Position numbers and translations under genes: made by a program. Below are positions 1-64,000 of a DNA stretch of 64,000 nucleotides, piece after piece (within the stretch, counting starts at the first letter, position 1; each line of letters begins with the position of its first letter). This DNA is from Neorhizobium sp. (GTDB taxonomy: Bacteria > Pseudomonadota > Alphaproteobacteria > Rhizobiales > Rhizobiaceae). Location: the NCBI GenBank assembly GCA_028283725.1, contig JAPWKC010000003.1:186001-250000 (forward strand), given 5' to 3'. The notes under the pieces are model-generated. The model saw nothing but the letters and a program-made list of their open reading frames with translations, did no database searches and was not told the origin of the DNA.

Positions 1-428
1 CATACGCACAGCGCAGCGCCCAGGTTCTGCAGGCGCTGTTTGCCGAAATCGGCGTGACGATGAATATCGAGACGACGGAATTCCCGGCCAAATGGGTGTC
101 CGACGTTATGAAGGGGACCGATTTCGACATGACCATCGTTGCCCATTCGGAGCCGATGGACATCGATATCTATGCGCGCGACCCCTATTACTTCAACTAC
201 AAGAACCCGGCGTTCAACGAGACGCTGACGAAGATCGAGGCGACTGCCGATCCGGCCGAGCAGGACAAGCTCTATGGCGAGGCGCAGACGATTCTCGCCA
301 ATGACGTACCGTCGCTCTTCCTCTTCGTCATGCCGAAGCTCGGCGTGTGGGATGCCAAGCTCAAGGGCCTGTGGGCCAACGAGCCGATCCCGTCCAACGT
401 GCTGACCGACGTGCATTGGGAAGAGTGA
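1..428 (+). CDS. Peptide-type ABC transporter substrate-binding protein, C-terminal fragment
   Basis: This is the C-terminal part of a gene that begins before the window; the open frame runs from base 3 and ends with TGA at 426-428. About 141 residues are visible. They include a stretch on binding the sequence AQVLQ..FAEIGV and a closing segment about solute-dependent residues typical of the last lobe of family 5 (DppA/OppA-like) periplasmic binding proteins. Two permeases and an amidase follow in the same direction, so it very likely feeds that permease pair. The GTG at 54 is internal, not a start. The substrate cannot be told from the fragment; a small peptide, amide or amino compound is an inference from the amidase neighbour. 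Confidence 0.82.
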   Translation, partial: YAQRSAQVLQALFAEIGVTMNIETTEFPAKWVSDVMKGTDFDMTIVAHSEPMDIDIYARDPYYFNYKNPAFNETLTKIEATADPAEQDKLYGEAQTILANDVPSLFLFVMPKLGVWDAKLKGLWANEPIPSNVLTDVHWEE

Positions 429-788
429 GGGTTTTTCGACAGTCTTGCGCTGCGGGGTGATCTGATGAGGGGCGGGGTGGTTGCCCAAGGGCACGCCCCC
501 TCCCGATCCCTGAAGCCCTTCGATCTGGCCCTTCCCATCAAGGGGAGGTGCTCAACCCGGCGCAGGGCCGGGCCTTTTCGAGGCAGTTCGGTGCTGCGCG
601 TCTGCTCTCATTGTTGTGAGGGAGATGGCCGACCGGCCAGAGGGGGAGGGCGATCAACGAACGCCCCGTCCCGGCGAAAACCGATACCTCGCGCGGTCAA
701 AGGTCCATGACAGGGCCGTCCCGCATCCACCCCTCGTCTGTCGTGATCACGTGGATATGAGGGTCAATACAATGCCCAGGTAGAGTGC
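429..788. other. Intergenic region with GC hairpins, no gene seen
   Basis: This 360-base gap lies between the binding protein and its first permease. It contains two hairpins: CCTTCCC/GGGGAGG (530-536/542-548, one wobble pair) and CCCGGC/GCCGGG (556-561/567-572). The C/T-rich and G/A-rich character resembles the intergenic hairpin family also present at 58323-58344. Small open frames here lack ribosome binding sites and coding character. The gap probably serves as an intercistronic stabiliser or partial terminator that keeps binding protein in excess over permease. Confidence 0.5.
556..578 (+). terminator. Possible terminator/attenuator after binding protein gene
   Basis: A 6-bp GC stem (556-561 with 567-572) is followed by CC and four T residues (575-578). 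It lies 128 bases after the binding protein stop and would reduce transcription into the permease genes. Confidence 0.4.
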
Positions 789-1739
789 ATGATTTCAATT
801 CTCCTCCGCCGGATCGTCAGCCTCGTCGTGACGCTGCTGGTGGTCTCGGTGCTGATCTTCTTCGTGATGAACCTTCTGCCGGGCGATCCGGCAGCGATCA
901 TGCTCGGCACATCGGCAAGCCCGGATACGCTGGCAGCACTTCGCGCCGAACTCGGCCTCGATCAGCCGCTTCCGGTGCGTTATCTCGCATGGCTGACCGG
1001 CGTGCTGCATGGCGATCTCGGCCGGTCCTATACCTATGGCGTGCCGGTGGCGGGCCTGATCGCAGACCGGCTGGCCGTCACGATCCCGCTGGCGCTGATC
1101 GCCGTCGTCATTTCCGTTGCGATCGCCGTGCCGCTCGGCGTGCAGGCGGCGCGCAAGCATAACGGCCTGTTCGACGTGATCGCCGGGTTCTTCTCCTATA
1201 TCAGCATCGCGTTGCCGGCCTTCTGGGTCGGGCTTCTCCTGATCATCGTCTTTTCCACCATGCTCGGCCTGATGCCGGCCGGTGGTTTTCCGGGGTGGGG
1301 CGAGGGTTTTGGCGAGGGCCTGAAGGCACTGGTGATGCCGGCGATCGCGCTGGCGCTGCCGCAGGCGGGCGTGCTGACCCGTGTTGCCCGCGCCGCCGTG
1401 CTCGAAGTGATGAACGAGGATTTTGTCCGCACCGCGCGCGCCAAGGGGATCAGCGAAAACACCGCGATCTGGCGGCATGCCGTACCGAATGCGCTGGTGC
1501 CGGTCGTCACCATGATCGGCCTGCAATTCACCTTTCTCATCGCGGGCGCCGTGCTCGTCGAAAACGTCTTCAATCTGCCGGGGCTCGGACGGCTCGCCTA
1601 TCAGGCGCTGTCGCAGCGTGACATCGTCGTCATGCAGGATGTCGTCCTGTTCTTCTCGGCACTGGTCATCGTCATGAATTTCATTGTCGACCTCGTCTAT
1701 CTCGTCATCGATCCGCGTCTTCGGGCAGGTGCACGATGA
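789..1739 (+). CDS. ABC transporter permease, DppB/OppB family
   Basis: An integral membrane permease of 316 residues, the usual size for DppB-type subunits of peptide/nickel importers. The N-terminal helix is followed by the family's LLPGDPA segment (about residues 30-36), then several hydrophobic helices. The cytoplasmic EAA loop is seen as ARAAVLEVMNEDFVRTARAKG near residue 205. The C-terminus ends in the typical DPRLR. The stop overlaps the next gene by four bases (ATGA at 1736), a sign of translational coupling. Start chosen at ATG 789, within MISILLRRIVSLV, the normal beginning for the family. Substrate unknown; probably a peptide or amide compound. Confidence 0.9.
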   Translation: MISILLRRIVSLVVTLLVVSVLIFFVMNLLPGDPAAIMLGTSASPDTLAALRAELGLDQPLPVRYLAWLTGVLHGDLGRSYTYGVPVAGLIADRLAVTIPLALIAVVISVAIAVPLGVQAARKHNGLFDVIAGFFSYISIALPAFWVGLLLIIVFSTMLGLMPAGGFPGWGEGFGEGLKALVMPAIALALPQAGVLTRVARAAVLEVMNEDFVRTARAKGISENTAIWRHAVPNALVPVVTMIGLQFTFLIAGAVLVENVFNLPGLGRLAYQALSQRDIVVMQDVVLFFSALVIVMNFIVDLVYLVIDPRLRAGAR

Positions 1740-2554
1740 AGAAGATCCTCCGTCGTCCGCTCTTCCTCACCGGTCTCCTCATCACCGCCGTGCTCGTCAT
1801 CGTGGCGCTCGTCTCGCTCGTGTGGACACCGCAGCCGCCGACGAAAATGAATATCCTGCACAAGCTGCAGCCGCCGCTTGCCTACGGGTTCCTCGGCACC
1901 GACCAGTTCGGCCGCGACCTTGCCTCGGCGCTGATGGTGGGAGCGTGGAATTCGCTTTCCACGTCGGTTCTCGCGGTCGTTCTCGGGGCCAGCATCGGCA
2001 CCGCCGTCGGCGTCATCGTCGCGATCTATCGCGGCTGGTTCGAGATCGTCGTCATGCGCGGCTGCGACATCATCTTCGCGGTGCCGCCGATCCTGTCTGC
2101 CATGATGCTCGGCGCCTTTCTCGGCTCGGGGCGGTTTACCGCGATCATCGCGATCGCCGTGTTCATGGTGCCGGTGTTTGCCCGCCTGACGCTCAGCGCC
2201 GCGCTGCAGATCTGGACCCGCGACTATGTAATGGCGGCAATCGGCATCGGACGGTCGAAGGGCACGATCACGCTCGTGCATGTGCTGCCGAACATTTCCA
2301 ACCAGATCATCGTGCAGGTGACGATCCAGCTCGGACTTGCCATCCTTACCGAGGCGGGTCTCTCGTTTCTCGGGCTCGGCATGCCGCCACCGGCGCCGAC
2401 CTGGGGGCGGATGCTTGCAGACGCGCAGACATTCCTCGGCATCGCGCCGTGGCTTGCCATCCTGCCGGGCCTTGCGATCGCGTTTGCGGTTCTCGGCCTC
2501 AACATGCTGGGCGACGGTTTGCGCGACCTGCTCGACCCGCGCGACAAATCCTGA
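1736..2554 (+). CDS. ABC transporter permease, DppC/OppC family
   Basis: The partner permease, 272 residues, with a single N-terminal helix followed by the conserved GTDQFGRDL signature near residues 54-62 that marks DppC/OppC proteins. The EAA loop (IWTRDYVMAAIGIGRSK) lies near residue 165, and the segment ILTEAGLSFLGLGMP near 205 is the family hallmark. It ends with a LLDPRD motif. It overlaps the upstream permease by 4 bp and is followed after 30 bp by the amidase. No ATPase gene occurs in this operon, at least inside the window; the ATPases may precede the window or be shared with another system. Confidence 0.9.
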   Translation: MKKILRRPLFLTGLLITAVLVIVALVSLVWTPQPPTKMNILHKLQPPLAYGFLGTDQFGRDLASALMVGAWNSLSTSVLAVVLGASIGTAVGVIVAIYRGWFEIVVMRGCDIIFAVPPILSAMMLGAFLGSGRFTAIIAIAVFMVPVFARLTLSAALQIWTRDYVMAAIGIGRSKGTITLVHVLPNISNQIIVQVTIQLGLAILTEAGLSFLGLGMPPPAPTWGRMLADAQTFLGIAPWLAILPGLAIAFAVLGLNMLGDGLRDLLDPRDKS

Positions 2555-2584
2555 TCTTGCAGACTTGAAAGAGAAGATATTGCC

Positions 2585-3979
2585 ATGAACGATCTATTGA
2601 AGCTGTCCATCCGCGAACTCGTCGATCTCTACAAGGCGCGCAAGCTCTCGCCGTCGGAATACTGGGTGGCGGTGGAAGAGCGCGTCGAAGCCTTCGAACC
2701 GCATATCGCCGCGCTCTATCTCTACAATCCGGAAAGCGCACGCGCGCAGGCGAAAGCCTCGACCGAGCGTTACGCCCGTGGCGAGACGATGGGCCTGCTC
2801 GACGGCATTCCGGTGACGCTGAAGGAATTCGTCGCCACCAAGGGCGATCCGATGCCGAATGGCACAGCTGCGGTCGATCTCGTGCCGTCGCCCTATGACG
2901 CGCCGATCACCGAGCGGCTGCGCGAGGACGGGGCGGTGATCTTCGCCAAGACGACGGCGCCGGATTACGGCATGCTGTCTTCGGGTCTTTCGAGCTTCCA
3001 TGCCCTGTCGCGCAACCCCTGGGACGTGACGCAGAACCCAGGCGGTTCGAGCGCCGGTGCATCTGCCGCCGCCGCCGCAAGCTACGGCCCTCTGCATATC
3101 GGCACCGATATCGGCGGTTCGGTGCGTCTGCCTGCCGGCTGGACCGGGCTTTACGGCTTCAAGCCGAGCCAGGGCCGCATCCCGCTCGACAATTATTATG
3201 TCGGCCGCTGTGCAGGACCGATGACCCGTACGGTGGAAGACAGTGCCATGTCGATGGCGACGCTGTCGCGCACCGACTGGCGCGACGGCATGGGCCTGCC
3301 GCCGAACGATTTCAACTGGCTGGACCTTAATATCGACGTCAAGGGCATGACGATCGGTTTGATGATGGATTCCGGTTGCGGCCTGCCGCTGGACGAAGAG
3401 GTTCGCGATGCGGTGATCGCCGCCGCCAAACTGTTCGAAGAGGCGGGCGCCATCGTCGTTCCGGTCGAGCCGGTGCTGACGCGCGACATGCTCGACGGTC
3501 TCGACAAGTTCTGGCGCGCCCGTTTCTGGGGTACGATCGGCAACATGCCGGACGAGCGCAAGGCGAAGATCCTGCCCTATATCTTCAAATGGGCTGAGGG
3601 TGCCGCATCGGTGACTGGCGTGGAAGCCGCGCATGGCTTCAACCAGACGCTGGAGATGCGCAAGACCTGCGGCGCGCTGTTCTCCAAGGTCGATGCTGTC
3701 CTTTCGCCGACCAATCCGGTCGTCTCCTATCCGGCCGACTGGGCCTCGCCGACCAACGACCCGGCGCTGCCCTTCGAGCATATCTGCTACACGGTGCCGT
3801 GGAACATGTCCGAACAGCCGGCCGCCTCGATCAATTGCGGCTATTCGCGCTCCGGCATGCCGATCGGGTTGCAGATCGTCGGTCCGCGCTATGACGACAT
3901 GCGGGTGCTGAAGCTCTCCAAGGTCTTCGAAACCTGGACGGGTGGCGTCAAGGCCTGGCCGGAGCCGCCGGCCGCCTGA
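2585..3979 (+). CDS. Amidase, amidase-signature family
   Basis: A 464-residue amidase-signature hydrolase that cleaves carboxylic amides to acid plus ammonia. The catalytic triad can be placed by family spacing: Lys80 in GIPVTLKEF, cis-Ser155 in NPGGSSAGAS and nucleophile Ser179 in DIGGSVRLP. The 24-residue distance between the two serines matches the family. The glycine/serine-rich signature spans about residues 151-190. A good ribosome binding region (AGAGAAG) precedes ATG 2585. Being last in an ABC uptake operon suggests it processes the imported compound in the cytoplasm. Which amide is used cannot be read from sequence; GatA is unlikely because no gatB or gatC lies nearby. Confidence 0.88.
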   Translation: MNDLLKLSIRELVDLYKARKLSPSEYWVAVEERVEAFEPHIAALYLYNPESARAQAKASTERYARGETMGLLDGIPVTLKEFVATKGDPMPNGTAAVDLVPSPYDAPITERLREDGAVIFAKTTAPDYGMLSSGLSSFHALSRNPWDVTQNPGGSSAGASAAAAASYGPLHIGTDIGGSVRLPAGWTGLYGFKPSQGRIPLDNYYVGRCAGPMTRTVEDSAMSMATLSRTDWRDGMGLPPNDFNWLDLNIDVKGMTIGLMMDSGCGLPLDEEVRDAVIAAAKLFEEAGAIVVPVEPVLTRDMLDGLDKFWRARFWGTIGNMPDERKAKILPYIFKWAEGAASVTGVEAAHGFNQTLEMRKTCGALFSKVDAVLSPTNPVVSYPADWASPTNDPALPFEHICYTVPWNMSEQPAASINCGYSRSGMPIGLQIVGPRYDDMRVLKLSKVFETWTGGVKAWPEPPAA

Positions 3980-3993
3980 GCGACTGGCAGGAG

Positions 3994-4016
3994 TGGCCCG
4001 CATTGCGGGCCATTTT
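3994..4016 (+). terminator. Rho-independent terminator of the amidase operon
   Basis: A perfect 8-bp stem TGGCCCGC/GCGGGCCA (3994-4001 with 4005-4012), ATT loop, followed by TTTT. It starts 15 bases after the amidase stop. Confidence 0.8.
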
Positions 4017-4042
4017 CATTGCCGACAACCTGTCGCGATGAT

Positions 4043-4067
4043 GGAACCAAACGGCAGACGCCGCGTT
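4043..4067 (+). promoter_or_regulatory. EcfG-type general stress promoter
   Basis: GGAAC at 4043-4047 and CGTT at 4064-4067 are separated by exactly 16 bases, matching the known EcfG consensus GGAAC-N16/17-CGTT. It points rightward, lies just after a terminator, and is about 190 bases upstream of the DUF883-like gene. The leader would be long. Confidence 0.6.
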
Positions 4068-4193
4068 ACGCTTCCGACGCAAAAAGCGTGGCTCGGTTCG
4101 CCTGATTGCAGGCGGATCGCAGGAGGGGCGTTCGGAACGGTGTCTCGGGGTTGACCCGCACCCCCGTGTCTTTCGCTCTTTTACCCGCGCGAT

Positions 4194-4222
4194 TTGAGCT
4201 TCATCAAGGTCAGCAGTAATCT
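4194..4222 (+). promoter_or_regulatory. Candidate sigma-70-type promoter of the DUF883-like gene
   Basis: TTGAGC (4194-4199), 17-base spacer and TAATCT (4217-4222). Transcription would begin near 4229, about 29 bases before the ATG at 4258. It would act alongside the EcfG-type site upstream. Confidence 0.45.
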
Positions 4223-4257
4223 GCGACACCTATAGTTTTGGCGAACAGGAGATACCG

Positions 4258-4605
4258 ATGGCGACCACCAGCACCGCACAGGCCGAAGCAAAGAGCAGCC
4301 GTAACGGCGCCGCAGCCAATTCCAACGATATCGAAGCGCAGATCGCGCAGCTTCGCGATGATATTGCCTCGCTTGCCAAGACCGTTGCCGCCGTCGGCAA
4401 TGCCAAGGCGGAAGAGGTCAAGGGCAAGGCCCGCCGGGCCGCCAACGAAGCTGCCGATGCTTCGATCAGCGTCGTCGAGGCTGCCCGCGAGCAGGCCGTT
4501 TCCTTCGAGAGGGATCTCGAAAATCAGATCCGCACCAATCCGATCCAGTCTGTCGCGATTGCGGCCGGGATCGGCTTCGTCTTCGCGCTTCTGACCCGCC
4601 GATGA
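4258..4605 (+). CDS. DUF883/ElaB-YqjD-like small membrane-anchored protein
   Basis: A 115-residue protein with a long charged helical region (about 20-90: segments such as IEAQIAQLRDDIASLAKTVAAVG) and a C-terminal hydrophobic segment ending in LLTRR (about 93-115). This is the layout of DUF883 proteins such as E. coli ElaB and YqjD, inner-membrane proteins linked to stationary phase and stress. ATG 4258 follows AGGAGAT. The next gene, a membrane protein, starts 32 bp later, and in E. coli yqjD is likewise followed by a YqjE-type holin-like gene. Upstream sites include an EcfG-type and a sigma-70-type promoter, which fits a stress role. Exact function is not known. Confidence 0.75.
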   Translation: MATTSTAQAEAKSSRNGAAANSNDIEAQIAQLRDDIASLAKTVAAVGNAKAEEVKGKARRAANEAADASISVVEAAREQAVSFERDLENQIRTNPIQSVAIAAGIGFVFALLTRR

Positions 4606-4636
4606 TCCCAGGCCCTCTATCGATGAAGGGACCTTT

Positions 4637-5083
4637 ATGATGGGTGGATTGGGGCCGATACTGGCTTCGCTGGCCGCGGGTAATGCCGCGGCTTTCGCGC
4701 ACCGGATGAAGCGAAACGCCGTGGTCTATGCGGTTATTCTTCTGTTCGTGCTGACGGCCTATGTTCTGGCAGTGGCAGCGCTTGCGATCTATCTCGGCCA
4801 GATGTGGGGCATGCCGATCGGCCTTCTCGTCGTGGCCGCGGGTGCGCTCGTGCTTGCGGTGTTCATCTATCTCTGCGTGATGCTGGCCGACCGGGCTGCG
4901 GAACAACGTCGCCGTCAGGCGGCAGCCGCCGATACGCAAAGGGCGATGATGGTGACGGCGGCGCTGACGGCCGTTCCGGCGATCATCAAATCCAGACCGC
5001 TGATGGCGGTTGCCGTTGCAAGCGGCGTGGCGTTTCTCGCGACGAAAGTGCTGGCGCCGGGATCTTCGTCGTCGGACGACTGA
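4637..5083 (+). CDS. YqjE/holin-like membrane protein
   Basis: A 148-residue protein with two close hydrophobic helices (about residues 27-53 and 58-85) and a weaker third near the C-terminus, plus a charged linker AEQRRRQAAA near 93. The layout resembles the YqjE / phage-holin-III-like membrane proteins that accompany DUF883 genes. There is no phage context, so a lysis role is not supported. It shares an operon with the DUF883-like gene and is closed by a strong terminator. It probably acts with its neighbour at the inner membrane under stress; that is inference. Confidence 0.68.
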   Translation: MMGGLGPILASLAAGNAAAFAHRMKRNAVVYAVILLFVLTAYVLAVAALAIYLGQMWGMPIGLLVVAAGALVLAVFIYLCVMLADRAAEQRRRQAAAADTQRAMMVTAALTAVPAIIKSRPLMAVAVASGVAFLATKVLAPGSSSSDD

Positions 5084-5109
5084 CGCATTGGTCGTGCGAT
5101 GAACTGGAA

Positions 5110-5137
5110 GGCTCGCGACGTATCGCGGGCCTTTTTT
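5110..5137 (+). terminator. Rho-independent terminator of the DUF883-holin pair
   Basis: A 9-bp stem GGCTCGCGA/TCGCGGGCC (5110-5118 with 5123-5131, one G-U pair), 4-base loop, followed by six T residues. Confidence 0.85.
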
Positions 5138-5261
5138 CGTATCGGAGCAATTTCCCCTTCGAAGCGCGAAACATGTCCATCTTTTTGCCGTCGCGCCATT
5201 TCGGATGCAAAGCGCACTTCGCGCTTCTGCTGCCTTCGCTCTCGAAAAAGCAGGTCTTGTT

Positions 5262-6020
5262 TCAAAGAAACGGTCGTTTCGGCTCCACAGGCGGCGTCCA
5301 GCCGGCGAGCTTGCGCAGGCCATCGACGTCGATGACCTCGCAGCCCTTTTCGAGCCAGCGGATCAGCTTGTCGGCCGCGAGCTTGCGGAAGGTCTTGTTG
5401 GTGTGGACGAGCGAAAGGCCGAGTGTGTCGGCGCAATGCTGCTGGGTGACGGGAATGTTGGCCGGCCTGTCGTCGGAGGACGCACCCGTCGATTTCGCCC
5501 GCCAATCGAGGAAGGAGAGCAGATAGGCTGCCCGTTCCATCGCGCTGCGGCGGCCGACGCTCAAGAGGTGCTCGTCGAGCATCGTCTCCTCGCGGGCGGC
5601 AAGCCAGGTAATATCATAGGCGAGCGACGGATGTTGTTCGTAGAGCGTCATCAGCCGGTCGCGCTCAAAGGCGCAAAGCGTCATGCGCGTCAGGGATTCC
5701 ACCGAATGCTGCATTTCCAGCATGATATTGCCCTGAAGACCGATGAGATCGCCGGGAAGGATGTAGTTGAGGATCTGGCGGCTGCCATCCTCCAGCATCT
5801 TGTAGCGGAAGCCCCAGCCGGTGAGGACTGTATAGAGCTGCGCATGGCGCTCGCCCTCGGTGATGATCGAAGCGCCGGGCTCGGCCAACACATCGCTCGC
5901 CTTGAAGCTGGCGATGAAATCCAGCTCGCTCTCGTTGAAATCGCGAAAGCCGGGGCGCTGGCGCAATGGACAGTGATGGCAGGTTATGCGGGGCGGGCTG
6001 GCGGTCTTGGTCGTGGCCAT
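5262..6020 (-). CDS. Crp/Fnr family transcription regulator
   Basis: A 252-residue regulator. Residues about 30-150 form a cyclic-nucleotide-binding-type beta roll (GASIITEGERHAQLYTVLTGW, LPGDLIGLQG). A long dimerisation helix follows, then a C-terminal helix-turn-helix around residues 190-235 (QQHCADTLGLSLVHTNKTFRKLA). The N-terminus carries a CHHCPLR cysteine pair, but the four-cysteine pattern of oxygen-sensing Fnr is absent, so an iron-sulphur sensor is not established. It faces away from the DUF883-holin operon and is divergent from the receiver gene at 6242. Proteins of this subgroup are common in rhizobia beside stress genes; the ligand is unknown. Confidence 0.85.
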   Translation of the reverse strand: MATTKTASPPRITCHHCPLRQRPGFRDFNESELDFIASFKASDVLAEPGASIITEGERHAQLYTVLTGWGFRYKMLEDGSRQILNYILPGDLIGLQGNIMLEMQHSVESLTRMTLCAFERDRLMTLYEQHPSLAYDITWLAAREETMLDEHLLSVGRRSAMERAAYLLSFLDWRAKSTGASSDDRPANIPVTQQHCADTLGLSLVHTNKTFRKLAADKLIRWLEKGCEVIDVDGLRKLAGWTPPVEPKRPFL

Positions 6021-6241
6021 CGGTGGTCCTGAAGCTGAGAGATTGTCCGGTAATACAGATTTGGGATACGAACAGCGAAAGGAAAGGTGACGGCAAGCCG
6101 TGTCTACAGGAAACGGAGTATGAGGAATTTTTTCTTATAAATAAGGGGACGAAAAGGTTCGCACTGTGTCTTTTTTAAATGACCAGTCCAAATTTCGGTG
6201 GTCTACGGCTCATAGTCGTCACAATTTTCGGGAGCCGGACG

Positions 6242-6610
6242 TTGCGCATACTCATCGTCGATCCCGAATATCTTGTCGCGCTGGAGGCGGAAAGCCTGAT
6301 CCAGCAAAGTCTTGTGCAACAGGCCGCTGGCGGGTTCTGCCTGATCGCCATGCCGCGCGACCTGCCGGCCATGCTGTCGGCGGAGACTTTCGACGTCGTT
6401 GTCATCGATGAAGATATTGCGCAAAGAGCTGAAAACAGCGCGGCGCTGGCACGGCTCGGCATGCCCGTCGTGGTTCTGACGTTCCATGCGGACGAACCGG
6501 TGCGTTCAGATGGAAGACTGATGGTGGCCAAGCCGTTCGAGGACGACATCCTGATCGCGGCGGTGGCCGAAGCCATCCGCCGCGCGTCGCCTCCCAGCGA
6601 AACAGGGTAA
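6242..6610 (+). CDS. Stand-alone response-regulator receiver protein
   Basis: About 122 residues forming one receiver domain: Asp7 at the end of beta-1 (LIVDPEY), a likely phospho-acceptor Asp56 (VVVIDED), Thr80 and Lys97 (VAKPF). The acidic pocket is weakened because the usual second acidic residue is a proline. No output domain is present. I prefer the TTG at 6242 because GGGAG lies 8 bases upstream and it begins directly at beta-1; an in-frame ATG at 6179 has no ribosome binding site. It converges on ecfG with 17 bp between stops. A single-domain receiver in a general stress locus could tune phosphoflow to PhyR, but this is inference. Confidence 0.75.
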   Translation: MRILIVDPEYLVALEAESLIQQSLVQQAAGGFCLIAMPRDLPAMLSAETFDVVVIDEDIAQRAENSAALARLGMPVVVLTFHADEPVRSDGRLMVAKPFEDDILIAAVAEAIRRASPPSETG

Positions 6611-6627
6611 TATCGGAATGCCGCCGA

Positions 6628-7200
6628 TCAGCTGCCGAAGGCGCGGGACGTGATCGCCGCATCGCCGGCATCGGGGCCGTAATCGCCTTCGCCGGATACG
6701 CCGAGCAATTCCTGCAGGCGGGTCCTGGCGCGTGAGACGCGGCTCTTGATCGTTCCGACGGCGCAGCCGCAGATCTCGGCGGCCTCCTCATAAGCAAAGC
6801 CCGCAGCGCCGACGAGAACGATCGCCTCGCGCTGGTCGTCCGGCAGCTTGTCGAGCGCCTTGCGGAAATCTTCCAGATCAAGGCGGCCGTATTGTTCCGG
6901 GTGCACGGAAAAGCGCTCGGAAAACAAGCCGTCGGAATCCTGCACTTCACGGCCGCGCTTGCGCATCTGGCTGTAGAATTCGTTGCGCAGGATGGTGAAG
7001 AGCCAGGCACGCATATTGGTGCCGGGGGTGAAACTTTTCTGGTTTGCCCAGGCCTTCATGATCGTGTCCTGCACCAGATCGTCCGCCTTGTCGTGGCGGC
7101 CGGTCAGCGACACGGCAAAGGCACGCAGGTTGGGCAGCGATGCCAGGAGATCGCGCTTGAAGACGCGGTCGTCGCTTTCCGCTTCCTTGTCCTTGATCAT
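6628..7200 (-). CDS. ecfG: General stress ECF sigma factor EcfG
   Basis: A 190-residue ECF sigma factor. Region 2 lies at about residues 15-85 (GRHDKADDLVQDTIMKAW, then MRAWLFTILRNEF) and region 4 at about 118-165 (LPDDQREAIVLVGAAGFAYEEAA, then GTIKSRVSRARTRL). In alphaproteobacteria EcfG directs the general stress regulon from GGAAC-N16/17-CGTT promoters and is held inactive by NepR. Here it overlaps nepR by four bases (7197-7200), so the two are translationally coupled and share the promoter near 7452-7476. Its position next to nepR and phyR makes the assignment firm. Confidence 0.95.
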   Translation of the reverse strand: MIKDKEAESDDRVFKRDLLASLPNLRAFAVSLTGRHDKADDLVQDTIMKAWANQKSFTPGTNMRAWLFTILRNEFYSQMRKRGREVQDSDGLFSERFSVHPEQYGRLDLEDFRKALDKLPDDQREAIVLVGAAGFAYEEAAEICGCAVGTIKSRVSRARTRLQELLGVSGEGDYGPDAGDAAITSRAFGS

Positions 7201-7418
7201 TTCGCTTCCACCTGCTTGGTCAGAGCAGCGTTCTTCTCGGCTTCGTCGAGCCTTTCGAGAAGATCGAGAAAACGATCCGGAATGCCTTCCTCCTGCACCG
7301 CGTCGTAAAAATCGCGCAGCTTTCGGGAAATCGAGGCGTTGGGAGACGTCGATCCGGGCCGGGCCTGATGGGTTTGAACAGAGGTCATCTCATCTTTTTT
7401 TCTAATGTCGTCACTCAT
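7197..7418 (-). CDS. nepR: Anti-sigma factor NepR
   Basis: A 73-residue protein matching the NepR pattern: a short polar N-terminus, then two helices (ISRKLRDFYDAVQEEGIPDRFLDLLERLDEAE, about residues 30-62 when split) that bind EcfG and, under stress, phosphorylated PhyR. It sits between divergent phyR and downstream ecfG, as in most Rhizobiales. The start is uncertain: ATG 7418 has no clear ribosome binding site, and ATG 7388, giving 63 residues, has AAAGATGAG just upstream. The core helices are unaffected by the choice. Confidence 0.93.
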   Translation of the reverse strand: MSDDIRKKDEMTSVQTHQARPGSTSPNASISRKLRDFYDAVQEEGIPDRFLDLLERLDEAEKNAALTKQVEAK

Positions 7419-7451
7419 TCACATTGGCCCGTTGCGCTATGGTTCGAACAA

Positions 7452-7476
7452 AATGCCCGACATCGAAAAAAGTTCC
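7452..7476 (-). promoter_or_regulatory. Candidate EcfG-type promoter of nepR-ecfG
   Basis: On the minus strand GGAAC (7476-7472) is followed after 16 bases by CATT (7455-7452). This is one mismatch from CGTT and fits the looser rhizobial RpoE2 form GGAAC-N18-TT. It would give autoregulation of nepR-ecfG. Confidence 0.5.
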
Positions 7477-7485
7477 GCACCTTGC

Positions 7486-7510
7486 GGAACTTTTTTATCG
7501 GGCCCACGTT
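7486..7510 (+). promoter_or_regulatory. EcfG-type promoter of phyR
   Basis: GGAAC (7486-7490), 16-base spacer, CGTT (7507-7510): an exact match to the EcfG consensus, 45 bases before the phyR ATG. Its -35 element is the right arm of a perfect 8-bp inverted repeat (7472-7479/7483-7490). The left arm is the -35 of the divergent nepR promoter. Confidence 0.85.
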
Positions 7511-7554
7511 GTAGCCAGGTCAATTGCCCATCCGGGCGCCAGGGGAGATATTGT

Positions 7555-8349
7555 ATGTCACTCACCACACGCGTTGCGTCGCATCTGCCTTATCTGCGCC
7601 GTTATGCCCGTGCCGTCACGGGTTCGCAGACTTCGGGGGACGCGTATGTCGCGGCGGTTCTGGAAGCGCTGATTGCGGATGTCTCGATTTTTCCCGAGAC
7701 GTCCAAGGATCGCGTTTCGCTCTATAAACTCTTCGTTGCAATCTTTGGTTCCACCGCCATCGAGATCCGGCCGATCGAATCCCCGTTCGCCTGGGAACAG
7801 CGCGCGGCGGCGAACCTTTCGAGCCTGCCGTCGCAATCTAGACACGCATTCCTTCTCGTTTCCGTCGAAGGTTTCACGGTCGACGAGGCAGCCGAAGTTC
7901 TCAATATCGGTGTTGCGGACGTCAATCGTCTGCTCGATGAAGCCTCGCGCGAAATCTCGCGGCAGGTGGCGACCGATATCATGATCATCGAGGACGAACC
8001 GCTCATCGCTCTCGATATCGAGCAGATGGTGCAGGATCTCGGCCACCGCGTGACCGGCATCGCCCGCACGCACAAGGAAGCGGTATCGCTGTTCCAGTCG
8101 TCGCAGCCGAAGATGGTGCTTGCCGATATCCAGCTTGCCGATGGCAGCTCGGGGATCGACGCCGTCAACGAGATCCTGAAAAGCTCCAGCGTTCCGGTGA
8201 TCTTCATCACCGCCTTCCCGGAGCGGCTGTTGACGGGCGAGCGGCCGGAACCGGCTTTCCTCGTGACCAAGCCGTTCAACCCGGACATGGTGAAGGCACT
8301 GATCAGCCAGGCGCTGTTCTTCAACGAGGCTGTGAAGGCTGCAGCCTGA
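7555..8349 (+). CDS. phyR: General stress response anti-anti-sigma regulator PhyR
   Basis: A 264-residue protein, the standard PhyR length. Residues 1-135 form an EcfG-like sigma mimic (a degenerate region 2 and a region 4 around 85-135, LPSQSRHAFLLVSVEGFTVDEAAEVL). Residues 140-264 form a receiver with acidic Glu146/Asp147, phospho-acceptor Asp191 (LADIQLADG) and Lys239, and a FITAF segment equivalent to the FATGUY motif. When phosphorylated it binds NepR and frees EcfG. Start at ATG 7555 because GGGGAG lies 8 bases upstream; the frame extends further 5' but runs through the promoter. It is divergent from nepR-ecfG. Confidence 0.96.
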   Translation: MSLTTRVASHLPYLRRYARAVTGSQTSGDAYVAAVLEALIADVSIFPETSKDRVSLYKLFVAIFGSTAIEIRPIESPFAWEQRAAANLSSLPSQSRHAFLLVSVEGFTVDEAAEVLNIGVADVNRLLDEASREISRQVATDIMIIEDEPLIALDIEQMVQDLGHRVTGIARTHKEAVSLFQSSQPKMVLADIQLADGSSGIDAVNEILKSSSVPVIFITAFPERLLTGERPEPAFLVTKPFNPDMVKALISQALFFNEAVKAAA

Positions 8350-8395
8350 TATAAGGCTGTCGGCTGAAGGATGAGGGGACGAGGGCTTTTTCGCG

Positions 8396-8421
8396 GGAAC
8401 TTTTAAACGAGACCGCCCGTT
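8396..8421 (+). promoter_or_regulatory. EcfG-type promoter of the DUF1328 gene
   Basis: GGAAC (8396-8400), 17-base spacer, CGTT (8418-8421): an exact consensus match, ending 28 bases before the ATG at 8450. Transcription would give a short leader with the AAGGAG ribosome binding site. Confidence 0.82.
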
Positions 8422-8449
8422 ATGGCGCTATCCAAAAAGGAGAAACGCC

Positions 8450-8614
8450 ATGCTTTACTACACTCTCGTCTTCCTCGTCGTGGCTCTTATCGCCGGCGCC
8501 CTGGGCTTCGGCGGGATTGCAGGAACGGCGGCTGGTATTGCCCAGATCCTGTTCTTCGTCTTCCTCGCGCTTCTCGTCATTTCGCTTCTCGCCGGCTTGT
8601 TCCGGCGAGTCTGA
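8450..8614 (+). CDS. DUF1328 small membrane protein
   Basis: A 54-residue, almost entirely hydrophobic protein beginning [16 protein letters not shown] and ending GLFRRV. It has two membrane segments (about residues 3-23 and 30-49) joined by a glycine-rich turn ([11 protein letters not shown]). This matches the DUF1328/YtjA family of tiny membrane proteins. It is preceded by AAGGAG at a proper distance and by an exact EcfG promoter, so it is a likely member of the general stress regulon. It lies between phyR and the sensor kinase. Function unknown; membrane stress protection is a plausible guess only. Confidence 0.88.
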
Positions 8615-8699
8615 CACTCTATAAGTTTTCCGAGCCAAGACATCCGGGTCCTCCTCCAAGCGGGCTCCCGGTTTCGCCCGAAAGCCCGCAGACGGAGTT

Positions 8700-9728
8700 A
8701 TGACATTGGTGCATCCGCTGACATGGCAGCGCGCTGGTCAGAGTGATGACAAACTGCGTGAATTTTTCCTGCAAGCGCTGGTCGATCTCGGCGCTTGCGT
8801 CATCGTGCAGGAAGTGAGCCGCGACACGCTCGACTATGTGTATGTGGCGAACCTTCCCGATGTATGGGCGGTCGAACGCTTTTGCGAGCCGAGCGATGTC
8901 AGCATTTTCGGCGCCGACATTGCCCAGAAAATTTCCGGCTTGAAACGCGGCATGACAGAGCCGGGCGCAAAGACCCATGTGGAAATTGCCGTCGGGGCCG
9001 ATGAGGTCTACGAGTTTCGCGTTCAGGCCCTGAGGTCGGGTCCCGATGCCGATGGCGGCCTTTACCTGGTGACGACGATCATCGATCGCTCCGAGGAACG
9101 GCATCGCGAGCGGCTGTTGCGGGCGCTCTTGCGCGAAGTGAGCCACCGGTCGAAAAACCTGCTTGCGATCATCCAGAGCATTGCATTGCAGACGGCACGG
9201 TATTCCGGTTCGCTGGATCTTTTCCTGCACAAGTTCCGCGGGCGGCTCTATTCGCTGTCGCAGAGCCAGGATCTGATCACCGATTCCAGCTGGCGCGGCG
9301 CCTATTTCAACGATCTGGTGCAGCAGCAGACCGAAAAATATCTTCCGGAAAACAAACATCTCGTGCATGTGGCCGGAGACAATGTGCTCCTGACGCCGAA
9401 TGCGTCCCTGCATCTCGGGCTTGCCCTGCACGAACTGATCGTCAATGCCGTCAGCCATGGTTCCATTCTCAAGAGCGGACGGCCGATCGAAATCGAGTGC
9501 CTGCGGTCACAGCAGGACGGTCGCGACTGGCTGAGCGTGCGCTGGTTCGAGCCGCTCGATCCGTCGGATGCGTCTGCGAGCCATGAGGATGCGTTGAAGG
9601 CGCATTTCGGCTCCACGGTGCTGGAACGCGTGGTGCCGGCCTCGGTCAATGGCCGGGCTCAGTACGACATTTCCGACAATGGCATTTCCTACCAGCTTGG
9701 CTTTCCGCTCGACAGCGGCGCGGAGTGA
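8700..9728 (+). CDS. HWE/HisKA_2-type sensor histidine kinase of the general stress locus
   Basis: A 342-residue soluble histidine kinase. An N-terminal sensory region with PAS-like character (about residues 18-130) precedes a dimerisation/phospho-acceptor region with His149 (LLREVSHRSKNLLAIIQS) and an ATPase domain whose N-box reads LALHELIVNAVSHG (about 240-255). The HR.KNLL phospho-acceptor motif defines the HWE/HisKA_2 class that phosphorylates PhyR (PhyK-type kinases). No transmembrane helix is visible, so the signal is probably cytoplasmic. ATG 8700 follows GGAG. No EcfG site precedes it; it may be transcribed by read-through from the DUF1328 promoter or by its own weak promoter. Confidence 0.87.
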   Translation: MTLVHPLTWQRAGQSDDKLREFFLQALVDLGACVIVQEVSRDTLDYVYVANLPDVWAVERFCEPSDVSIFGADIAQKISGLKRGMTEPGAKTHVEIAVGADEVYEFRVQALRSGPDADGGLYLVTTIIDRSEERHRERLLRALLREVSHRSKNLLAIIQSIALQTARYSGSLDLFLHKFRGRLYSLSQSQDLITDSSWRGAYFNDLVQQQTEKYLPENKHLVHVAGDNVLLTPNASLHLGLALHELIVNAVSHGSILKSGRPIEIECLRSQQDGRDWLSVRWFEPLDPSDASASHEDALKAHFGSTVLERVVPASVNGRAQYDISDNGISYQLGFPLDSGAE

Positions 9729-9867
9729 GCCCTTTTCCTGCGTATAAATGACGTGGATGCGGATACCGCCTTGGCGTGGTGTCCGTCTTTGGCGTGGGAC
9801 GGCGATGATGGAAATATGTCCCGCCTGCGCCCTCTCCCGACATCCTGCGCCTGCGTAAAACAGAGAC

Positions 9868-9984
9868 CCAAAAAGCTGACTGGCCCGGTTCCAGGGGGAA
9901 CCGAGCCAGTGCGTCTCTTCGAGGGGGATTGAAGAGCTGTCCGAAGGCTTAGTAGGGCGGGGGACGGGGGGCGCCTTCGAACAT
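9868..9984 (-). ncRNA. Candidate EcfG-dependent C-rich small RNA
   Basis: On the minus strand an exact EcfG promoter (10015-9991) opens into a gene-free region. From a start near 9984 a roughly 117-nt RNA would contain a C-rich single-stranded stretch (about 9972-9955), a hairpin CTCTTC/GAAGAG with a C-rich loop (9936-9931/9920-9915), and a strong terminal hairpin (9909-9897/9892-9880, one mismatch in 13). The terminal hairpin has a CCCT loop and a TTTTT run a few bases later (9874-9870). C-rich loops able to pair with G-rich ribosome binding regions are known in alphaproteobacterial sRNAs, including Caulobacter GsrN of the general stress response. Only an 11-codon frame (9984-9949) is present. 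Start and end are inferred. Confidence 0.6.
9870..9909 (-). terminator. Terminator-like hairpin of the small RNA
   Basis: A 13-position stem (9909-9897 with 9892-9880, one mismatch) and CCCT loop, followed on the minus strand by TCAGC and five T residues (9874-9870). The five-base gap before the T run makes it an imperfect intrinsic terminator. It could also stop leftover transcription from the kinase gene. Confidence 0.5.
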
Positions 9985-9990
9985 AGCTAT

Positions 9991-10015
9991 AACGAGCCGT
10001 GCGGAAGAAGGTTCC
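9991..10015 (-). promoter_or_regulatory. EcfG-type promoter, leftward, for the small RNA
   Basis: On the minus strand GGAAC (10015-10011), 16-base spacer and CGTT (9994-9991): an exact EcfG consensus match. No protein gene follows on that strand before the kinase stop, so the product must be a non-coding or very short RNA. Confidence 0.7.
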
Positions 10016-10170
10016 AACCGTTGCAAAAAAGATTCAAGAAAAGTTTTTTATGTGGTCCTCGCTCGTCCCGCAGCACCGGTTCCGGCCGCTCTTTCAGCGG
10101 CGTTTCACCGGCAGTGCGCGACGGACATTGCGCAAGCCGCCGAGGACCAACGTGGGCGACAAACGGCAAA

Positions 10171-10188
10171 CGGCGGCCGAAGCCGCCG
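10171..10188 (-). terminator. Hairpin after the peptide permease operon
   Basis: A perfect 7-bp stem CGGCGGC/GCCGCCG (10171-10177 with 10182-10188). On the minus strand the loop is the stable TTCG tetraloop, and the sequence GTTTGCCGTTTG follows. It is 27 bases after the stop of the DppC-like gene. The T-run is broken, so termination may be partial. Confidence 0.55.
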
Positions 10189-10214
10189 CCCACCCTCGTA
10201 ATCTCGACTGTTGG

Positions 10215-11147
10215 TCAGCGCTTCAGGCTGCGCGGATCGAGCGCGTCGCGGATCGCGTCGCCGACATAGTTGATGCTGATCACCGTTGCCGAGATGATCA
10301 GACCGGGCCACAGCACGCGCGACGGTGTCAGCTGCAGGAAGTTGACGCCATCGAAGAGCAGGCGGCCCCAGGTGGGATAATCCGAGGGGAAGCCGAGGCC
10401 GAGGAAGCTCAGCGCCGATTCGGTGATGATCGCCGAGGCAATGCCGAGCGTCGCCGAGACCATGATCGACGACAGGACATTGGGCAGGATATGGCGAAGC
10501 ACGATGCGGTATTCCCGCATGCCGCTCGATTTGGCCGCCAGGATGAATTCCTGGCTCTTGATCGCCAGAACATCGCCGCGGACGATGCGCGCCGTGTGCA
10601 TCCAGCTCGTCACGCCGATGACGGCGACAACGAGGATGAAGATGCCGGTTTCCGGCCCGAAGGCGGCCCGCAGCGTATCGCGGAAGAGCATGATGATGAC
10701 GAGCAGAAGCGGCAGAAGCGGCAGCGCCAGGAACAGGTCGGTGAGCCGCATCAGCGGCCCGTCGAGCCGGCGGAAATAACCTGAGACGACGCCGACCAGC
10801 GTGCCGAGGAACAGCGCCAGCAACATGGCGGTGAAGCCGACGGCAAGCGATGTCTTGCCGCCCGCCAGAACCTGGGCCAGCATGTCCTTGCCCAGATTGT
10901 CCGTGCCGAACGGGTGGGCCATGGATGGCCACTGGTTCTTGTCGCGGATGTTGATCTGGTTCGGCGCCACCGTGTGGATATAGGGGCCGACATAGACGGC
11001 CAGCACGATGAAGACGAAGACGATGAGGCCCGCGACCCCGCCCTTGTGGGCGGAGAACTGTTTCCAGATGTCGCGCAATGCGGAGGTCGTCGGCGTTGCC
11101 GCCTTGGCTGGTTCTGCCGGTATCGTCGTTGAGGTCGCGTCAGTCAT
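10215..11147 (-). CDS. ABC transporter permease, DppC/OppC family
   Basis: A permease of 310 residues when started at ATG 11147, where GAGG lies about 8 bases upstream; this start overlaps the upstream permease by 8 bp. The frame extends to 11189 but that start lies deep in the neighbour. An N-terminal polar stretch leads into a helix, then the GTDNLGKDMLAQ signature (near residue 80), the EAA loop (IKSQEFILAAKSSGM) and ITESALSFLGLGFP. The C-terminus is LDPRSLKR. It acts with the DppB-like partner and the binding protein upstream. ATPases are provided by the fused gene on the other arm (15492). Likely imports oligopeptides. Confidence 0.92.
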   Translation of the reverse strand: MTDATSTTIPAEPAKAATPTTSALRDIWKQFSAHKGGVAGLIVFVFIVLAVYVGPYIHTVAPNQINIRDKNQWPSMAHPFGTDNLGKDMLAQVLAGGKTSLAVGFTAMLLALFLGTLVGVVSGYFRRLDGPLMRLTDLFLALPLLPLLLVIIMLFRDTLRAAFGPETGIFILVVAVIGVTSWMHTARIVRGDVLAIKSQEFILAAKSSGMREYRIVLRHILPNVLSSIMVSATLGIASAIITESALSFLGLGFPSDYPTWGRLLFDGVNFLQLTPSRVLWPGLIISATVISINYVGDAIRDALDPRSLKR

Positions 11148-12153
11148 AGCGGATCCTCGGGTCAAGAATGCCGTAGAGCACGTCGGCAATCAGGTTGAAG
11201 AGAACGATCAGCACCGCAAAGATGAAGGTCAGAGTCTGTACCAGCGGAATATCGGCCCCCTGGATGGCGGTGATCAGCAGCTGGCCGAGCCCGTTCACGC
11301 GAAAGATCTGTTCGGTGATGATGGCGCCGGAAAAGATCGTCGGCACCCCGAGCGCGATCACGGTGACGACCGGGATCAGGCTGTTGCGCAGGACATGGAC
11401 GAGAAGCACCGTCTTTTCCTTGACGCCCTTGGCACGCGCCGTGCGCACATAGTCCTGATGCAGATTGTCGAGCATCGAGGCGCGCACGAAGCGGGTGATC
11501 TGGGAGGCGTTGTAGAGCGCCAGAACCGCAACGGGCAGGACCATCTGCCTCATCTGGGCGAAGAAGCTTTCAAAGCCTGTGACCTGAAGGTTGGTGTCGT
11601 AGACCGACGGGAACCATTGCAGATAGGACGAGAAGACGACGATCAGCACCACGCCGGTGAAGAAGGTCGGCACGGAATAACCGACCATCGAGATGAAGGT
11701 GCCGATCTGGTCGAAGATCGAATACTGCTTGTAGGCCGAGACGACGCCGATCGGGATGGCGATGAGGATGCCGAAGACATAGGCGAGGCCGATGACCCAG
11801 AGGGTCTGCGGCAGGCGCTGGACGATGAGGTCGACGACCGGGCTGCGGGTCGCCCAGGAGAGGATGCGGACGCGATCCTGATCATCGCCGATATGCCAGC
11901 CGGTCAGGGCTTCCAGGATGTTCAGCGGTTCATTGATGAAAAACTGATGCAGCCAGGCCATGTAGCGGAAGAAGAAGGGCTGATCGAGACCGAGCGAGGC
12001 CTTGATCTGCTCGCGGACCTCCGGCGGGATCGTCAGCGGCAGGTCGCCCGTCGGATCGTTGGGTGCAAGGTCGAGCAGGGCGAAAATGACGAAGCTGATG
12101 ACGAGCAACGTCGGGATTGCGAAGAACAGTCGTCGCAACGTGTATGTGAACAT
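11140..12153 (-). CDS. ABC transporter permease, DppB/OppB family
   Basis: A 337-residue DppB-type permease beginning MFTYTLRRLFFAIPTLLVISF, the normal family start, with the LAPNDPTGD variant of the LLPGDP motif. A periplasmic insertion of about 40 residues (around 75-115, LNILEALTGWHIGDDQD) makes it slightly longer than average, as in OppB-type members. The EAA loop reads ASMLDNLHQDYVRTARAKG. It ends DPRIRYD and overlaps the next permease by 8 bp. A strong hairpin separates it from the binding protein gene upstream. Confidence 0.92.
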   Translation of the reverse strand: MFTYTLRRLFFAIPTLLVISFVIFALLDLAPNDPTGDLPLTIPPEVREQIKASLGLDQPFFFRYMAWLHQFFINEPLNILEALTGWHIGDDQDRVRILSWATRSPVVDLIVQRLPQTLWVIGLAYVFGILIAIPIGVVSAYKQYSIFDQIGTFISMVGYSVPTFFTGVVLIVVFSSYLQWFPSVYDTNLQVTGFESFFAQMRQMVLPVAVLALYNASQITRFVRASMLDNLHQDYVRTARAKGVKEKTVLLVHVLRNSLIPVVTVIALGVPTIFSGAIITEQIFRVNGLGQLLITAIQGADIPLVQTLTFIFAVLIVLFNLIADVLYGILDPRIRYD

Positions 12154-12191
12154 TCCAATGTCTCCAGACTATCGCGGAGAAAAATGCGGAT

Positions 12192-12219
12192 GCCGGGCCG
12201 GCCGCAAGGCCGGCCCGGC
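12192..12219 (-). promoter_or_regulatory. Intercistronic stabilising hairpin after the binding protein gene
   Basis: A perfect 12-bp all-G/C stem (12192-12203 with 12208-12219) with a four-base loop (UUGC on the transcript) begins 9 bases past the binding protein stop. It lacks a T-run. Such hairpins usually protect the 3' end of the binding protein message and lower permease expression. Confidence 0.7.
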
Positions 12220-12227
12220 AAGCCTCA

Positions 12228-13937
12228 TCACTTCTTGCGCGACCAGTCGGCGACGTTCCACAGCTCGCTGTCCCAGGCGTTCATCTTGACGCCTTCGAGC
12301 TTGACCGAGTCGGCCGAGAGCGAACCGCGGTGAACGAGCGGGATATGCGCGCCTTCTTCGGTCAGCATGTCGTTGAGTTCCTTGGAGAGCTCGTGACGCT
12401 TGGCGGGTTCGGCGGTCTTGGAGAGTTCGGCAACCTTCTTGTCATAGGCCGGGTTGCAGTAACGCGGGATGTTCTGACCCTGCCAGCCGTTGGCCGGTGC
12501 CGGGATCTTGTCGCAGAGCCACTCCGCCAGATACTTTTCCGGATCGGTGCCGTCGAAGTTGTTGGTGTACATTTCGACGTCCGCATAGAACTTCTGGAAC
12601 GTGTCGGGGCTTGCCGGATCGCCGCCGAAGAAGACGGAGGCCGAGGCGTTGCGCAGTTCGGCGCCGACGCCGATCTGCGACCACATGTCCTTCACCAGTT
12701 CCTGGGTGGCCTGACGAACGGAGTTGGTCGAGGTGGAGTAGAGGAAATTGAGTTTCACGCCGTTCTTGGCGCGGATGCCATCAGAGCCCTTCTTCCAGCC
12801 GGCATCGTCGAGCAGCTTGTTGGCGCCTTCGATATCCTGCTTGAAGCACCAGGCGTCGTTCTTGGTCGAGGCGACGGCTGCCGGGGCCGGCACGATGTTG
12901 CAGGTCGGCTTGCCGGCAGCGCCGTAGCCGGCATCGACGATCACCTGACGGTCGATCGCCATCGAGAGCGCCTTGCGGACGGCCGGGTCGGAGAGCGATG
13001 GATGCGGACCGGCTGCCGTGGTGGAGCGCTTGTCGCCAAGCTTCGGATCGGCATTGGTCCAGTTGAGGTTGATACGCTCGACCTGGGTGCCGAAGGCAGT
13101 CTCGAGCTTGCCCTTGCCGGCCTTCAGCATGGTGGCCAGAACTTCCGGCTCGACCTGCATGTTCCAGGCATAGTCGTATTCGCCGGTTTCAAGAACCGCG
13201 CGGGCCGCAGACGCAGCATCGCCGCCGCCCTTCAGCGTCGCCGTTGCGAATGCCGGCTTGTTCGGATCGCGGTAGTTCGGGTTGGCGACGAAGGTGATGA
13301 CGTCGTTCGGCTTGAATTCCTTGACGACGAAAGGACCGGTGCCGATCGGGCCGAAATTGGCCGAGGTGCAGCCCGGAGCCTTGGCGCCAACGCAATCCTT
13401 GAACTGGGCCGCCTGGATGATCGGCGACTGGGCGCCGACGAAGGCCGAATAGGGATAGGGCTTCTGTTCGCTGAAGCTGACCTTTACGGTGCTCTTGTCG
13501 ATCGCCTCGACATTCTTGACGCCTTCATACTGGGCCTTCTGGGCGCAGCCGCCATCGGGCGCCGTGCAGTATTTCCAGGTGAAGACCACGTCGTCGGCGG
13601 TGAACGGCGAGCCGTCCGACCACTTGACGTCGGACTTCAGCTTCCAGGTCATGCTGAGCAGGTCCTTGGCCACGCCGCCATTGTCGACGGTCGGGATCTC
13701 GGTGACGAGTGTCGGCACCAGTTCGCCGTTCTCGTTGTAGCGGGCGAGCGGTTCGATGACCATGGAGGAGGAATAGACTTCCTTCGTGCCGCCGGAAAGA
13801 TACGGGTTCAATGTCGAAACGGCCTGCCAGAAGAGAATCTTCAGGTCGCCGTCACTACCCCGGGCCGCATGCGCAACCGAACCGAACGACGCAAGCGCCG
13901 CGGTGGTGCCGACCAACAGGAGTTTGAACTTGTTCAT
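12228..13937 (-). CDS. Oligopeptide-type ABC transporter substrate-binding protein
   Basis: A 569-residue periplasmic binding protein of family 5. A signal peptide is visible (MNKFKLLLVGTTAALASFG, cleavage after SVAHA near residue 24). Then come LKILFWQAVSTLNPYLSGGT and the family segment VKWSDGSPFTADDVVFTWKY near residue 110. Its length fits OppA/DppA-like proteins. It is the first gene of the leftward arm of a divergent transporter locus whose rightward arm supplies an M20 hydrolase and the double ATPase. It therefore probably binds peptides or acylated amino acids that the hydrolase then cleaves. GGGGAACAGC precedes ATG 13937. Confidence 0.92.
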   Translation of the reverse strand: MNKFKLLLVGTTAALASFGSVAHAARGSDGDLKILFWQAVSTLNPYLSGGTKEVYSSSMVIEPLARYNENGELVPTLVTEIPTVDNGGVAKDLLSMTWKLKSDVKWSDGSPFTADDVVFTWKYCTAPDGGCAQKAQYEGVKNVEAIDKSTVKVSFSEQKPYPYSAFVGAQSPIIQAAQFKDCVGAKAPGCTSANFGPIGTGPFVVKEFKPNDVITFVANPNYRDPNKPAFATATLKGGGDAASAARAVLETGEYDYAWNMQVEPEVLATMLKAGKGKLETAFGTQVERINLNWTNADPKLGDKRSTTAAGPHPSLSDPAVRKALSMAIDRQVIVDAGYGAAGKPTCNIVPAPAAVASTKNDAWCFKQDIEGANKLLDDAGWKKGSDGIRAKNGVKLNFLYSTSTNSVRQATQELVKDMWSQIGVGAELRNASASVFFGGDPASPDTFQKFYADVEMYTNNFDGTDPEKYLAEWLCDKIPAPANGWQGQNIPRYCNPAYDKKVAELSKTAEPAKRHELSKELNDMLTEEGAHIPLVHRGSLSADSVKLEGVKMNAWDSELWNVADWSRKK

Positions 13938-14304
13938 GCTGCTGTTCCCCTTTTATGGTTTTTTGCCTCTGTTTCGAGGCGTTCCAAATTTATAATTATT
14001 TTTTGAAAGTGGTGCCGGTCCGCTCCCATACGCGACCGTCACCCTTGGATGTGAAGCGTCCCTTCCGGCCCTTCCGGGGCCTATGGGGTCACATCTGCTA
14101 TGGCCGCTCCTTCGTCATGACTATTGCTGATGAACACGGCTGGTCACGCCGCAAAAAGCGGTTGTGACCAAATTTTGAGCCATCTAAGCATAGGCCTATT
14201 TTTCGTTCAAGAGCGAAAATTCGAGCTTGCAAATGCCCCTCGGCGCGTCGCAATATCCGCCCGGCCCAGATGGGGAACTATAAGAAATATATGGGGTTAA
14301 CGTT
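13938..14304. other. Divergent promoter region of the split peptide transporter
   Basis: The 367-base region between the leftward binding protein and the rightward M20 gene should hold promoters for both arms. Visible features are GCCTC/GAGGC with a 6-base loop (13966-13981) in the binding protein leader and TTTTCG/CGAAAA arms flanking an 8-base spacer near 14200-14220, a possible operator. An AT-rich stretch near 13985-14005 could be a promoter. Small frames here show no coding signs. Confidence 0.45.
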
Positions 14305-15468
14305 ATGCCGGTCATCAACCGCGTCGCCGAAATGCAGGATCAGGTCGCAGAATGGCGCCGCTACCTGCACCAAAATCCGGAGCTGCTCTACGACCTTCCG
14401 AAGACCTCTGCCTTCGTCGCCGAGAAGCTGAGGTCCTTCGGTTGCGACGTGGTGGAAACCGGTCTCGGACAGACCGGGGTCGTCGGCATCATCAAGGGGC
14501 GTCACGGGGATGGACCGGTCGTCGGCTTCCGCGCCGATATGGATGCGCTGCCGATCTTCGAGACGAGCGGCCGGGACTGGGCGTCGCAGACACCGGGCAA
14601 GGCGCATTCCTGCGGCCATGATGGGCATACCGCCATGCTGCTCGGCGCCGCACAGTATCTGGCCGAGACCCGCAACTTCAAGGGCTCGGTCGCCGTCATC
14701 TTCCAGCCCGCGGAAGAGGGTGGTGCAGGCGCGCTTGCGATGATCAACGACGGGCTGATGGAGAAATTCTCGATCTCGCAGGTCTATGGCATGCATAACG
14801 AGCCGAAACTGCCGGTCGGCCATTTCGCCACCGCCAAGGGCGGCGTGATGGCGGCGGCCGATACGTTCGAGATCACCGTCAACGGCCGCGGCAGCCATGC
14901 GGCGCAGCCGCATCGCTCGATCGATCCGGTGCTGACGGCCTCGCATACGGTCGTCGCGCTGCAAACGATCGTCGCCCGTGAGACCGATCCCCTGCGCTCG
15001 CTGGTGATCACGGTCGCTTCCATTCACGGCGGCGAGGCGAGCAATGTCATCCCCGATTTCGTCAAGCTCACCGGCACCGTGCGGACACTTCTACCCGAGA
15101 CGCGCGACTTTGCCGAAAAGCGGTTGAAGGAGGTCGTCCATGCGACGGCGCTCGTGCATGGCGCGACGGCGGATGTCGTCTATAACCGCGGCTATCCGGT
15201 GACGCTCAACCACGATGCCGAGACGGATTTTGCCGCCGACGTGGCCGGCAAGGTGGCGGGACCGCGGGCCGTCGATACGGCGATGGCCCCGCATATGGGA
15301 GCGGAAGACTTTTCCTACATGCTGGAGAAGCGCCCCGGCGCCTTCATCTTCATCGGCAATGGCGATACCGCCAACCTTCACAATGCCGGCTACGATTTCA
15401 ACGACGAGGCGATCCCCTTTGGCGTCAGCTACTGGGTGACGCTTGCCGAAACGGCGCTTGCCGCCTGA
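14305..15468 (+). CDS. M20 family amidohydrolase (hippurate hydrolase type)
   Basis: A 387-residue metal-dependent aminoacylase/carboxypeptidase-like enzyme. Motifs in order: RRYLHQNPEL near 18, FRADMDALP (about 75-83), CGHDGH with metal-binding Cys103 and His105, PAEEG with catalytic Glu137 and metal-binding Glu138, and a late NLHNAGYDF histidine near 361. These are the M20D (HipO/IAA-amino-acid hydrolase) signatures: it cleaves N-acyl or N-aroyl amino acids. It sits in the cytoplasm, first in the rightward arm of the peptide transporter locus, 23 bp before the double ATPase. The imported substrate is therefore probably an acylated or short peptide. Its acyl specificity cannot be read here. 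Confidence 0.9.
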   Translation: MPVINRVAEMQDQVAEWRRYLHQNPELLYDLPKTSAFVAEKLRSFGCDVVETGLGQTGVVGIIKGRHGDGPVVGFRADMDALPIFETSGRDWASQTPGKAHSCGHDGHTAMLLGAAQYLAETRNFKGSVAVIFQPAEEGGAGALAMINDGLMEKFSISQVYGMHNEPKLPVGHFATAKGGVMAAADTFEITVNGRGSHAAQPHRSIDPVLTASHTVVALQTIVARETDPLRSLVITVASIHGGEASNVIPDFVKLTGTVRTLLPETRDFAEKRLKEVVHATALVHGATADVVYNRGYPVTLNHDAETDFAADVAGKVAGPRAVDTAMAPHMGAEDFSYMLEKRPGAFIFIGNGDTANLHNAGYDFNDEAIPFGVSYWVTLAETALAA

Positions 15469-15491
15469 TCCCAGACTTTAGGAGACAAGAC

Positions 15492-17339
<1,848 letters not shown>

Positions 17340-17640
17340 GGGCGCCACCGCTTGAATATTTGCCGGAAGGCCGCGTTTCTGTTATCCTTGAAGGGTGCGG
17401 GACTGCGGCCTTTCTGCCGTTCTGGAAAGCGGTGATGACGGGTCTAGGATGTGACCTGATTGCCGTAAATTTTATGTCCATGCCGGCGCTTGCTTGCTGC
17501 CAACGGGGCATTCGAGCGGCATTCCATATCTCCCTGGGCTGAGGCGACGTGATGCAGACCGATCATTTCAATCGGTTCACAGAGGTCGTTTGACAGAGGC
17601 TCGGAAAACGTGTCAGCAAGGCGCGAGGAGATTTTCTGTC
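17340..17640. other. Intergenic region between transporter locus and SorC regulator
   Basis: About 300 bases without a convincing gene. It contains a long-range inverted repeat AAGGCCGC/GCGGCCTT (17367-17374/17405-17412) followed by TTTCTGCC, a possible weak terminator for the ATPase gene. A 60-codon frame at 17360-17542 lacks a ribosome binding site. The promoter of the regulator should lie near its 3' end but I see no strong boxes. Confidence 0.4.
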
Positions 17641-18594
17641 ATGGTCAAACGGTCTGATAGCCAGGGGCGCCTGGACGATGCGGCGAGGGCCGGGTGGCTC
17701 TATTACGTGGCCGGGCGTACGCAGGACGAGATCGCGTCGGCCATGGGGATTTCCCGGCAGTCTGCCCAGCGGCTGGTGTCGCTTGCCGTCGCCGAGCGGC
17801 TGATCAAGGTGCGGCTCGATCATCCGATTGCCGCCTGTCTCGAACTCGCAGAGGCACTGAAGGACCGGTACGGGCTGAAATATGCCGAGGTGGTTCCAAG
17901 CGACCCCGGGAACACCTCTTCCACCGTCGGTATCGCCGAAGCGGGCGCCGCAGAGATCGAGCGCTGGCTGAAGCGGCCGGAGCCAATCATCATCGCCATC
18001 GGCACGGGGCGAACGCTGAAAGCCGCCATCGACCAGCTGCCGCCGATGGAATGTCCGCAGCACCGGATCGTCTCGCTCACCGGCAATATCGGGCCCGATG
18101 GTTCGGCGGCCTATTACAACGTCATCTTCTCGATGGCCGATGCGATCAAGGCGCGGCATTTTCCGATGCCGCTGCCGGTGCTGTGCGCGTCTGCCGAAGA
18201 GCGCGAGACGCTGCATGACCAACCGCTGGTGCGCGCCACGCTGGCGCTCGGCTCGAAGGCCGACGTCACCTTCGTCGGGATCGGCGAACTCGGCGTCGAC
18301 GGGCCGCTCTGCGTCGACGGTTTCCTCGATCGCGAGGAGATGATCCGGCTCGTCGAAAACGGGGCCGCCGGCGAAATCTGCGGCTGGATCTACGACCAGA
18401 AGGGCAAGCTTCTCGGCAGCCCGATGAACGACCGGGTCGCAAGCGTCGGCATCCCCTCGCGCGAGCATTCCCGCGTCATCGGCATGGCGCAGGGGCAGCG
18501 CAAGTGGACGGCGATGCGCGCCGCCCTGAAGGGCGGTCTGCTCAACGGTCTGATCACCGATGAGGCCTCCGCAGGGCATCTGCTCGACCGCTGA
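17641..18594 (+). CDS. SorC-family sugar-binding transcription regulator of the polyol operon
   Basis: A 317-residue regulator. The N-terminal helix-turn-helix is at about residues 12-55 (AARAGWLYYVAGRTQDEIA, MGISRQSAQRLV). The remainder is the SorC/DeoR-like effector domain with GIAEAGAAEIERWL, a sugar-phosphate-isomerase-like GTGRTL segment and FVGIGELG. Start at ATG 17641 since GAGGAG lies 10 bases upstream; the frame continues 5' without support. It directly precedes the smoE-like operon in the same orientation, and a palindrome at 18682-18699 overlaps the operon's promoter. It therefore probably controls polyol uptake in response to a sugar phosphate. Confidence 0.88.
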   Translation: MVKRSDSQGRLDDAARAGWLYYVAGRTQDEIASAMGISRQSAQRLVSLAVAERLIKVRLDHPIAACLELAEALKDRYGLKYAEVVPSDPGNTSSTVGIAEAGAAEIERWLKRPEPIIIAIGTGRTLKAAIDQLPPMECPQHRIVSLTGNIGPDGSAAYYNVIFSMADAIKARHFPMPLPVLCASAEERETLHDQPLVRATLALGSKADVTFVGIGELGVDGPLCVDGFLDREEMIRLVENGAAGEICGWIYDQKGKLLGSPMNDRVASVGIPSREHSRVIGMAQGQRKWTAMRAALKGGLLNGLITDEASAGHLLDR

Positions 18595-18657
18595 GCAAAA
18601 ATTTATCCTAGCCAAATCAAAGTCATGACCTATGTCCGTTGCATTGCAGCGACGAAA

Positions 18658-18699
18658 GTCAATTGACATATCGTCGCATTTCATGGGTAATTGCCCATG
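18658..18699 (+). promoter_or_regulatory. Promoter and probable operator of the polyol operon
   Basis: TTGACA (18663-18668) and GGTAAT (18686-18691) with a 17-base spacer look like a sigma-70 promoter. A palindrome with arms CATGGG and CCCATG (18682-18699, 6-base centre) overlaps the -10, and GTCAATTGAC (18658-18667) overlaps the -35. These palindromes are likely binding sites for the adjacent SorC regulator. Confidence 0.6.
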
Positions 18700-18740
18700 A
18701 GCAAAGCGAATGCTCGCCCACATCTTCTCGGGAGGAAGAT

Positions 18741-20066
18741 ATGACATTGAAGACGGTTTTGCTGGGCACCTGCTCAGCCATGATGCTTGCTGGCTTTTCG
18801 GTTGCCGGCGCATCCGCGGAAACACTCACGATTGCTACGGTCAATAACGGCGACATGGTCCGCATGCAGGGCCTGACGTCGGAATTCACCAAGGCCAATC
18901 CCGACATTCAGGTCAACTGGGTCACGCTCGAAGAAAACGTGCTGCGCGAACGCGTCACCACGGATATCGCGGCGAATGGCGGCCAGTACGACATCGTCAC
19001 GGTCGGCAATTACGAAGTGCCGATCTGGGCCAAGCAGAAATGGCTGCTGCCGCTCGACGGCCTCGGCGACAAGTATGACATGGACGACCTTCTGCCGGCG
19101 ATCCGCGGCGGTCTCACCGTCGACGGCAAGCTCTATGCGGCGCCGTTCTACGGCGAATCCGCCATGATCATGTACCGCAAGGACCTGTTCGAAAAAGCCG
19201 GTCTGAAAATGCCGGAAAGCCCGACCTGGGAATTCATCGGCGATGCGGCACGCAAGATCACGGACCGCAAGACCGGCGTCAACGGCATTTGCCTTCGCGG
19301 CAAGGCCGGCTGGGGCGAGAACATGGCGTTCATCTCGGCGCTCAACAATTCCTTCGGCGGCCGCTGGTTCGACGAAAAGTGGAAGCCGCAGTTCGATCAG
19401 CCGGAATGGAAGCAGTCGCTTACCTTCTACGCAAGCCTGATGAAGGATGCCGGTCCGTCCGGCGCCTCGTCGAACGGCTTCAACGAAAACCTGACGCTGT
19501 TCCAGCAGGGCAAGTGCGGCATGTGGATCGACGCCACGGTTGCTGCGTCCTTCGTCTCCGACCCGAAGAACTCGACGGTCGCAGACAAGGTCGGCTATGC
19601 GATCTTCCCGACCAAGGAAGGCGTTGCCAACCACGGTAACTGGCTGTGGTCTTGGAACCTTGCCGTTCCGGCATCGTCCAAGAAGGCCGCTTCGGCACAG
19701 AAGTTCATCTCCTGGGCCACGAGCAAGGAATATACCCAGCTCGTCGCGTCCAAGCAGGGCTGGGCCAACGTTCCTCCGGGCACGCGCACCTCGCTCTACA
19801 AGACCGAAGACTACCAGAAGGCCGCTGCCTTCGCCGCTCCGACGCTTGCCGCGATGCAGGCTGCCGACATCACCAAGCCGACCGTCAAGCCGGTGCCCTA
19901 CACGGGCGGCCAGTTCGTGACGATCCCTGAATTCCAGGCGCTTGGCACGACGATCGGTCAGCTCTTCTCGGCCGTCATTGCCGGTCAGTCCTCGGTCGAC
20001 GATGCGCTTGCCGCAGCACAGGCCACCGCGACCCGCGACATGACCCGCGGCGGCTACATCAAGTAA
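18741..20066 (+). CDS. smoE: Polyol (sorbitol/mannitol) ABC transporter substrate-binding protein
   Basis: A 441-residue family 1 extracellular binding protein. A signal peptide is evident (MTLKTVLLGTCSAMMLAGF, cleavage after AGASA near 26). The mature part starts ETLTIATVNNGDMVRMQGL, characteristic of SmoE/MtlE-type polyol binders, and contains KLYAAPFYGESAMIMYRKDLFEKAG split over about residues 130-160. Start at ATG 18741 behind a strong GGAGGAAG; the frame begins earlier but upstream codons lie in the promoter. Order and products (E-F-G-K then mannitol dehydrogenase) match the rhizobial smo operon. The preferred polyol (sorbitol, mannitol, arabitol) is not decidable. Confidence 0.9.
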   Translation: MTLKTVLLGTCSAMMLAGFSVAGASAETLTIATVNNGDMVRMQGLTSEFTKANPDIQVNWVTLEENVLRERVTTDIAANGGQYDIVTVGNYEVPIWAKQKWLLPLDGLGDKYDMDDLLPAIRGGLTVDGKLYAAPFYGESAMIMYRKDLFEKAGLKMPESPTWEFIGDAARKITDRKTGVNGICLRGKAGWGENMAFISALNNSFGGRWFDEKWKPQFDQPEWKQSLTFYASLMKDAGPSGASSNGFNENLTLFQQGKCGMWIDATVAASFVSDPKNSTVADKVGYAIFPTKEGVANHGNWLWSWNLAVPASSKKAASAQKFISWATSKEYTQLVASKQGWANVPPGTRTSLYKTEDYQKAAAFAAPTLAAMQAADITKPTVKPVPYTGGQFVTIPEFQALGTTIGQLFSAVIAGQSSVDDALAAAQATATRDMTRGGYIK

Positions 20067-20131
20067 GCTCCTCTCCCAGGGCGGTCCTCAATCCAAAGGG
20101 ATCGCCAAAGGGGGATCGCAAGGGCTCCGCT

Positions 20132-20173
20132 GCCCGGCCTCGTAGCCACGAAGGCCGGGCGGTTCTTCCGCCC
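20132..20173 (+). promoter_or_regulatory. Two mutually exclusive hairpins between smoE and smoF
   Basis: Hairpin A is GCCCGGCCT/AGGCCGGGC (20132-20140 with 20152-20160). Hairpin B is GGGCGG/CCGCCC (20157-20162 with 20168-20173). They share bases 20157-20160, so only one can form fully. They lie in a 236-base gap after the binding protein gene and probably set binding protein to permease ratio. Confidence 0.6.
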
Positions 20174-20302
20174 ACCCCGCATCTTCAGGAGAAGAGGTGC
20201 CGGCCGGGCCGATCCAATAACAACAAGACGAAACACGGGCGCCTTTCCGCCGAGGGCAACGTGGCAAACTGAGCCTTAACGGCTCCGGGAGGGTGGTCCG
20301 AA

Positions 20303-21175
20303 ATGGCAACTCAAAACACCAAGACATTGGCGCGTGTCATGATGGCGCCCTCCGTCATCCTGCTTCTGATCTGGATGATCGTACCGCTCGCGATGACGCT
20401 GTACTACTCGTTCCAGAACTACAATCTTCTGACGCCGATGAATGTCTCGTTCGCCGGCTTCTTCAATTACCAGTATTTCTACACGGACCCCGCCTTCTTC
20501 CAGTCGATCTGGAACACGCTGGTTCTAGTGCTCGGCGTGCTTGCCATCACCGTGATCGGCGGCATCGCGATCGCGCTTCTGATCGACCAGCCGATCTTCG
20601 GCCAGGGCATCGTGCGCATCCTCGTCATCTCGCCGTTCTTCGTCATGCCGCCGGTCGCGGCACTGATCTGGAAGAACATGATCATGCATCCGGGTTATGG
20701 CGTGCTCGCCGATCTGGCGCAGTTCTTCGGAGCGCAGCCGATCGACTGGTTCGCACAATACCCGCTATTGTCCGTGATCATCATCGTCGCCTGGCAATGG
20801 CTGCCGTTCGCGACGCTCATTCTGCTCACCGCCCTGCAGTCGCTCGACGGCGAGCAGAAGGAAGCGGCCGAAATGGACGGCGCCAACGCCGTGCAGCGCT
20901 TCATCCATCTGACGCTGCCGCATCTTTCGCGCGCCATCACGGTCGTCATCCTGATCCAGACGATCTTCCTGCTCGGCGTCTATGCGGAAATCCTCGTCAC
21001 CACCAATGGCGGTCCGGGTTACGCATCCACCAACCTCACCTTCCTCATCTATCGTACGGCACGTCTCGGCTATGACGTCGGCGGTGGGGCGGCAGGTGGC
21101 ATCATCGCCGTTGTTCTGGCCAATATCGTCGCCTTCTTCCTGATGCGCGCCGTCGGCAAGAACCTGGACAAGTAG
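20303..21175 (+). CDS. smoF: Polyol ABC transporter permease, MalF-like
   Basis: A 290-residue permease with six predicted membrane helices, starting MATQNTKTLARVMMAPSVILLLIWMI when read in two parts. The EAA loop appears as LDGEQKEAAEMDGANAVQRF (about residues 181-200), the docking site for the ATPase. Size and motif match SmoF/MtlF. It follows smoE after a structured gap and is 9 bp before smoG, so the permeases are cotranslated. GGGAGG precedes ATG 20303. Confidence 0.92.
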   Translation: MATQNTKTLARVMMAPSVILLLIWMIVPLAMTLYYSFQNYNLLTPMNVSFAGFFNYQYFYTDPAFFQSIWNTLVLVLGVLAITVIGGIAIALLIDQPIFGQGIVRILVISPFFVMPPVAALIWKNMIMHPGYGVLADLAQFFGAQPIDWFAQYPLLSVIIIVAWQWLPFATLILLTALQSLDGEQKEAAEMDGANAVQRFIHLTLPHLSRAITVVILIQTIFLLGVYAEILVTTNGGPGYASTNLTFLIYRTARLGYDVGGGAAGGIIAVVLANIVAFFLMRAVGKNLDK

Positions 21176-21184
21176 GAGAGGATC

Positions 21185-22009
21185 ATGGCTCGCAAAGTTA
21201 CCACCGGAGCACGGATCGGCTGGACCATCGCCGCATGGGTCGTGGCTCTCCTGATCTTCTTCCCCATCCTCTATGCGCTGATCACCAGCTTCAAGACGGA
21301 GCAGGAGGCGATCGCCGGCTTCAGCCTGATCCCATCGGGCACGTTCGAGAACTACATCACCGTGGAAGAGCAGCGCGATTATTTCACGCCGTTCATGAAC
21401 TCGGTGATCCTGTCGGTCGGCTCCACCATCCTGGCACTGATCGTGGCGCTGCCGGCCGCCTGGGCGATGGCGTTCGCGCCGACCAAGCGGACGAAGGATA
21501 TCCTGATGTGGATGCTTTCGACCAAGATGATGCCGTCGGTGGCGGTTCTCCTGCCGATCTTCATCATCTTCCGCAATCTGGGCCTGCTCGATACGCGGAT
21601 CGGCCTCACCGTCATGCTGATGCTGATCAACCTGCCGATCGTGGTGTGGATGCTCTACACCTACTTTCGCGAAATTCCGGGCGAGATCCTGGAAGCAGCA
21701 CGGATGGACGGTGCCGGCATCTGGCAGGAAATCGTCTATGTTCTGGCGCCGATGGGGGTTCCTGGCATCGCCTCGACGCTGCTTTTGAACGTCATCCTTG
21801 CCTGGAACGAAGCCTTCTGGACGATCCAGCTGACGACCACAAATGCGGCGCCGCTGACGGCCTTCATCGCCTCGTTTTCGTCGCCTCAGGGCCTATTCTG
21901 GGCCAAGCTTTCGGCGGCATCGACCATGGCGATCGCGCCGATCCTCATCCTCGGCTGGTTCAGCCAGAAGCAACTCGTTCGCGGCCTCACCTTTGGCGCG
22001 GTTAAGTAA
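21185..22009 (+). CDS. smoG: Polyol ABC transporter permease, MalG-like
   Basis: A 274-residue inner-membrane permease with six helices and the EAA loop REIPGEILEAARMDGAGIW (about residues 160-178), forming the heterodimer partner of SmoF. The first helix (GWTIAAWVVALLIFFPILYAL in two parts) ends in ITSFKTEQEAI, typical for MalG-type permeases. AGGAGAGG lies before ATG 21185. The ATPase gene follows after 21 bp. Confidence 0.92.
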   Translation: MARKVTTGARIGWTIAAWVVALLIFFPILYALITSFKTEQEAIAGFSLIPSGTFENYITVEEQRDYFTPFMNSVILSVGSTILALIVALPAAWAMAFAPTKRTKDILMWMLSTKMMPSVAVLLPIFIIFRNLGLLDTRIGLTVMLMLINLPIVVWMLYTYFREIPGEILEAARMDGAGIWQEIVYVLAPMGVPGIASTLLLNVILAWNEAFWTIQLTTTNAAPLTAFIASFSSPQGLFWAKLSAASTMAIAPILILGWFSQKQLVRGLTFGAVK

Positions 22010-22030
22010 GAACAAAAGGACACAAACGTC

Positions 22031-23035
<1,005 letters not shown>

Positions 23036-23090
23036 GCCCGAATATTTGATCCAAACGGCCTGGCGGACAGGCCAATCGGAGTATGAGACC

Positions 23091-24575
23091 ATGACCGTTA
23101 CGCTCTCGCTGGCAAGCCTCAAGGAGGTTGCCGCCACCGCTGCCGTGCCTGCCTACGACCCGAAGACCCTGACGGCCGGGATCGTGCATTTCGGCGTCGG
23201 CAATTTTCACCGTGCGCATCAGGCCGTCTATCTCGACGACCTGTTTTCCGCCGGCAAGGGCCATGACTGGGCGATCATCGGCGCCGGCGTGATGCCGTCG
23301 GATGCGGCGATGCGCGAGAAGCTGAAGGCGCAGGATTTCCTGACGACCGTGGTCGAGCAGGACAATAACAAAAGCGGCGCGCGCGTGACGGCGCCGATGA
23401 TCGACATCATCGCGCCGGGCGAAACCGCAGCCCTTCTCGAAAAGCTCGCCGACCCGACGATCCGCATCGTTTCCATGACGATCACCGAGGGCGGCTATTT
23501 CATCGATGCCGCCGGCCATTTCAACCCGGCACACCCGGCGATGGCCGAGGACGGCCGAAACCCGGACGCGCCGAAGACGGTGTTCGGCCTCATCATCGCC
23601 GGCCTGAAGCTGCGCCGCGAACGGGGCATCCAGCCTTTCACGGTGATGTCCTGCGACAATATTCCGGGCAACGGCCACGTGACGGAAAACACCGTCATCG
23701 GCCTTGCCAAAATGTCGGACCCGGCCTTTGCCGAATGGATCCATGCCAATGTCGCTTTCCCGAACGGGATGGTCGACCGTATCACGCCGGCCACCGGTCC
23801 GCGCGAGATCGGCATCCTGAAGGACGAATACGATATCGACGACAAGTGGCCGGTCTTCTGTGAAGAGTTCAAACAATGGGTGCTGGAAGACAAGTTCCCC
23901 GCCGGGCGCCCGGCGCTGGAAGAGGTCGGCGTGCAGTTCGTGGCCGATGTCGCGCCCTATGAACTGATGAAGATCCGCATCCTCAACGGCGGCCATGCGA
24001 CGATCGCCTATCCGGGCGAGCTTCTCGACATTCATTTCGTCCATGAGGCGATGGAACATCCGCTGATCCGCGCCTTCCTCGCCAAGCTCGAAAAGGAAGA
24101 GATCATCCCGATCGTGCCGCCGGTGCCCAATACCAGCCTCGACGACTATTTCGATCTCATCGAGCGTCGCTTCCTCAACCCGAAGATCGGCGACACCATT
24201 CCGCGCCTGGCGCAGGACGGCTCCAACCGCCAGCCGAAGTTCATCCTGCCCTCGACCCGTGACCGCCTGGCCAAGGGCGACGATATCGTCGGCCTGTCGC
24301 TGGTCTCGGCGCTGTGGTGCCGCTATTTCGCCGGCACGTCGGACAGCGGCCGCAAGATCGCCTTCAACGATGCCAGCGCCGAGAAGCTGCAGGCGGCGGC
24401 GCTGAAGGCCAAGGACGATCCCGATGCCTTCCTCGTGTTCGACGAGATTTTTGGCGAGGTGTCGAAGTCGGAACTCTTCCGCAAGCGTTTCGCGCATGCG
24501 CTGAAGACGCTCTGGGCAGAGGGCACGGCCAAGACGCTGCAACTTTATCTCGACGACAAGCTCGTGACGGACTGA
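23091..24575 (+). CDS. mtlK: Mannitol 2-dehydrogenase (long-chain polyol dehydrogenase)
   Basis: A 494-residue NAD-dependent polyol dehydrogenase that oxidises mannitol to fructose (often also arabitol or sorbitol). The N-terminal region has IVHFGVGNFHRAHQAVYLDD (about 25-44, the dinucleotide-binding start). A central ITPATGPRE segment is followed by the active-site region KIRILNGGHATIAYPG (about 294-310) with the Lys, Asn and His expected for the family. Length fits mannitol 2-dehydrogenases. Start at ATG 23091 with CGGAG upstream; the frame overlaps smoK earlier without support. It supplies the first catabolic step for the imported polyol. Confidence 0.92.
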   Translation: MTVTLSLASLKEVAATAAVPAYDPKTLTAGIVHFGVGNFHRAHQAVYLDDLFSAGKGHDWAIIGAGVMPSDAAMREKLKAQDFLTTVVEQDNNKSGARVTAPMIDIIAPGETAALLEKLADPTIRIVSMTITEGGYFIDAAGHFNPAHPAMAEDGRNPDAPKTVFGLIIAGLKLRRERGIQPFTVMSCDNIPGNGHVTENTVIGLAKMSDPAFAEWIHANVAFPNGMVDRITPATGPREIGILKDEYDIDDKWPVFCEEFKQWVLEDKFPAGRPALEEVGVQFVADVAPYELMKIRILNGGHATIAYPGELLDIHFVHEAMEHPLIRAFLAKLEKEEIIPIVPPVPNTSLDDYFDLIERRFLNPKIGDTIPRLAQDGSNRQPKFILPSTRDRLAKGDDIVGLSLVSALWCRYFAGTSDSGRKIAFNDASAEKLQAAALKAKDDPDAFLVFDEIFGEVSKSELFRKRFAHALKTLWAEGTAKTLQLYLDDKLVTD

Positions 24576-24584
24576 GGTATCGCC

Positions 24585-25322
24585 ATGGCGGGCACGGCTT
24601 TCGAGGAAGGAAAAACGCCTCTGATCATCTTCGATTGCGACGGGGTGCTCGTCGACAGCGAGCCGCTTTCTGTCCGGGTTCTGGTTCGGGCCCTGCACCG
24701 CCGCGGCGTGGAGATGACCGAGGCGGAGGCTTACGGGCATTTTCTCGGTCGCAGCCTGTCGACCATGAAACAGATCCTCGATGACGAATACGGGTTCCAT
24801 ACGGGGCCCGAGTTTCTCGAGGAGATGCGGGTCGATCTGTACGACCTGTTCAAAACCGATCTTCAACCGATCCCCGGCATTGCCGAGGCGATCGATGCGC
24901 TCGGGCCTGAGGGCATGGGGCTGCCCATCTGCGTCGCGTCCTCCAGCCAGCCGGAGCGGATCCGGCTGTCACTGACGATCACCGGACTGATCGACCGGCT
25001 CGATCCGCATCTCTTCTCCGCCTCGATGGTGAAGAACGGCAAGCCGGCGCCCGATCTGTTTCTCCACGCGGCGAAGGAAATGGGTGTCGCGGCGGAAAAC
25101 TGCATCGTCATCGAGGACAGTCCGGCCGGTATCGAGGCGGCGCATCGCGCCGGGATGGCCGCCTTTGCCTTTACCGGCGGCACGCATGCGCTGCTGCCCG
25201 GCCACCGCGAGCGCATCGAAGCGCTCTCGCCCGATCTGGTGTTTGACGCCATGACGGATTTGCCCCACCTTGTGCAAAAATATATAGAGGGTCGTGGGGG
25301 AGCGGCATTCGGCCGGGCATGA
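24585..25322 (+). CDS. HAD-superfamily phosphatase, beta-phosphoglucomutase-like
   Basis: A 245-residue haloacid-dehalogenase-type hydrolase. Motif I is FDCDGVLVDSE with nucleophile Asp17 and general acid Asp19; motif II is in CVASSSQ near 120; motif III is KNGKPAPDLF near 148; motif IV is IEDSPAGIEAA near 172. A helical cap lies between motifs I and II. This subfamily hydrolyses sugar phosphates. It begins 9 bp after the dehydrogenase, so it belongs to the polyol operon and may remove dead-end sugar phosphates or act on the polyol pathway intermediate. Substrate uncertain. Confidence 0.86.
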   Translation: MAGTAFEEGKTPLIIFDCDGVLVDSEPLSVRVLVRALHRRGVEMTEAEAYGHFLGRSLSTMKQILDDEYGFHTGPEFLEEMRVDLYDLFKTDLQPIPGIAEAIDALGPEGMGLPICVASSSQPERIRLSLTITGLIDRLDPHLFSASMVKNGKPAPDLFLHAAKEMGVAAENCIVIEDSPAGIEAAHRAGMAAFAFTGGTHALLPGHRERIEALSPDLVFDAMTDLPHLVQKYIEGRGGAAFGRA

Positions 25323-25387
25323 TATTGCCCAGCCATGCCGGTTCCGGGCGATAACCCGTCGGGACAAGGGACAGGAAACCAATCCGG

Positions 25388-26986
25388 ATGCGTCATCATC
25401 TCGTTGCCGTCGATATTGGCACGACCAGCGCGCGTGCCGGCATCTTCGATCGATCGGGGCGGCTTCTGGCGAAGGCGAAATATCCGATCCGGATGTTCCA
25501 GCCGAAGCCGAACCATGCCGAACACAGTTCCGAGGATATCTGGGCGGCCGCCTGTCGCGCCGTGCGCGATGCGATGACCGAAGCCGGGATTGCCGCAGAG
25601 ACGGTCGCCGCAATCGGCTTCGACGCCACCTGTTCGCTGGTGGCCCGCGATCTCGACGGCCAGCCGCTGACGGTGTCGACCACCGGAGATGCCAGCCGCG
25701 ACACGATCGTCTGGCTCGACCACAGGGCAATCGGCGAGGCGGAAGCGCTGTCGGCGACGGGGCATGCCGTGATCGACTATTCCGGCGGATCGCTGTCTCC
25801 CGAAATGGAAATGCCGAAGCTCAAATGGCTGAAGAAGCACCGGCCCGACAGCTGGGCGCGGGCCGGCTATTTCTTCGATCTTGCCGATTTCCTCACCTGG
25901 AAGGCGACGGGTTCGGCCGCGCGCTCGCGCTGCACGCTGACGGCAAAATGGAATTACCTTGCCCACAGGACGCCCGGATGGAGCGCCGATTATCTGGCGC
26001 TGGCCGGGCTCGAGGACCTCATCGAACGGGCAGGCCTGCCGGAGGAGACCGTCGAGGTCGGCCGGCCGATCGGCACGCTTTCGCCTGAGGCGGCCGAGGC
26101 GCTGGGGCTCGATGCGGATGTGGTCGTGGCGCCCGGTCTCATCGATGCCTATGCCGGCGCTTACGGCGCGCTTGCCGGTGTCTCCAGTCCGGAGCGGATG
26201 GAAACGAGCGTGGCGCTGATCGGCGGTACGTCGAGCTGCATCGTCGCCTTCTCGCGCAAGCCGAAACCCGGCCGCAGCCTCTGGGGGCCGTATTACGAGG
26301 CGGTTCTGCCGGGCCACTGGCTGGTGGAGGGCGGGCAATCGGCAGCCGGGGCGCTGCTCGACCATGTGGTGCGGATGCATGTGGCGGGCGGCGAGCCGAC
26401 GACGGAGCTGCATGGCCGGATCATCGAGAGGATCGGCGAATTGCGGGCCGAGCTTCATGCGGAGGAGGGCGCTGCCGGCGATATCGCACCGGGTCTCCAT
26501 ATCCTGCCCGACTTCCATGGCAACCGTTCGCCGCTTGCCGATCCGCATGCGACGGGCGTGATCAGTGGCCTCACGCTCGATACGTCCTTCGACGGGCTGT
26601 GCCGACTCTACTGGCGGTCCTGCGTGTCGATCGCGCTCGGCATCCGCCATATCCTCGATGCGATGGCCGGTTATGGCTACCGTTTCGAGGCGCTGCATGT
26701 GACGGGCGGCCATGTCAACAATCCGCTGCTGATCGAGCTCTATGCCGATGTGACCGGTCGCAAGGTGGTGATCCCGGAAACCCGCGATGCGGTTCTGCTG
26801 GGCACCGCGATGGTGGCGGCGGTCGCCGGCGGGCTCTATCGCGGCCTGTTCGAGGCGGGGCAGGCGATGGATGGCGGCGAACGCGAACGTCTGCCGGATG
26901 TTTCACGCGCCGCGCATTATGACCGGGATTACCGGCGGTTCCTGGCGATGGTGCGCCATCGCGAGGAGTTGCGCGCGATGGAATAG
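25388..26986 (+). CDS. FGGY-family pentulose kinase (D-ribulokinase-like)
   Basis: A 532-residue sugar kinase with the FGGY two-domain fold. The N-terminal phosphate-binding segment VAVDIGTTSARAGIFD is at about residues 6-21. A WLDHRA segment near 115 carries an acidic catalytic residue. Late glycine-rich LHVTGGHVNNPLL near 438 belongs to the second ATPase lobe. Length and sequence style resemble ribulokinase/ribitol-kinase-like members rather than the shorter xylulokinases such as the one at 56818. As last gene of the polyol operon, it likely phosphorylates the ketose made by the dehydrogenase, for example D-ribulose or D-xylulose. Confidence 0.87.
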   Translation: MRHHLVAVDIGTTSARAGIFDRSGRLLAKAKYPIRMFQPKPNHAEHSSEDIWAAACRAVRDAMTEAGIAAETVAAIGFDATCSLVARDLDGQPLTVSTTGDASRDTIVWLDHRAIGEAEALSATGHAVIDYSGGSLSPEMEMPKLKWLKKHRPDSWARAGYFFDLADFLTWKATGSAARSRCTLTAKWNYLAHRTPGWSADYLALAGLEDLIERAGLPEETVEVGRPIGTLSPEAAEALGLDADVVVAPGLIDAYAGAYGALAGVSSPERMETSVALIGGTSSCIVAFSRKPKPGRSLWGPYYEAVLPGHWLVEGGQSAAGALLDHVVRMHVAGGEPTTELHGRIIERIGELRAELHAEEGAAGDIAPGLHILPDFHGNRSPLADPHATGVISGLTLDTSFDGLCRLYWRSCVSIALGIRHILDAMAGYGYRFEALHVTGGHVNNPLLIELYADVTGRKVVIPETRDAVLLGTAMVAAVAGGLYRGLFEAGQAMDGGERERLPDVSRAAHYDRDYRRFLAMVRHREELRAME

Positions 26987-27172
26987 AGCCATTCCAGCAG
27001 ACGTGCGAGCCGCCTTTTTGCGTCCGGAATTGCCAGGAAACAACGAGATGGAGCATCTACGCGTTTCGAAGGAAGGCGGAAATGCTCTCGACGCACCGGT
27101 CGGGTTGATGACCGTCTTGCGGCATCTTCCCCCGCACCCTACATCCAGCCGGCCATCCGCCGGAGACCCGTG

Positions 27173-27907
27173 ATGATCCTCGACGCCACACGCCTTGCGC
27201 TTGCCAACCTGTTGTCGCCCGAAGCCCGTTCCGCCTTCTGGAAGACGCTCGGGCTGACGCTTCTCATTCTTGTCGGCCTGTGGCTCGCGCTGCGCGAGAG
27301 CTTTGTCTATTACGCCTGGCCGTGGATCGAAGCCTTCTTTCCGGATTTCTCCGCCGACATGGCGTTCTGGGCAAGCTGGCTCACATTCGTGGCGGCGATC
27401 TTCGGCAGTATCGGGCTGGCGCTGGTTCTGGCGCTGCTGATTGCGCCGATCACCGCGCTGATCGCCGGCCTCTTCCTCGACGATGTCGCCAAGGTGATCG
27501 AGACGCGCGACTATGCCGGCGATGCGCCGGGGCGGGAAATGCCGCTCGGTCAGGCGATGCTCGGGTCTGTCCAGTTTCTCGGCGTCGTCATCGTCGGCAA
27601 TGTCGTGGCGCTCCTGCTGCTCTTCGTGCCGGGCGTCAATCTCGTCGCCTTCTTTCTCGTCAACGGTTATCTGCTCGGTCGGGAATTCTTCGAGTTCGCC
27701 GCGATGCGTTTTCGCGCGCCGGCCGAAGCGCGGCTGTTGCGGGAAAAATATAGCTCCACGGTGTTCATGGCCGGGCTCGTGATCGCGCTGTTCCTGGCGA
27801 TCCCGATCGTCAATCTGCTGACGCCGCTGTTTGCCGCGTCGCTGATGGTGCATCTGCACAAGATGATCGCGCGGAAGGATCCGGGCTTCTCGCTTGCCGC
27901 GGGATGA
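27173..27907 (+). CDS. EI24 domain membrane protein (CysZ-like)
   Basis: A 244-residue protein with about four to five strongly hydrophobic helices (around residues 22-40, 62-102, 128-165, 195-222). The pattern LLIAPITALIAGLFLDDVAKVIE near 90-112 is typical of the EI24/CysZ family, whose CysZ members move sulphate. I prefer ATG 27173 over the GTG at 27170 because GGAG then sits 8 bases upstream. Preceding genes belong to the polyol operon, and nth lies opposite on the minus strand. A sulphate role is not demonstrated. Confidence 0.8.
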   Translation: MILDATRLALANLLSPEARSAFWKTLGLTLLILVGLWLALRESFVYYAWPWIEAFFPDFSADMAFWASWLTFVAAIFGSIGLALVLALLIAPITALIAGLFLDDVAKVIETRDYAGDAPGREMPLGQAMLGSVQFLGVVIVGNVVALLLLFVPGVNLVAFFLVNGYLLGREFFEFAAMRFRAPAEARLLREKYSSTVFMAGLVIALFLAIPIVNLLTPLFAASLMVHLHKMIARKDPGFSLAAG

Positions 27908-27925
27908 CCGGCCCCGGCCGCGCCC

Positions 27926-28723
27926 TCAGGGGGAGGCGGCCGGAATGCCGACGATCTGCTGCGGCAGCTCGACCAGCGGGGCTGGAATATCGATCGTCTT
28001 TTCCGGCGAGCGACAGATATCCGCCACCACACAGCGCTCGCATTCCGGCTTGCGCGCCTTGCAGCAATAGCGGCCGTGCAGGATCAGCCAGTGGTGGGCG
28101 TGGTAGAGATACCGGTCGGGGATGACCTTTAAAATATTGTCTTCCACTTCGTCCGGCGTCCTGCCCGGCGCCATCAGCATGCGGTTGGCAATGCGGAAGA
28201 CATGGGTATCGACGGCCATGGTGGGGATGCCGAAGGCCATGGACATGACGACGTTGGCGGTCTTGCGGCCGACACCGGGCAGCCGCATCAGTTCCTCGCG
28301 CGATTTGGGCACGTGCGAGCCGAATTCGTCGATCAGGATGCGACAGAGCGCGATGACGTTCTTGGCCTTGTTGCGGTAAAGCCCGATCGTCCTGATATGC
28401 TCGATGACGCCGTCTTCGCCGAGCGCCAGCATCTTTTCCGGCGTGTCGGCGATCTGGAAGAGGGCGCGCGTCGCCTTGTTGACGCCGGCATCGGTGGCCT
28501 GCGCCGAGAGCGCCACGGCCACTACGAGCGTAAACGGATTGACGTGTTCCAGTTCTCCCTTGGGTTCGGGCCGCTGGATGGAAAAGCGGCGAAAGATCTC
28601 TTCCATCTCAGCCGGCGAATAGGCCGACTTGTAGCGTTTCGGCTTTTTTGCCGCAGCGGTTTTAGGGGCCGCTTTCGGCTTGGTGATGGAGGCTTTGCTG
28701 GATTTTGGCGCGCGAATGGTCAT
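27926..28723 (-). CDS. nth: Endonuclease III, DNA glycosylase/AP lyase
   Basis: A 265-residue base-excision repair enzyme that removes oxidised pyrimidines and nicks abasic sites. The helix-hairpin-helix LPGVGRKTANVVM has catalytic Lys154, and Asp172 lies in AVDTHVFR. The iron-sulphur loop cysteines 221, 228, 231 and 237 have the C-X6-C-X2-C-X5-C spacing. An N-terminal basic Lys/Ala-rich tail of about 30 residues is longer than in E. coli. Start at ATG 28723 behind GAGGG; a longer frame begins at 28759. It is divergent from the DUF2244 gene by 42 bp. Confidence 0.95.
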   Translation of the reverse strand: MTIRAPKSSKASITKPKAAPKTAAAKKPKRYKSAYSPAEMEEIFRRFSIQRPEPKGELEHVNPFTLVVAVALSAQATDAGVNKATRALFQIADTPEKMLALGEDGVIEHIRTIGLYRNKAKNVIALCRILIDEFGSHVPKSREELMRLPGVGRKTANVVMSMAFGIPTMAVDTHVFRIANRMLMAPGRTPDEVEDNILKVIPDRYLYHAHHWLILHGRYCCKARKPECERCVVADICRSPEKTIDIPAPLVELPQQIVGIPAASP

Positions 28724-28765
28724 AATCCCTCTATATCCAGCCTGACGGATCGAAAGCAATTCATC

Positions 28766-29275
28766 ATGCGCACGGACTTGACGCGCGAAGACCTATCCTT
28801 GCCGGAAGGCCGGCCGCTTTTTGCTGCCGAACTGACGCCCTATCGCTCTTTGGGCAGACAAGGGTTTCGCATCCTGCTCCTCGTCGCCGGTGCCGTGACG
28901 ATCGGCTATGGCGGGTTCTTCATCGCCACCGGCGCTTATCCCGTCGGGATCTTCTTCGGCCTGGATTTCCTGCTTCTCTATGGTGCGCTGAAGCTCAGTT
29001 TCCGCTCCGGCCGGGTGAGGGAAGAGGTGACGGTGTCACGCGACACGCTCTCGGTCCGGAAATTTTCCGCCGCGGGGCGGATGGTGGAGCATCGCTTCAA
29101 TCCGTTTCGGGCACGCTTCGATGTGCGGCGCCATGCGGAATTCGGCATTACCGCGATGGAGGTGAGCGGCGAGGGACGGCGCACCGAAATCGGCGGCTTT
29201 CTCAACCCCGACGACCGCGAGAGTTTCGCCAAGGCTTTCTACAGCGCGCTCGCTACGGTCAAGCGCCGGATATAG
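28766..29275 (+). CDS. DUF2244 membrane protein
   Basis: A 169-residue protein beginning MRTDLTREDLSLPEG with the DUF2244 pattern FAAELTPYRSLGRQGFRIL, two adjacent membrane helices (about residues 36-75) and a soluble C-terminal half (VREEVTVSRDTLSVRKFS, WVRF-like region). DUF2244 is widespread in alphaproteobacteria, and its function is unknown. ATG 28766 is the likely start because the frame upstream runs antisense through nth. The Ada-like gene follows 132 bp later. Confidence 0.83.
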   Translation: MRTDLTREDLSLPEGRPLFAAELTPYRSLGRQGFRILLLVAGAVTIGYGGFFIATGAYPVGIFFGLDFLLLYGALKLSFRSGRVREEVTVSRDTLSVRKFSAAGRMVEHRFNPFRARFDVRRHAEFGITAMEVSGEGRRTEIGGFLNPDDRESFAKAFYSALATVKRRI

Positions 29276-29407
29276 ATGCCGGATAACGGCGTTTGACGGA
29301 GCCCGGCCATGGCCGGTCTTGCCGGGCGGTGGCAAGAAACGGGTGGTTTGCCACGGGACGAGGGTGCATGTGTGGGCGATAGACAAATAGAACCAGGGAG
29401 AGAGGCG

Positions 29408-30301
29408 ATGAACGCTCTTGCGCAGATGGCGGCCTTTGCCGAGCCGATGACCGATGTGACGCCCGAAGGTTCCGACTATGACATCGTGCGGCAGGTGATC
29501 GAGATGATCACGCTCGACTATCGCGAGCAGCCGTCGCTGGAGGTGATCGCCGCCGAAATGGGCCAGTCGCCGACGCAGTTGCAGAAGCTGTTCACCCGCT
29601 GGGCGGGCCTTTCGCCGAAAGCCTTTCTGCAGGCGGTCACGCTCGACCACGCCAAGCGCTTGCTCGGCGTCGAGGGGCTGCCGCTTCTGGAAACCTCCTA
29701 CGAGCTTGGTCTTTCGGGGCCGGGGCGTCTGCATGACCTGTTCGTCACCCATGAGGCGATGTCGCCGGGCGAATGGAAGGGGCGGGGTTCGGGCCTCGTC
29801 ATCCGCTACGGGTTTCATTCGTCGCCCTTCGGCCTTGCGCTCGTGATGGCGACGGATCGCGGGCTCTCCGGTCTCGCCTTCGCCGATCCGGGCGAGGAGC
29901 AGGCGGCACTCGACGACATGACGCGACGCTGGCCGAATGCCGACTACGTGGCCGATCAAGCGGCGACCGCACCTTATGCGGCACGCGTCTTCGACCGGTC
30001 GGAGTGGTCGTCGGAGCGGCCGCTCAAGGTCGTATTGATCGGCACCGATTTCCAGATGCGGGTCTGGCAGAGCCTGTTGAAGATCCCCTATGGCAAGGCA
30101 GTCACCTATTCCGACGTCGCCTGCGATATCGGCCAGCCGAGCGCCAATCGGGCAGTCGGAGCGGCGGTCGGAGCGAACCCGATCTCCTTCGTCGTGCCCT
30201 GCCACCGGGCCGTGGCGAAGAACGGCGCGCTCACCGGCTATCACTGGGGGCTCACCCGCAAGCGGGCGATGCTGGGCTGGGAAACCGGCGGCGGCGACTG
30301 A
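29408..30301 (+). CDS. Ada-like fusion: AraC-type helix-turn-helix plus O6-alkylguanine-DNA methyltransferase
   Basis: A 297-residue protein. Residues about 25-125 form an AraC-type DNA-binding domain (LEVIAAEMGQSPTQLQKLF, ETSYELGLSGPGRLHDLF). Residues about 130-297 form the methyltransferase with acceptor Cys265 in VVPCHRAVA and the DNA-binding loop IPYGKAVTYSDVA. The N-terminal zinc/methylphosphotriester domain of E. coli Ada is missing. It can therefore repair O6-methylguanine directly, but sensing through the phosphotriester cysteine is absent. ATG 29408 lies behind GGGAGAGAGG. It is placed near nth, making a small repair cluster. Confidence 0.9.
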   Translation: MNALAQMAAFAEPMTDVTPEGSDYDIVRQVIEMITLDYREQPSLEVIAAEMGQSPTQLQKLFTRWAGLSPKAFLQAVTLDHAKRLLGVEGLPLLETSYELGLSGPGRLHDLFVTHEAMSPGEWKGRGSGLVIRYGFHSSPFGLALVMATDRGLSGLAFADPGEEQAALDDMTRRWPNADYVADQAATAPYAARVFDRSEWSSERPLKVVLIGTDFQMRVWQSLLKIPYGKAVTYSDVACDIGQPSANRAVGAAVGANPISFVVPCHRAVAKNGALTGYHWGLTRKRAMLGWETGGGD

Positions 30302-30455
30302 CCGAAAAGGGCCCGGCTTCGCTTCCGGCATGCGGCTCGCCGGCCCGTGAGCGGGGCAGAAAATGCCCTTCAGGTTCCTGTCAGCTTGGAACGCCATGTC
30401 CTCAATCATCAGCGGGAACTCTCGGCCCGCGCATGATTGAGGAGCGTTGGCATCG

Positions 30456-31100
30456 ATGGCAGTCTCGCGGGTGAAGGTCTGGTTGAAGCGTAGCGTGTTT
30501 GCAGGCCTCGGCGTTGCGGCCGTGATGGGAGCCTATCTGGGCGGGCTGCAGCTGACCGGCAATTTCCACACCGTGATCGCCGGCGAGCTCTACCGTTCGG
30601 CGCAGCCGAGCGCCAGCGCAATCGAAAGCTATGCCAAGCAGTATGGAATCAAGACCGTCGTCAACCTGCGTGGCGAGAACGACAAGTCGTCTTGGTACGA
30701 CAAGGAAGTGGCCGTCAGCGAAAAGCTCGGTATCAAGCATATCGATTTTTCCATGCTCGCCTCCCGCCAGCTGACGCCGGCGGAAGCCGACAGGCTGCTG
30801 GCGCTTTTGAAAGATGCGCCGAAGCCGATCCTCATCCATTGCCGTTCCGGCGCCGACCGGACGGGTCTCGTCTCGGTTCTCTACAGCCAGCAGATCGCCG
30901 GCATTTCGGAGGATCAGGCGGAAAAGCAGCTGTCGATCTTCTATGGCCATGTGGGCATTCCCTATCTCTCCGCCGCCTATGCGATGGACAAGAGCTGGGA
31001 GAAGCTTGAGCGTCATTACGGGCTCGACGGTTACGCGCGCCCGGCGCCGATCACGGTCAGCGCGGCAGACGAGGCGATCCCGGAAAAGCCCGCTTCCTGA
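30456..31100 (+). CDS. Membrane-anchored tyrosine/dual-specificity phosphatase-like protein
   Basis: A 214-residue protein with an N-terminal hydrophobic anchor (about residues 12-35, VFAGLGVAAVMGAYLGGLQL) and a phosphatase domain. The active-site loop HCRSGADRTG contains nucleophile Cys129 and Arg135. An upstream LYRSAQPSA segment (46-54) and TVVNLRGE are typical of the DSP-like family. ATG 30456 has GAGGAG 11 bases upstream; a TTG at 30447 is too close to that site. The substrate (protein, lipid or polysaccharide phosphate) is not determined. Rhizobial relatives are annotated simply as protein tyrosine phosphatases. Confidence 0.85.
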   Translation: MAVSRVKVWLKRSVFAGLGVAAVMGAYLGGLQLTGNFHTVIAGELYRSAQPSASAIESYAKQYGIKTVVNLRGENDKSSWYDKEVAVSEKLGIKHIDFSMLASRQLTPAEADRLLALLKDAPKPILIHCRSGADRTGLVSVLYSQQIAGISEDQAEKQLSIFYGHVGIPYLSAAYAMDKSWEKLERHYGLDGYARPAPITVSAADEAIPEKPAS

Positions 31101-31166
31101 ACGGCGGGTTCATCGTCAATTCATCCCAAGACGCCTAACCTTCATTCACCGATTGGAGGTAACAGG

Positions 31167-31490
31167 ATGAAAATACTCGTTCTTGTCGCCGGCTTGCTGG
31201 CCGGTATCACGATGGGTTCGGCCGCGCAGGCCGGGCCGATGTCTTCTCCCATGTCGTCGTCCTCGGCTGCCGTCGAGACCCAGGGGCCGAATGTGGTCCG
31301 GGTGGATTATGCCTGCGGCCGTGGCCGACACATCACCCGCCACGGCATCTGCCGGCCGAATTATCGTCGGCCTGTCCGGCATCCTTCGCGACACTGGCAC
31401 CGCCCGCCGCCGCGCTGGCACGGGCATTCGCGGCCACAGCATCATGGCTACCATCGCCCGCCACCGCGGCATGGCTGGAGCCGCTATTGA
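31167..31490 (+). CDS. Small secreted GCG_CRPN-domain protein, His/Arg/Pro-rich
   Basis: A 107-residue exported protein. Signal peptide MKILVLVAGLLAGITMG with cleavage near GSAAQA (residue 22). Residues about 50-66 read YACGRGRHITRHGICRPNYR, which fits the GCG_CRPN motif (two cysteines spaced around a conserved glycine, ending CRPN). The tail (70-107) is extremely rich in His, Arg, Pro and Trp (for example HWHRPPPRWHGH), suggesting metal or polyanion binding, which is inference. It is followed immediately by a strong terminator. Confidence 0.85.
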   Translation: MKILVLVAGLLAGITMGSAAQAGPMSSPMSSSSAAVETQGPNVVRVDYACGRGRHITRHGICRPNYRRPVRHPSRHWHRPPPRWHGHSRPQHHGYHRPPPRHGWSRY

Positions 31491-31515
31491 TCGCAGCCAG
31501 AGCAATCTCAATCAT

Positions 31516-31542
31516 CGGGCCGGCACTCTGCCGGCCCGTTTT
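31516..31542 (+). terminator. Rho-independent terminator
   Basis: A perfect 10-bp stem CGGGCCGGCA/TGCCGGCCCG (31516-31525 with 31529-31538), 3-base loop, then TTTT. It ends the GCG_CRPN gene and can also slow transcription from the converging regulator. Confidence 0.9.
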
Positions 31543-31563
31543 ACGTTGCGGCGAGCGGAGGGC

Positions 31564-32547
31564 TCACACCGCAGGTGCCAGTTTGAGCAATTCTTCCGCG
31601 GCGCGTTCATCGGTGATCAGCGTGTTGCAGCCGATGCGGCGGATCGTGGCGCGGATGGCGAGAGCCCGGTGCGCGCCGCCGGAGGAAAGGACGATATGCT
31701 TTGCCTTCTTCAGCGTGTCGAGATCGACCGACATGACCCGCTCGTTGAGCTTCTGGTCGACGGAATGACCGTCCTCATCGAGAAAGTTGAACATCGTATC
31801 GCAGACGCAGCCGGCGCGGATGAGCCGGTCGAGTTCGGCCTTGGAGATGAAGCCTTCCGACAGCGAGGTGGAATGCGGGCCGATATCGCCGCAGCTGACC
31901 ACCGCCAGATCGAGGTTCTCGGCAAGATCGTAGATGGTCTTCAGGCCGCATTGTTCGATCAGCGCCGTCTTCGTCACGATGCTATCGACCAGAAGCGGGG
32001 CGAGGAACATATAGCATTCGGCGCCGAGCTGGCTTGCGAGCCGCCAGGTGTAGTCGATCGGGTTGGTCTGCTGGACGGCGACGATGCCGCCGAGAAGAGA
32101 GACGACCTTGCAGTTTGCCCGGCGCGGCGGACGAAAGCCCGAGAGAGAGGCGGTCATCGTGCGACCCCAGCCGACGCCGATCGTCATGCTGTCCTGAACC
32201 ACTTCCGACAGAAACTGTCCGAGCGCCAGGCCGACGGCGCCCGCCAGCGCATCCGCATCGTCGTCGCGCGGCGCCGGCACGACCACGGCCTCGTCGAGCC
32301 CGTAGGCCTTTTCCAGCTTGATCGCCAGTTCGACGCAGCTATCGACCCCTTCCGAGATCCAGATCTGCACCTCGGACCGCTTCATCGCCTCGTCCAGCAT
32401 ACGGATCACCGTCGAGCGGCTGATGCCGAGCCGTTCTGCGACTTCCTTCTGGGTGAGGCCCTGATTGTAATAGAGCCATGCCGAGCGCAGCCGAAGCGAA
32501 GCGGCATCGGAATAGGCGGTATGGGTCTCGCGTCTCAATCTGGCCAA
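31564..32547 (-). CDS. SorC-family sugar-binding transcription regulator
   Basis: About 327 residues. Helix-turn-helix near residues 20-50 (RSAWLYYNQGLTQKEVAERLGIS when taken in two parts, then RSTVIRMLDEA). The effector domain includes SMTIGVGWGRTM and VVSLLGGI, the sugar-phosphate pocket typical for SorC proteins. I prefer TTG 32547 because GGGAG lies 7 bases upstream; ATG 32625 has no ribosome binding site. It is divergent from the transaldolase gene and probably responds to a sugar phosphate; control of tal is inference from position. It differs clearly from the paralogue at 17641. Confidence 0.86.
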   Translation of the reverse strand: MARLRRETHTAYSDAASLRLRSAWLYYNQGLTQKEVAERLGISRSTVIRMLDEAMKRSEVQIWISEGVDSCVELAIKLEKAYGLDEAVVVPAPRDDDADALAGAVGLALGQFLSEVVQDSMTIGVGWGRTMTASLSGFRPPRRANCKVVSLLGGIVAVQQTNPIDYTWRLASQLGAECYMFLAPLLVDSIVTKTALIEQCGLKTIYDLAENLDLAVVSCGDIGPHSTSLSEGFISKAELDRLIRAGCVCDTMFNFLDEDGHSVDQKLNERVMSVDLDTLKKAKHIVLSSGGAHRALAIRATIRRIGCNTLITDERAAEELLKLAPAV

Positions 32548-32650
32548 GCTACACTCCCGTCCGCTTTTTCGCCGGACGCACGAATTTCTGCGGCTGCTGC
32601 CATGATATCGTCGCACCTGCAACATATGTCAATTCAGACAGACAAATGTC

Positions 32651-32679
32651 TTGACTTCTTTGCGGGAGACGGGTGTTAT
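32651..32679 (+). promoter_or_regulatory. Candidate promoter upstream of transaldolase
   Basis: TTGACT (32651-32656), 17-base spacer, TGTTAT (32674-32679). Two ATGTC repeats just upstream (near 32626 and 32646) may bind the divergent SorC regulator. The leader to tal would be about 115 bases. Confidence 0.4.
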
Positions 32680-32798
32680 CCGGTTAACATGCCGGGCATA
32701 CCCTGCCATGATGGCTCTGCCATGATTGTTTTCGTGACGGTCGCGATGGACCCTTCTGGCGCTGCTGGCGTTAGGATCTCTCAACGAGGATTATTCGG

Positions 32799-33764
32799 AT
32801 GACGTCGAAACTAGAGCAACTTCGTTCCATGACAACGGTCGTCGCCGACACCGGCGACATCGAGGCGGTGGCCCGCCTGAAGCCGGTGGATTGCACCACC
32901 AATCCGTCCATCGTTCTGAAGGCGATCGGTTCGCCGGCCTTTGCCGACACGTTCAAGGAAGCCGTCGCCTGGGGCAAGAAGCAGGGCGGCCAGGAGGATG
33001 CGATCGCAGCAGCCGTTGCAGACCGCCTCGCGATCGACGTCGGCTCGGCTCTAGCCGGTCTCGTTCCCGGTCGCGTCTCGACCGAAGTCGATGCCGACCT
33101 GTCCTTCGACACGAAGGCTTCGATCGACAAGGCGCATCAGATCATTGCCGCCTACAAGGCGCGTGGCATCGAGAAGGAGCGTATCCTGATCAAGCTCGCT
33201 TCCACCTGGGAAGGCATCAAGGCTGCCGAAGTGCTGCAGAAGGAAGGTATCGACTGCAACCTGACGCTGCTCTTCTCGATGGCCCAGGCTGCCGCCTGCG
33301 CCGATGCCAAGGCCTTCCTGATCTCGCCCTTCGTCGGCCGTATCCTCGACTGGTACAAGAAGTCCACCGGCCAGGATTACACGGCCGAGACCGATCCGGG
33401 CGTCGTATCCGTTCGCAAGATCTACAACTACTACAAGTCCAACGGCATCTCGACGATCGTCATGGGCGCATCGTTCCGCAATACCGGCGAGATCGAAGCG
33501 CTGGCCGGTTGCGACCGTCTGACGATCGCACCGAACCTGCTCGACGAGCTGGACAAGGCCGAAGGCACGCTCGAGCGCAAGCTTTCGCCGGAAACCTTCG
33601 AGCCGGCCGCGCCGATCAAGATGGACGAGAAGGCTTTCCGCTGGATGCTCAACGAAGACCAGATGGGCACGGAAAAGCTGTCTGACGGTATCCGCCTGTT
33701 CGCCAAGGATCTCGGCATCCTGCGCGACATGGTGCGCAAGGAACTGACACTCGCTGCAGCCTGA
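32799..33764 (+). CDS. tal: Transaldolase
   Basis: A 321-residue class I transaldolase moving a three-carbon unit between sedoheptulose-7-phosphate and glyceraldehyde-3-phosphate in the pentose phosphate pathway. It starts [20 protein letters not shown] and has the DCTTNPS motif near residue 31. Schiff-base Lys132 sits in [12 protein letters not shown], the same position as in E. coli TalB. Length is standard. A terminator follows. It links the polyol/pentose kinases in this window to central metabolism. Confidence 0.97.
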
Positions 33765-35726
<1,962 letters not shown>

Positions 35727-35888
35727 GTTTCCCCGGATTGTTTCGTGGACGGGGCGGGCGATATTCGCTCCGTCATCCTACGGTCTGTTCGGAGGATCGG
35801 ACCACGAAAAATCGAGGGGGGCAGATCCCCGGCGCACGGCCGAGGATAACGATGGCAGCGGGAGGGCGTGGCGCGGAGGCCTTGTCCT

Positions 35889-37184
35889 TCACGCCGTTTG
35901 CGGCTTCAGACGGGCCGAGCCCGGCTTTTGCAGGAGCATGACGCCGACGGCTGCGATCAGGCACATGACGCCGGCAATCTGCAGGGCGGGCATGTAGCTG
36001 TCGTAGTCGCTGCGCAGATATCCCGCGCCCCAGGCCGCGGTCGCCGCGCCCAGCTGGTGGCCGGTGAAGACCCAGCCGAAGACGAGGCCCGCCTTTTCGC
36101 GACCGAAATTATCGGCTGCGAGCTTGACCGTCGGCGGCACGGTGGCGATCCAGTCCAGGCCGTAGAAGACGGCGAATGCCGAAAGCTCGTAGAACGAGAA
36201 GCCGGAAAAGGACAAGTAGATCAGAGACAGGCCGCGCAGCCCGTAATACCAGAAGAGCAGGACGCGGTTGTCGTAACGGTCCGACAGCCAGCCGGACATG
36301 ATCGTGCCGAAGAAGTCGAAGATGCCGAGTACCGCAAGCGTGCCGGCCGCAGCGACAGGCGCAAGGCCGAAATCGCCGCAGATGGAGATCCAGTGGGTCT
36401 GGATGAGGCCGTTGGTCGACAGGCCGCAGACGAAAAAGCTGCCGAACAGGATCCAGAAGACGGGGCTGCCGGAGACGCTGGCGAGCGTCCTGATGGGCGA
36501 GACCAGCGTTGTCAGGAGCTTGTGATCCTGCTTCGGCGGCTTCGTGACCGATGTTTCGCCATAGGCCGGCAGGCCGACATCCGAGGGGTGGTCGCGCATC
36601 AGCAAGAGCACGAGGATCATGGCGACCAGAATGGCCGAGGCGGTGAGGATCAGCGCCGTGCGCCAGCCATAGGTCTGGCTGAGATCGGCCAGAAGCGGCA
36701 GGAACAGGAGCTGGCCCGTGGCGTTGCTGGCGCTCAGCATGCCCATGACAAGGCCGCGGCGATGCGAGAACCAACGGGATGCCACGGTTGCCCCCAGCAC
36801 CATGGCCGTCATGCCGGTGCCGACGCCGATGACGATGCCCCAGAGCGCCACCAGCTGCCAGATCTCGGTCATGAACATCGAAGCGACGATGCCGACGAGG
36901 ATCAGCGCCAGCGCTGCCGACACCACCTGGCGTATGCCGAAATGGTTCATGAAGGCTGCCGCAAAGGGGCCGAGCAGGCCGAACAGCACCAGACGAACGG
37001 CCATGGCAAACGAGATATCGGCGATATCCCAGCCGAATTCGTCATGCAGCGGCTGGATCATCACGCCGGCCGAGCCCATGGCGGCGGCCGTTGCCAGCAT
37101 CGTGAGAAACGTCGTGGACACCACGACCCAGCCGTAATGCAGATTGCGGCCGGCCATGAAACGCGCGGCGTAGGTGGATATCAT
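35889..37184 (-). CDS. MFS transporter under MarR control
   Basis: A 431-residue major facilitator with twelve predicted helices. The start MISTYAARFMAGRNLHYGWVVV resembles OFA/monocarboxylate-type porters, and SRWFSHRRGLVMG (near residue 130) and the loop GWLSDRYDNRV carry the family's basic residue patterns. ATG 37184 has GGGAAG 8 bases upstream; the frame begins at 37202. A palindrome CGGGTA-TC-TACCCG lies 59 bp upstream, and a similar site precedes the neighbouring marR gene, so the two are likely one regulon. The solute is unknown; an organic acid or toxic aromatic is possible. Confidence 0.87.
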   Translation of the reverse strand: MISTYAARFMAGRNLHYGWVVVSTTFLTMLATAAAMGSAGVMIQPLHDEFGWDIADISFAMAVRLVLFGLLGPFAAAFMNHFGIRQVVSAALALILVGIVASMFMTEIWQLVALWGIVIGVGTGMTAMVLGATVASRWFSHRRGLVMGMLSASNATGQLLFLPLLADLSQTYGWRTALILTASAILVAMILVLLLMRDHPSDVGLPAYGETSVTKPPKQDHKLLTTLVSPIRTLASVSGSPVFWILFGSFFVCGLSTNGLIQTHWISICGDFGLAPVAAAGTLAVLGIFDFFGTIMSGWLSDRYDNRVLLFWYYGLRGLSLIYLSFSGFSFYELSAFAVFYGLDWIATVPPTVKLAADNFGREKAGLVFGWVFTGHQLGAATAAWGAGYLRSDYDSYMPALQIAGVMCLIAAVGVMLLQKPGSARLKPQTA

Positions 37185-37242
37185 GACGCTCACTTCCCTC
37201 ATTATCCCGCTCTCTGCCTGACGCGCGGCGGGGTTTTCAATT

Positions 37243-37256
37243 CGGGTATCTACCCG
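37243..37256 (-). promoter_or_regulatory. Probable MarR operator in front of the MFS gene
   Basis: The perfect palindrome CGGGTA-TC-TACCCG lies between marR and the MFS gene. The site before marR (37741-37754) agrees at 12 of 14 positions on the opposite reading. Confidence 0.65.
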
Positions 37257-37333
37257 TATGTCGATGCATTATCCAGATGCCGGGAGGATTTCCGGCATGT
37301 TTGGCATTCTCTTTCTTGCGTTGCGGTGCGGCT

Positions 37334-37735
37334 TCACAGCGCTGCGAGCAGATCCTGCAACTGCCTGGTATTGTCGGCTCCGAGCCGGGCCTCGATATCG
37401 TCCTGCACACTGTCCCAGAGCGGCGAACCTTCGGCGAGCAGGGCGCGACCGGCCGGTGTCAGGCTCAGCACCATTTCGCGATGGTCGTCGCCGGGGGCAC
37501 TTTCCACCAGTTCCATCTTTTCCAGCACCTTGGTGTTGCGGCCGACCGTCGAGCGGTCGAGTTCCACAGCGGCGCCAAGCGCCGTCAGCGAAACCGGCGC
37601 CATGCGATTGATGTGCCGCAGCAGGCTGAACTGACCAATATTGACGCCAAGCGGCGCCAGCGCCTCGTCGTAATAGGACGAAACCTTGCGGGCTGCCTTG
37701 CGCAGCAGGATGCAGTGACAGCTATCATGCGACAT
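37334..37735 (-). CDS. MarR-family transcription regulator
   Basis: A 133-residue winged-helix regulator. It begins MSHDSCHCILLRKAARKVSS; residues about 45-75 carry the recognition helix (VSLTALGAAVELDRSTVGRN) and the wing follows (PGDDHREMVLSLTPAGRALL). The frame continues far upstream, antisense to another gene, but ATG 37735 fits the family. Its N-terminal cysteines (6 and 8) could sense oxidants, an inference. It is co-oriented with the MFS gene 149 bp downstream, and near-identical palindromes precede both, so it most likely represses itself and the transporter. Confidence 0.88.
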   Translation of the reverse strand: MSHDSCHCILLRKAARKVSSYYDEALAPLGVNIGQFSLLRHINRMAPVSLTALGAAVELDRSTVGRNTKVLEKMELVESAPGDDHREMVLSLTPAGRALLAEGSPLWDSVQDDIEARLGADNTRQLQDLLAAL

Positions 37736-37740
37736 GAATG

Positions 37741-37754
37741 CGTGTATATACCCG
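37741..37754 (-). promoter_or_regulatory. Probable MarR autoregulatory operator
   Basis: The minus-strand reading CGGGTATATACACG matches 12 of 14 positions of the palindrome before the MFS gene. It ends 6 bases before the marR start, where a bound repressor would block transcription. Confidence 0.6.
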
Positions 37755-37798
37755 CATTGGGCGGATGGCAAGTGACCTGCACAGGGCTGTGAATTCAC

Positions 37799-37812
37799 CG
37801 GAACGTGTTCCG
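37799..37812. promoter_or_regulatory. Perfect palindrome, possible operator
   Basis: CGGAAC-GT-GTTCCG in the gap between marR (leftward) and the Ala-rich gene (rightward). It contains GGAAC on both strands, but neither has CGTT at 16-17 bases, so it is not a convincing EcfG promoter. A regulator site is possible. Confidence 0.35.
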
Positions 37813-37963
37813 TTGCGAGACGGATTTCTGTGAAAACGCGGATGGTTACACGGCGGTCCGATGGTCGGGTTAAAGTTTCTTCAAGGAGATTGCGCCAGTA
37901 TTCGCGGCACATTCCAAGTATTTTTTCTGCGTGATCGGGGCCAAGCATGCCGGGGCAAGACGA

Positions 37964-39463
37964 ATGAAATTCCGGCTGTCGAAAAAGTTCCTCTTCATTC
38001 TCGGCGGCGTTCTGGTGATCGGGGCCGGCAGCGGTGGCGCTGCCGTCTTCGTCGGGCGTGACCGGCTGCTCGGCACCGAGGCCAAGGACGAGAGCAACGG
38101 TCTCGCCTGCACGACGCTCAATACCATAACCAGCCGCCAGAACGGTCAGGTCTGGGTGCGCAGATACATTACCGCCGATGACAGCGGCGACGGCATGGTA
38201 CGGCTGAAAACCGCGCTGCGCGTGGCGCATGTGCTGCAGGGCGAAAAGAAAGCCGATCTGGTGCAGGTGGCGATGGTCGACCCGCACGGGCCGAAGGATC
38301 GCGCCGATATTCGCGGGCGCTCCATCGGAGCGCAGGTCGTCTATATTCCCGATCCGGCAAAAATGCCGAAGGGCGTGCAGGCGGCCAATTATGCGGCCTA
38401 TTACTATCAGGGCGCTGCCGGATCCGACGGCGATTACTATGGCATGCGCATCGACCTGCCGCTCGAAGATGTCGAGAAACTCTCGGCGGGCGTGACGGGC
38501 GGTGTCGATTGCGTCGATCCGGCTGCGGAAGCAGCCAGGGCCGCAGAAGCCGCAGCACAGGCCGCCTCCGCCGATGCCGCCAAGCGCACCGAGGCGAAGG
38601 AAATCCGCAAGCGCGAGATGCGCGCCAAGATGGAAGGCGAGGCTACCGGGCAAAAGCCTGGCGAAGAGGGCGCCGAAGCAAAGCCCGCGGAGGTGAAGGA
38701 AGAGGCGCCTGCGGCTGCTGCAAAGGAAGAGAGCGGCGGTCTGATCAGCTCGATTTCCGGGATGATCTTCGGCTCCAAGCCTGAAGAGGCCAAGATTGAC
38801 GCTGCCAAGGTTGAGGCGGCCAAGGTTGAGGCGGGCAAGCCCGAGGTCGCCGCTGCCGCTGCCGCGCCGTCGCAGGATCATGCGTCAGGTGGTGCCGCGG
38901 GGGCCGGCGAACAGGCCGCGTCCGGCCACAAGCCTGCGGCCGATGACAAGAGTAGCGCGCAGCAGGGCGGCGGACACATCGTGGCGGCCGATGCCGCACC
39001 GAAGGATGGGGTGAAGGCACATGCCGGGCCTGCCGATGCCGGCACGCCGGCCAAGGCCGAGACCGTTGCGGAACAGCCTGCCGATCAGGGGATCTTCGCC
39101 TCGATCAGGGGTATGATCTTCGGTCGTGCCAGCGAGGACAAGGCTCCCGTCGAGGTCTCCGGCGATCCTGCCAAGGCGGGCGAGGGCTCCAGCGGAAAAT
39201 CTGCTGCCGATAGCGCCAAGCCTGCTGCCGGTGGCAAGGGAGCGGGCGGCGCCATGGGTGCCGGCAATGCGCTTGCTGGAAAGGCCGATGCCGCCGGGCA
39301 CAAGCCTGCCGCAAATCCGAATGCCGAAACGCCTGCGGTTGCCAAGTCTGCGGAGGGTAAGCCTGTGGTTCAGAACGCGTCGGCCGAAAAGAGTGACGCC
39401 GATGCCGCAGGCTCGGCATGGCTGGCGAAATTCCGCGCGCAGCAGGCGCCGGCTTCACCCTGA
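37964..39463 (+). CDS. Uncharacterised membrane-anchored Ala-rich protein with repeated GMIFG motif
   Basis: A 499-residue protein I cannot assign. Residues 9-31 form one membrane anchor (FLFILGGVLVIGAGSGGAAV). Residues about 45-185 make a globular periplasmic-looking domain with two cysteines (49 and 183) and the phrase VWVRRYITADD. The rest is a low-complexity Ala/Lys/Glu/Gly tail. Two near-identical short motifs stand out in it, GLISSISGMIFG (259-270) and GIFASIRGMIFG (376-387), each followed by a charged stretch. They could be membrane-touching or protein-docking helices. Start at ATG 37964 just before the basic N-terminus. No operon partner is evident. Confidence 0.78.
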   Translation: MKFRLSKKFLFILGGVLVIGAGSGGAAVFVGRDRLLGTEAKDESNGLACTTLNTITSRQNGQVWVRRYITADDSGDGMVRLKTALRVAHVLQGEKKADLVQVAMVDPHGPKDRADIRGRSIGAQVVYIPDPAKMPKGVQAANYAAYYYQGAAGSDGDYYGMRIDLPLEDVEKLSAGVTGGVDCVDPAAEAARAAEAAAQAASADAAKRTEAKEIRKREMRAKMEGEATGQKPGEEGAEAKPAEVKEEAPAAAAKEESGGLISSISGMIFGSKPEEAKIDAAKVEAAKVEAGKPEVAAAAAAPSQDHASGGAAGAGEQAASGHKPAADDKSSAQQGGGHIVAADAAPKDGVKAHAGPADAGTPAKAETVAEQPADQGIFASIRGMIFGRASEDKAPVEVSGDPAKAGEGSSGKSAADSAKPAAGGKGAGGAMGAGNALAGKADAAGHKPAANPNAETPAVAKSAEGKPVVQNASAEKSDADAAGSAWLAKFRAQQAPASP

Positions 39464-39666
39464 TGGGTCGTGGCGGCTGACGGCCGCGAAGTACATTGTC
39501 GTATGAAGACGGTGGCGGGCCGGGTCATGTCGGGTCATGGCCGCACCGTCCGTGACCATGAGAGCGCGGCAGAAACAACCGCGCCCTTTCGATCTGCTTT
39601 CGGTTTTTCGATCTTGTACCGTTCGGCGGCTGGCGGTTGGCGATTGGGGCCTTGCTGCCGGCGCCT

Positions 39667-40209
39667 TCAGGCCTTTGCCAGTTCCCGATCGACGGCCTCG
39701 GTGAGGCGGCTATCCTCGGCGGTGACATCGGGGGCGAAATGCGCGGCGATCTTGCCGTCGCGGCCGATCAGGAATTTTTCGAAGTTCCAGACGATCTCGC
39801 CATCTGGCACGTCCATGCCGAATGAACGCAGCTTCTCCTTCATCGGTCCGTCGCCGATTGCAGGCGTCTGCGCAGCCAGCAGGGCGGCATAGAGCGGATG
39901 GCGGGCTTCGCCCTTGACGGAAATCTTCGAATAGATCGGGAATTTCACGTCATAGGTCAGCTGGCAGAACTCGACGATCTCGGCATCGGTGCCGGGCTCC
40001 TGGCCCTTGAAGTCGTTGCAGGGAAAGGCGGCGATGGTGAAACCCTGATCGCGCTTTTCCTCGAACAGCTTTTCAAGCCCCTCATATTGCTTGGTCAGCC
40101 CGCATTTGGAGGCGACGTTGACGACCAGCGTCACCTTGCCGGCATGTTCGGCAAGCGTTGCGGCGCCGCCGTCGGCGCGTTTGACGGGAATGTCCAAAAG
40201 GTCGGTCAT
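39667..40209 (-). CDS. Glutathione peroxidase family protein
   Basis: A 180-residue thiol peroxidase reducing hydroperoxides. Catalytic Cys36 is in NVASKCGLT (cysteine replaces selenocysteine). The Gln lies in the QEPG motif (FPCNDFKGQEPG; the usual Asn-Gln pair is Asn-Asp here), and Trp-Asn in IVWNFEKFLI complete the tetrad. The cysteine in FPCN can act as resolving residue, so thioredoxin rather than glutathione is a likely reductant in bacteria. ATG 40209 has GGAGACC upstream; the frame continues to 40251. Confidence 0.93.
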   Translation of the reverse strand: MTDLLDIPVKRADGGAATLAEHAGKVTLVVNVASKCGLTKQYEGLEKLFEEKRDQGFTIAAFPCNDFKGQEPGTDAEIVEFCQLTYDVKFPIYSKISVKGEARHPLYAALLAAQTPAIGDGPMKEKLRSFGMDVPDGEIVWNFEKFLIGRDGKIAAHFAPDVTAEDSRLTEAVDRELAKA

Positions 40210-40402
40210 CGCTGGTCTCCTGATGTCGGGAATGTCGATCGTGCAGGGCAAGGCGAAAGCCTGTCTGCGCGCGTCGGGCCGGCGTCCGCGACGCAGCCCG
40301 GCGACACTCTATCGGCGTCCGGCCGGATGTCCAGCGTTTGCGGCATGTGTCGGGCGGCGGCGGATGCAGGCGGCCGCAAGGGGCCTTCGCCTTGATCGCG
40401 CC

Positions 40403-41161
40403 TTACGCAACCTCGTCGATCAGCACCTGGATATGGCCGCGCGAGCAGCGCTCGATGCGACCGGTCACGCCATAGGCCTCAAGAAGAGCGGCAGCGGTCA
40501 GCGCGTCTGCCGGTTCGCCATCCGTCAGCACGCGGCCTTTCGACAGAAGAACCAGCCGGTCGCACCAGCGGGCGGCGAGCGCCAGATCGTGGAGAACGGC
40601 GATCGCGATAATGCCCTGTTCCTGGGTGATCTCGCGGATCGTGCGCATGACGCGGATCTGGTGGGCGACGTCGAGCGCGCTGGTCGGCTCGTCGAGAAGC
40701 AGGACTTTCGGCTTGCGCACGAGAGCCTGGGCAAGGCTTGCCAGCTGACGCTGGCCGCCCGAAAGCGAATCGAGCTGCGACATTGCCAGATTGCTGATGC
40801 CGAGCCGTTCCAGAACGGCCAGCGACCGCTTGACCGCATCGGGATCACGCGATGAGGCGCGCAGGGCGCCGATCGTTGCCTCGAGCACCGTCAGCGCCAC
40901 CCGCTGCGGCAGCGATTGCGGCATGTAGGTGATCGAGCGGGCGCGGGCGGAAGGCGACTGGTGGGTGAGGTCGGTGCCATCGAGCGACAGCGTGCCGCCT
41001 GCCTTGTGCAGGCCGGCCAGCGAGCGCAGCAGCGTCGATTTTCCGGCGCCGTTCTGGCCGAGAAAGGCAGTCATCGTGCCGGCTTGCATGCCGGGAATGT
41101 CGATGCCGGTCAGAACGCTTTTGCGGCCGTAGCCGGCCGAGAGGTTGTTGACGCTCAGCAT
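40403..41161 (-). CDS. Iron-type ABC transporter ATP-binding protein (FecE/FepC-like)
   Basis: A 252-residue ATPase. Walker A GQNGAGKST is at about residues 35-43, Q-loop in MPQSLPQR, signature LSGGQRQLASLAQA near 135, Walker B VLLLDEPTSALD near 155, and H-loop VLHDLALAARW near 190. The ABC sequence style is that of ferric-siderophore, haem or cobalamin importers. It begins one base after the stop of the permease gene, so the two are tightly coupled. It energises uptake with the FecCD-type permease and the two binding proteins upstream. Confidence 0.93.
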   Translation of the reverse strand: MLSVNNLSAGYGRKSVLTGIDIPGMQAGTMTAFLGQNGAGKSTLLRSLAGLHKAGGTLSLDGTDLTHQSPSARARSITYMPQSLPQRVALTVLEATIGALRASSRDPDAVKRSLAVLERLGISNLAMSQLDSLSGGQRQLASLAQALVRKPKVLLLDEPTSALDVAHQIRVMRTIREITQEQGIIAIAVLHDLALAARWCDRLVLLSKGRVLTDGEPADALTAAALLEAYGVTGRIERCSRGHIQVLIDEVA

Positions 41162-41162
41162 A

Positions 41163-42233
41163 TCAGGCCCGTCCCTTCTTGCTGAAGATCAGCGCGAGAA
41201 AGAAGGGCACGCCGATCAGCGAGGTGACGATGCCGACCGGCAGAAGCACGCCCGGCACGATGAGCTTGCTGGCCATCGAGGCGAGCGACATGACCAGCGC
41301 ACCGCACAGAATGCTGGCCGGAAGGAAGAAACGGTGATCCTCGCCGACGAGAAGGCGGGCGATATGCGGGCCGACCAGGCCGATGAAGCCGATCGTGCCG
41401 ACAAAGGCCACCGAGGTGGCGGCGAGAATGCTGACCCGCAACAGCGAAAAGAAGCGCAGCCGGCCGACATCGATGCCGAAGGAGCGGGCGCGGTCCTCGC
41501 CGAGACGAAGGGCCGTCAGCTTCCACGAGGCGGCGAGCGAGAAGGGCACGATGCAGCAGAGGATCAGGGCCATGATCTGCAGCTTCGTCCAGGTGGACCG
41601 GGTGAGGCTGCCCATGCTCCAGAAAACCAGCTGCTGCAATGCTTCGGCCGAGGCGATGAACTGCATGATCGCGACAAGCGCGTTGAAGATGAAGACGAGG
41701 GCGATGCCGAACAGCACCAGCGTCTCGACGCCGGCGCCGCGCAGGCTGGCGAGAAGCTGCAGCATCAGGACGGAGGCAAAAGCGAAGACGAAGGCATTGG
41801 CCGGGATCAGCCATTCGGCGGGGACGCCCGGAATGCCAAGCTGCAGGACGATGGCAAGGGCTGCGCCGAAGGCGGCTGCGGAGGAGACGCCAAGCGTGAA
41901 CGGGCTTGCCAGCGGATTGTCGAGAATGGTCTGCATCTCGGCGCCGGCCAATGACAGCGACGCACCGACGAGCAAGGCCATCAGCGAATAGGGCAACCGT
42001 ACATCGACGACGATCGCCTTGGTCGACCGGCTGACCGTGTCGGGCTGGAAGATTGCCGCCAGAACGTCGCCCGGCGCCAGATTGGCAGAGCCGACGCTGA
42101 TGTCGAATATGGCGGCGGCGCAAAGCGCGATGGCGAGACCGAAAAGCAGAAGCACCTTCAGGCGCATCTTGCCGTGATAGGCGGTTTCCGCATCCGCCAG
42201 TGCGACGGGGGCATGATGATCCAATACGCTCAC
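41163..42233 (-). CDS. Iron-type ABC transporter permease, FecCD family
   Basis: A 356-residue permease with about nine to ten helices and a polar N-terminal stretch. Family features include DVRLPYSLMALLVGASLSLAG (split near 100-120), NPLASPFTLGVSSAAAFGAAL near 133 and the GFIGLVGPHIARLLVGEDH loop near 290 that contacts the ATPase. It forms a homodimeric channel of the BtuC/FhuB type. An intercistronic hairpin separates it from the binding protein upstream. The probable substrate is an iron chelate, though the TonB receptor is not in this window. Confidence 0.93.
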   Translation of the reverse strand: MSVLDHHAPVALADAETAYHGKMRLKVLLLFGLAIALCAAAIFDISVGSANLAPGDVLAAIFQPDTVSRSTKAIVVDVRLPYSLMALLVGASLSLAGAEMQTILDNPLASPFTLGVSSAAAFGAALAIVLQLGIPGVPAEWLIPANAFVFAFASVLMLQLLASLRGAGVETLVLFGIALVFIFNALVAIMQFIASAEALQQLVFWSMGSLTRSTWTKLQIMALILCCIVPFSLAASWKLTALRLGEDRARSFGIDVGRLRFFSLLRVSILAATSVAFVGTIGFIGLVGPHIARLLVGEDHRFFLPASILCGALVMSLASMASKLIVPGVLLPVGIVTSLIGVPFFLALIFSKKGRA

Positions 42234-42277
42234 ATTCTTCTCCGCGGCTCTGGACTTGTCGGGATCCCCAAGGAAGC

Positions 42278-42300
42278 AAGGGGCGTTTTGCCCCTTTTTT
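42278..42300. terminator. Hairpin between iron binding protein and permease genes
   Basis: A 7-bp stem AAGGGGC/GCCCCTT (42278-42284 with 42290-42296) with a 5-base loop. On the plus strand it ends in six T residues. In the minus-strand transcript it is a plain stem-loop without a T-run, so it more likely protects the binding protein message or attenuates read-through. Confidence 0.5.
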
Positions 42301-42324
42301 CCGGTCTATCGCCGATGCCAGTCC

Positions 42325-43446
42325 TTAGTGGGTCAACGCCACGGTTGCACCAAGCACGATCGGCTCGTCAGGGATTTTCGTGAAGCGCTTGATCAGCTCG
42401 GAAAAGGTGGCGTCCGGCTTCAGATCCTTGAAGGCCTGCGGATACAGGAAGGTTGCCAGATATTCCAGCCCGACGATGTTGTAGGGATGGCTGTAGAACT
42501 GGTGGTAGATGCCGTAGACGCGGCCATCCTGCACGGCCTTGATCGCGGACATGCCATCGCGCTGTTCCAGCTTCGTCAAAGCGGTCGTGACGCGTTCCAT
42601 GGTGGAACCGTAGCCGAAGGGAGCGGCGATGCTCTGCGGATTGATCCATTGCGAGCCGGTCATGATGTAGACATCCGGCGGATTGGAGCTCAGGAGCGTT
42701 TCGAGCGAAATGGTGCCGGATGCGCCGGGCAGGAGCTTGGTGCCGATATTGTTGCCCTTCAGCGCTGCGACGAGCTGGCCGAAGCCGCTGCCGCCATGGG
42801 TGAAGCAGCAGCCATCGCCCTGCTGGCCGGCCTTCACCTCCATGAAGACGTTGGGATGTACCGTCTGTTTGGCGATGACCTCGTTCAGGTGGTCGAGGTG
42901 CTGCTTGTAGAAGGAGACGTATTCCGCCGCTTCCTTTTCGCGGTCGACGGCCTTGCCGATCACGGTGACGCTAAGCGGGGTGTCCTTGATCGGATCCTTG
43001 GTGATATCGACGTAGAGGACCGGAATGCCGAGAGCGGTCAGCTTCTGTTCGACGCCGGAGCTCTTGAATGTCGGCTCTGCCCGCTGCTGGGCGATCACGA
43101 GGTCGGGCTTGGCGGCGATCATCGCTTCGACGTCGGCATCGCCATCTTCCGAAATCGTCAGCCGCGTCGGCTCCTTGCCAAAGGCTTTGTCCAGAAGCTT
43201 GACGGTGGTCGGATCGTCCTTGACGAGATTGGTGGCCCAGCCGACGACCCGCTCGAAAGGATTGTCGCGATCGAGAAGCGCCATGGTGAGCATGTCACGG
43301 CCATCCTGAAGGATGATGTGCTCGGGCTTCTTGGCAATCGTCACCGTCCGGCCGGACACATCTGTCACGGTTGCTGGATAGTCGGTCGCAAAGCTTGCGG
43401 TGGTCAGCGAAAGAAGGGCGGCAACGGAAAATACTATGCGTTTCAT
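42325..43446 (-). CDS. Iron-type ABC transporter substrate-binding protein, paralogue 1
   Basis: A 373-residue binding protein of the helical-backbone (FepB/BtuF-like) class. The signal peptide is MKRIVFSVAALLSLTTASFA. The mature part starts TDYPATVTDVSGRTVTIAKKPEHI, then DLVIAQQRAE. A CC pair followed by FTHGGSGFG occurs near residue 215, and GSQWINP near 265. The frame extends to 43503, but ATG 43446 begins the signal peptide. It is very similar along its whole length to the neighbour at 43654, with identical length, so they are tandem duplicates. It is the gene nearest the permease. A TGA-N9-TCA box lies about 60-75 bases upstream. Confidence 0.9.
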   Translation of the reverse strand: MKRIVFSVAALLSLTTASFATDYPATVTDVSGRTVTIAKKPEHIILQDGRDMLTMALLDRDNPFERVVGWATNLVKDDPTTVKLLDKAFGKEPTRLTISEDGDADVEAMIAAKPDLVIAQQRAEPTFKSSGVEQKLTALGIPVLYVDITKDPIKDTPLSVTVIGKAVDREKEAAEYVSFYKQHLDHLNEVIAKQTVHPNVFMEVKAGQQGDGCCFTHGGSGFGQLVAALKGNNIGTKLLPGASGTISLETLLSSNPPDVYIMTGSQWINPQSIAAPFGYGSTMERVTTALTKLEQRDGMSAIKAVQDGRVYGIYHQFYSHPYNIVGLEYLATFLYPQAFKDLKPDATFSELIKRFTKIPDEPIVLGATVALTH

Positions 43447-43507
43447 GGCAATCACTTTCGGTCCTATCACGGGCAATCCAATTTCGCGTTGGCCTAGGCT
43501 CATTTCC

Positions 43508-43522
43508 TGATGATGACAATCA
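43508..43522 (-). promoter_or_regulatory. IRO-like box (TGA-N9-TCA) before binding protein 1
   Basis: TGATGATGACAATCA fits TGA-N9-TCA, the motif reported for the rhizobial iron regulator RirA. It is 62 bases upstream of the ATG at 43446 and suggests repression when iron is plentiful. Confidence 0.5.
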
Positions 43523-43618
43523 ACTTTAAGATTGCATTTTTGGAAATCTGCCGGTTGGCGGCGGGCGCCGTGATCACAATTTTGTGATAATTGCTGCCGC
43601 GATCGCGAGGTCCTGAAG

Positions 43619-43648
43619 AGGGGAATGGCGGTTGCCCACCATTCCCCT
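43619..43648 (-). terminator. Terminator-like hairpin after binding protein 2
   Basis: A 10-bp stem AGGGGAATGG/CCATTCCCCT (43619-43628 with 43639-43648). On the minus strand the sequence CTCTTC follows. It starts 5 bases past the stop of the gene at 43654 and separates the two paralogues into distinct transcripts, at least partly. Confidence 0.6.
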
Positions 43649-43653
43649 TGCGA

Positions 43654-44775
43654 TCACTCGGTGACGGGCGCTGCGGCTCCAAGCACGGCAGGCGCTGCCG
43701 GAATATGGGTGAAGTCCTTGATCAGGCTCGCATATGTATCGCCCGGATTGAGGCCTTTGAAGGCATCCGGGTACATGAAGGTGGCAAAATATTCGAGCCC
43801 GACGATGTTGTAGGGGTGGTTGTAGAACTGGTGATAGATGCCGTAGACGCGGCCATCCTGTGCCGCCTTCATCGCCGGAAAGCCATCGCGCTGTTCAAGC
43901 TTGGCGAGCGCGGCAGAGACCTGCTGCGGCGTGGTGTTGTAGCCGAAGGGCACGGCCGCGTTTTCGGGGTTGGTCCATTGCGAGCCCGACATGATGTAGA
44001 CGTCCGGCGGATTGGTCGACAGCAGGGTTTCGAGCGAGACGCTGCCGGTCTGGCCGGGCAGGAGCTTGGTGCCGACATTGTTGCCCTTGAGGGCCGCGAT
44101 GAATTTGCCGAAGCCCATGTCGCCATGGGTGTAGCAGCAACCGTCTCCCTTGTTGCCGGCCTTCGCCTCGATGAAGACCGTCGGATGGGTCGTCTGCTTG
44201 GCGATGACGTCGTTCAGGTGGTCGAGGTGCTGCTTGTAGAAGGACACGTAATCCTTCGCTTCCTTCTCGCGGTCGATGGCCTTGCCCAGCACTTCGACGC
44301 TCAAGGGCGCGTGCTCGACCGGCTTTTCCATTACGTCGAGATAGATGACCGGCACGCCGAGCGCCTTCAGCTTGTCTTCGACGCCGGAGGTCTTGAAGGC
44401 TTTTTCGGCACGTTCCTGGGCGACGACCAGATCCGGCTTGGCGGCGATCATCGCTTCAAGGTCGACGTCGCCATCTTCCGAGAGCGTCATGACCGGCGGC
44501 GCCTTGCCGAAGGCCTGATCGAGCAGGGCGGCGGTGCCGGGGTCGGACTTGACGAAATTCGAGCTCCAGCCGACGACGCGCTTATAGGGATTGTCACGAT
44601 CGAGAAGCGCTATGGTCAGCATGTCGCGCCCGTCCTGCAGAATGATGCGCTGCGGCTTCTTGTCGATCGTCACGGTCCGTCCGGCGACATCGGTAATGGT
44701 TGCCGGATAATCGGTGGCGAAGCTGGTGGTGCTCGAAAGGAGCAGGGCCAGGGCGGAATAGGCGATCGATCTCAT
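43654..44775 (-). CDS. Iron-type ABC transporter substrate-binding protein, paralogue 2
   Basis: A 373-residue binding protein with signal peptide MRSIAYSALALLLSSTTSFA. It follows the same course as its neighbour: TDYPATITDVAGRTVTIDKKP, DLVVAQERAE, a CC pair then YTHGDMGFG, and GSQWTNP. It is strongly similar throughout, so this is a recent tandem duplication. It is separated from paralogue 1 by a hairpin and its own upstream box. The ATG at 44775 begins the signal peptide and has GAGGGAA upstream. The two copies may bind different chelates while sharing one permease. It cannot be told which was ancestral. Confidence 0.9.
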   Translation of the reverse strand: MRSIAYSALALLLSSTTSFATDYPATITDVAGRTVTIDKKPQRIILQDGRDMLTIALLDRDNPYKRVVGWSSNFVKSDPGTAALLDQAFGKAPPVMTLSEDGDVDLEAMIAAKPDLVVAQERAEKAFKTSGVEDKLKALGVPVIYLDVMEKPVEHAPLSVEVLGKAIDREKEAKDYVSFYKQHLDHLNDVIAKQTTHPTVFIEAKAGNKGDGCCYTHGDMGFGKFIAALKGNNVGTKLLPGQTGSVSLETLLSTNPPDVYIMSGSQWTNPENAAVPFGYNTTPQQVSAALAKLEQRDGFPAMKAAQDGRVYGIYHQFYNHPYNIVGLEYFATFMYPDAFKGLNPGDTYASLIKDFTHIPAAPAVLGAAAPVTE

Positions 44776-45146
44776 GTCTGTTTTCCCTCGCTGCATTCCT
44801 CCCGCCGCCCGACTAATCATCTTTCATGAGTAAATCAATCATATTATTTCGATACGGATACATTCGGCTGATCGTCCAAGGCGTGTTCGCAGACAAGAGA
44901 GCGGGAGCAGCGGGCAGGGTAGGCCGGTCGTCCGGGAACGGCTTTCGGGTGTGAGACGACGGACCCGTGGAGTGGCAGGGACTGTGTTTGAAACCTATTG
45001 CGCTTTGCGGCATTGTCGCGGCATCGGAGAATCGGCACGCTCTCGCCTCAGGGCGGTCGCAAGCCCGCCCCACCATCGTCCCGCCCGCCCCACCGTCGCT
45101 GACCGTATTCCGCCCGCCCATCAGACGACCTCACCCCCGGAGCCTC
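44776..45146. other. Divergent regulatory region of the iron and SLC13 genes
   Basis: The 371-base gap contains the AT-rich stretch 44815-44865 with the TGA-N9-TCA box (44826-44840), which likely carries the promoter of binding protein 2. The rest (44870-45146) is G/C-rich with C-rich runs (CCCGCCCGCCCC near 45080) and no recognisable gene; frames through it are extensions of the downstream transporter. Confidence 0.45.
44826..44840 (-). promoter_or_regulatory. IRO-like box (TGA-N9-TCA) before binding protein 2
   Basis: TGAGTAAATCAATCA matches TGA-N9-TCA in the AT-rich promoter region, 51 bases upstream of the ATG at 44775. With the site at 43508-43522, both paralogues carry the same kind of box. 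Confidence 0.55.
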
Positions 45147-46919
45147 ATGACCGTCGACCAGATCCTTGCCTTCGCCGTGATCGCGCTGATGATGGCGGTC
45201 TTCATCTGGGGTCGGTTCCGCTATGACGTGGTGGCCTGCTGTGCGCTGGTCCTGTCGGTGGCCGTCGGCATCGTGCCGGCGGACAAGGCGTTTTCCGGCT
45301 TTTCCGACGATATCGTCATTATCGTCGGGTCGGCCCTGGTCGTGTCTGCCGGTGTGGCGCGCTCCGGCATCGTCGACATGGCGATCAAGCGGTTTTTCCC
45401 GAATCTCACGGGGTTGCATGCGCAGATCGCGCTTCTGATGATCGTCGTGGCGCTTCTGTCTGCCTTCATCAAGAATATCGGAGCGCTGGCGATCATGATG
45501 CCGGTCGCCTTCCAGTTTGCCCGCAAGGCCGGGGCCTCGCCGTCGAAATATCTGATGCCCATGTCGTTTGCAGCGCTTCTCGGCGGGCTGATGACGCAGA
45601 TCGGCACCTCGCCCAACATCGTCGTGTCGCGTCTGCGCGGCGAACTGACGGGCACGCCCTTCACGATGTTCGACTTCACGCCGATCGGCGCGCTGCTGAC
45701 GGTCTTCGGCATTGCCTTCCTCCTCTGCTTTCACTGGCTGGTGCCGAGCCGGACGAAACAGAACGATTCCATGGAAGAGGCCGTCGAGATCAGCAATTAC
45801 GTCTCTGAAGTGTCGGTGACGGCGCAATCGGCCGTTCTGGAAAAGCAGGTGAGCGAGCTTCTGAAGCTCGGCGACGGCGAGGCGATCGCCACCGCCGTGC
45901 TGCGCGGCACGGCCCGCATGTCGCCGTTTCCGGATCTGGTGCTGCGCGAAAACGATGTGGTTCTGCTGGAAGGCCCCTCCAAGGCGCTCGATCGGATCGT
46001 CTCGGCCGGCAAGTTGCAGCTCTCCGGCAAGCCGCTTACCGAAAACGGCCAGCAGGTGTCGGACGCCATCTCCGTGGAAGCGATCATCAGCCAGGAGTCG
46101 CCGCTCAAGGGCCTGTCGGCGAAGGAGCTGGCGCTTTCCTATACGCGTGGCGTCAATCTTCTGGCGATCAGCCGGCATGGCGAGCGGCTGACCGAGCGGC
46201 TCGGGCGGCTGACGCTTGCCGCCGGCGACGTCCTGGTCTTGCAGGGCAGCCGCAAGAACCTGCCGGGCGTGATGCAGGATTTTGCGCTTCTGCCGCTGGC
46301 ACAGCGCGAGGTGATGCTCGGCACCCATCGCCGCGCCTATATTCCGCTGGTCATTCTGGCGCTCGCCATGGCGACGACCGCCGTCGGCATCGCGCCGGTG
46401 CCCGTCGCCTTCTTTGCCGCGGCGCTCGGCATGGTCGTGTTCCGCTGCATTCCGCTTGCCGATATCTACAAATCGGTGGATGGGCCGATCCTGATCATGC
46501 TGGCCGCGCTCATTCCGGTTTCCGAGACGCTGAGAACCACAGGTGGCAGCGATCTGATCGCCCACTGGCTGGGTGATGTTGCCATGAACCTGCCGCCCTG
46601 GGGCGCCGTCGGGCTGATCCTCGTTACGGCAATGGCGGTGACGCCGTTCCTCAACAATGCGGCGACCGTGCTTGTCATGGCGCCGATCGCGGCGGGATTT
46701 GCCACCAATCTCGGCTACAAGCCGGATGCCTTCCTGATGGCGGTGGCGATCGGGGCCGGATCGGACTTCCTCACCCCCGTCGGCCACCAGTGCAACACGC
46801 TGGTCTTCGGGCCTGGCGGTTACAAGTTTTCCGACTATCCGCGGCTCGGCGCGCCGCTCTCCATCCTGATCATTCTCGTCAGCGTGCCGGCACTCCTCTA
46901 TGTCTGGCCGGTGAACTAG
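45147..46919 (+). CDS. SLC13/DASS-type transporter with TrkA-C (RCK-C) domains
   Basis: A 590-residue transporter. Membrane helices fill about 1-185 and 395-590, with the family segments KNIGALAIMMPVAFQFAR and GGLMTQIGTSPNIVVSRLRG (about 100-165), and in the second half FLNNAATVLVMAPIA and GSDFLTPVGHQCNTLVFGPGG. The centre (about 205-385) has two TrkA-C domains (ENDVVLLEGPSKAL, LTLAAGDVLVLQG), which probably bind a ligand and gate transport. Members move sulphate, citrate or dicarboxylates. ATG 45147 follows CGGAG; earlier frame is not coding. Substrate unknown. Confidence 0.88.
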   Translation: MTVDQILAFAVIALMMAVFIWGRFRYDVVACCALVLSVAVGIVPADKAFSGFSDDIVIIVGSALVVSAGVARSGIVDMAIKRFFPNLTGLHAQIALLMIVVALLSAFIKNIGALAIMMPVAFQFARKAGASPSKYLMPMSFAALLGGLMTQIGTSPNIVVSRLRGELTGTPFTMFDFTPIGALLTVFGIAFLLCFHWLVPSRTKQNDSMEEAVEISNYVSEVSVTAQSAVLEKQVSELLKLGDGEAIATAVLRGTARMSPFPDLVLRENDVVLLEGPSKALDRIVSAGKLQLSGKPLTENGQQVSDAISVEAIISQESPLKGLSAKELALSYTRGVNLLAISRHGERLTERLGRLTLAAGDVLVLQGSRKNLPGVMQDFALLPLAQREVMLGTHRRAYIPLVILALAMATTAVGIAPVPVAFFAAALGMVVFRCIPLADIYKSVDGPILIMLAALIPVSETLRTTGGSDLIAHWLGDVAMNLPPWGAVGLILVTAMAVTPFLNNAATVLVMAPIAAGFATNLGYKPDAFLMAVAIGAGSDFLTPVGHQCNTLVFGPGGYKFSDYPRLGAPLSILIILVSVPALLYVWPVN

Positions 46920-47065
46920 GGCATGGTGGGGCGGCAAAGGGCCAAAAACCTTGACGCCTGCGGCTGAATATGGCCTAAGCCTCGCCCAATCCGCAGTTTT
47001 CGCGCAAGCTTAATCCCGGCCGTCGAAAGACGCCGGCCTTGAGCCCTAGAGATCGAGCCATATCC

Positions 47066-48523
47066 ATGATCCATCCGACACCCCGCGTCCGCATCGCTCC
47101 GTCGCCCACCGGCGAGCCGCATGTCGGCACCGCCTATATCGCGCTGTTCAACTACCTCTTCGCCAAGAAGAATGGCGGCGAATTCATCCTGCGCATCGAG
47201 GATACGGATGCGACCCGCTCGACCCGCGAATTCGAGGAAAAGGTGCTCGACGCGCTGCGCTGGACCGGGCTTACCTGGGCGGAAGGTCCCGATGTCGGCG
47301 GCCCCTACGGCCCCTACCGTCAGTCCGACCGCAAGGAGATGTACCAGCCCTACGCGCAGGACCTGCTCGACAAGGGCCATGCCTTCCGCTGCTTCTGCAC
47401 GCCCGAGCGGCTCGAGCAGATGCGCGAGGGCCAGCGCGCGGCCGGCAAGGCGCCGAAATATGACGGCCTTTGCCTGCACCTGACGGCGGAAGAAGTGACA
47501 TCCAAGATGGCGGCCGGCGAAAGCTCCGTCGTGCGCATGAAGATCCCGACCGAGGGTTCGTGCGACTTCACCGACGGCGTCTATGGCGACGTGTCGATCC
47601 CGTTCGACAGTGTCGACATGCAGGTGCTGATCAAGGGCGACGGCATGCCGACCTATCACATGGCAAACGTCATCGACGACCATCTGATGAAGATCACCCA
47701 TGTGGCGCGCGGCGAAGAGTGGCTGGCTTCGGTGCCGAAGCACATTCTTCTCTATCGCTATTTCGGCTGGGAAGCGCCCGTCTTCATGCATCTCTCCCTG
47801 ATGCGGAACGCCGACAAGTCGAAGCTTTCGAAGCGCAAGAACCCGACCTCGATCTCCTACTATTCAGCGCTCGGCTACCTGCCGGAAGCGATGATGAACT
47901 TCCTCGGCCTGTTCTTCGTGCAGATCTCCGAAGGCGAGGAACTCTTGACCATGGACGAGATGACGGAGAAGTTCGATCCGGAAGCGCTCTCCAAGGCCGG
48001 CGCGATCTTCGACATCCAGAAGCTCGACTGGCTGAACGGCCGCTGGCTGCGCGAGAAGCTCTCGCCGGAAGAATTCGTCGCCCGCACGCTCGAATGGGCG
48101 ATGGAAAATTCGCGCCTGACGGAAGGGCTGAAGCTGTCGCAGAGCCGCATTTCCAAGCTCGGCGAACTGCCCTCGCTCGGCGGCTTCCTGCTGGCAAGCG
48201 ATGTCGGCCTGACGCCTGCCTCGTTCTCCGGCCTGAAGACCAGCCCGGCAGAGACGCTGGAAATCCTGCAAGCCGTGCAGGTCGACCTCGAAAAGATGGT
48301 CGAGTGGAATGTCGAGAGCATCGATCAGGAACTGCGCGCCATTGCCGACAGGCTCGGTAAGAAGCTGCGCGTCGTGACCCCGCCGCTCTTCGTCGCCGTG
48401 TCCGGTTCGCAGCGTTCGCTGCCGCTGTTTGACAGTATGGCGCTTCTCGGCCGTTCGGTCGTGCGCCAGCGTCTGAAGATCGCGACGACCGTGGTCTCGT
48501 CCATGGTCGGCGACGGCAAGTAA
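47066..48523 (+). CDS. gltX: Glutamyl-tRNA synthetase
   Basis: A 485-residue class I aminoacyl-tRNA synthetase charging tRNA-Glu (and in many alphaproteobacteria tRNA-Gln, later amidated). The nucleotide-binding HIGH equivalent is PSPTGEPHVGTA near residue 12. The KMSKS equivalent is KSKLSKRKNP near 255. The C-terminal anticodon-binding domain spans about 320-485. ATG 47066 is the standard N-terminus, MIHPTPRVRIAPSPTG. lysS follows after 74 bp with an intervening hairpin. Confidence 0.96.
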   Translation: MIHPTPRVRIAPSPTGEPHVGTAYIALFNYLFAKKNGGEFILRIEDTDATRSTREFEEKVLDALRWTGLTWAEGPDVGGPYGPYRQSDRKEMYQPYAQDLLDKGHAFRCFCTPERLEQMREGQRAAGKAPKYDGLCLHLTAEEVTSKMAAGESSVVRMKIPTEGSCDFTDGVYGDVSIPFDSVDMQVLIKGDGMPTYHMANVIDDHLMKITHVARGEEWLASVPKHILLYRYFGWEAPVFMHLSLMRNADKSKLSKRKNPTSISYYSALGYLPEAMMNFLGLFFVQISEGEELLTMDEMTEKFDPEALSKAGAIFDIQKLDWLNGRWLREKLSPEEFVARTLEWAMENSRLTEGLKLSQSRISKLGELPSLGGFLLASDVGLTPASFSGLKTSPAETLEILQAVQVDLEKMVEWNVESIDQELRAIADRLGKKLRVVTPPLFVAVSGSQRSLPLFDSMALLGRSVVRQRLKIATTVVSSMVGDGK

Positions 48524-48531
48524 GAACCGAT

Positions 48532-48554
48532 GGCTGCCGCCTGCCGCGGCAGCC
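48532..48554 (+). other. GC hairpin between gltX and lysS
   Basis: A 9-bp stem GGCTGCCGC/GCGGCAGCC (48532-48540 with 48546-48554) without a T-run, 8 bases after the gltX stop. It probably protects the gltX message end and allows read-through to lysS. Confidence 0.45.
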
Positions 48555-48597
48555 TGAAATACCCATAACGAAGACAGCCCGAAAAAGGCAAAACGCG

Positions 48598-50094
48598 ATG
48601 ACCGACAACAAGACCGAAGCCACCCTTTCCTCCGACGTCACGGAAGTGCGCGCGCAGAAACTGAAGCTGCTGCGCGAAAAGATCGGCGACGTCTATCCGG
48701 CGCATTTCCATCGCACGATGACCAATGCAGAACTGTCGGCCAAGTATGAGGGCCTCGAGCCCGATACCGAGACGCAGGATGTCGTCACCGTGGCCGGGCG
48801 CGTCTATTCCTCGCGCAATTCGGGCATGTTCATGGATATCCATGACGCCTCGGGCAAGATCCAGATCTTCAGCCACAAGGACGTGACGCCGGAAGAGGCG
48901 CGCGAGATGCTGGCGATGATCGATATCGGCGACATTATCGGCGTGACCGGCACGGTGCGCCGCACCAAGCGCGGCGAATTGTCGATCAATGCCCGCGACA
49001 TCACCATGCTGACCAAGTCGCTGCTGCCGATGCCGGAAAAGTGGAACGGCATTGCCGATGTCGAGATCCGCTACCGCAAGCGCCATCTCGATATCCTCAG
49101 CAACGAAGAGTCCAAGCTGCGTTTCCAGCAGCGGTCGAAGATCGTTTCGGGCATCCGCCGCTTCATGGAGGCCGAAGACTTCCTCGAAGTCGAAACCCCG
49201 ATGCTGCAGACGGTCTATGGCGGTGCGACGGCCGATCCGTTCAAGACCTTCCACAACACGCTGAAGATGGACATGTATCTGCGCATCGCGCCGGAACTGT
49301 TCTTGAAGCGCACGCTGGTGTCTGGGCTTTCCGACAAGGTGTTCGAGATCAACCGCAACTTCCGCAACGAAGGCGTCTCGACCCGGCACAATCCCGAATT
49401 CACCATGATGGAATGCTACTGGGCCTATGCCGATTACGAGGACATTATGGGTCTCGTCGAGCGGCTGTTCGAGACGCTGGCCGTCTCGATCCATGGCACG
49501 AGCGACGTCACTTTCGGCGACAAGCAGATCTCCTTCAAGGGTCCGTTCAAGCGCGTGCCGATGCCTGATGCCGTCAAGGACGTTACCGGCATCGACTTCC
49601 TGTCGATCAAGACCGACGAAGAGGCCCGCGCCGCCGCAAAGGCTGCCGGTTTCGAAGTCGAGAAGGACTGGACCTGGGGCGAATGCCTTGCCTTCATCTT
49701 CGAGGAAAAGGTCGAGGGCACGCTGATCCAGCCGAGCCATGTGACGCATTTCCCGAAGGACATTTCGCCGTTTGCCAAGGAAGTGCCGGGCGAGCCGCGT
49801 CTCGTCGAGCGTTTCGAGACCTATTGCAACGCATGGGAAGTCGGCAACGCGTTTTCCGAATTGAACGATCCGGAAGAACAGCGCCGCCGCATGGTGGAAC
49901 AGCTGGAGCAGGCGCATGCCCGCGGCGAGAAGGACAAGCAGCTCGACGACGAGTTTCTGGATGCGATCGACCAGGGCATGCCGCCGGCCGGCGGTCTCGG
50001 GATCGGCGTCGACCGCCTGATCATGCTTCTGACCAATGCGCCTTCGATCCGCGACGTCATCCTCTTCCCGGCCCGCCGCAACAAGGCGGATTGA
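48598..50094 (+). CDS. lysS: Lysyl-tRNA synthetase, class II
   Basis: A 498-residue class II synthetase. An N-terminal OB-fold anticodon-binding domain (about 50-150, VTVAGRVYSSRNSGMFMDI) is followed by the catalytic core. Motif 2 reads FEINRNFRNEGVSTRHNPEF (about 242-262), and motif 3 is GGLGIGVDRLIMLLTNAPS (about 462-480), with the class II arginines in place. The length matches bacterial LysRS. Its start at ATG 48598 gives MTDNKTEATLSSDV, a disordered tail of normal type. It is probably cotranscribed with gltX. Confidence 0.96.
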   Translation: MTDNKTEATLSSDVTEVRAQKLKLLREKIGDVYPAHFHRTMTNAELSAKYEGLEPDTETQDVVTVAGRVYSSRNSGMFMDIHDASGKIQIFSHKDVTPEEAREMLAMIDIGDIIGVTGTVRRTKRGELSINARDITMLTKSLLPMPEKWNGIADVEIRYRKRHLDILSNEESKLRFQQRSKIVSGIRRFMEAEDFLEVETPMLQTVYGGATADPFKTFHNTLKMDMYLRIAPELFLKRTLVSGLSDKVFEINRNFRNEGVSTRHNPEFTMMECYWAYADYEDIMGLVERLFETLAVSIHGTSDVTFGDKQISFKGPFKRVPMPDAVKDVTGIDFLSIKTDEEARAAAKAAGFEVEKDWTWGECLAFIFEEKVEGTLIQPSHVTHFPKDISPFAKEVPGEPRLVERFETYCNAWEVGNAFSELNDPEEQRRRMVEQLEQAHARGEKDKQLDDEFLDAIDQGMPPAGGLGIGVDRLIMLLTNAPSIRDVILFPARRNKAD

Positions 50095-50126
50095 GACTTT
50101 TCGATCACGTAGCGATCAAATGAAAC

Positions 50127-50145
50127 CGGGCCCCTTGAGGGCCCG
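50127..50145 (+). terminator. Probable terminator hairpin after lysS
   Basis: A perfect 7-bp stem CGGGCCC/GGGCCCG (50127-50133 with 50139-50145), 5-base loop, 33 bases past the lysS stop. There is no T-run, so it is weak as an intrinsic terminator. Confidence 0.4.
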
Positions 50146-50153
50146 CCACTCGT

Positions 50154-50197
50154 CTAAAGCGTGTCGCGATGTTTCAAATTCGCTCCACACGCTTTAG
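50154..50197. repeat. Rhizobial intergenic palindromic repeat
   Basis: Perfect 11-bp inverted arms CTAAAGCGTGT/ACACGCTTTAG (50154-50164 with 50187-50197) around a 22-base centre. The pattern is one I recognise as a common small palindromic element between genes in Rhizobium and Agrobacterium genomes. Its role is unknown; it may aid mRNA stability or termination. It was not compared with a database here. Confidence 0.7.
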
Positions 50198-50240
50198 CTC
50201 TTTGTTTCTGCTCGTCTCAAGCCGCCGTTTTCTAAGGCGC

Positions 50241-50651
50241 CTAGCCGTTTTTCCGGGGGCGTCCGCCCTTGGCACCGTTGGCACGACTTGCCTCTACCTT
50301 GGCCGTTGAGCGGGATTGACCGCCGCGGCGCTGCGCATCCATGAACTTCGCCGTGCCGAATATGCCGTTCATCAACCCGGCGATGGTGAAATCCACGTCC
50401 AGGCTCTCCCAATGCAGGCCGGTCTCGCCAAGAAGCTCGACCTGCGCCAACTGTGCAGCGGTTGCATTCTCAAGCCCCTGTATCGACCGGGCAGGCACCA
50501 TGAATGCAGCGCCGTTGGTGAAATCGACAACGATGCGGCCGGATGCCTCGTCGAAACGGGCCGATTCCGGAACAGGCGTGCGGGCACGTTCCGCCTCACC
50601 CTTCACGGTTGCCTCCCGGTATTGACGATCCTCCAAGACAATTTCACCCAT
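50241..50651 (-). CDS. DUF2442 protein
   Basis: A 136-residue protein with the DUF2442 pattern (FDEASGRIVVDFTNGAAFMVP, then LHWESLDVDFTIAGLMNGIFG in two parts) and a basic tail GGRPRKNG like an AT-hook. DUF2442 often pairs with DUF4160, and the upstream gene here is of that family; the two overlap by 8 bp. The pair resembles a toxin-antitoxin-like module, with the DNA-binding tail suited to repress the operon. That is inference; no such pair has a firmly established mechanism to my knowledge. ATG 50651 follows GGGAGAG. Confidence 0.78.
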   Translation of the reverse strand: MGEIVLEDRQYREATVKGEAERARTPVPESARFDEASGRIVVDFTNGAAFMVPARSIQGLENATAAQLAQVELLGETGLHWESLDVDFTIAGLMNGIFGTAKFMDAQRRGGQSRSTAKVEASRANGAKGGRPRKNG

Positions 50652-50877
50652 GGATGCTCTCCCATTTCTCGATGAACAGGTGCTTGTTTGCCTGAACGAT
50701 CGCAAGCGCTACGCTCAAGTCCCGCTTCTTCATTCCCCGGTTCGATATCACCGTCAGATCGACGATATTGATACGCGCTTCCCCATCTCCATACACGTGG
50801 GTGTGCGCGGGGTCGTGATCATCGGCGTAAATCACAAACCGCATCCCTGCTTCTCGTAGAACCGTGACCATGCCCAC
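50644..50877 (-). CDS. DUF4160 protein
   Basis: A 77-residue protein matching DUF4160: MRFVIYADDHDPAHTHVYGDGEARI with two histidines in HTHV, then RDLSVALAIVQANKHLFIEKW. It starts at ATG 50877 and overlaps the DUF2442 gene, implying one transcript. An imperfect palindrome (50881-50898) lies immediately before the start, as expected for a self-controlled small module. Function unknown. A metal-binding role for the histidines is a guess. Confidence 0.8.
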   Translation of the reverse strand: MGMVTVLREAGMRFVIYADDHDPAHTHVYGDGEARINIVDLTVISNRGMKKRDLSVALAIVQANKHLFIEKWESIHG

Positions 50878-50880
50878 TAT

Positions 50881-50898
50881 AACCTAACAAGTTGGGTT
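50881..50898 (-). promoter_or_regulatory. Candidate operator of the DUF4160-DUF2442 pair
   Basis: Arms AACCTAAC and GTTGGGTT (50881-50888 and 50891-50898) form an inverted repeat with one mismatch in eight and a 2-base centre, 4 bases upstream of ATG 50877. Binding there would block transcription of the pair. Confidence 0.5.
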
Positions 50899-50961
50899 TC
50901 TCAAGGGTCGTAGGACGTGCGGTTGCCTTTGCGGGTCGGCTGCTTGGCGGTTGCGCCGACG

Positions 50962-51729
50962 TCAGTGCAGCGTCGACTTGGCGCCCGCCTTCTTCTTCCG
51001 TTTGGAATTGCGCGAGACCATGTTGAGGATCTCGACCAGGGCGGAGAAGGCCATGGCGGCGTAGATATAGCCCTTCGGCACATGCACGCCGAAACCTTCG
51101 GCGATCAGTGTGCCGCCGATCATCAGCAGGAAGCCGAGCGCCAGCATGACGATGGTCGGGTTCTTCTCGATGAAGTTGGCAAGCGGGGTGGCGGCGAGCA
51201 GCATGACGGCGACGGCGGCAATGACGGCGACGATCATGATCGGCAGATGCGGGGTCATGCCGACGGCTGTGATGATGCTGTCGATCGAGAAGACGAGATC
51301 GAGCACGAGGATCTGGCCAATCGCGGCGGCAAAGCTCATCTTGACCACCTGGGCGCCGGCACCGACCATATCCTCCTTGTGATCCTCGGGATCGACATTG
51401 TGGTGGATCTCCTTCGTCGCCTTGTAGACGAGGAAGAGACCACCGGCGATCAGGATCAGGTCCTTCCAGGAGAAGGCGTGGCCGAAGGCCTCGAAAAGCG
51501 GATTGGTGAGCTGGACGATCCAGGCGACGGTGCCGAGCAGGCCGAGACGCATGATCAGCGCCAGGCCGATACCGATCTTGCGGGCCTTCTCGCGGCTTTC
51601 AGGCGGCAGCTTGTTCGTCAGGATGGAGATGAAGATCAGGTTGTCGATGCCGAGCACGACTTCCATGACCACAAGTGTGAGAAGCGCTACCCAGGCCGAG
51701 GGGTCTGTTACCAGCGCTGCGATGTCCAT
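50962..51729 (-). CDS. TerC-family integral membrane protein
   Basis: A 255-residue protein with about seven helices. It has the TerC signatures [15 protein letters not shown] (about 24-38) and [17 protein letters not shown] (about 138-155), where acidic residues in the membrane are characteristic. Family members are linked to tellurite resistance and to manganese or other metal handling at the membrane; the exact role here is not known. It ends [13 protein letters not shown], a basic cytoplasmic tail. AGGAGAT precedes ATG 51729. It stands alone, 82 bp beyond the DUF4160 gene. Confidence 0.9.
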
Positions 51730-51826
51730 CCATATCTCCTGTCTTCAATTTTGACGCGTAAATGCCGGGCGGATGTAAGAATTGCCCGGCTGAAGACAAG
51801 AGGAGGTTGTCTCGACAGGTGCGGAA

Positions 51827-52543
51827 TCAGGCGGTTTCGCCGATCTTTCCCTTCACGCCTGCGTCAGCAGAGGCTTTCGAAGGCGCCTTGTAGGCTGCCA
51901 TGAAGACGAAAATGGCGCCGCGGATGACCCGGCTGATCTCCTCATAGGACGGCGGTTCCGGCATGGTGCCGAACAGGCGCACCTTGAAGAAGCTGCCGCT
52001 GACGAGATCGAGAAACTGGCCGCAGGCGAGATCGAGATCATCGATCAAAAGCTCGCCGTTCCCGACATAATGCTCCAGATAGTCATGCAGCACGGTTCGC
52101 AGGTTCTGCGGACCGCGGAAAAAGCGGCTACAGAGATCCGGCATCCGCTCGCGCACGCCAAGCACGGTGCGCATGGCCGTCACGGTGTTTTCATCCGTCA
52201 TGTGCTCGAGGAATTTGACGCCGAACTCGTAAAGCCCGATGTCCAGGTTCTCGTTGTCGGCCAGCACCGTGCGCAGCGAACTCAAAAAGGCCGTGCGCTT
52301 GGCTTCGACCATGGCGACGAAGAGATCTTCCTTGTCGCGGAAATAGACATAGATCGTCCCCTTGGAGACGCCCGCCTCACGGGTAATATCGTTCATGCTG
52401 GCCGCCGCAAAGCCATCCCGCAGGAAGACGCGCGTGGCACCCGCCAGGATCTGTTCGCGCTTGGCGGGGTCTTCGCCGGCAGCAAAACGGCCTGGTGCGG
52501 CAGCGTCGTCCTTCACCTCGGGCTTCATTAACGGGTCCTGCAT
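51827..52543 (-). CDS. TetR-family repressor of the adjacent efflux pump
   Basis: A 238-residue regulator. The N-terminal helix-turn-helix spans about 25-75: KREQILAGATRVFLRDGF, then AASMNDITREAGVSKGTIYVYF (in two parts). The C-terminal ligand domain has no recognisable signature. It is divergent from the emrAB-type operon, and two nearly identical palindromes (52570-52585 and 52631-52646) lie between. It very likely represses itself and the pump until a drug or other ligand binds. The ATG at 52543 is supported by GAGA upstream; ATG 52528 is possible. Confidence 0.9.
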   Translation of the reverse strand: MQDPLMKPEVKDDAAAPGRFAAGEDPAKREQILAGATRVFLRDGFAAASMNDITREAGVSKGTIYVYFRDKEDLFVAMVEAKRTAFLSSLRTVLADNENLDIGLYEFGVKFLEHMTDENTVTAMRTVLGVRERMPDLCSRFFRGPQNLRTVLHDYLEHYVGNGELLIDDLDLACGQFLDLVSGSFFKVRLFGTMPEPPSYEEISRVIRGAIFVFMAAYKAPSKASADAGVKGKIGETA

Positions 52544-52569
52544 TATAATTTTCTCGACTTCTACTTTTT

Positions 52570-52585
52570 CGAACCGATTGGTTCG
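52570..52585. promoter_or_regulatory. TetR operator, copy 1
   Basis: The palindrome CGAACC-GATT-GGTTCG lies 27 bases before the tetR start. It is a copy of the site at 52631-52646. Confidence 0.7.
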
Positions 52586-52630
52586 ATCGCCACTTGATAT
52601 GTGCCATCAAAGCGAATATGTCAACTCCAC

Positions 52631-52646
52631 CGAACTGATCGGTTCG
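52631..52646. promoter_or_regulatory. TetR operator, copy 2
   Basis: CGAACT-GATC-GGTTCG: the same half-site GGTTCG as copy 1 and a slightly changed left arm. It is centred 61 bases from copy 1 and 33 bases before the HlyD-type gene. One site per divergent promoter fits a shared repressor. Confidence 0.65.
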
Positions 52647-52678
52647 ATCCATGCATGTCACCAAGATGGTATAAGAAG

Positions 52679-53887
52679 ATGACAGCCTCCCAGAACGCTA
52701 GTGCGCTGCGCGCCGTGAAGGACGAAGACGCCAAGGCCGTGGACAGCGAAGCACGCGAAACGGCGCCTGCGGCGGAAAAGCCGGCAGCACCGGCGCCGGT
52801 GGCTGCACCTGCGCCATCCGCCGCGTCCGCGCCCGCCGCCCCTGCCAAGAAGAAGCGCGGCTTCGTGCTGCCGATCATCGCGATCGCGGCGCTCGCCGGT
52901 GTCGCATGGTACGGCTACGACTGGTGGACGGTCGGCCGGTTCATGGTCTCGACCGACGACGCCTATATCGAGGGCGATATCGCGACGATCTCGCCGAAGG
53001 TCACCGGCTATGTCGCCAAGGTCAATGTGGTCGCCAACCAGCAGGTGAAGGCGGGCGACGTGCTCGCAACGCTCGACGACGGCGATTACAAGAACGCACT
53101 CGAACAGGCACAGGCGCAGGTCGATACCGAGATGCTGTCGCTGCACCGCATCGACGCACAGGTCGAGGGTGGCCAGGCAAGCCTTGCCCAGGCGCAGGCC
53201 TCGAAGGTCGCGCTGCAGGCCGCCGTTCGCGGCGCCGAAATCACCCAGAAGCGTCAGGTCGAACTGTCGAACAAGTCTGCCGGCACCGCCGCCGATCTCG
53301 ACAGCGCCAACACCGCGCTCGATCAGGCCAAGGCCAATCTCGTCGGCGGCGACGCGGCGATCCAGTCGGCGCAGGCCAATATCACCATCCTCCAGGCACA
53401 GCGCAAGGAAGCCGAGGGCACCGTCAAGACGCTCGAACTGGAGCGCGACAAGGCGGCCCGCGACCTGTCCTTCACCGTCCTGAAGGCGCCCTATGACGGC
53501 ATCGTCGGCAACCGCTCGGTGCAGGTCGGCGATCTCGTGTCGTCCGGTCAGAAGCTGATGGCGCTGGTGCCGACGCGCCAGCTCTATATCGACGCCAACT
53601 TCAAGGAGACCCAGATCCAGCATCTGGTGCCGGGCTCCAAGGTGAAGGTGCATGTGGATGCCTATAGCGATGATCCGATCACCGGTACGGTCGAATCGAT
53701 CTCGCCGGCGTCGGGCTCCGTGTTCTCGCTTCTGCCGCCGGAAAATGCGACGGGCAATTTCACCAAGATCATCCAGCGCGTGCCGGTCCGGATCGCGCTG
53801 CCGCAGGACGCGCTCGATACGGGTCGTCTTCGGGCCGGTCTGAGCGTCGTCGTCGACGTCGATATCCGCACTGCGCCGAGCCGTTAA
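52679..53887 (+). CDS. EmrA/HlyD-type membrane fusion protein
   Basis: A 402-residue periplasmic adaptor. A long Ala/Pro-rich cytoplasmic tail (about 1-60) leads to one membrane anchor (about 62-80, GFVLPIIAIAALAGVAWYG). Then come the lipoyl/barrel-sandwich segment DDAYIEGDIATISPKVTGYV (about 92-111), a coiled-coil hairpin (about 130-250) and the return strand LKAPYDGIVGNRSVQVGDLV (about 270-290). This order is that of EmrA. It links the inner-membrane pump to an outer-membrane channel, which is absent from this operon. ATG 52679 has AAGAAG upstream. Confidence 0.92.
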   Translation: MTASQNASALRAVKDEDAKAVDSEARETAPAAEKPAAPAPVAAPAPSAASAPAAPAKKKRGFVLPIIAIAALAGVAWYGYDWWTVGRFMVSTDDAYIEGDIATISPKVTGYVAKVNVVANQQVKAGDVLATLDDGDYKNALEQAQAQVDTEMLSLHRIDAQVEGGQASLAQAQASKVALQAAVRGAEITQKRQVELSNKSAGTAADLDSANTALDQAKANLVGGDAAIQSAQANITILQAQRKEAEGTVKTLELERDKAARDLSFTVLKAPYDGIVGNRSVQVGDLVSSGQKLMALVPTRQLYIDANFKETQIQHLVPGSKVKVHVDAYSDDPITGTVESISPASGSVFSLLPPENATGNFTKIIQRVPVRIALPQDALDTGRLRAGLSVVVDVDIRTAPSR

Positions 53888-53950
53888 GAGCCCGGCAGGT
53901 CAGCGCCATCCAGATATATCGTATGCCCCTGAGGGGGCGGAGGTCTTCCC

Positions 53951-55567
53951 ATGGCTGGAAGCACAACAGCAACGCCAGGCTCCATGCCCGCAGCGGCAGG
54001 CGCCGGTGCGGGTGGACAGGTCGAGGAGCGCATGGACCCGAGAAGGCTGATCGCCTTCTTCGCCATGGTGCTCGGCATGTTCATGTCGATCCTCGACATC
54101 CAGATCGTCTCGGCATCGCTTTCCGAAATCCAGGCCGGGCTTTCCGCCGGCTCGGACGAGATCGGCTGGGTGCAGACCGCCTATCTGATCGCCGAAGTCA
54201 TCATGATCCCGCTGTCGGGCACGCTGGCGCGGATCATCTCGACGCGCTATCTCTTCGCACTGTCGGCGGCCGGTTTCACCATTGCGAGCGGGCTTGCCGC
54301 CACAGCATCCAATATCGACCAGATGATCGTTTATCGCGCGATCCAGGGCTTTATCGGCGGCGGCATGATCCCGTCGGTATTCGCGGCGGCGTTTACCATC
54401 TTCCCGCCGTCGAAGCGCAGCATCGTGTCGCCGATCATCGGCCTGATCGCGACGCTTGCCCCGACGATCGGGCCGACGGTCGGCGGTTATCTGTCGAATG
54501 CCTTCTCCTGGCACTGGCTGTTCCTCGTCAACATCATACCGGGCATTCTCGTCACCATCATCACCTGGCGCTTCATCGATTTCGACAAGCCGGAACTGTC
54601 GCTGTTCAAGAAGTTCGACTGGTGGGGCCTCGCCTCCATGGGGATCTTCCTCGGCGCGCTCGAATATGTGCTGGAAGAGGGCAATTCGAACGACTGGTTC
54701 AACGACAGCTATATCGTCATCGGCGCGGTTGCATCTGTCGTCGGCTGCGTCGTGTTCTTCTATCGGGCGTTCACCGCCGAATTCCCGGTGGTCGATCTGA
54801 CGGCGTTCAACAACCGGAATTTCTCGCTCGGCTCGACCTTCTCCTTCGTGATGGGGATCGGCCTTTACGGCCTCACCTATATCTACCCGGTCTATCTGAG
54901 CCGGATCCGCGGTTATGACAGCCAGCAGATCGGCGAGACGATGTTCGTCTCGGGCCTTGCGATGTTCTTCACGGCGCCGATCGCGGGACGGCTATCGACC
55001 AAGCTCGATCCGCGCACGATGATGATCATCGGTTTCGTCTCGTTTGCGGCCGGTACCTATATCATGACCGGGATCACCAAGGACTGGGACTTCTACGAAC
55101 TGTTCCTGCCGCAGATCCTGCGCGGGTTCGGGCTGATGATGTGCATGGTGCCGATCAACAACATCGCGCTCGGCACGCTGCCTCCGGCGCGTATCCGCGG
55201 CGCATCCGGCCTGTTCAACCTCACCCGAAACCTCGGCGGTGCCGTCGGGCTTGCGATCATCAACACGGTTCTCACCAACCGTCAGGATGTTCACTACGAG
55301 CGGCTGCGCGAAAACCTCGATTTCGGCAATCGCCAGGCGACCGACATGCTCGGCAACCTGAAGAACACGTTCAATGCGGCCGGGCTCGACGGTGCGACCG
55401 CCTCGATCAAGCAGATGGTCAACATGGTGACGCAGCAGGCCGTGGTGCTTGCCTTCAGCGACATCTTCCTGATGCTCACCATCCTGTTCGGCCTGATGGT
55501 CTTCGGCGTGACGCTGATCAAGAAGCCATCGGCTCCGCCGGCCCGCGGAGGGGGCGGCGGCCACTGA
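53951..55567 (+). CDS. EmrB-type MFS multidrug efflux pump (DHA2, 14 helices)
   Basis: A 538-residue transporter with about 14 helices. The DHA2 family signs are MFMSILDIQIVSASLSEIQ (about 40-60, with the conserved Asp in LDIQIV), GWVQTAYLIAEVIMIPLSG near 73, and AIQGFIGGGMIPSVF near 135 (motif C-like region follows, PTIGPTVGGYL). The C-terminus is PARGGGGGH. It exports hydrophobic compounds by proton antiport through the partner adaptor. It follows the adaptor gene after 63 bp and ends before a good terminator. Repression by the upstream TetR is likely. Confidence 0.93.
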   Translation: MAGSTTATPGSMPAAAGAGAGGQVEERMDPRRLIAFFAMVLGMFMSILDIQIVSASLSEIQAGLSAGSDEIGWVQTAYLIAEVIMIPLSGTLARIISTRYLFALSAAGFTIASGLAATASNIDQMIVYRAIQGFIGGGMIPSVFAAAFTIFPPSKRSIVSPIIGLIATLAPTIGPTVGGYLSNAFSWHWLFLVNIIPGILVTIITWRFIDFDKPELSLFKKFDWWGLASMGIFLGALEYVLEEGNSNDWFNDSYIVIGAVASVVGCVVFFYRAFTAEFPVVDLTAFNNRNFSLGSTFSFVMGIGLYGLTYIYPVYLSRIRGYDSQQIGETMFVSGLAMFFTAPIAGRLSTKLDPRTMMIIGFVSFAAGTYIMTGITKDWDFYELFLPQILRGFGLMMCMVPINNIALGTLPPARIRGASGLFNLTRNLGGAVGLAIINTVLTNRQDVHYERLRENLDFGNRQATDMLGNLKNTFNAAGLDGATASIKQMVNMVTQQAVVLAFSDIFLMLTILFGLMVFGVTLIKKPSAPPARGGGGGH

Positions 55568-55589
55568 TTTTCCCATCCACCGCCGAGAC

Positions 55590-55620
55590 GGGCCGCCGCA
55601 GACATGCGACGGCCCTTTTT
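55590..55620 (+). terminator. Rho-independent terminator of the emrAB-type operon
   Basis: A stem GGGCCG/CGGCCC (55590-55595 with 55610-55615) with an inner GCA/TGC pairing, followed by five T residues (55616-55620), 22 bases past the stop. Confidence 0.8.
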
Positions 55621-55731
55621 CTGCCTTGCCGATGACCGGCGCTCCCGACCCTGCCGCAATCTTCGGCGGCGACAGGGCAAATCGCTGATTTACGTACATC
55701 GGGAATTTCGCTAACACCATTTCGGGAGGAA

Positions 55732-56775
55732 ATGATGAAGCCGACAGTCCATGACATCGCGCGCAATGCAGGCGTCAGCCTTGCGACCGTCGACCGTGTG
55801 TTGAACGGCCGTCCCGGTGTGCGGCCTACGACGCGCGAACGGGTGGAAACGGTGATTGCCTCGATCGGTTACGTGCGGGATCTGGCTGCCGCCAATCTTG
55901 CCAAGGGGCGCACCTACCGCTTCGTCTTCGTTCTTCCGCAGAGCAACAATTTCTTCATGCGGGAGCTGCGCCAGGAGGTTGAGGGGGCGATCGTGCGCTC
56001 GGGCGCCGAGCGCGTGGCGATCCGCATCGTCCAGGTGCCGCCCTTCGATGCGCCGGCGCTGGCCGCCGCGCTGGACGATCTGCGGCACGGCTCTAAGGAC
56101 GAGGAGCCGGCGGGGGTCGCCTTCGTCGCCGTCGATGCGCCGGAGGTGCGCGAGGCGGTGGCACGGCTCGCCCGGTCCGGCATTCCGGTCGTCTCGCTTG
56201 TGTCGGATCTGCCCGGTTCGGCGCGGGATCACTATACCGGTATCGACAATTTTGCCGCCGGCCGCACCGCCGGCAGCCTGATGGGGCGTTTTCTCGGACA
56301 GGATAGCGAGGCGGTCGTCGCCGTCATGGCCGGATCGATGCTGCTGCGCGACCATCGGGAGCGGCTGCAGGGGTTCGAGGCCTCGGTCGGCGAGTTCTAC
56401 CCGCATATCCGGCTCCTGCCCGTCATCGAATGCCGCGACGATTCACCGACGGCCGAACGATTGCTGACGGCGCTGATGCTGCAGCATCCGGAAATTGCCG
56501 GCATCTACAGTCTGGGGGCCGGCAATCGCGGTCTGGTGCGATCGCTGCAGGGGGTGCTGACCGAGCATCGGCCCGTGGTGATTGCCCATGAACTGACGGC
56601 TGCGACACGCTCGGCCTTGCACGAGGGTTCCGTCGATGCGGTGCTCAGCCAGAATGCGGCGCGCGAGGTGCGCAGCACGATCCGGGTCCTGAAGGCGCGG
56701 GCGGACGGCCTGTCCTTCGTCGAGCAGGACGAGCGGATCGGCATCGACATATTCCTGAAAGACAACCTGCCTTAA
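55732..56775 (+). CDS. LacI-family regulator of the xylulokinase gene
   Basis: A 347-residue regulator. DNA-binding domain at about residues 4-50 (TVHDIARNAGVSLATVDRVLNGR in parts; the second residue pair VD in place of VS is a known subgroup trait), then a periplasmic-binding-protein-like effector domain (FVFVLPQSNNFFMRELRQE, then YTGIDNFAAGRTAG). The style resembles regulators of the rhizobial xyl and sugar uptake operons that sense an imported sugar. ATG 55732 follows GGGAGGAA. The xylulokinase gene starts 43 bp later, so they are cotranscribed and the regulator probably also governs a remote ABC transporter. Confidence 0.9.
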   Translation: MMKPTVHDIARNAGVSLATVDRVLNGRPGVRPTTRERVETVIASIGYVRDLAAANLAKGRTYRFVFVLPQSNNFFMRELRQEVEGAIVRSGAERVAIRIVQVPPFDAPALAAALDDLRHGSKDEEPAGVAFVAVDAPEVREAVARLARSGIPVVSLVSDLPGSARDHYTGIDNFAAGRTAGSLMGRFLGQDSEAVVAVMAGSMLLRDHRERLQGFEASVGEFYPHIRLLPVIECRDDSPTAERLLTALMLQHPEIAGIYSLGAGNRGLVRSLQGVLTEHRPVVIAHELTAATRSALHEGSVDAVLSQNAAREVRSTIRVLKARADGLSFVEQDERIGIDIFLKDNLP

Positions 56776-56817
56776 GAGCCCATCTCTTCGGGCACCGGCA
56801 TAATGGGAGAAGCACAT

Positions 56818-58272
56818 ATGTATCTGGGTCTCGATCTCGGCACATCCGGCGTGAAAGCCATGCTGATGGACGGCGAACAGAGGATCGTCGGTTCGGCCAA
56901 TGGCTCGCTCGACGTTTCGCGCCCGCATTCCGGCTGGTCCGAGCAGGCGCCGGCCGACTGGGTACGCGCGACGGAAGAGGCGGTTGCCGGGCTGAAGGAA
57001 AAGTTTCCGAAGGAGCTTGCCGCCGTGAAGGGCATCGGCCTTTCCGGCCAGATGCATGGCGCGACGCTTCTCGATGCCTCCGATACCGTGCTGCGCCCGT
57101 CGATCCTGTGGAACGACACCCGTTCGTTTGCCGAGGCGGCTGCGCTCGACGCCGATCCGCGTTTCCGGGCGATCACCGGCAATATCGTGTTTCCCGGCTT
57201 TACGGCGCCAAAACTCGCCTGGGTGAAGAAGCACGAGCCGGAGATCTTTGCCAAGGTCGCCAAGGTCCTGCTGCCGAAGGATTATCTGCGGCTGTGGCTG
57301 GCCGGTGAGCACATTTCCGAAATGTCCGATTCTGCCGGTACGTCATGGCTCGATACGGGCGCCCGCAAGTGGTCAGCGGAGCTTCTGGCCGCAACCGATC
57401 TTTCCGAGGATCAGATGCCGTCGCTGGTGGAAGGCACCGATGCGGCCGGCACGCTGCGCGCCGAACTGGCTCAAAAGTGGGGCATGGGTGAAGGCGTGGT
57501 GATTGCCGGCGGTGCCGGTGACAATGCGGCATCCGCCTGCGGCATGGGCACGGTCAGCCACGGTTCGGCCTTCGTCTCGCTCGGCACGTCAGGCGTTCTC
57601 TTCGCCGCGACCGACAGCTATCTGCCGAAGCCAGAAAGCGCCGTGCATGCATTCTGCCACGCGCTGCCGAAGACATGGCACCAGATGGGCGTCATCCTGT
57701 CTGCCACCGATGCGCTCAACTGGCATGCGAAGGTGAGCGGCCGGCCGGCGGCCGAACTCGTCGGCGAACTCGGCGAGGAATTGAAGGCGCCGACGGGCGT
57801 GACCTTCCTGCCGTATCTTTCAGGCGAACGCACGCCGCATAACGATGCGGCGATCCGCGGCGCCTTCATCGGTCTCGAACATGAAAGCAGCCGTGCAGTG
57901 CTGACCCAGGCGGTGCTCGAAGGCGTGACCTTTGCGATCCGCGACAATCTCGAAGCGCTGAAATCGGCGGGAACGCCGGTCGAGCGGGTGACGGCGATCG
58001 GCGGCGGTTCGCGCTCGCGCTACTGGCTGGCCTCGATCGCAACCGCCCTCGGCGTGCCGGTGGATATTCCGGCTGACGGCGATTTCGGCGCCGCATTCGG
58101 TGCTGCCCGCCTCGGCCTGATCGCTGCGACCGGGGCTGATCCGGTCGCCGTCTGCGCTGCGCCGCACACGGAAGCGACGGTCGAGCCGGTTGCGGCACTC
58201 GCGGGGGCCTACGAAGAGGCCTATGGGCGTTACCGGGCGCTTTATCCGGCCATCAAGGGTGTGACCGGGTAG
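56818..58272 (+). CDS. xylB: Xylulokinase
   Basis: A 484-residue FGGY kinase converting D-xylulose to xylulose-5-phosphate. The N-terminal ATP-phosphate segment is LGLDLGTSGVKAMLMD (about 3-18). Then GLSGQMHGATLLD near 78 contains the xylulokinase-specific MHG motif, and RPSILWNDTRS near 95 the catalytic Asp. The late GGGSRSRYW near 397 is the second lobe loop. Length matches E. coli XylB. Start at ATG 56818 behind GGGAG; the in-frame ATG at 56803 is too early. It feeds the pentose phosphate pathway. Confidence 0.95.
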   Translation: MYLGLDLGTSGVKAMLMDGEQRIVGSANGSLDVSRPHSGWSEQAPADWVRATEEAVAGLKEKFPKELAAVKGIGLSGQMHGATLLDASDTVLRPSILWNDTRSFAEAAALDADPRFRAITGNIVFPGFTAPKLAWVKKHEPEIFAKVAKVLLPKDYLRLWLAGEHISEMSDSAGTSWLDTGARKWSAELLAATDLSEDQMPSLVEGTDAAGTLRAELAQKWGMGEGVVIAGGAGDNAASACGMGTVSHGSAFVSLGTSGVLFAATDSYLPKPESAVHAFCHALPKTWHQMGVILSATDALNWHAKVSGRPAAELVGELGEELKAPTGVTFLPYLSGERTPHNDAAIRGAFIGLEHESSRAVLTQAVLEGVTFAIRDNLEALKSAGTPVERVTAIGGGSRSRYWLASIATALGVPVDIPADGDFGAAFGAARLGLIAATGADPVAVCAAPHTEATVEPVAALAGAYEEAYGRYRALYPAIKGVTG

Positions 58273-58322
58273 AAGCCTCCGAGGGGTTTTCGCAGATGCC
58301 CCTTCAAGACCCTTCCCGAAAG

Positions 58323-58344
58323 CCCTCCCCACCAAGGGGGAGGG
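58323..58344. repeat. C/G-rich intergenic hairpin repeat
   Basis: CCCTCCCC/GGGGAGGG (58323-58330 with 58337-58344), followed by GTTGAACC. A close relative lies at 530-548, also followed by a CTCAACCC segment. It occurs between converging xylB and the reductase gene. Confidence 0.55.
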
Positions 58345-58452
58345 GTTGAACCAGCCGCACTGCCGGGTTTTAACTGCCCGGTCGGTGCCAGACGTTTTCT
58401 CCCCCGTTGCGGTGGAGATGGACGGCAGGTCGATGGGAGAAGGCTCCCGGTT

Positions 58453-59340
58453 TCAACCAGCCTTGCCGATCGTCTCCAGCTCGGCAATCGCATCGCCCGG
58501 CAGGACCAGATCGGCTGCGGCAAGGTTTTCGGCGAGATGCGCCACGGACGAGGTGCCGGGGATGAGCAGGATGTTGGGAGCGCGGTGCAGCAGCCAGGCA
58601 AGCGCCACCTGCATCGGCGTAGCACCCAGCCGTTCAGCAACGGTGTTGAGGGTCGAGGATTGCAGCGGCGAGAAGCCGCCGAGCGGGAAGAAGGGCACGT
58701 AAGCGGTGCCTTCTTTCGCAAGATCGTCGATCAGCGCATCGTCATCCCGGTGGGCGAGATTGTACATGTTCTGCACGCAGACGATCTCGGTGATCTTGCG
58801 TCCTTCGGCAATCTGCGTCGGCGTGACGTTGGAGAGGCCGATATGGCGGATGAGGCCCTGCTCCTGAAGTTCGGCCAGAGCCGTGACCTGTTCCTCGATC
58901 GAGCCTTCGGCCGGGCCGTGTACGTCGTACATCGAGCGGAAATTGACGACATCGATGACGTCGAGGCCGAGATTGCGCAGGTTGTCGTGGATGGCGGAGG
59001 TCAGTTCCGCCTTCGACAGGGCCGGAAACCATTCGGCATTCGGGCCGCGGCGGGCCGAAACCTTGGTGACGATCGTCAGGTCCTGCGGATAGGGATGCAG
59101 CGCCTCGCGGATGATCTCGTTGGTCACATGCGGGCCATAGAAATCGCTGGTGTCGATATGATCGACGCCGGCCTCGATTGCGGCACGCAGCACGGCGACA
59201 GCCGCCGCCCTATCCTTCGGCGGGCCGAAAACGCCGGGGCCGGCCAGCTGCATGGCGCCGTAGCCGAGGCGCTTTACGGTGTGGCCGCCCATCTTGAACG
59301 TGCCTGCCTTGGCAATATCGGTCTTGATCGTATCGGTCAT
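58453..59340 (-). CDS. Aldo/keto reductase, YdbC/PdxI (pyridoxal reductase) type
   Basis: A 295-residue reductase, starting at ATG 59340 (AAAGGAAAG upstream). The frame extends to 59397 through short tandem repeats. The AKR active-site segment is HIDTSDFYGPHVTNEIIREAL with Asp and Tyr, and the lysine is in LTIVTKVSARRG. The segments KRLGYGAMQLAGPGVFGPP and VPFFPLGGFSPLQSSTL match what I recall of E. coli YdbC, which was named PdxI and reduces pyridoxal to pyridoxine with NADPH. That function is probable but untested here. The LysR gene is divergent. Confidence 0.86.
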   Translation of the reverse strand: MTDTIKTDIAKAGTFKMGGHTVKRLGYGAMQLAGPGVFGPPKDRAAAVAVLRAAIEAGVDHIDTSDFYGPHVTNEIIREALHPYPQDLTIVTKVSARRGPNAEWFPALSKAELTSAIHDNLRNLGLDVIDVVNFRSMYDVHGPAEGSIEEQVTALAELQEQGLIRHIGLSNVTPTQIAEGRKITEIVCVQNMYNLAHRDDDALIDDLAKEGTAYVPFFPLGGFSPLQSSTLNTVAERLGATPMQVALAWLLHRAPNILLIPGTSSVAHLAENLAAADLVLPGDAIAELETIGKAG

Positions 59341-59354
59341 GGTCTTTCCTTTCG

Positions 59355-59384
59355 CCATCGTGTCTTTCACCATCGTGTCTTGCG
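59355..59384 (-). repeat. 15-bp tandem repeats upstream of the reductase start
   Basis: Two in-frame 15-base units (59355-59369 and 59370-59384, 12 of 15 bases equal) plus a partial third unit at 59385. They would encode a repeating KDTMA-like peptide if translation began at 59397, making an N-terminal extension of variable length. Confidence 0.6.
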
Positions 59385-59508
59385 CCATCGTCGACACACT
59401 TCATTGGCAGGACGGAAATAGAGCCTCGCACCGCTGCGGATAAGCCGATAGGGTCTGGACGGGTTGTACGCTCAGGCGGACAATCGTCGAGGCAATGCGG
59501 AGCGGGTC

Positions 59509-60429
59509 ATGGCTGTCGAACTGGGCGATCTGAAAGCCTTCATCGTGGTGGCACGGGCGGGCGGGTTTCGCGATGGTGCGCGCTCGGGCGGCGGCAGCGC
59601 GTCCGGCCTCAGCGATGCCGTCCGGCGGCTCGAAACACAGCTCGGCGTGCGGCTCCTCAACCGCACGACGCGATCGGTTTCCCTTACCGAAGCGGGGCAG
59701 GGGCTTCTCGACCGCCTCGCGCCGGCGATTTCCGAAATGGAAGCGGCGCTCGACGTGGTCAATGGATTTCGCGAGCGGCCGGCCGGGGTTTTGAAGCTCA
59801 ATGTGCCGGTCAGCGCCGCGCGGCTGGTGCTGCCGGCGATCATTCCCGACTTCGCCGCCGCCTATCCGGACATCCGGCTGGAGCTCGTCGTGGAAGACAG
59901 TTTCGTCGATGTTCTTGCTTCGGGTTGCGATGCCGGCATCCGTTATGACGAACGGTTGGCGCAGGACATGATCGCGGTGCCGATCGGCCCGCGGGTGCAG
60001 CGCTTTGCCACCGCAGCCTCCAGCGCCTATCTCGACCGGCGCGGGCGACCGCAGCATCCGCGCGACCTGATGGATCACGCCTGTATCCGCAACCGGTTTT
60101 CCAGCGGCACCATGCCGGACTGGGAGTATGAACGCGGCGACGAGGCGGTGATGGTGGACGTTCCTGCATCGATGGTCGTGCAGACCGGCGGCGGCGTGGA
60201 TCTCGGCGTTGCCTGCGCGGTCGCCGGAAGCGGCATCATCGCGCTCTTCGAAGACTGGCTGACACCGTATTTCGAGACCGGCGAACTGGAGCCGGTGCTG
60301 CAGGACTGGTGGCCGGCGTTTTCAGGCCCTTTCCTCTACTATCCCGGCCGGCGGCTCGTGCCTGCACCGCTTCGGGCCTTCATCGATTTCATCAAGGCGC
60401 GGCCGGATGGCCGAGGGGCCAACCCCTAA
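59509..60429 (+). CDS. LysR-family transcription regulator
   Basis: A 306-residue regulator. Helix-turn-helix at about residues 4-65: LGDLKAFIVVARAGGFRDGA, the DNA-contacting SASGLSDAVRRLETQLGV, LLNRTTRSVSLTEAGQGLL. The effector domain (about 90-300) includes LKLNVPVSAARLVLPAIIPDFAAA. ATG 59509 follows GGAG. It is divergent from the PdxI-like reductase (168 bp between starts), the usual layout for a LysR protein and its target, so it probably controls the reductase. The inducer is unknown. Confidence 0.88.
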   Translation: MAVELGDLKAFIVVARAGGFRDGARSGGGSASGLSDAVRRLETQLGVRLLNRTTRSVSLTEAGQGLLDRLAPAISEMEAALDVVNGFRERPAGVLKLNVPVSAARLVLPAIIPDFAAAYPDIRLELVVEDSFVDVLASGCDAGIRYDERLAQDMIAVPIGPRVQRFATAASSAYLDRRGRPQHPRDLMDHACIRNRFSSGTMPDWEYERGDEAVMVDVPASMVVQTGGGVDLGVACAVAGSGIIALFEDWLTPYFETGELEPVLQDWWPAFSGPFLYYPGRRLVPAPLRAFIDFIKARPDGRGANP

Positions 60430-60516
60430 GATCGGACGGGTTTTCTTTCCGGCCGACCTGCTCTACATCGCCGCTGAGACCAGGCGTCTGCGCCTTTCAG
60501 TAAAGGGTTCATTTCG

Positions 60517-61980
60517 ATGACCGACAAGCCCACGATCCTGCCAACCGTTCAGTCCGAGGCTTCGAAAGCCGGGACTTCGCCATCGAAGACTTTGCAGGCT
60601 GGGACTTTGCAGGCCAAGGCGGGGCCGCAAAACCCGGTTCTGCTTGCCGGGCGCTTTCCCGCGGATTTCGTCTTCGGCGTGGCGACGGCCGCCTACCAGA
60701 TCGAGGGTGCGGCGCGGGTCGATGGACGGCGGCCGTCGATCTGGGATGCGTTTTCGAAGATGCCGGGGCGGGTCCATGACGGTGATACCGGCGACATCGC
60801 CTGCGATCACTACAACCGGCTGGAGCAGGATCTCGATCTCATCCAGTCGCTGGGGGTGACGGGCTACCGGTTTTCCATCGCCTGGCCACGGATCGTGCCC
60901 GAGGGAACCGGGAGGATCAACGAGAAGGGCCTCGATTTCTACGACCGGCTGCTGGACGGGCTAAACGCGCGCGGGATCAAGGCCTATGCGACGCTCTATC
61001 ACTGGGACCTGCCGCTTACGCTGATGGGCGATGGCGGCTGGACGGCGCGATCGACGTCCTATGCCTTCCAGCGCTATGCCAAGGTGGCGATGGCAAGGCT
61101 CGGCGACCGGATCGATGCTGTTGCGACGTTCAACGAGCCCTGGTGCTCTGTCTGGCTGTCGCATCTCTATGGCGTGCATGCGCCGGGAGAGCGCAATATC
61201 GAGGCGGCGCTGGCGGCCCTCCATGTAACCAATCTGGCGCATGGGCTCGCGGTGGAGGCGATCCGGCATGTGGCTCCGAACGTGCCGGTGGGGCTCGTGC
61301 TCAACGCTCATTCGGTGATTGCAGCGTCAGACGGCGCCGAAGACAAGGCGGCGGCCGAGCGGGCCTTCAGTTTCCACAACGGCGTGTTCTTCGATCCGGT
61401 CTTCAAGGGCGACTATCCGCAGGACTTCATGGCCGCCTATGGCGACCGCATGCCGGTGATCGAGGCGGGCGATCTTGCCATCATCAGCCAGAGGCTGGAC
61501 TGGTGGGGGCTCAATTACTATACGCCGATGCGGGTGGCGCATGACGCCTCGCCGGAGGCTGCGTTTCCGGCCGTGACGGGTGCCCCTCCTGCAAGCGATG
61601 CCAAGACCGATATCGGCTGGGAAATCCACGCGCCGGCCATGGGCTCGCTCGTCGAGACACTCTATGCCCGCTACGAACTTCCGCAATGCTACGTGACGGA
61701 AAACGGCGCCTGCGACAATACCGGCCTTGTCGACGGTGTCGTCGATGACCGGATGCGGCTCGATTACTATTGGCAGCATCTGTCCGTCACGGCGGATCTC
61801 ATCGGCAAGGGCTATCCGATCAGGGGCTATTTCGCCTGGAGCCTGATGGACAATTTCGAATGGGCGGAAGGCTACCGGATGCGTTTCGGTCTCGTCCATG
61901 TGGATTACGAGACGCAGGCGCGGACGATCAAGGCAAGCGGCGAATGGTATCGCGCACTTGCCTCCGCCGCCGCCGGTTAG
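60517..61980 (+). CDS. Beta-glucosidase, glycoside hydrolase family 1
   Basis: A 487-residue retaining glycosidase. Acid/base Glu207 lies in TFNEPW and nucleophile Glu395 in YVTENGAC, both the GH1 signatures. Substrate-binding segments FVFGVATAAYQIEGA (about 52-66) and FSWSLMDNFEWAEGY-like WSLMDNFEWAEGY near 450 are in place. The N-terminus (about 15-38) carries a low-complexity Lys/Ala/Gly/Thr extension encoded by 15-bp repeats and absent from typical GH1 enzymes. No signal peptide is visible, so it acts in the cytoplasm on imported beta-glucosides. No transporter gene is next to it. Confidence 0.93.
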   Translation: MTDKPTILPTVQSEASKAGTSPSKTLQAGTLQAKAGPQNPVLLAGRFPADFVFGVATAAYQIEGAARVDGRRPSIWDAFSKMPGRVHDGDTGDIACDHYNRLEQDLDLIQSLGVTGYRFSIAWPRIVPEGTGRINEKGLDFYDRLLDGLNARGIKAYATLYHWDLPLTLMGDGGWTARSTSYAFQRYAKVAMARLGDRIDAVATFNEPWCSVWLSHLYGVHAPGERNIEAALAALHVTNLAHGLAVEAIRHVAPNVPVGLVLNAHSVIAASDGAEDKAAAERAFSFHNGVFFDPVFKGDYPQDFMAAYGDRMPVIEAGDLAIISQRLDWWGLNYYTPMRVAHDASPEAAFPAVTGAPPASDAKTDIGWEIHAPAMGSLVETLYARYELPQCYVTENGACDNTGLVDGVVDDRMRLDYYWQHLSVTADLIGKGYPIRGYFAWSLMDNFEWAEGYRMRFGLVHVDYETQARTIKASGEWYRALASAAAG

Positions 61981-62139
61981 GCTCCACACGGTCGTTCGGC
62001 AGGCTCGGGGAAGGATTTTCCTGCGATCGGCGATAATTGAAATTTAATCCCTGTCCAATGGGGCGGGATACGGGCATTGATGCGCCATCAATCCAGAGGC
62101 CATCCGGCCTTTCGCGAAAGCCGATCGAAAATGCTCCGG

Positions 62140-62219
62140 AAAGTCACCTGTCATCGAATGTGCCGCCTGGGTGCATGAATTTGAAACGGCGAACCGCAAT
62201 CGCCGGATGACCTGACTTT
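62140..62219 (+). promoter_or_regulatory. Structured leader upstream of metN, possible riboswitch
   Basis: An 80-base element shows nested pairing: outer stem AAAGTCA/TGACTTT (62140-62146 with 62213-62219), an asymmetric internal loop CCT/C, second stem GTCATC/GATGAC (62150-62155 with 62206-62211), and directly abutting it a 6-bp hairpin CGGCGA/TCGCCG (62187-62192 with 62200-62205). A 31-base single-stranded region (62156-62186) faces the junction. It ends 15 bases before the metN ATG, so its outer stem could hide the ribosome binding site. It does not match the SAM-II consensus I recall. Confidence 0.5.
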
Positions 62220-62234
62220 TGACGTGAGCGTATT

Positions 62235-63380
62235 ATGACTTTCTCCCATGCTGCCCAGAAGGCTGCCTCAGGGGCTGGACCCGCCGATGTGGCGGATCGT
62301 GCCCCGACTGCTTCGCCGGCATCGACATCCGCTGCTCCGATGGTCGGCTTCGAGGCCGTCACCAAGCGCTATGGCGGGGCTGGCAATCAGCCCGGTTTCA
62401 CAGCGCTTGACGGCATCGACTTTGCCGTGCCGCGCGGCGCCATCACCGGTATCATCGGCCGCTCGGGTGCGGGCAAATCGACATTGATCCGGCTCGTCAA
62501 CGGTCTGGAAAAGGCCTCCACCGGCCGCGTCGTCGTCGATGGCGTCGAGGTCGGGGCCCTGTCGGAAGGTGATCTTCGCGGCCTGCGCCGGCAGGTCGGA
62601 ATGATCTTCCAGCATTTCAATCTTCTGTCGTCGCGCACGGCTTTCGACAATGTCGCGCTGCCGCTCGAAATCGCCGGCATGGACAGACAGGCAATCCGCG
62701 ACAAGGTCGGCCCGCTTCTCGATCTCGTCGGGCTCGGCGACAAGGCGAACAGCTATCCGGCAGAGCTTTCGGGCGGCCAGAAGCAGCGCGTCGGTATCGC
62801 GCGTGCGCTGGCCACCTCGCCGAAACTGCTTCTTTCCGATGAGGCGACCTCGGCGCTCGACCCGGAGACGACACAGTCGATCCTCGAACTTCTGAAGCGC
62901 ATCAATGCCGATCTGGGGCTGACGGTGCTGCTCATCACCCACGAGATGGAGGTGGTGAAGGAAATCGCCACCGATGTCGCCGTGATCGACAAGGGCAAGA
63001 TCGTCGAACAGGGCCGCACTTTCGACGTGTTCACCCGGCCGCAGCACGAGACGACGCGGCTGCTTCTGTCTTCTGCGATCGGCGCCAAGCTGCCGGAATG
63101 GATCCGCTCGACCCTGAAGAGTGAAGCCGCGGCCGGCGACCGGGTTCTGGTGCGGCTCGTCTTCTTCGGTGCGACGGCGTTCCAGCCGCTCACGGCGCGG
63201 CTGGTTGCCGAGATCGGAGCCGACGTCAATATCCTCGCCGGCACGATCGAGGAAATCGCAGGCGAGCCCTATGGTTCGCTCGTCGTCTCCTATCCGGCCG
63301 ATGCAGATACCGTCGAGCGGGCAAACCGCTTCTATGCCGAAACCGGCCTTTCCACGGAGGTGATCGGTTATGGCGCCTGA
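62235..63380 (+). CDS. metN: Methionine ABC transporter ATP-binding protein
   Basis: A 381-residue ATPase of the methionine uptake family. Walker [10 protein letters not shown] is at about residues 75-83, Q-loop in [23 protein letters not shown] (parts), signature [15 protein letters not shown] near 179, Walker [16 protein letters not shown] near 198, and H-loop [12 protein letters not shown] near 230. The C-terminal NIL domain (about 290-381) is the methionine-sensing part of MetN. The first 35 residues are Ala/Ser/Pro-rich and unusual; ATG 62340 is an alternative start that would begin at the normal family N-terminus. It overlaps metI by 11 bp. Confidence 0.93.
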
Positions 63381-64000
63381 TCTTCTTGCCAGTCTTCTCT
63401 TCAAATCGCTGATGCAGACCCTGCAGATGGTGGCGATCGCCGGTGTCATCGGCTCGATTATCGGGCTGCCGATCGGCGTGTTCCTGGCCACGAGCGGCAA
63501 GGGCGAGCTGTTTCCCGCCCCGATCGCCAACCGCATCATCGGGCTGATCGTCAACGCCGCGCGCTCGACGCCGTTCATCATTCTCGTGGTGGCGATCATT
63601 CCGTTCACGCGGCTCGTCACCGGAACCTCGATCGGCACCTATGCGGCGATCGTGCCCCTGACGATCGCGACCATTCCGTTCTTCGCCCGCCTTGTGGAAG
63701 CGGCGATCCGCGAGATCGACAAGGGTTTGATCGAGGCGGCCCGCGCCATGGGGGCGACGCCTTTGCAGATCGTCTTCAAGGTGCTTCTGGCCGAGGCCAA
63801 GCCGGCGATCATTCTGGCGCTGACGATGACGATGGTGAGCCTTATCGGCTATTCGGCCATGGTCGGTGCCGTCGGCGGCGGCGGCCTTGGCGATCTCGGC
63901 ATCCGCTACGGCTACCAGCGCTTCATGCCGGAAGTCATGCTTGCCGTGGTCGTTGTGCTGATCGTGCTCGTCCAGCTCGTCCAGAGCGCCGGCGACTGGC
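63370..64000 (+). CDS. metI: Methionine ABC transporter permease, partial at window end
   Basis: The first 210 residues of a MetI-type permease are visible and the gene continues beyond the window. Start ATG 63370 lies within the metN end (11-bp overlap). It begins with a hydrophobic helix ([20 protein letters not shown]), and the EAA loop is seen as [20 protein letters not shown] near 118-137, the ATPase docking site. The [19 protein letters not shown]-like segment ([16 protein letters not shown] near 178) is typical for MetI. With MetN it forms the importer; the binding protein metQ probably follows outside. Confidence 0.95.

Follow-up and report, generated by a model that had tools for sequence, protein, structure and literature searches.

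The gene-free space beside the general stress response (GSR) kinase in the window (the whole 64-kb stretch of DNA analysed here) encodes a predicted small RNA which, judged by its promoter, its position and its match to a covariance model, is an ortholog of ReC64 of Rhizobium etli. We consider it very probable that this is a trans-acting GSR small RNA, transcribed by EcfG and pairing through its C-rich loops with G-rich stretches of mRNAs. The observation on which the initial annotation was based was confirmed as real, and much of what was found there is already described in R. etli. Its interpretation as an EcfG-driven GSR small RNA with a conserved promoter, stems and C-rich loops held, now as a putative ReC64 ortholog, while its suggestion of a leaderless peptide did not.

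Genomic context, promoter and predicted transcript

The GSR locus in the window was complete, consisting of ecfG, nepR, phyR and an HWE kinase gene (Table 1), and the domain matches bore out the placement of the small RNA inside the ecfG/phyR locus, beside the stress kinase. On the side away from the kinase, the small RNA was flanked by an OppC-type permease gene. The GGAAC-N16-CGTT box reported on the minus strand was exact, and the intergenic location, the hairpins and the T-run were likewise found as described. The start of the small RNA was inferred from the position of the EcfG box, giving a predicted length of ~117 nt. The folding energy of 9986-9868 was -50.9 kcal/mol, compared with -32.55 ± 3.3 kcal/mol for 200 dinucleotide shuffles (z = -5.56), none of which was as good. 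The predicted fold comprised three hairpins, namely two with C-rich loops and then the terminator hairpin. The hairpin with a C-rich loop and the strong terminal hairpin of the initial annotation were thus retained, whereas its ‘C-rich linker’ corresponded to the 24-nt loop of hairpin 1.

Table 1. Coordinates of the GSR locus, the predicted small RNA and related places in other genomes (positions without a locus label refer to the window).
Feature	Position	Strand	Remarks
ECF sigma factor, ecfG by context	6628..7200	minus	sigma-70 regions 2 and 4; adjoins nepR, phyR
nepR	7197..7418	minus	PF18557
phyR	7555..8349	plus	PF22029, PF22233, PF00072
HWE histidine kinase gene, TcrY-like by position	8700..9728	plus	PF07536; convergent with small RNA
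EcfG-type promoter GGAAC-N16-CGTT	9991..10015	minus	exact match; GGAAC 10015-10011, CGTT 9994-9991
Small RNA (predicted)	9870..9987	minus	start predicted a few bases past CGTT (~9987-9983); end taken as the T-run
Hairpin 1	9938..9983	minus	11-pair stem, 9983-9973 with 9948-9938; 24-nt C-rich loop 9972-9949
Hairpin 2	9915..9936	minus	loop AATCCCCCTC; stem invariant in related group
Intrinsic terminator	9870..9910	minus	stem 9910-9879; T-run 9874-9870
R. etli ReC64 place	L199:2461-2601		
Second copy	L037:1022-1140		
Second copy	L038:1086-1205		same place as L052
Second copy	L084:2243-2362		

The motif GGAAC-N15-17-CGTT occurred at 5 sites in the 64-kb window, compared with 1.23 expected, and none of 100 shuffles reached 5. 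The other exact sites, all on the plus strand, were located at 7486-7510 (upstream of phyR), 8396-8421 (upstream of the DUF1328 gene, which lies within the GSR locus), 4043-4067 and 36701-36725. In the whole genome, an EcfG box followed by CCCCC within 8-38 nt was found at a single place (three nested matches). This motif pair was rejected as a genome-wide signature and alone proves nothing, because the reversed control of the pattern gave 5 matches genome-wide. The case for the predicted small RNA is carried by comparative evidence, that is, by the exact box in 82 of the 83 stretches that bear its core motif. The source genome contained a single copy (E 9e-28; next best match, 0.46). No Rfam family matched the window at its gathering score; the best sub-threshold matches on the small RNA strand, ar7 (12.6 of 60 bits, E 4.6) and Pxr (17 of 80 bits, E 1.5), were at chance level and were rejected.

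Conservation and covariation in the genus group

A BLASTN search with positions 9850-10030 matched 36 of 60 genomes, i.e., the source genome and 35 others of the same genus; every same-genus genome matched, and the 24 genomes without a match all belong to other families of the order. The group bearing the small RNA centres on Neorhizobium, Pseudorhizobium and some species still called Rhizobium. All of the first 30 loci had both the exact EcfG box and the adjoining kinase. The core motif was present in 83 of 108 stretches, and the only one of these without a visible box (L080) begins too near the small RNA to show it. The 25 stretches without the core were L037 (a second copy whose C run is shorter), L040 (cut off) and 23 others, nearly all from unrelated bacteria. 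The 83 stretches represented 55 distinct sequences, as the same locus was frequently present in two collections; the alignment of 55 distinct transcripts takes in L037.

Across these 55 transcripts, 99.7% of the pair cells held standard pairs, and pairing fell to ~51% when the partner was slid by one column. Changes on both sides were observed in 16 of 27 pairs (shuffle mean, 7.9), and the covariation score was 0.365, compared with 0.177 after shuffling; for both measures, none of 500 shuffles was as high. The count of further standard pair types was not clearly above that of the shuffles in the same alignment (28 versus 25.9; 66 of 500). Covariation was seen in 6 of the 10 modelled pairs of hairpin 1 and in 10 of the 11 of the terminator, while the six pairs of hairpin 2 never varied and are therefore silent on pairing. 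The loops were near-fixed, with GTCCCCCGCCCT of the hairpin 1 loop present in 53 of the 55 aligned transcripts and the hairpin 2 stem plus CCCCCTC in all 55. The initial annotation had proposed looking for conservation of the promoter, loops and stems in related loci, and this was what we observed; base changes that break the stems or the boxes were looked for across the relatives, and stems and boxes were kept instead.

Of the 78 stretches having both, 72 had the small RNA and the kinase in convergent orientation. In the other 6 stretches, from 4 genomes (L023, L024, L055, L077, L102 and L107), the small RNA, promoter and terminator were inverted as a unit relative to the kinase and permease, and the small RNA was still intact, EcfG box included. 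Three genomes contained a second copy away from the GSR locus, each with an EcfG box of its own (Table 1), and a DUF808 gene adjoined the second copy in both cases in which the neighbours were checked (L052 and L084). Promoter and small RNA move together as a unit.

Orthology with ReC64 of Rhizobium etli

The genome of R. etli CFN42 was recognised via a 100% match to plasmid p42f. At its kinase locus, a convergent EcfG box lay ~218 nt beyond the kinase match and preceded an RNA with C-rich loops. We picked 30 Rhizobium loci across the identity range from 148 genomes of that genus, and the RNA was present in all 30, with the exact box in 25 and AGTT replacing CGTT in 5. A covariance model (R1) derived solely from the window's group was run without filters on 25 of the 30 loci. 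Its best match was located at the ReC64-equivalent place in all 25, with one match per locus, at full length and on the correct strand (E 1.5e-6 to 0.015). The covariance model search suggested in the initial annotation thus led to the ReC64 place itself, which R1 matched in R. etli with an E value of 2.3e-6.

ReC64 was detected in R. etli by tiling array and Northern blot (PMC2881028). 5'RACE placed its start at a position consistent with the EcfG1 motif. A fusion of its promoter was silent in an ecfG1 mutant, whereas EcfG1 and EcfG2 activated it in E. coli (PMC3892343). ReC64 was raised by saline shock in a study that attributed its promoter to SigA and RpoH, i.e., to other sigma factors (PMC4167512). 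Among putative homologues of GsrN, Tien et al. (2018) listed an R. etli RNA from this locus, a prediction based on the Jans data and on nearness to the GSR locus; the consulted passages of that paper do not call it ReC64 (PMC5869019). In the accessible open-licence literature, with subscription papers outside its scope, we found no target or deletion phenotype for ReC64.

The published sizes of ReC64 may point to processing. Counted from the CGTT box in R. etli, the end of hairpin 2 lies at 91 nt and that of the T-run at 129 nt; assuming a start 4-8 bases past the box, hairpins 1 and 2 together would measure 83-87 nt and the full RNA 121-125 nt. ReC64 was reported as 88 nt, a band that the authors read as the primary transcript, along with an additional larger band that was left unexplained (PMC2881028, PMC3892343). 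The published length thus ends at hairpin 2, ~35 nt before the terminator. Since the two band sizes fit hairpins 1 and 2 and the full transcript, respectively, we infer that the larger band would be the transcript running to the terminator, and that cleavage, as in GsrN, would give the 88-nt band as a 5' product comprising hairpins 1 and 2. This reading gives a testable account of two published oddities, namely a length that does not reach the terminator and the additional band of larger size.

Distribution in the wider family

The kinase was present in 70 of 111 family genomes. Outside the window's genus, we searched 68 kinase-downstream regions (67 genomes; one match, G064, was excluded), in which 23 EcfG boxes were oriented opposite to the kinase. 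The next 120 nt contained two or more C runs, each of four or more C, after 15 of these 23 boxes and after 0 of 35 same-strand boxes, under a criterion of two or more C runs that was set after part of the loci had been seen. One of the 15 sites was a Rhizobium sensu stricto locus (L134), and 53 of the 68 regions had no such combination of box and C runs. Run without filters on 67 of these family loci, the model returned 10 matches with E below 0.01, of which eight lay opposite the kinase strand within ~600 nt, one was on the wrong strand (L133) and one was ~860 nt away (L143). In a more distant relative from another genus, the model scored 49.3 bits (E 3.7e-9) at L113:1470-1620, where three C-rich hairpins were kept; the upstream box there was GCAAC-N16-CGTT, not GGAAC-N16-CGTT. 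With strict filters, the model search matched 7 of 247 family genomes, leaving 240 without a match and including no Rhizobium sensu stricto match.

Across the family, the promoter, the position and the C-rich loops seem to be more durable than the primary sequence, as far as these searches indicate, although this claim is far weaker than that made for the genus. A bolder reading, which we offer tentatively and consider rather doubtful, is that of a Rhizobiaceae-wide stress RNA family held in position, with turnover of sequence and a constant EcfG promoter and C-rich loops. Its active form would be the cleaved 5' product (hairpins 1 and 2), blocking many G-rich ribosome-binding sites at once and acting as an anti-Shine-Dalgarno brake on translation within the GSR.

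Proposed function and target search

In the mechanism that we favour, PhyR would free the sigma factor EcfG from NepR under stress, and EcfG, acting at the box at 10015-9991, would transcribe the small RNA up to the intrinsic terminator (9870). Hairpins 1 and 2 would then pair, through their C-rich loops, with G-rich mRNA stretches, some of them probably ribosome-binding sites, and this pairing would change the translation or stability of those mRNAs. We infer pairing with mRNAs from the C-rich loops, which, as in GsrN, suggest G-rich stretches as partners.

The GsrN target katG was not supported as a conserved target of this RNA (26 leaders, 40 genus genomes). It was not found at threshold in 10 of the 40 genus genomes, including the source genome, whose assembly is 78% complete. 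We tested 26 of the 30 katG matches, the four omitted being three from genomes without an RNA locus in the set and one incomplete match. The leaders showed no consistent pairing in a fold-free duplex test, a weak negative: for 4 of the 26, no more than 1 of 60 shuffles did equally well. That katG was not supported as a shared target suggests that the job of the small RNA differs between lineages. Within the window, pairing with the leaders of nepR, ecfG, phyR, the DUF1328 gene and the kinase gene was no better than with 200 shuffles. A chemotaxis-receptor-like gene (33786-35726, plus strand) has GGGGG just before its likely start and was among the 12 best in a survey of the window's 46 long open reading frames; it was rejected as a target, the G-run being absent from the 11 orthologs examined.

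The loops that are near-fixed while the stems vary, and the fact that no mRNA partner was found among the leaders tested (katG, the GSR genes and the chemotaxis gene), would also fit an RNA that mainly binds protein, sponging up an RNA-binding or cold-shock protein with a liking for C-rich single strands. We judge this improbable: we know of no such protein in this group. Moreover, in GsrN, the closest studied analogue, the loops pair with G-rich mRNA sites (PMC5869019). A mainly cis-acting role, in which convergent transcription or a bidirectional terminator limits the kinase or permease genes, accords with the prevailing convergence with the kinase (72 of 78 stretches), but is very unlikely given that the small RNA remains intact with its box in the 6 inverted stretches, that second copies exist away from the kinase, and that the loops are conserved in sequence, which a cis role does not require. 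The leaderless 11-codon peptide proposed from 9984 can practically be dismissed, since its frame (MFEGAPRPPPY, at the predicted 5' end of the window RNA) is shifted by loop-length changes and occurs in only 1 of the 55 related transcripts, although 30 of them have a start codon there. Pairing of the C-rich loops with G-rich mRNA stretches remains our preferred reading.

Comparison with known systems

The protein core of the alphaproteobacterial GSR is well studied, and in the accessible open-licence literature we met one RNA arm with a worked-out mechanism, that of GsrN of Caulobacter crescentus. GsrN combines control by an EcfG-family sigma factor, an exposed C-rich loop near the 5' end and an intrinsic terminator, is located near GSR genes in most relatives and is cleaved to a stable 5' isoform (PMC5869019). 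The window RNA likewise has an EcfG/SigT-type promoter close to GSR genes, a predicted exposed C-rich loop near its 5' end and a predicted intrinsic terminator. We drew this likeness on features, not on sequence; according to Tien et al., BLASTn matches of GsrN are found only within Caulobacteraceae (PMC5869019). Unlike GsrN, the window RNA has two C-rich hairpins ahead of the terminator, and katG was not supported as its target.

With ReC64, the window RNA shares a location within the ecfG-phyR locus, downstream of the GSR kinase and convergent with it, the EcfG consensus box directly upstream, and the three hairpins with C-rich loops. The two differ in the primary sequence of the stems and in much of the loop sequence; ReC64 of Rhizobium has an inner hairpin within hairpin 1 and a GTCCCCTCCC-like hairpin 2 loop, compared with AATCCCCCTC in the window, and its published length is 88 nt, compared with the ~117 nt predicted here. 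Being common to Rhizobium and to genomes of the Neorhizobium group, with loops that hardly vary and stems that covary, the RNA makes ReC64 well suited to target mapping.
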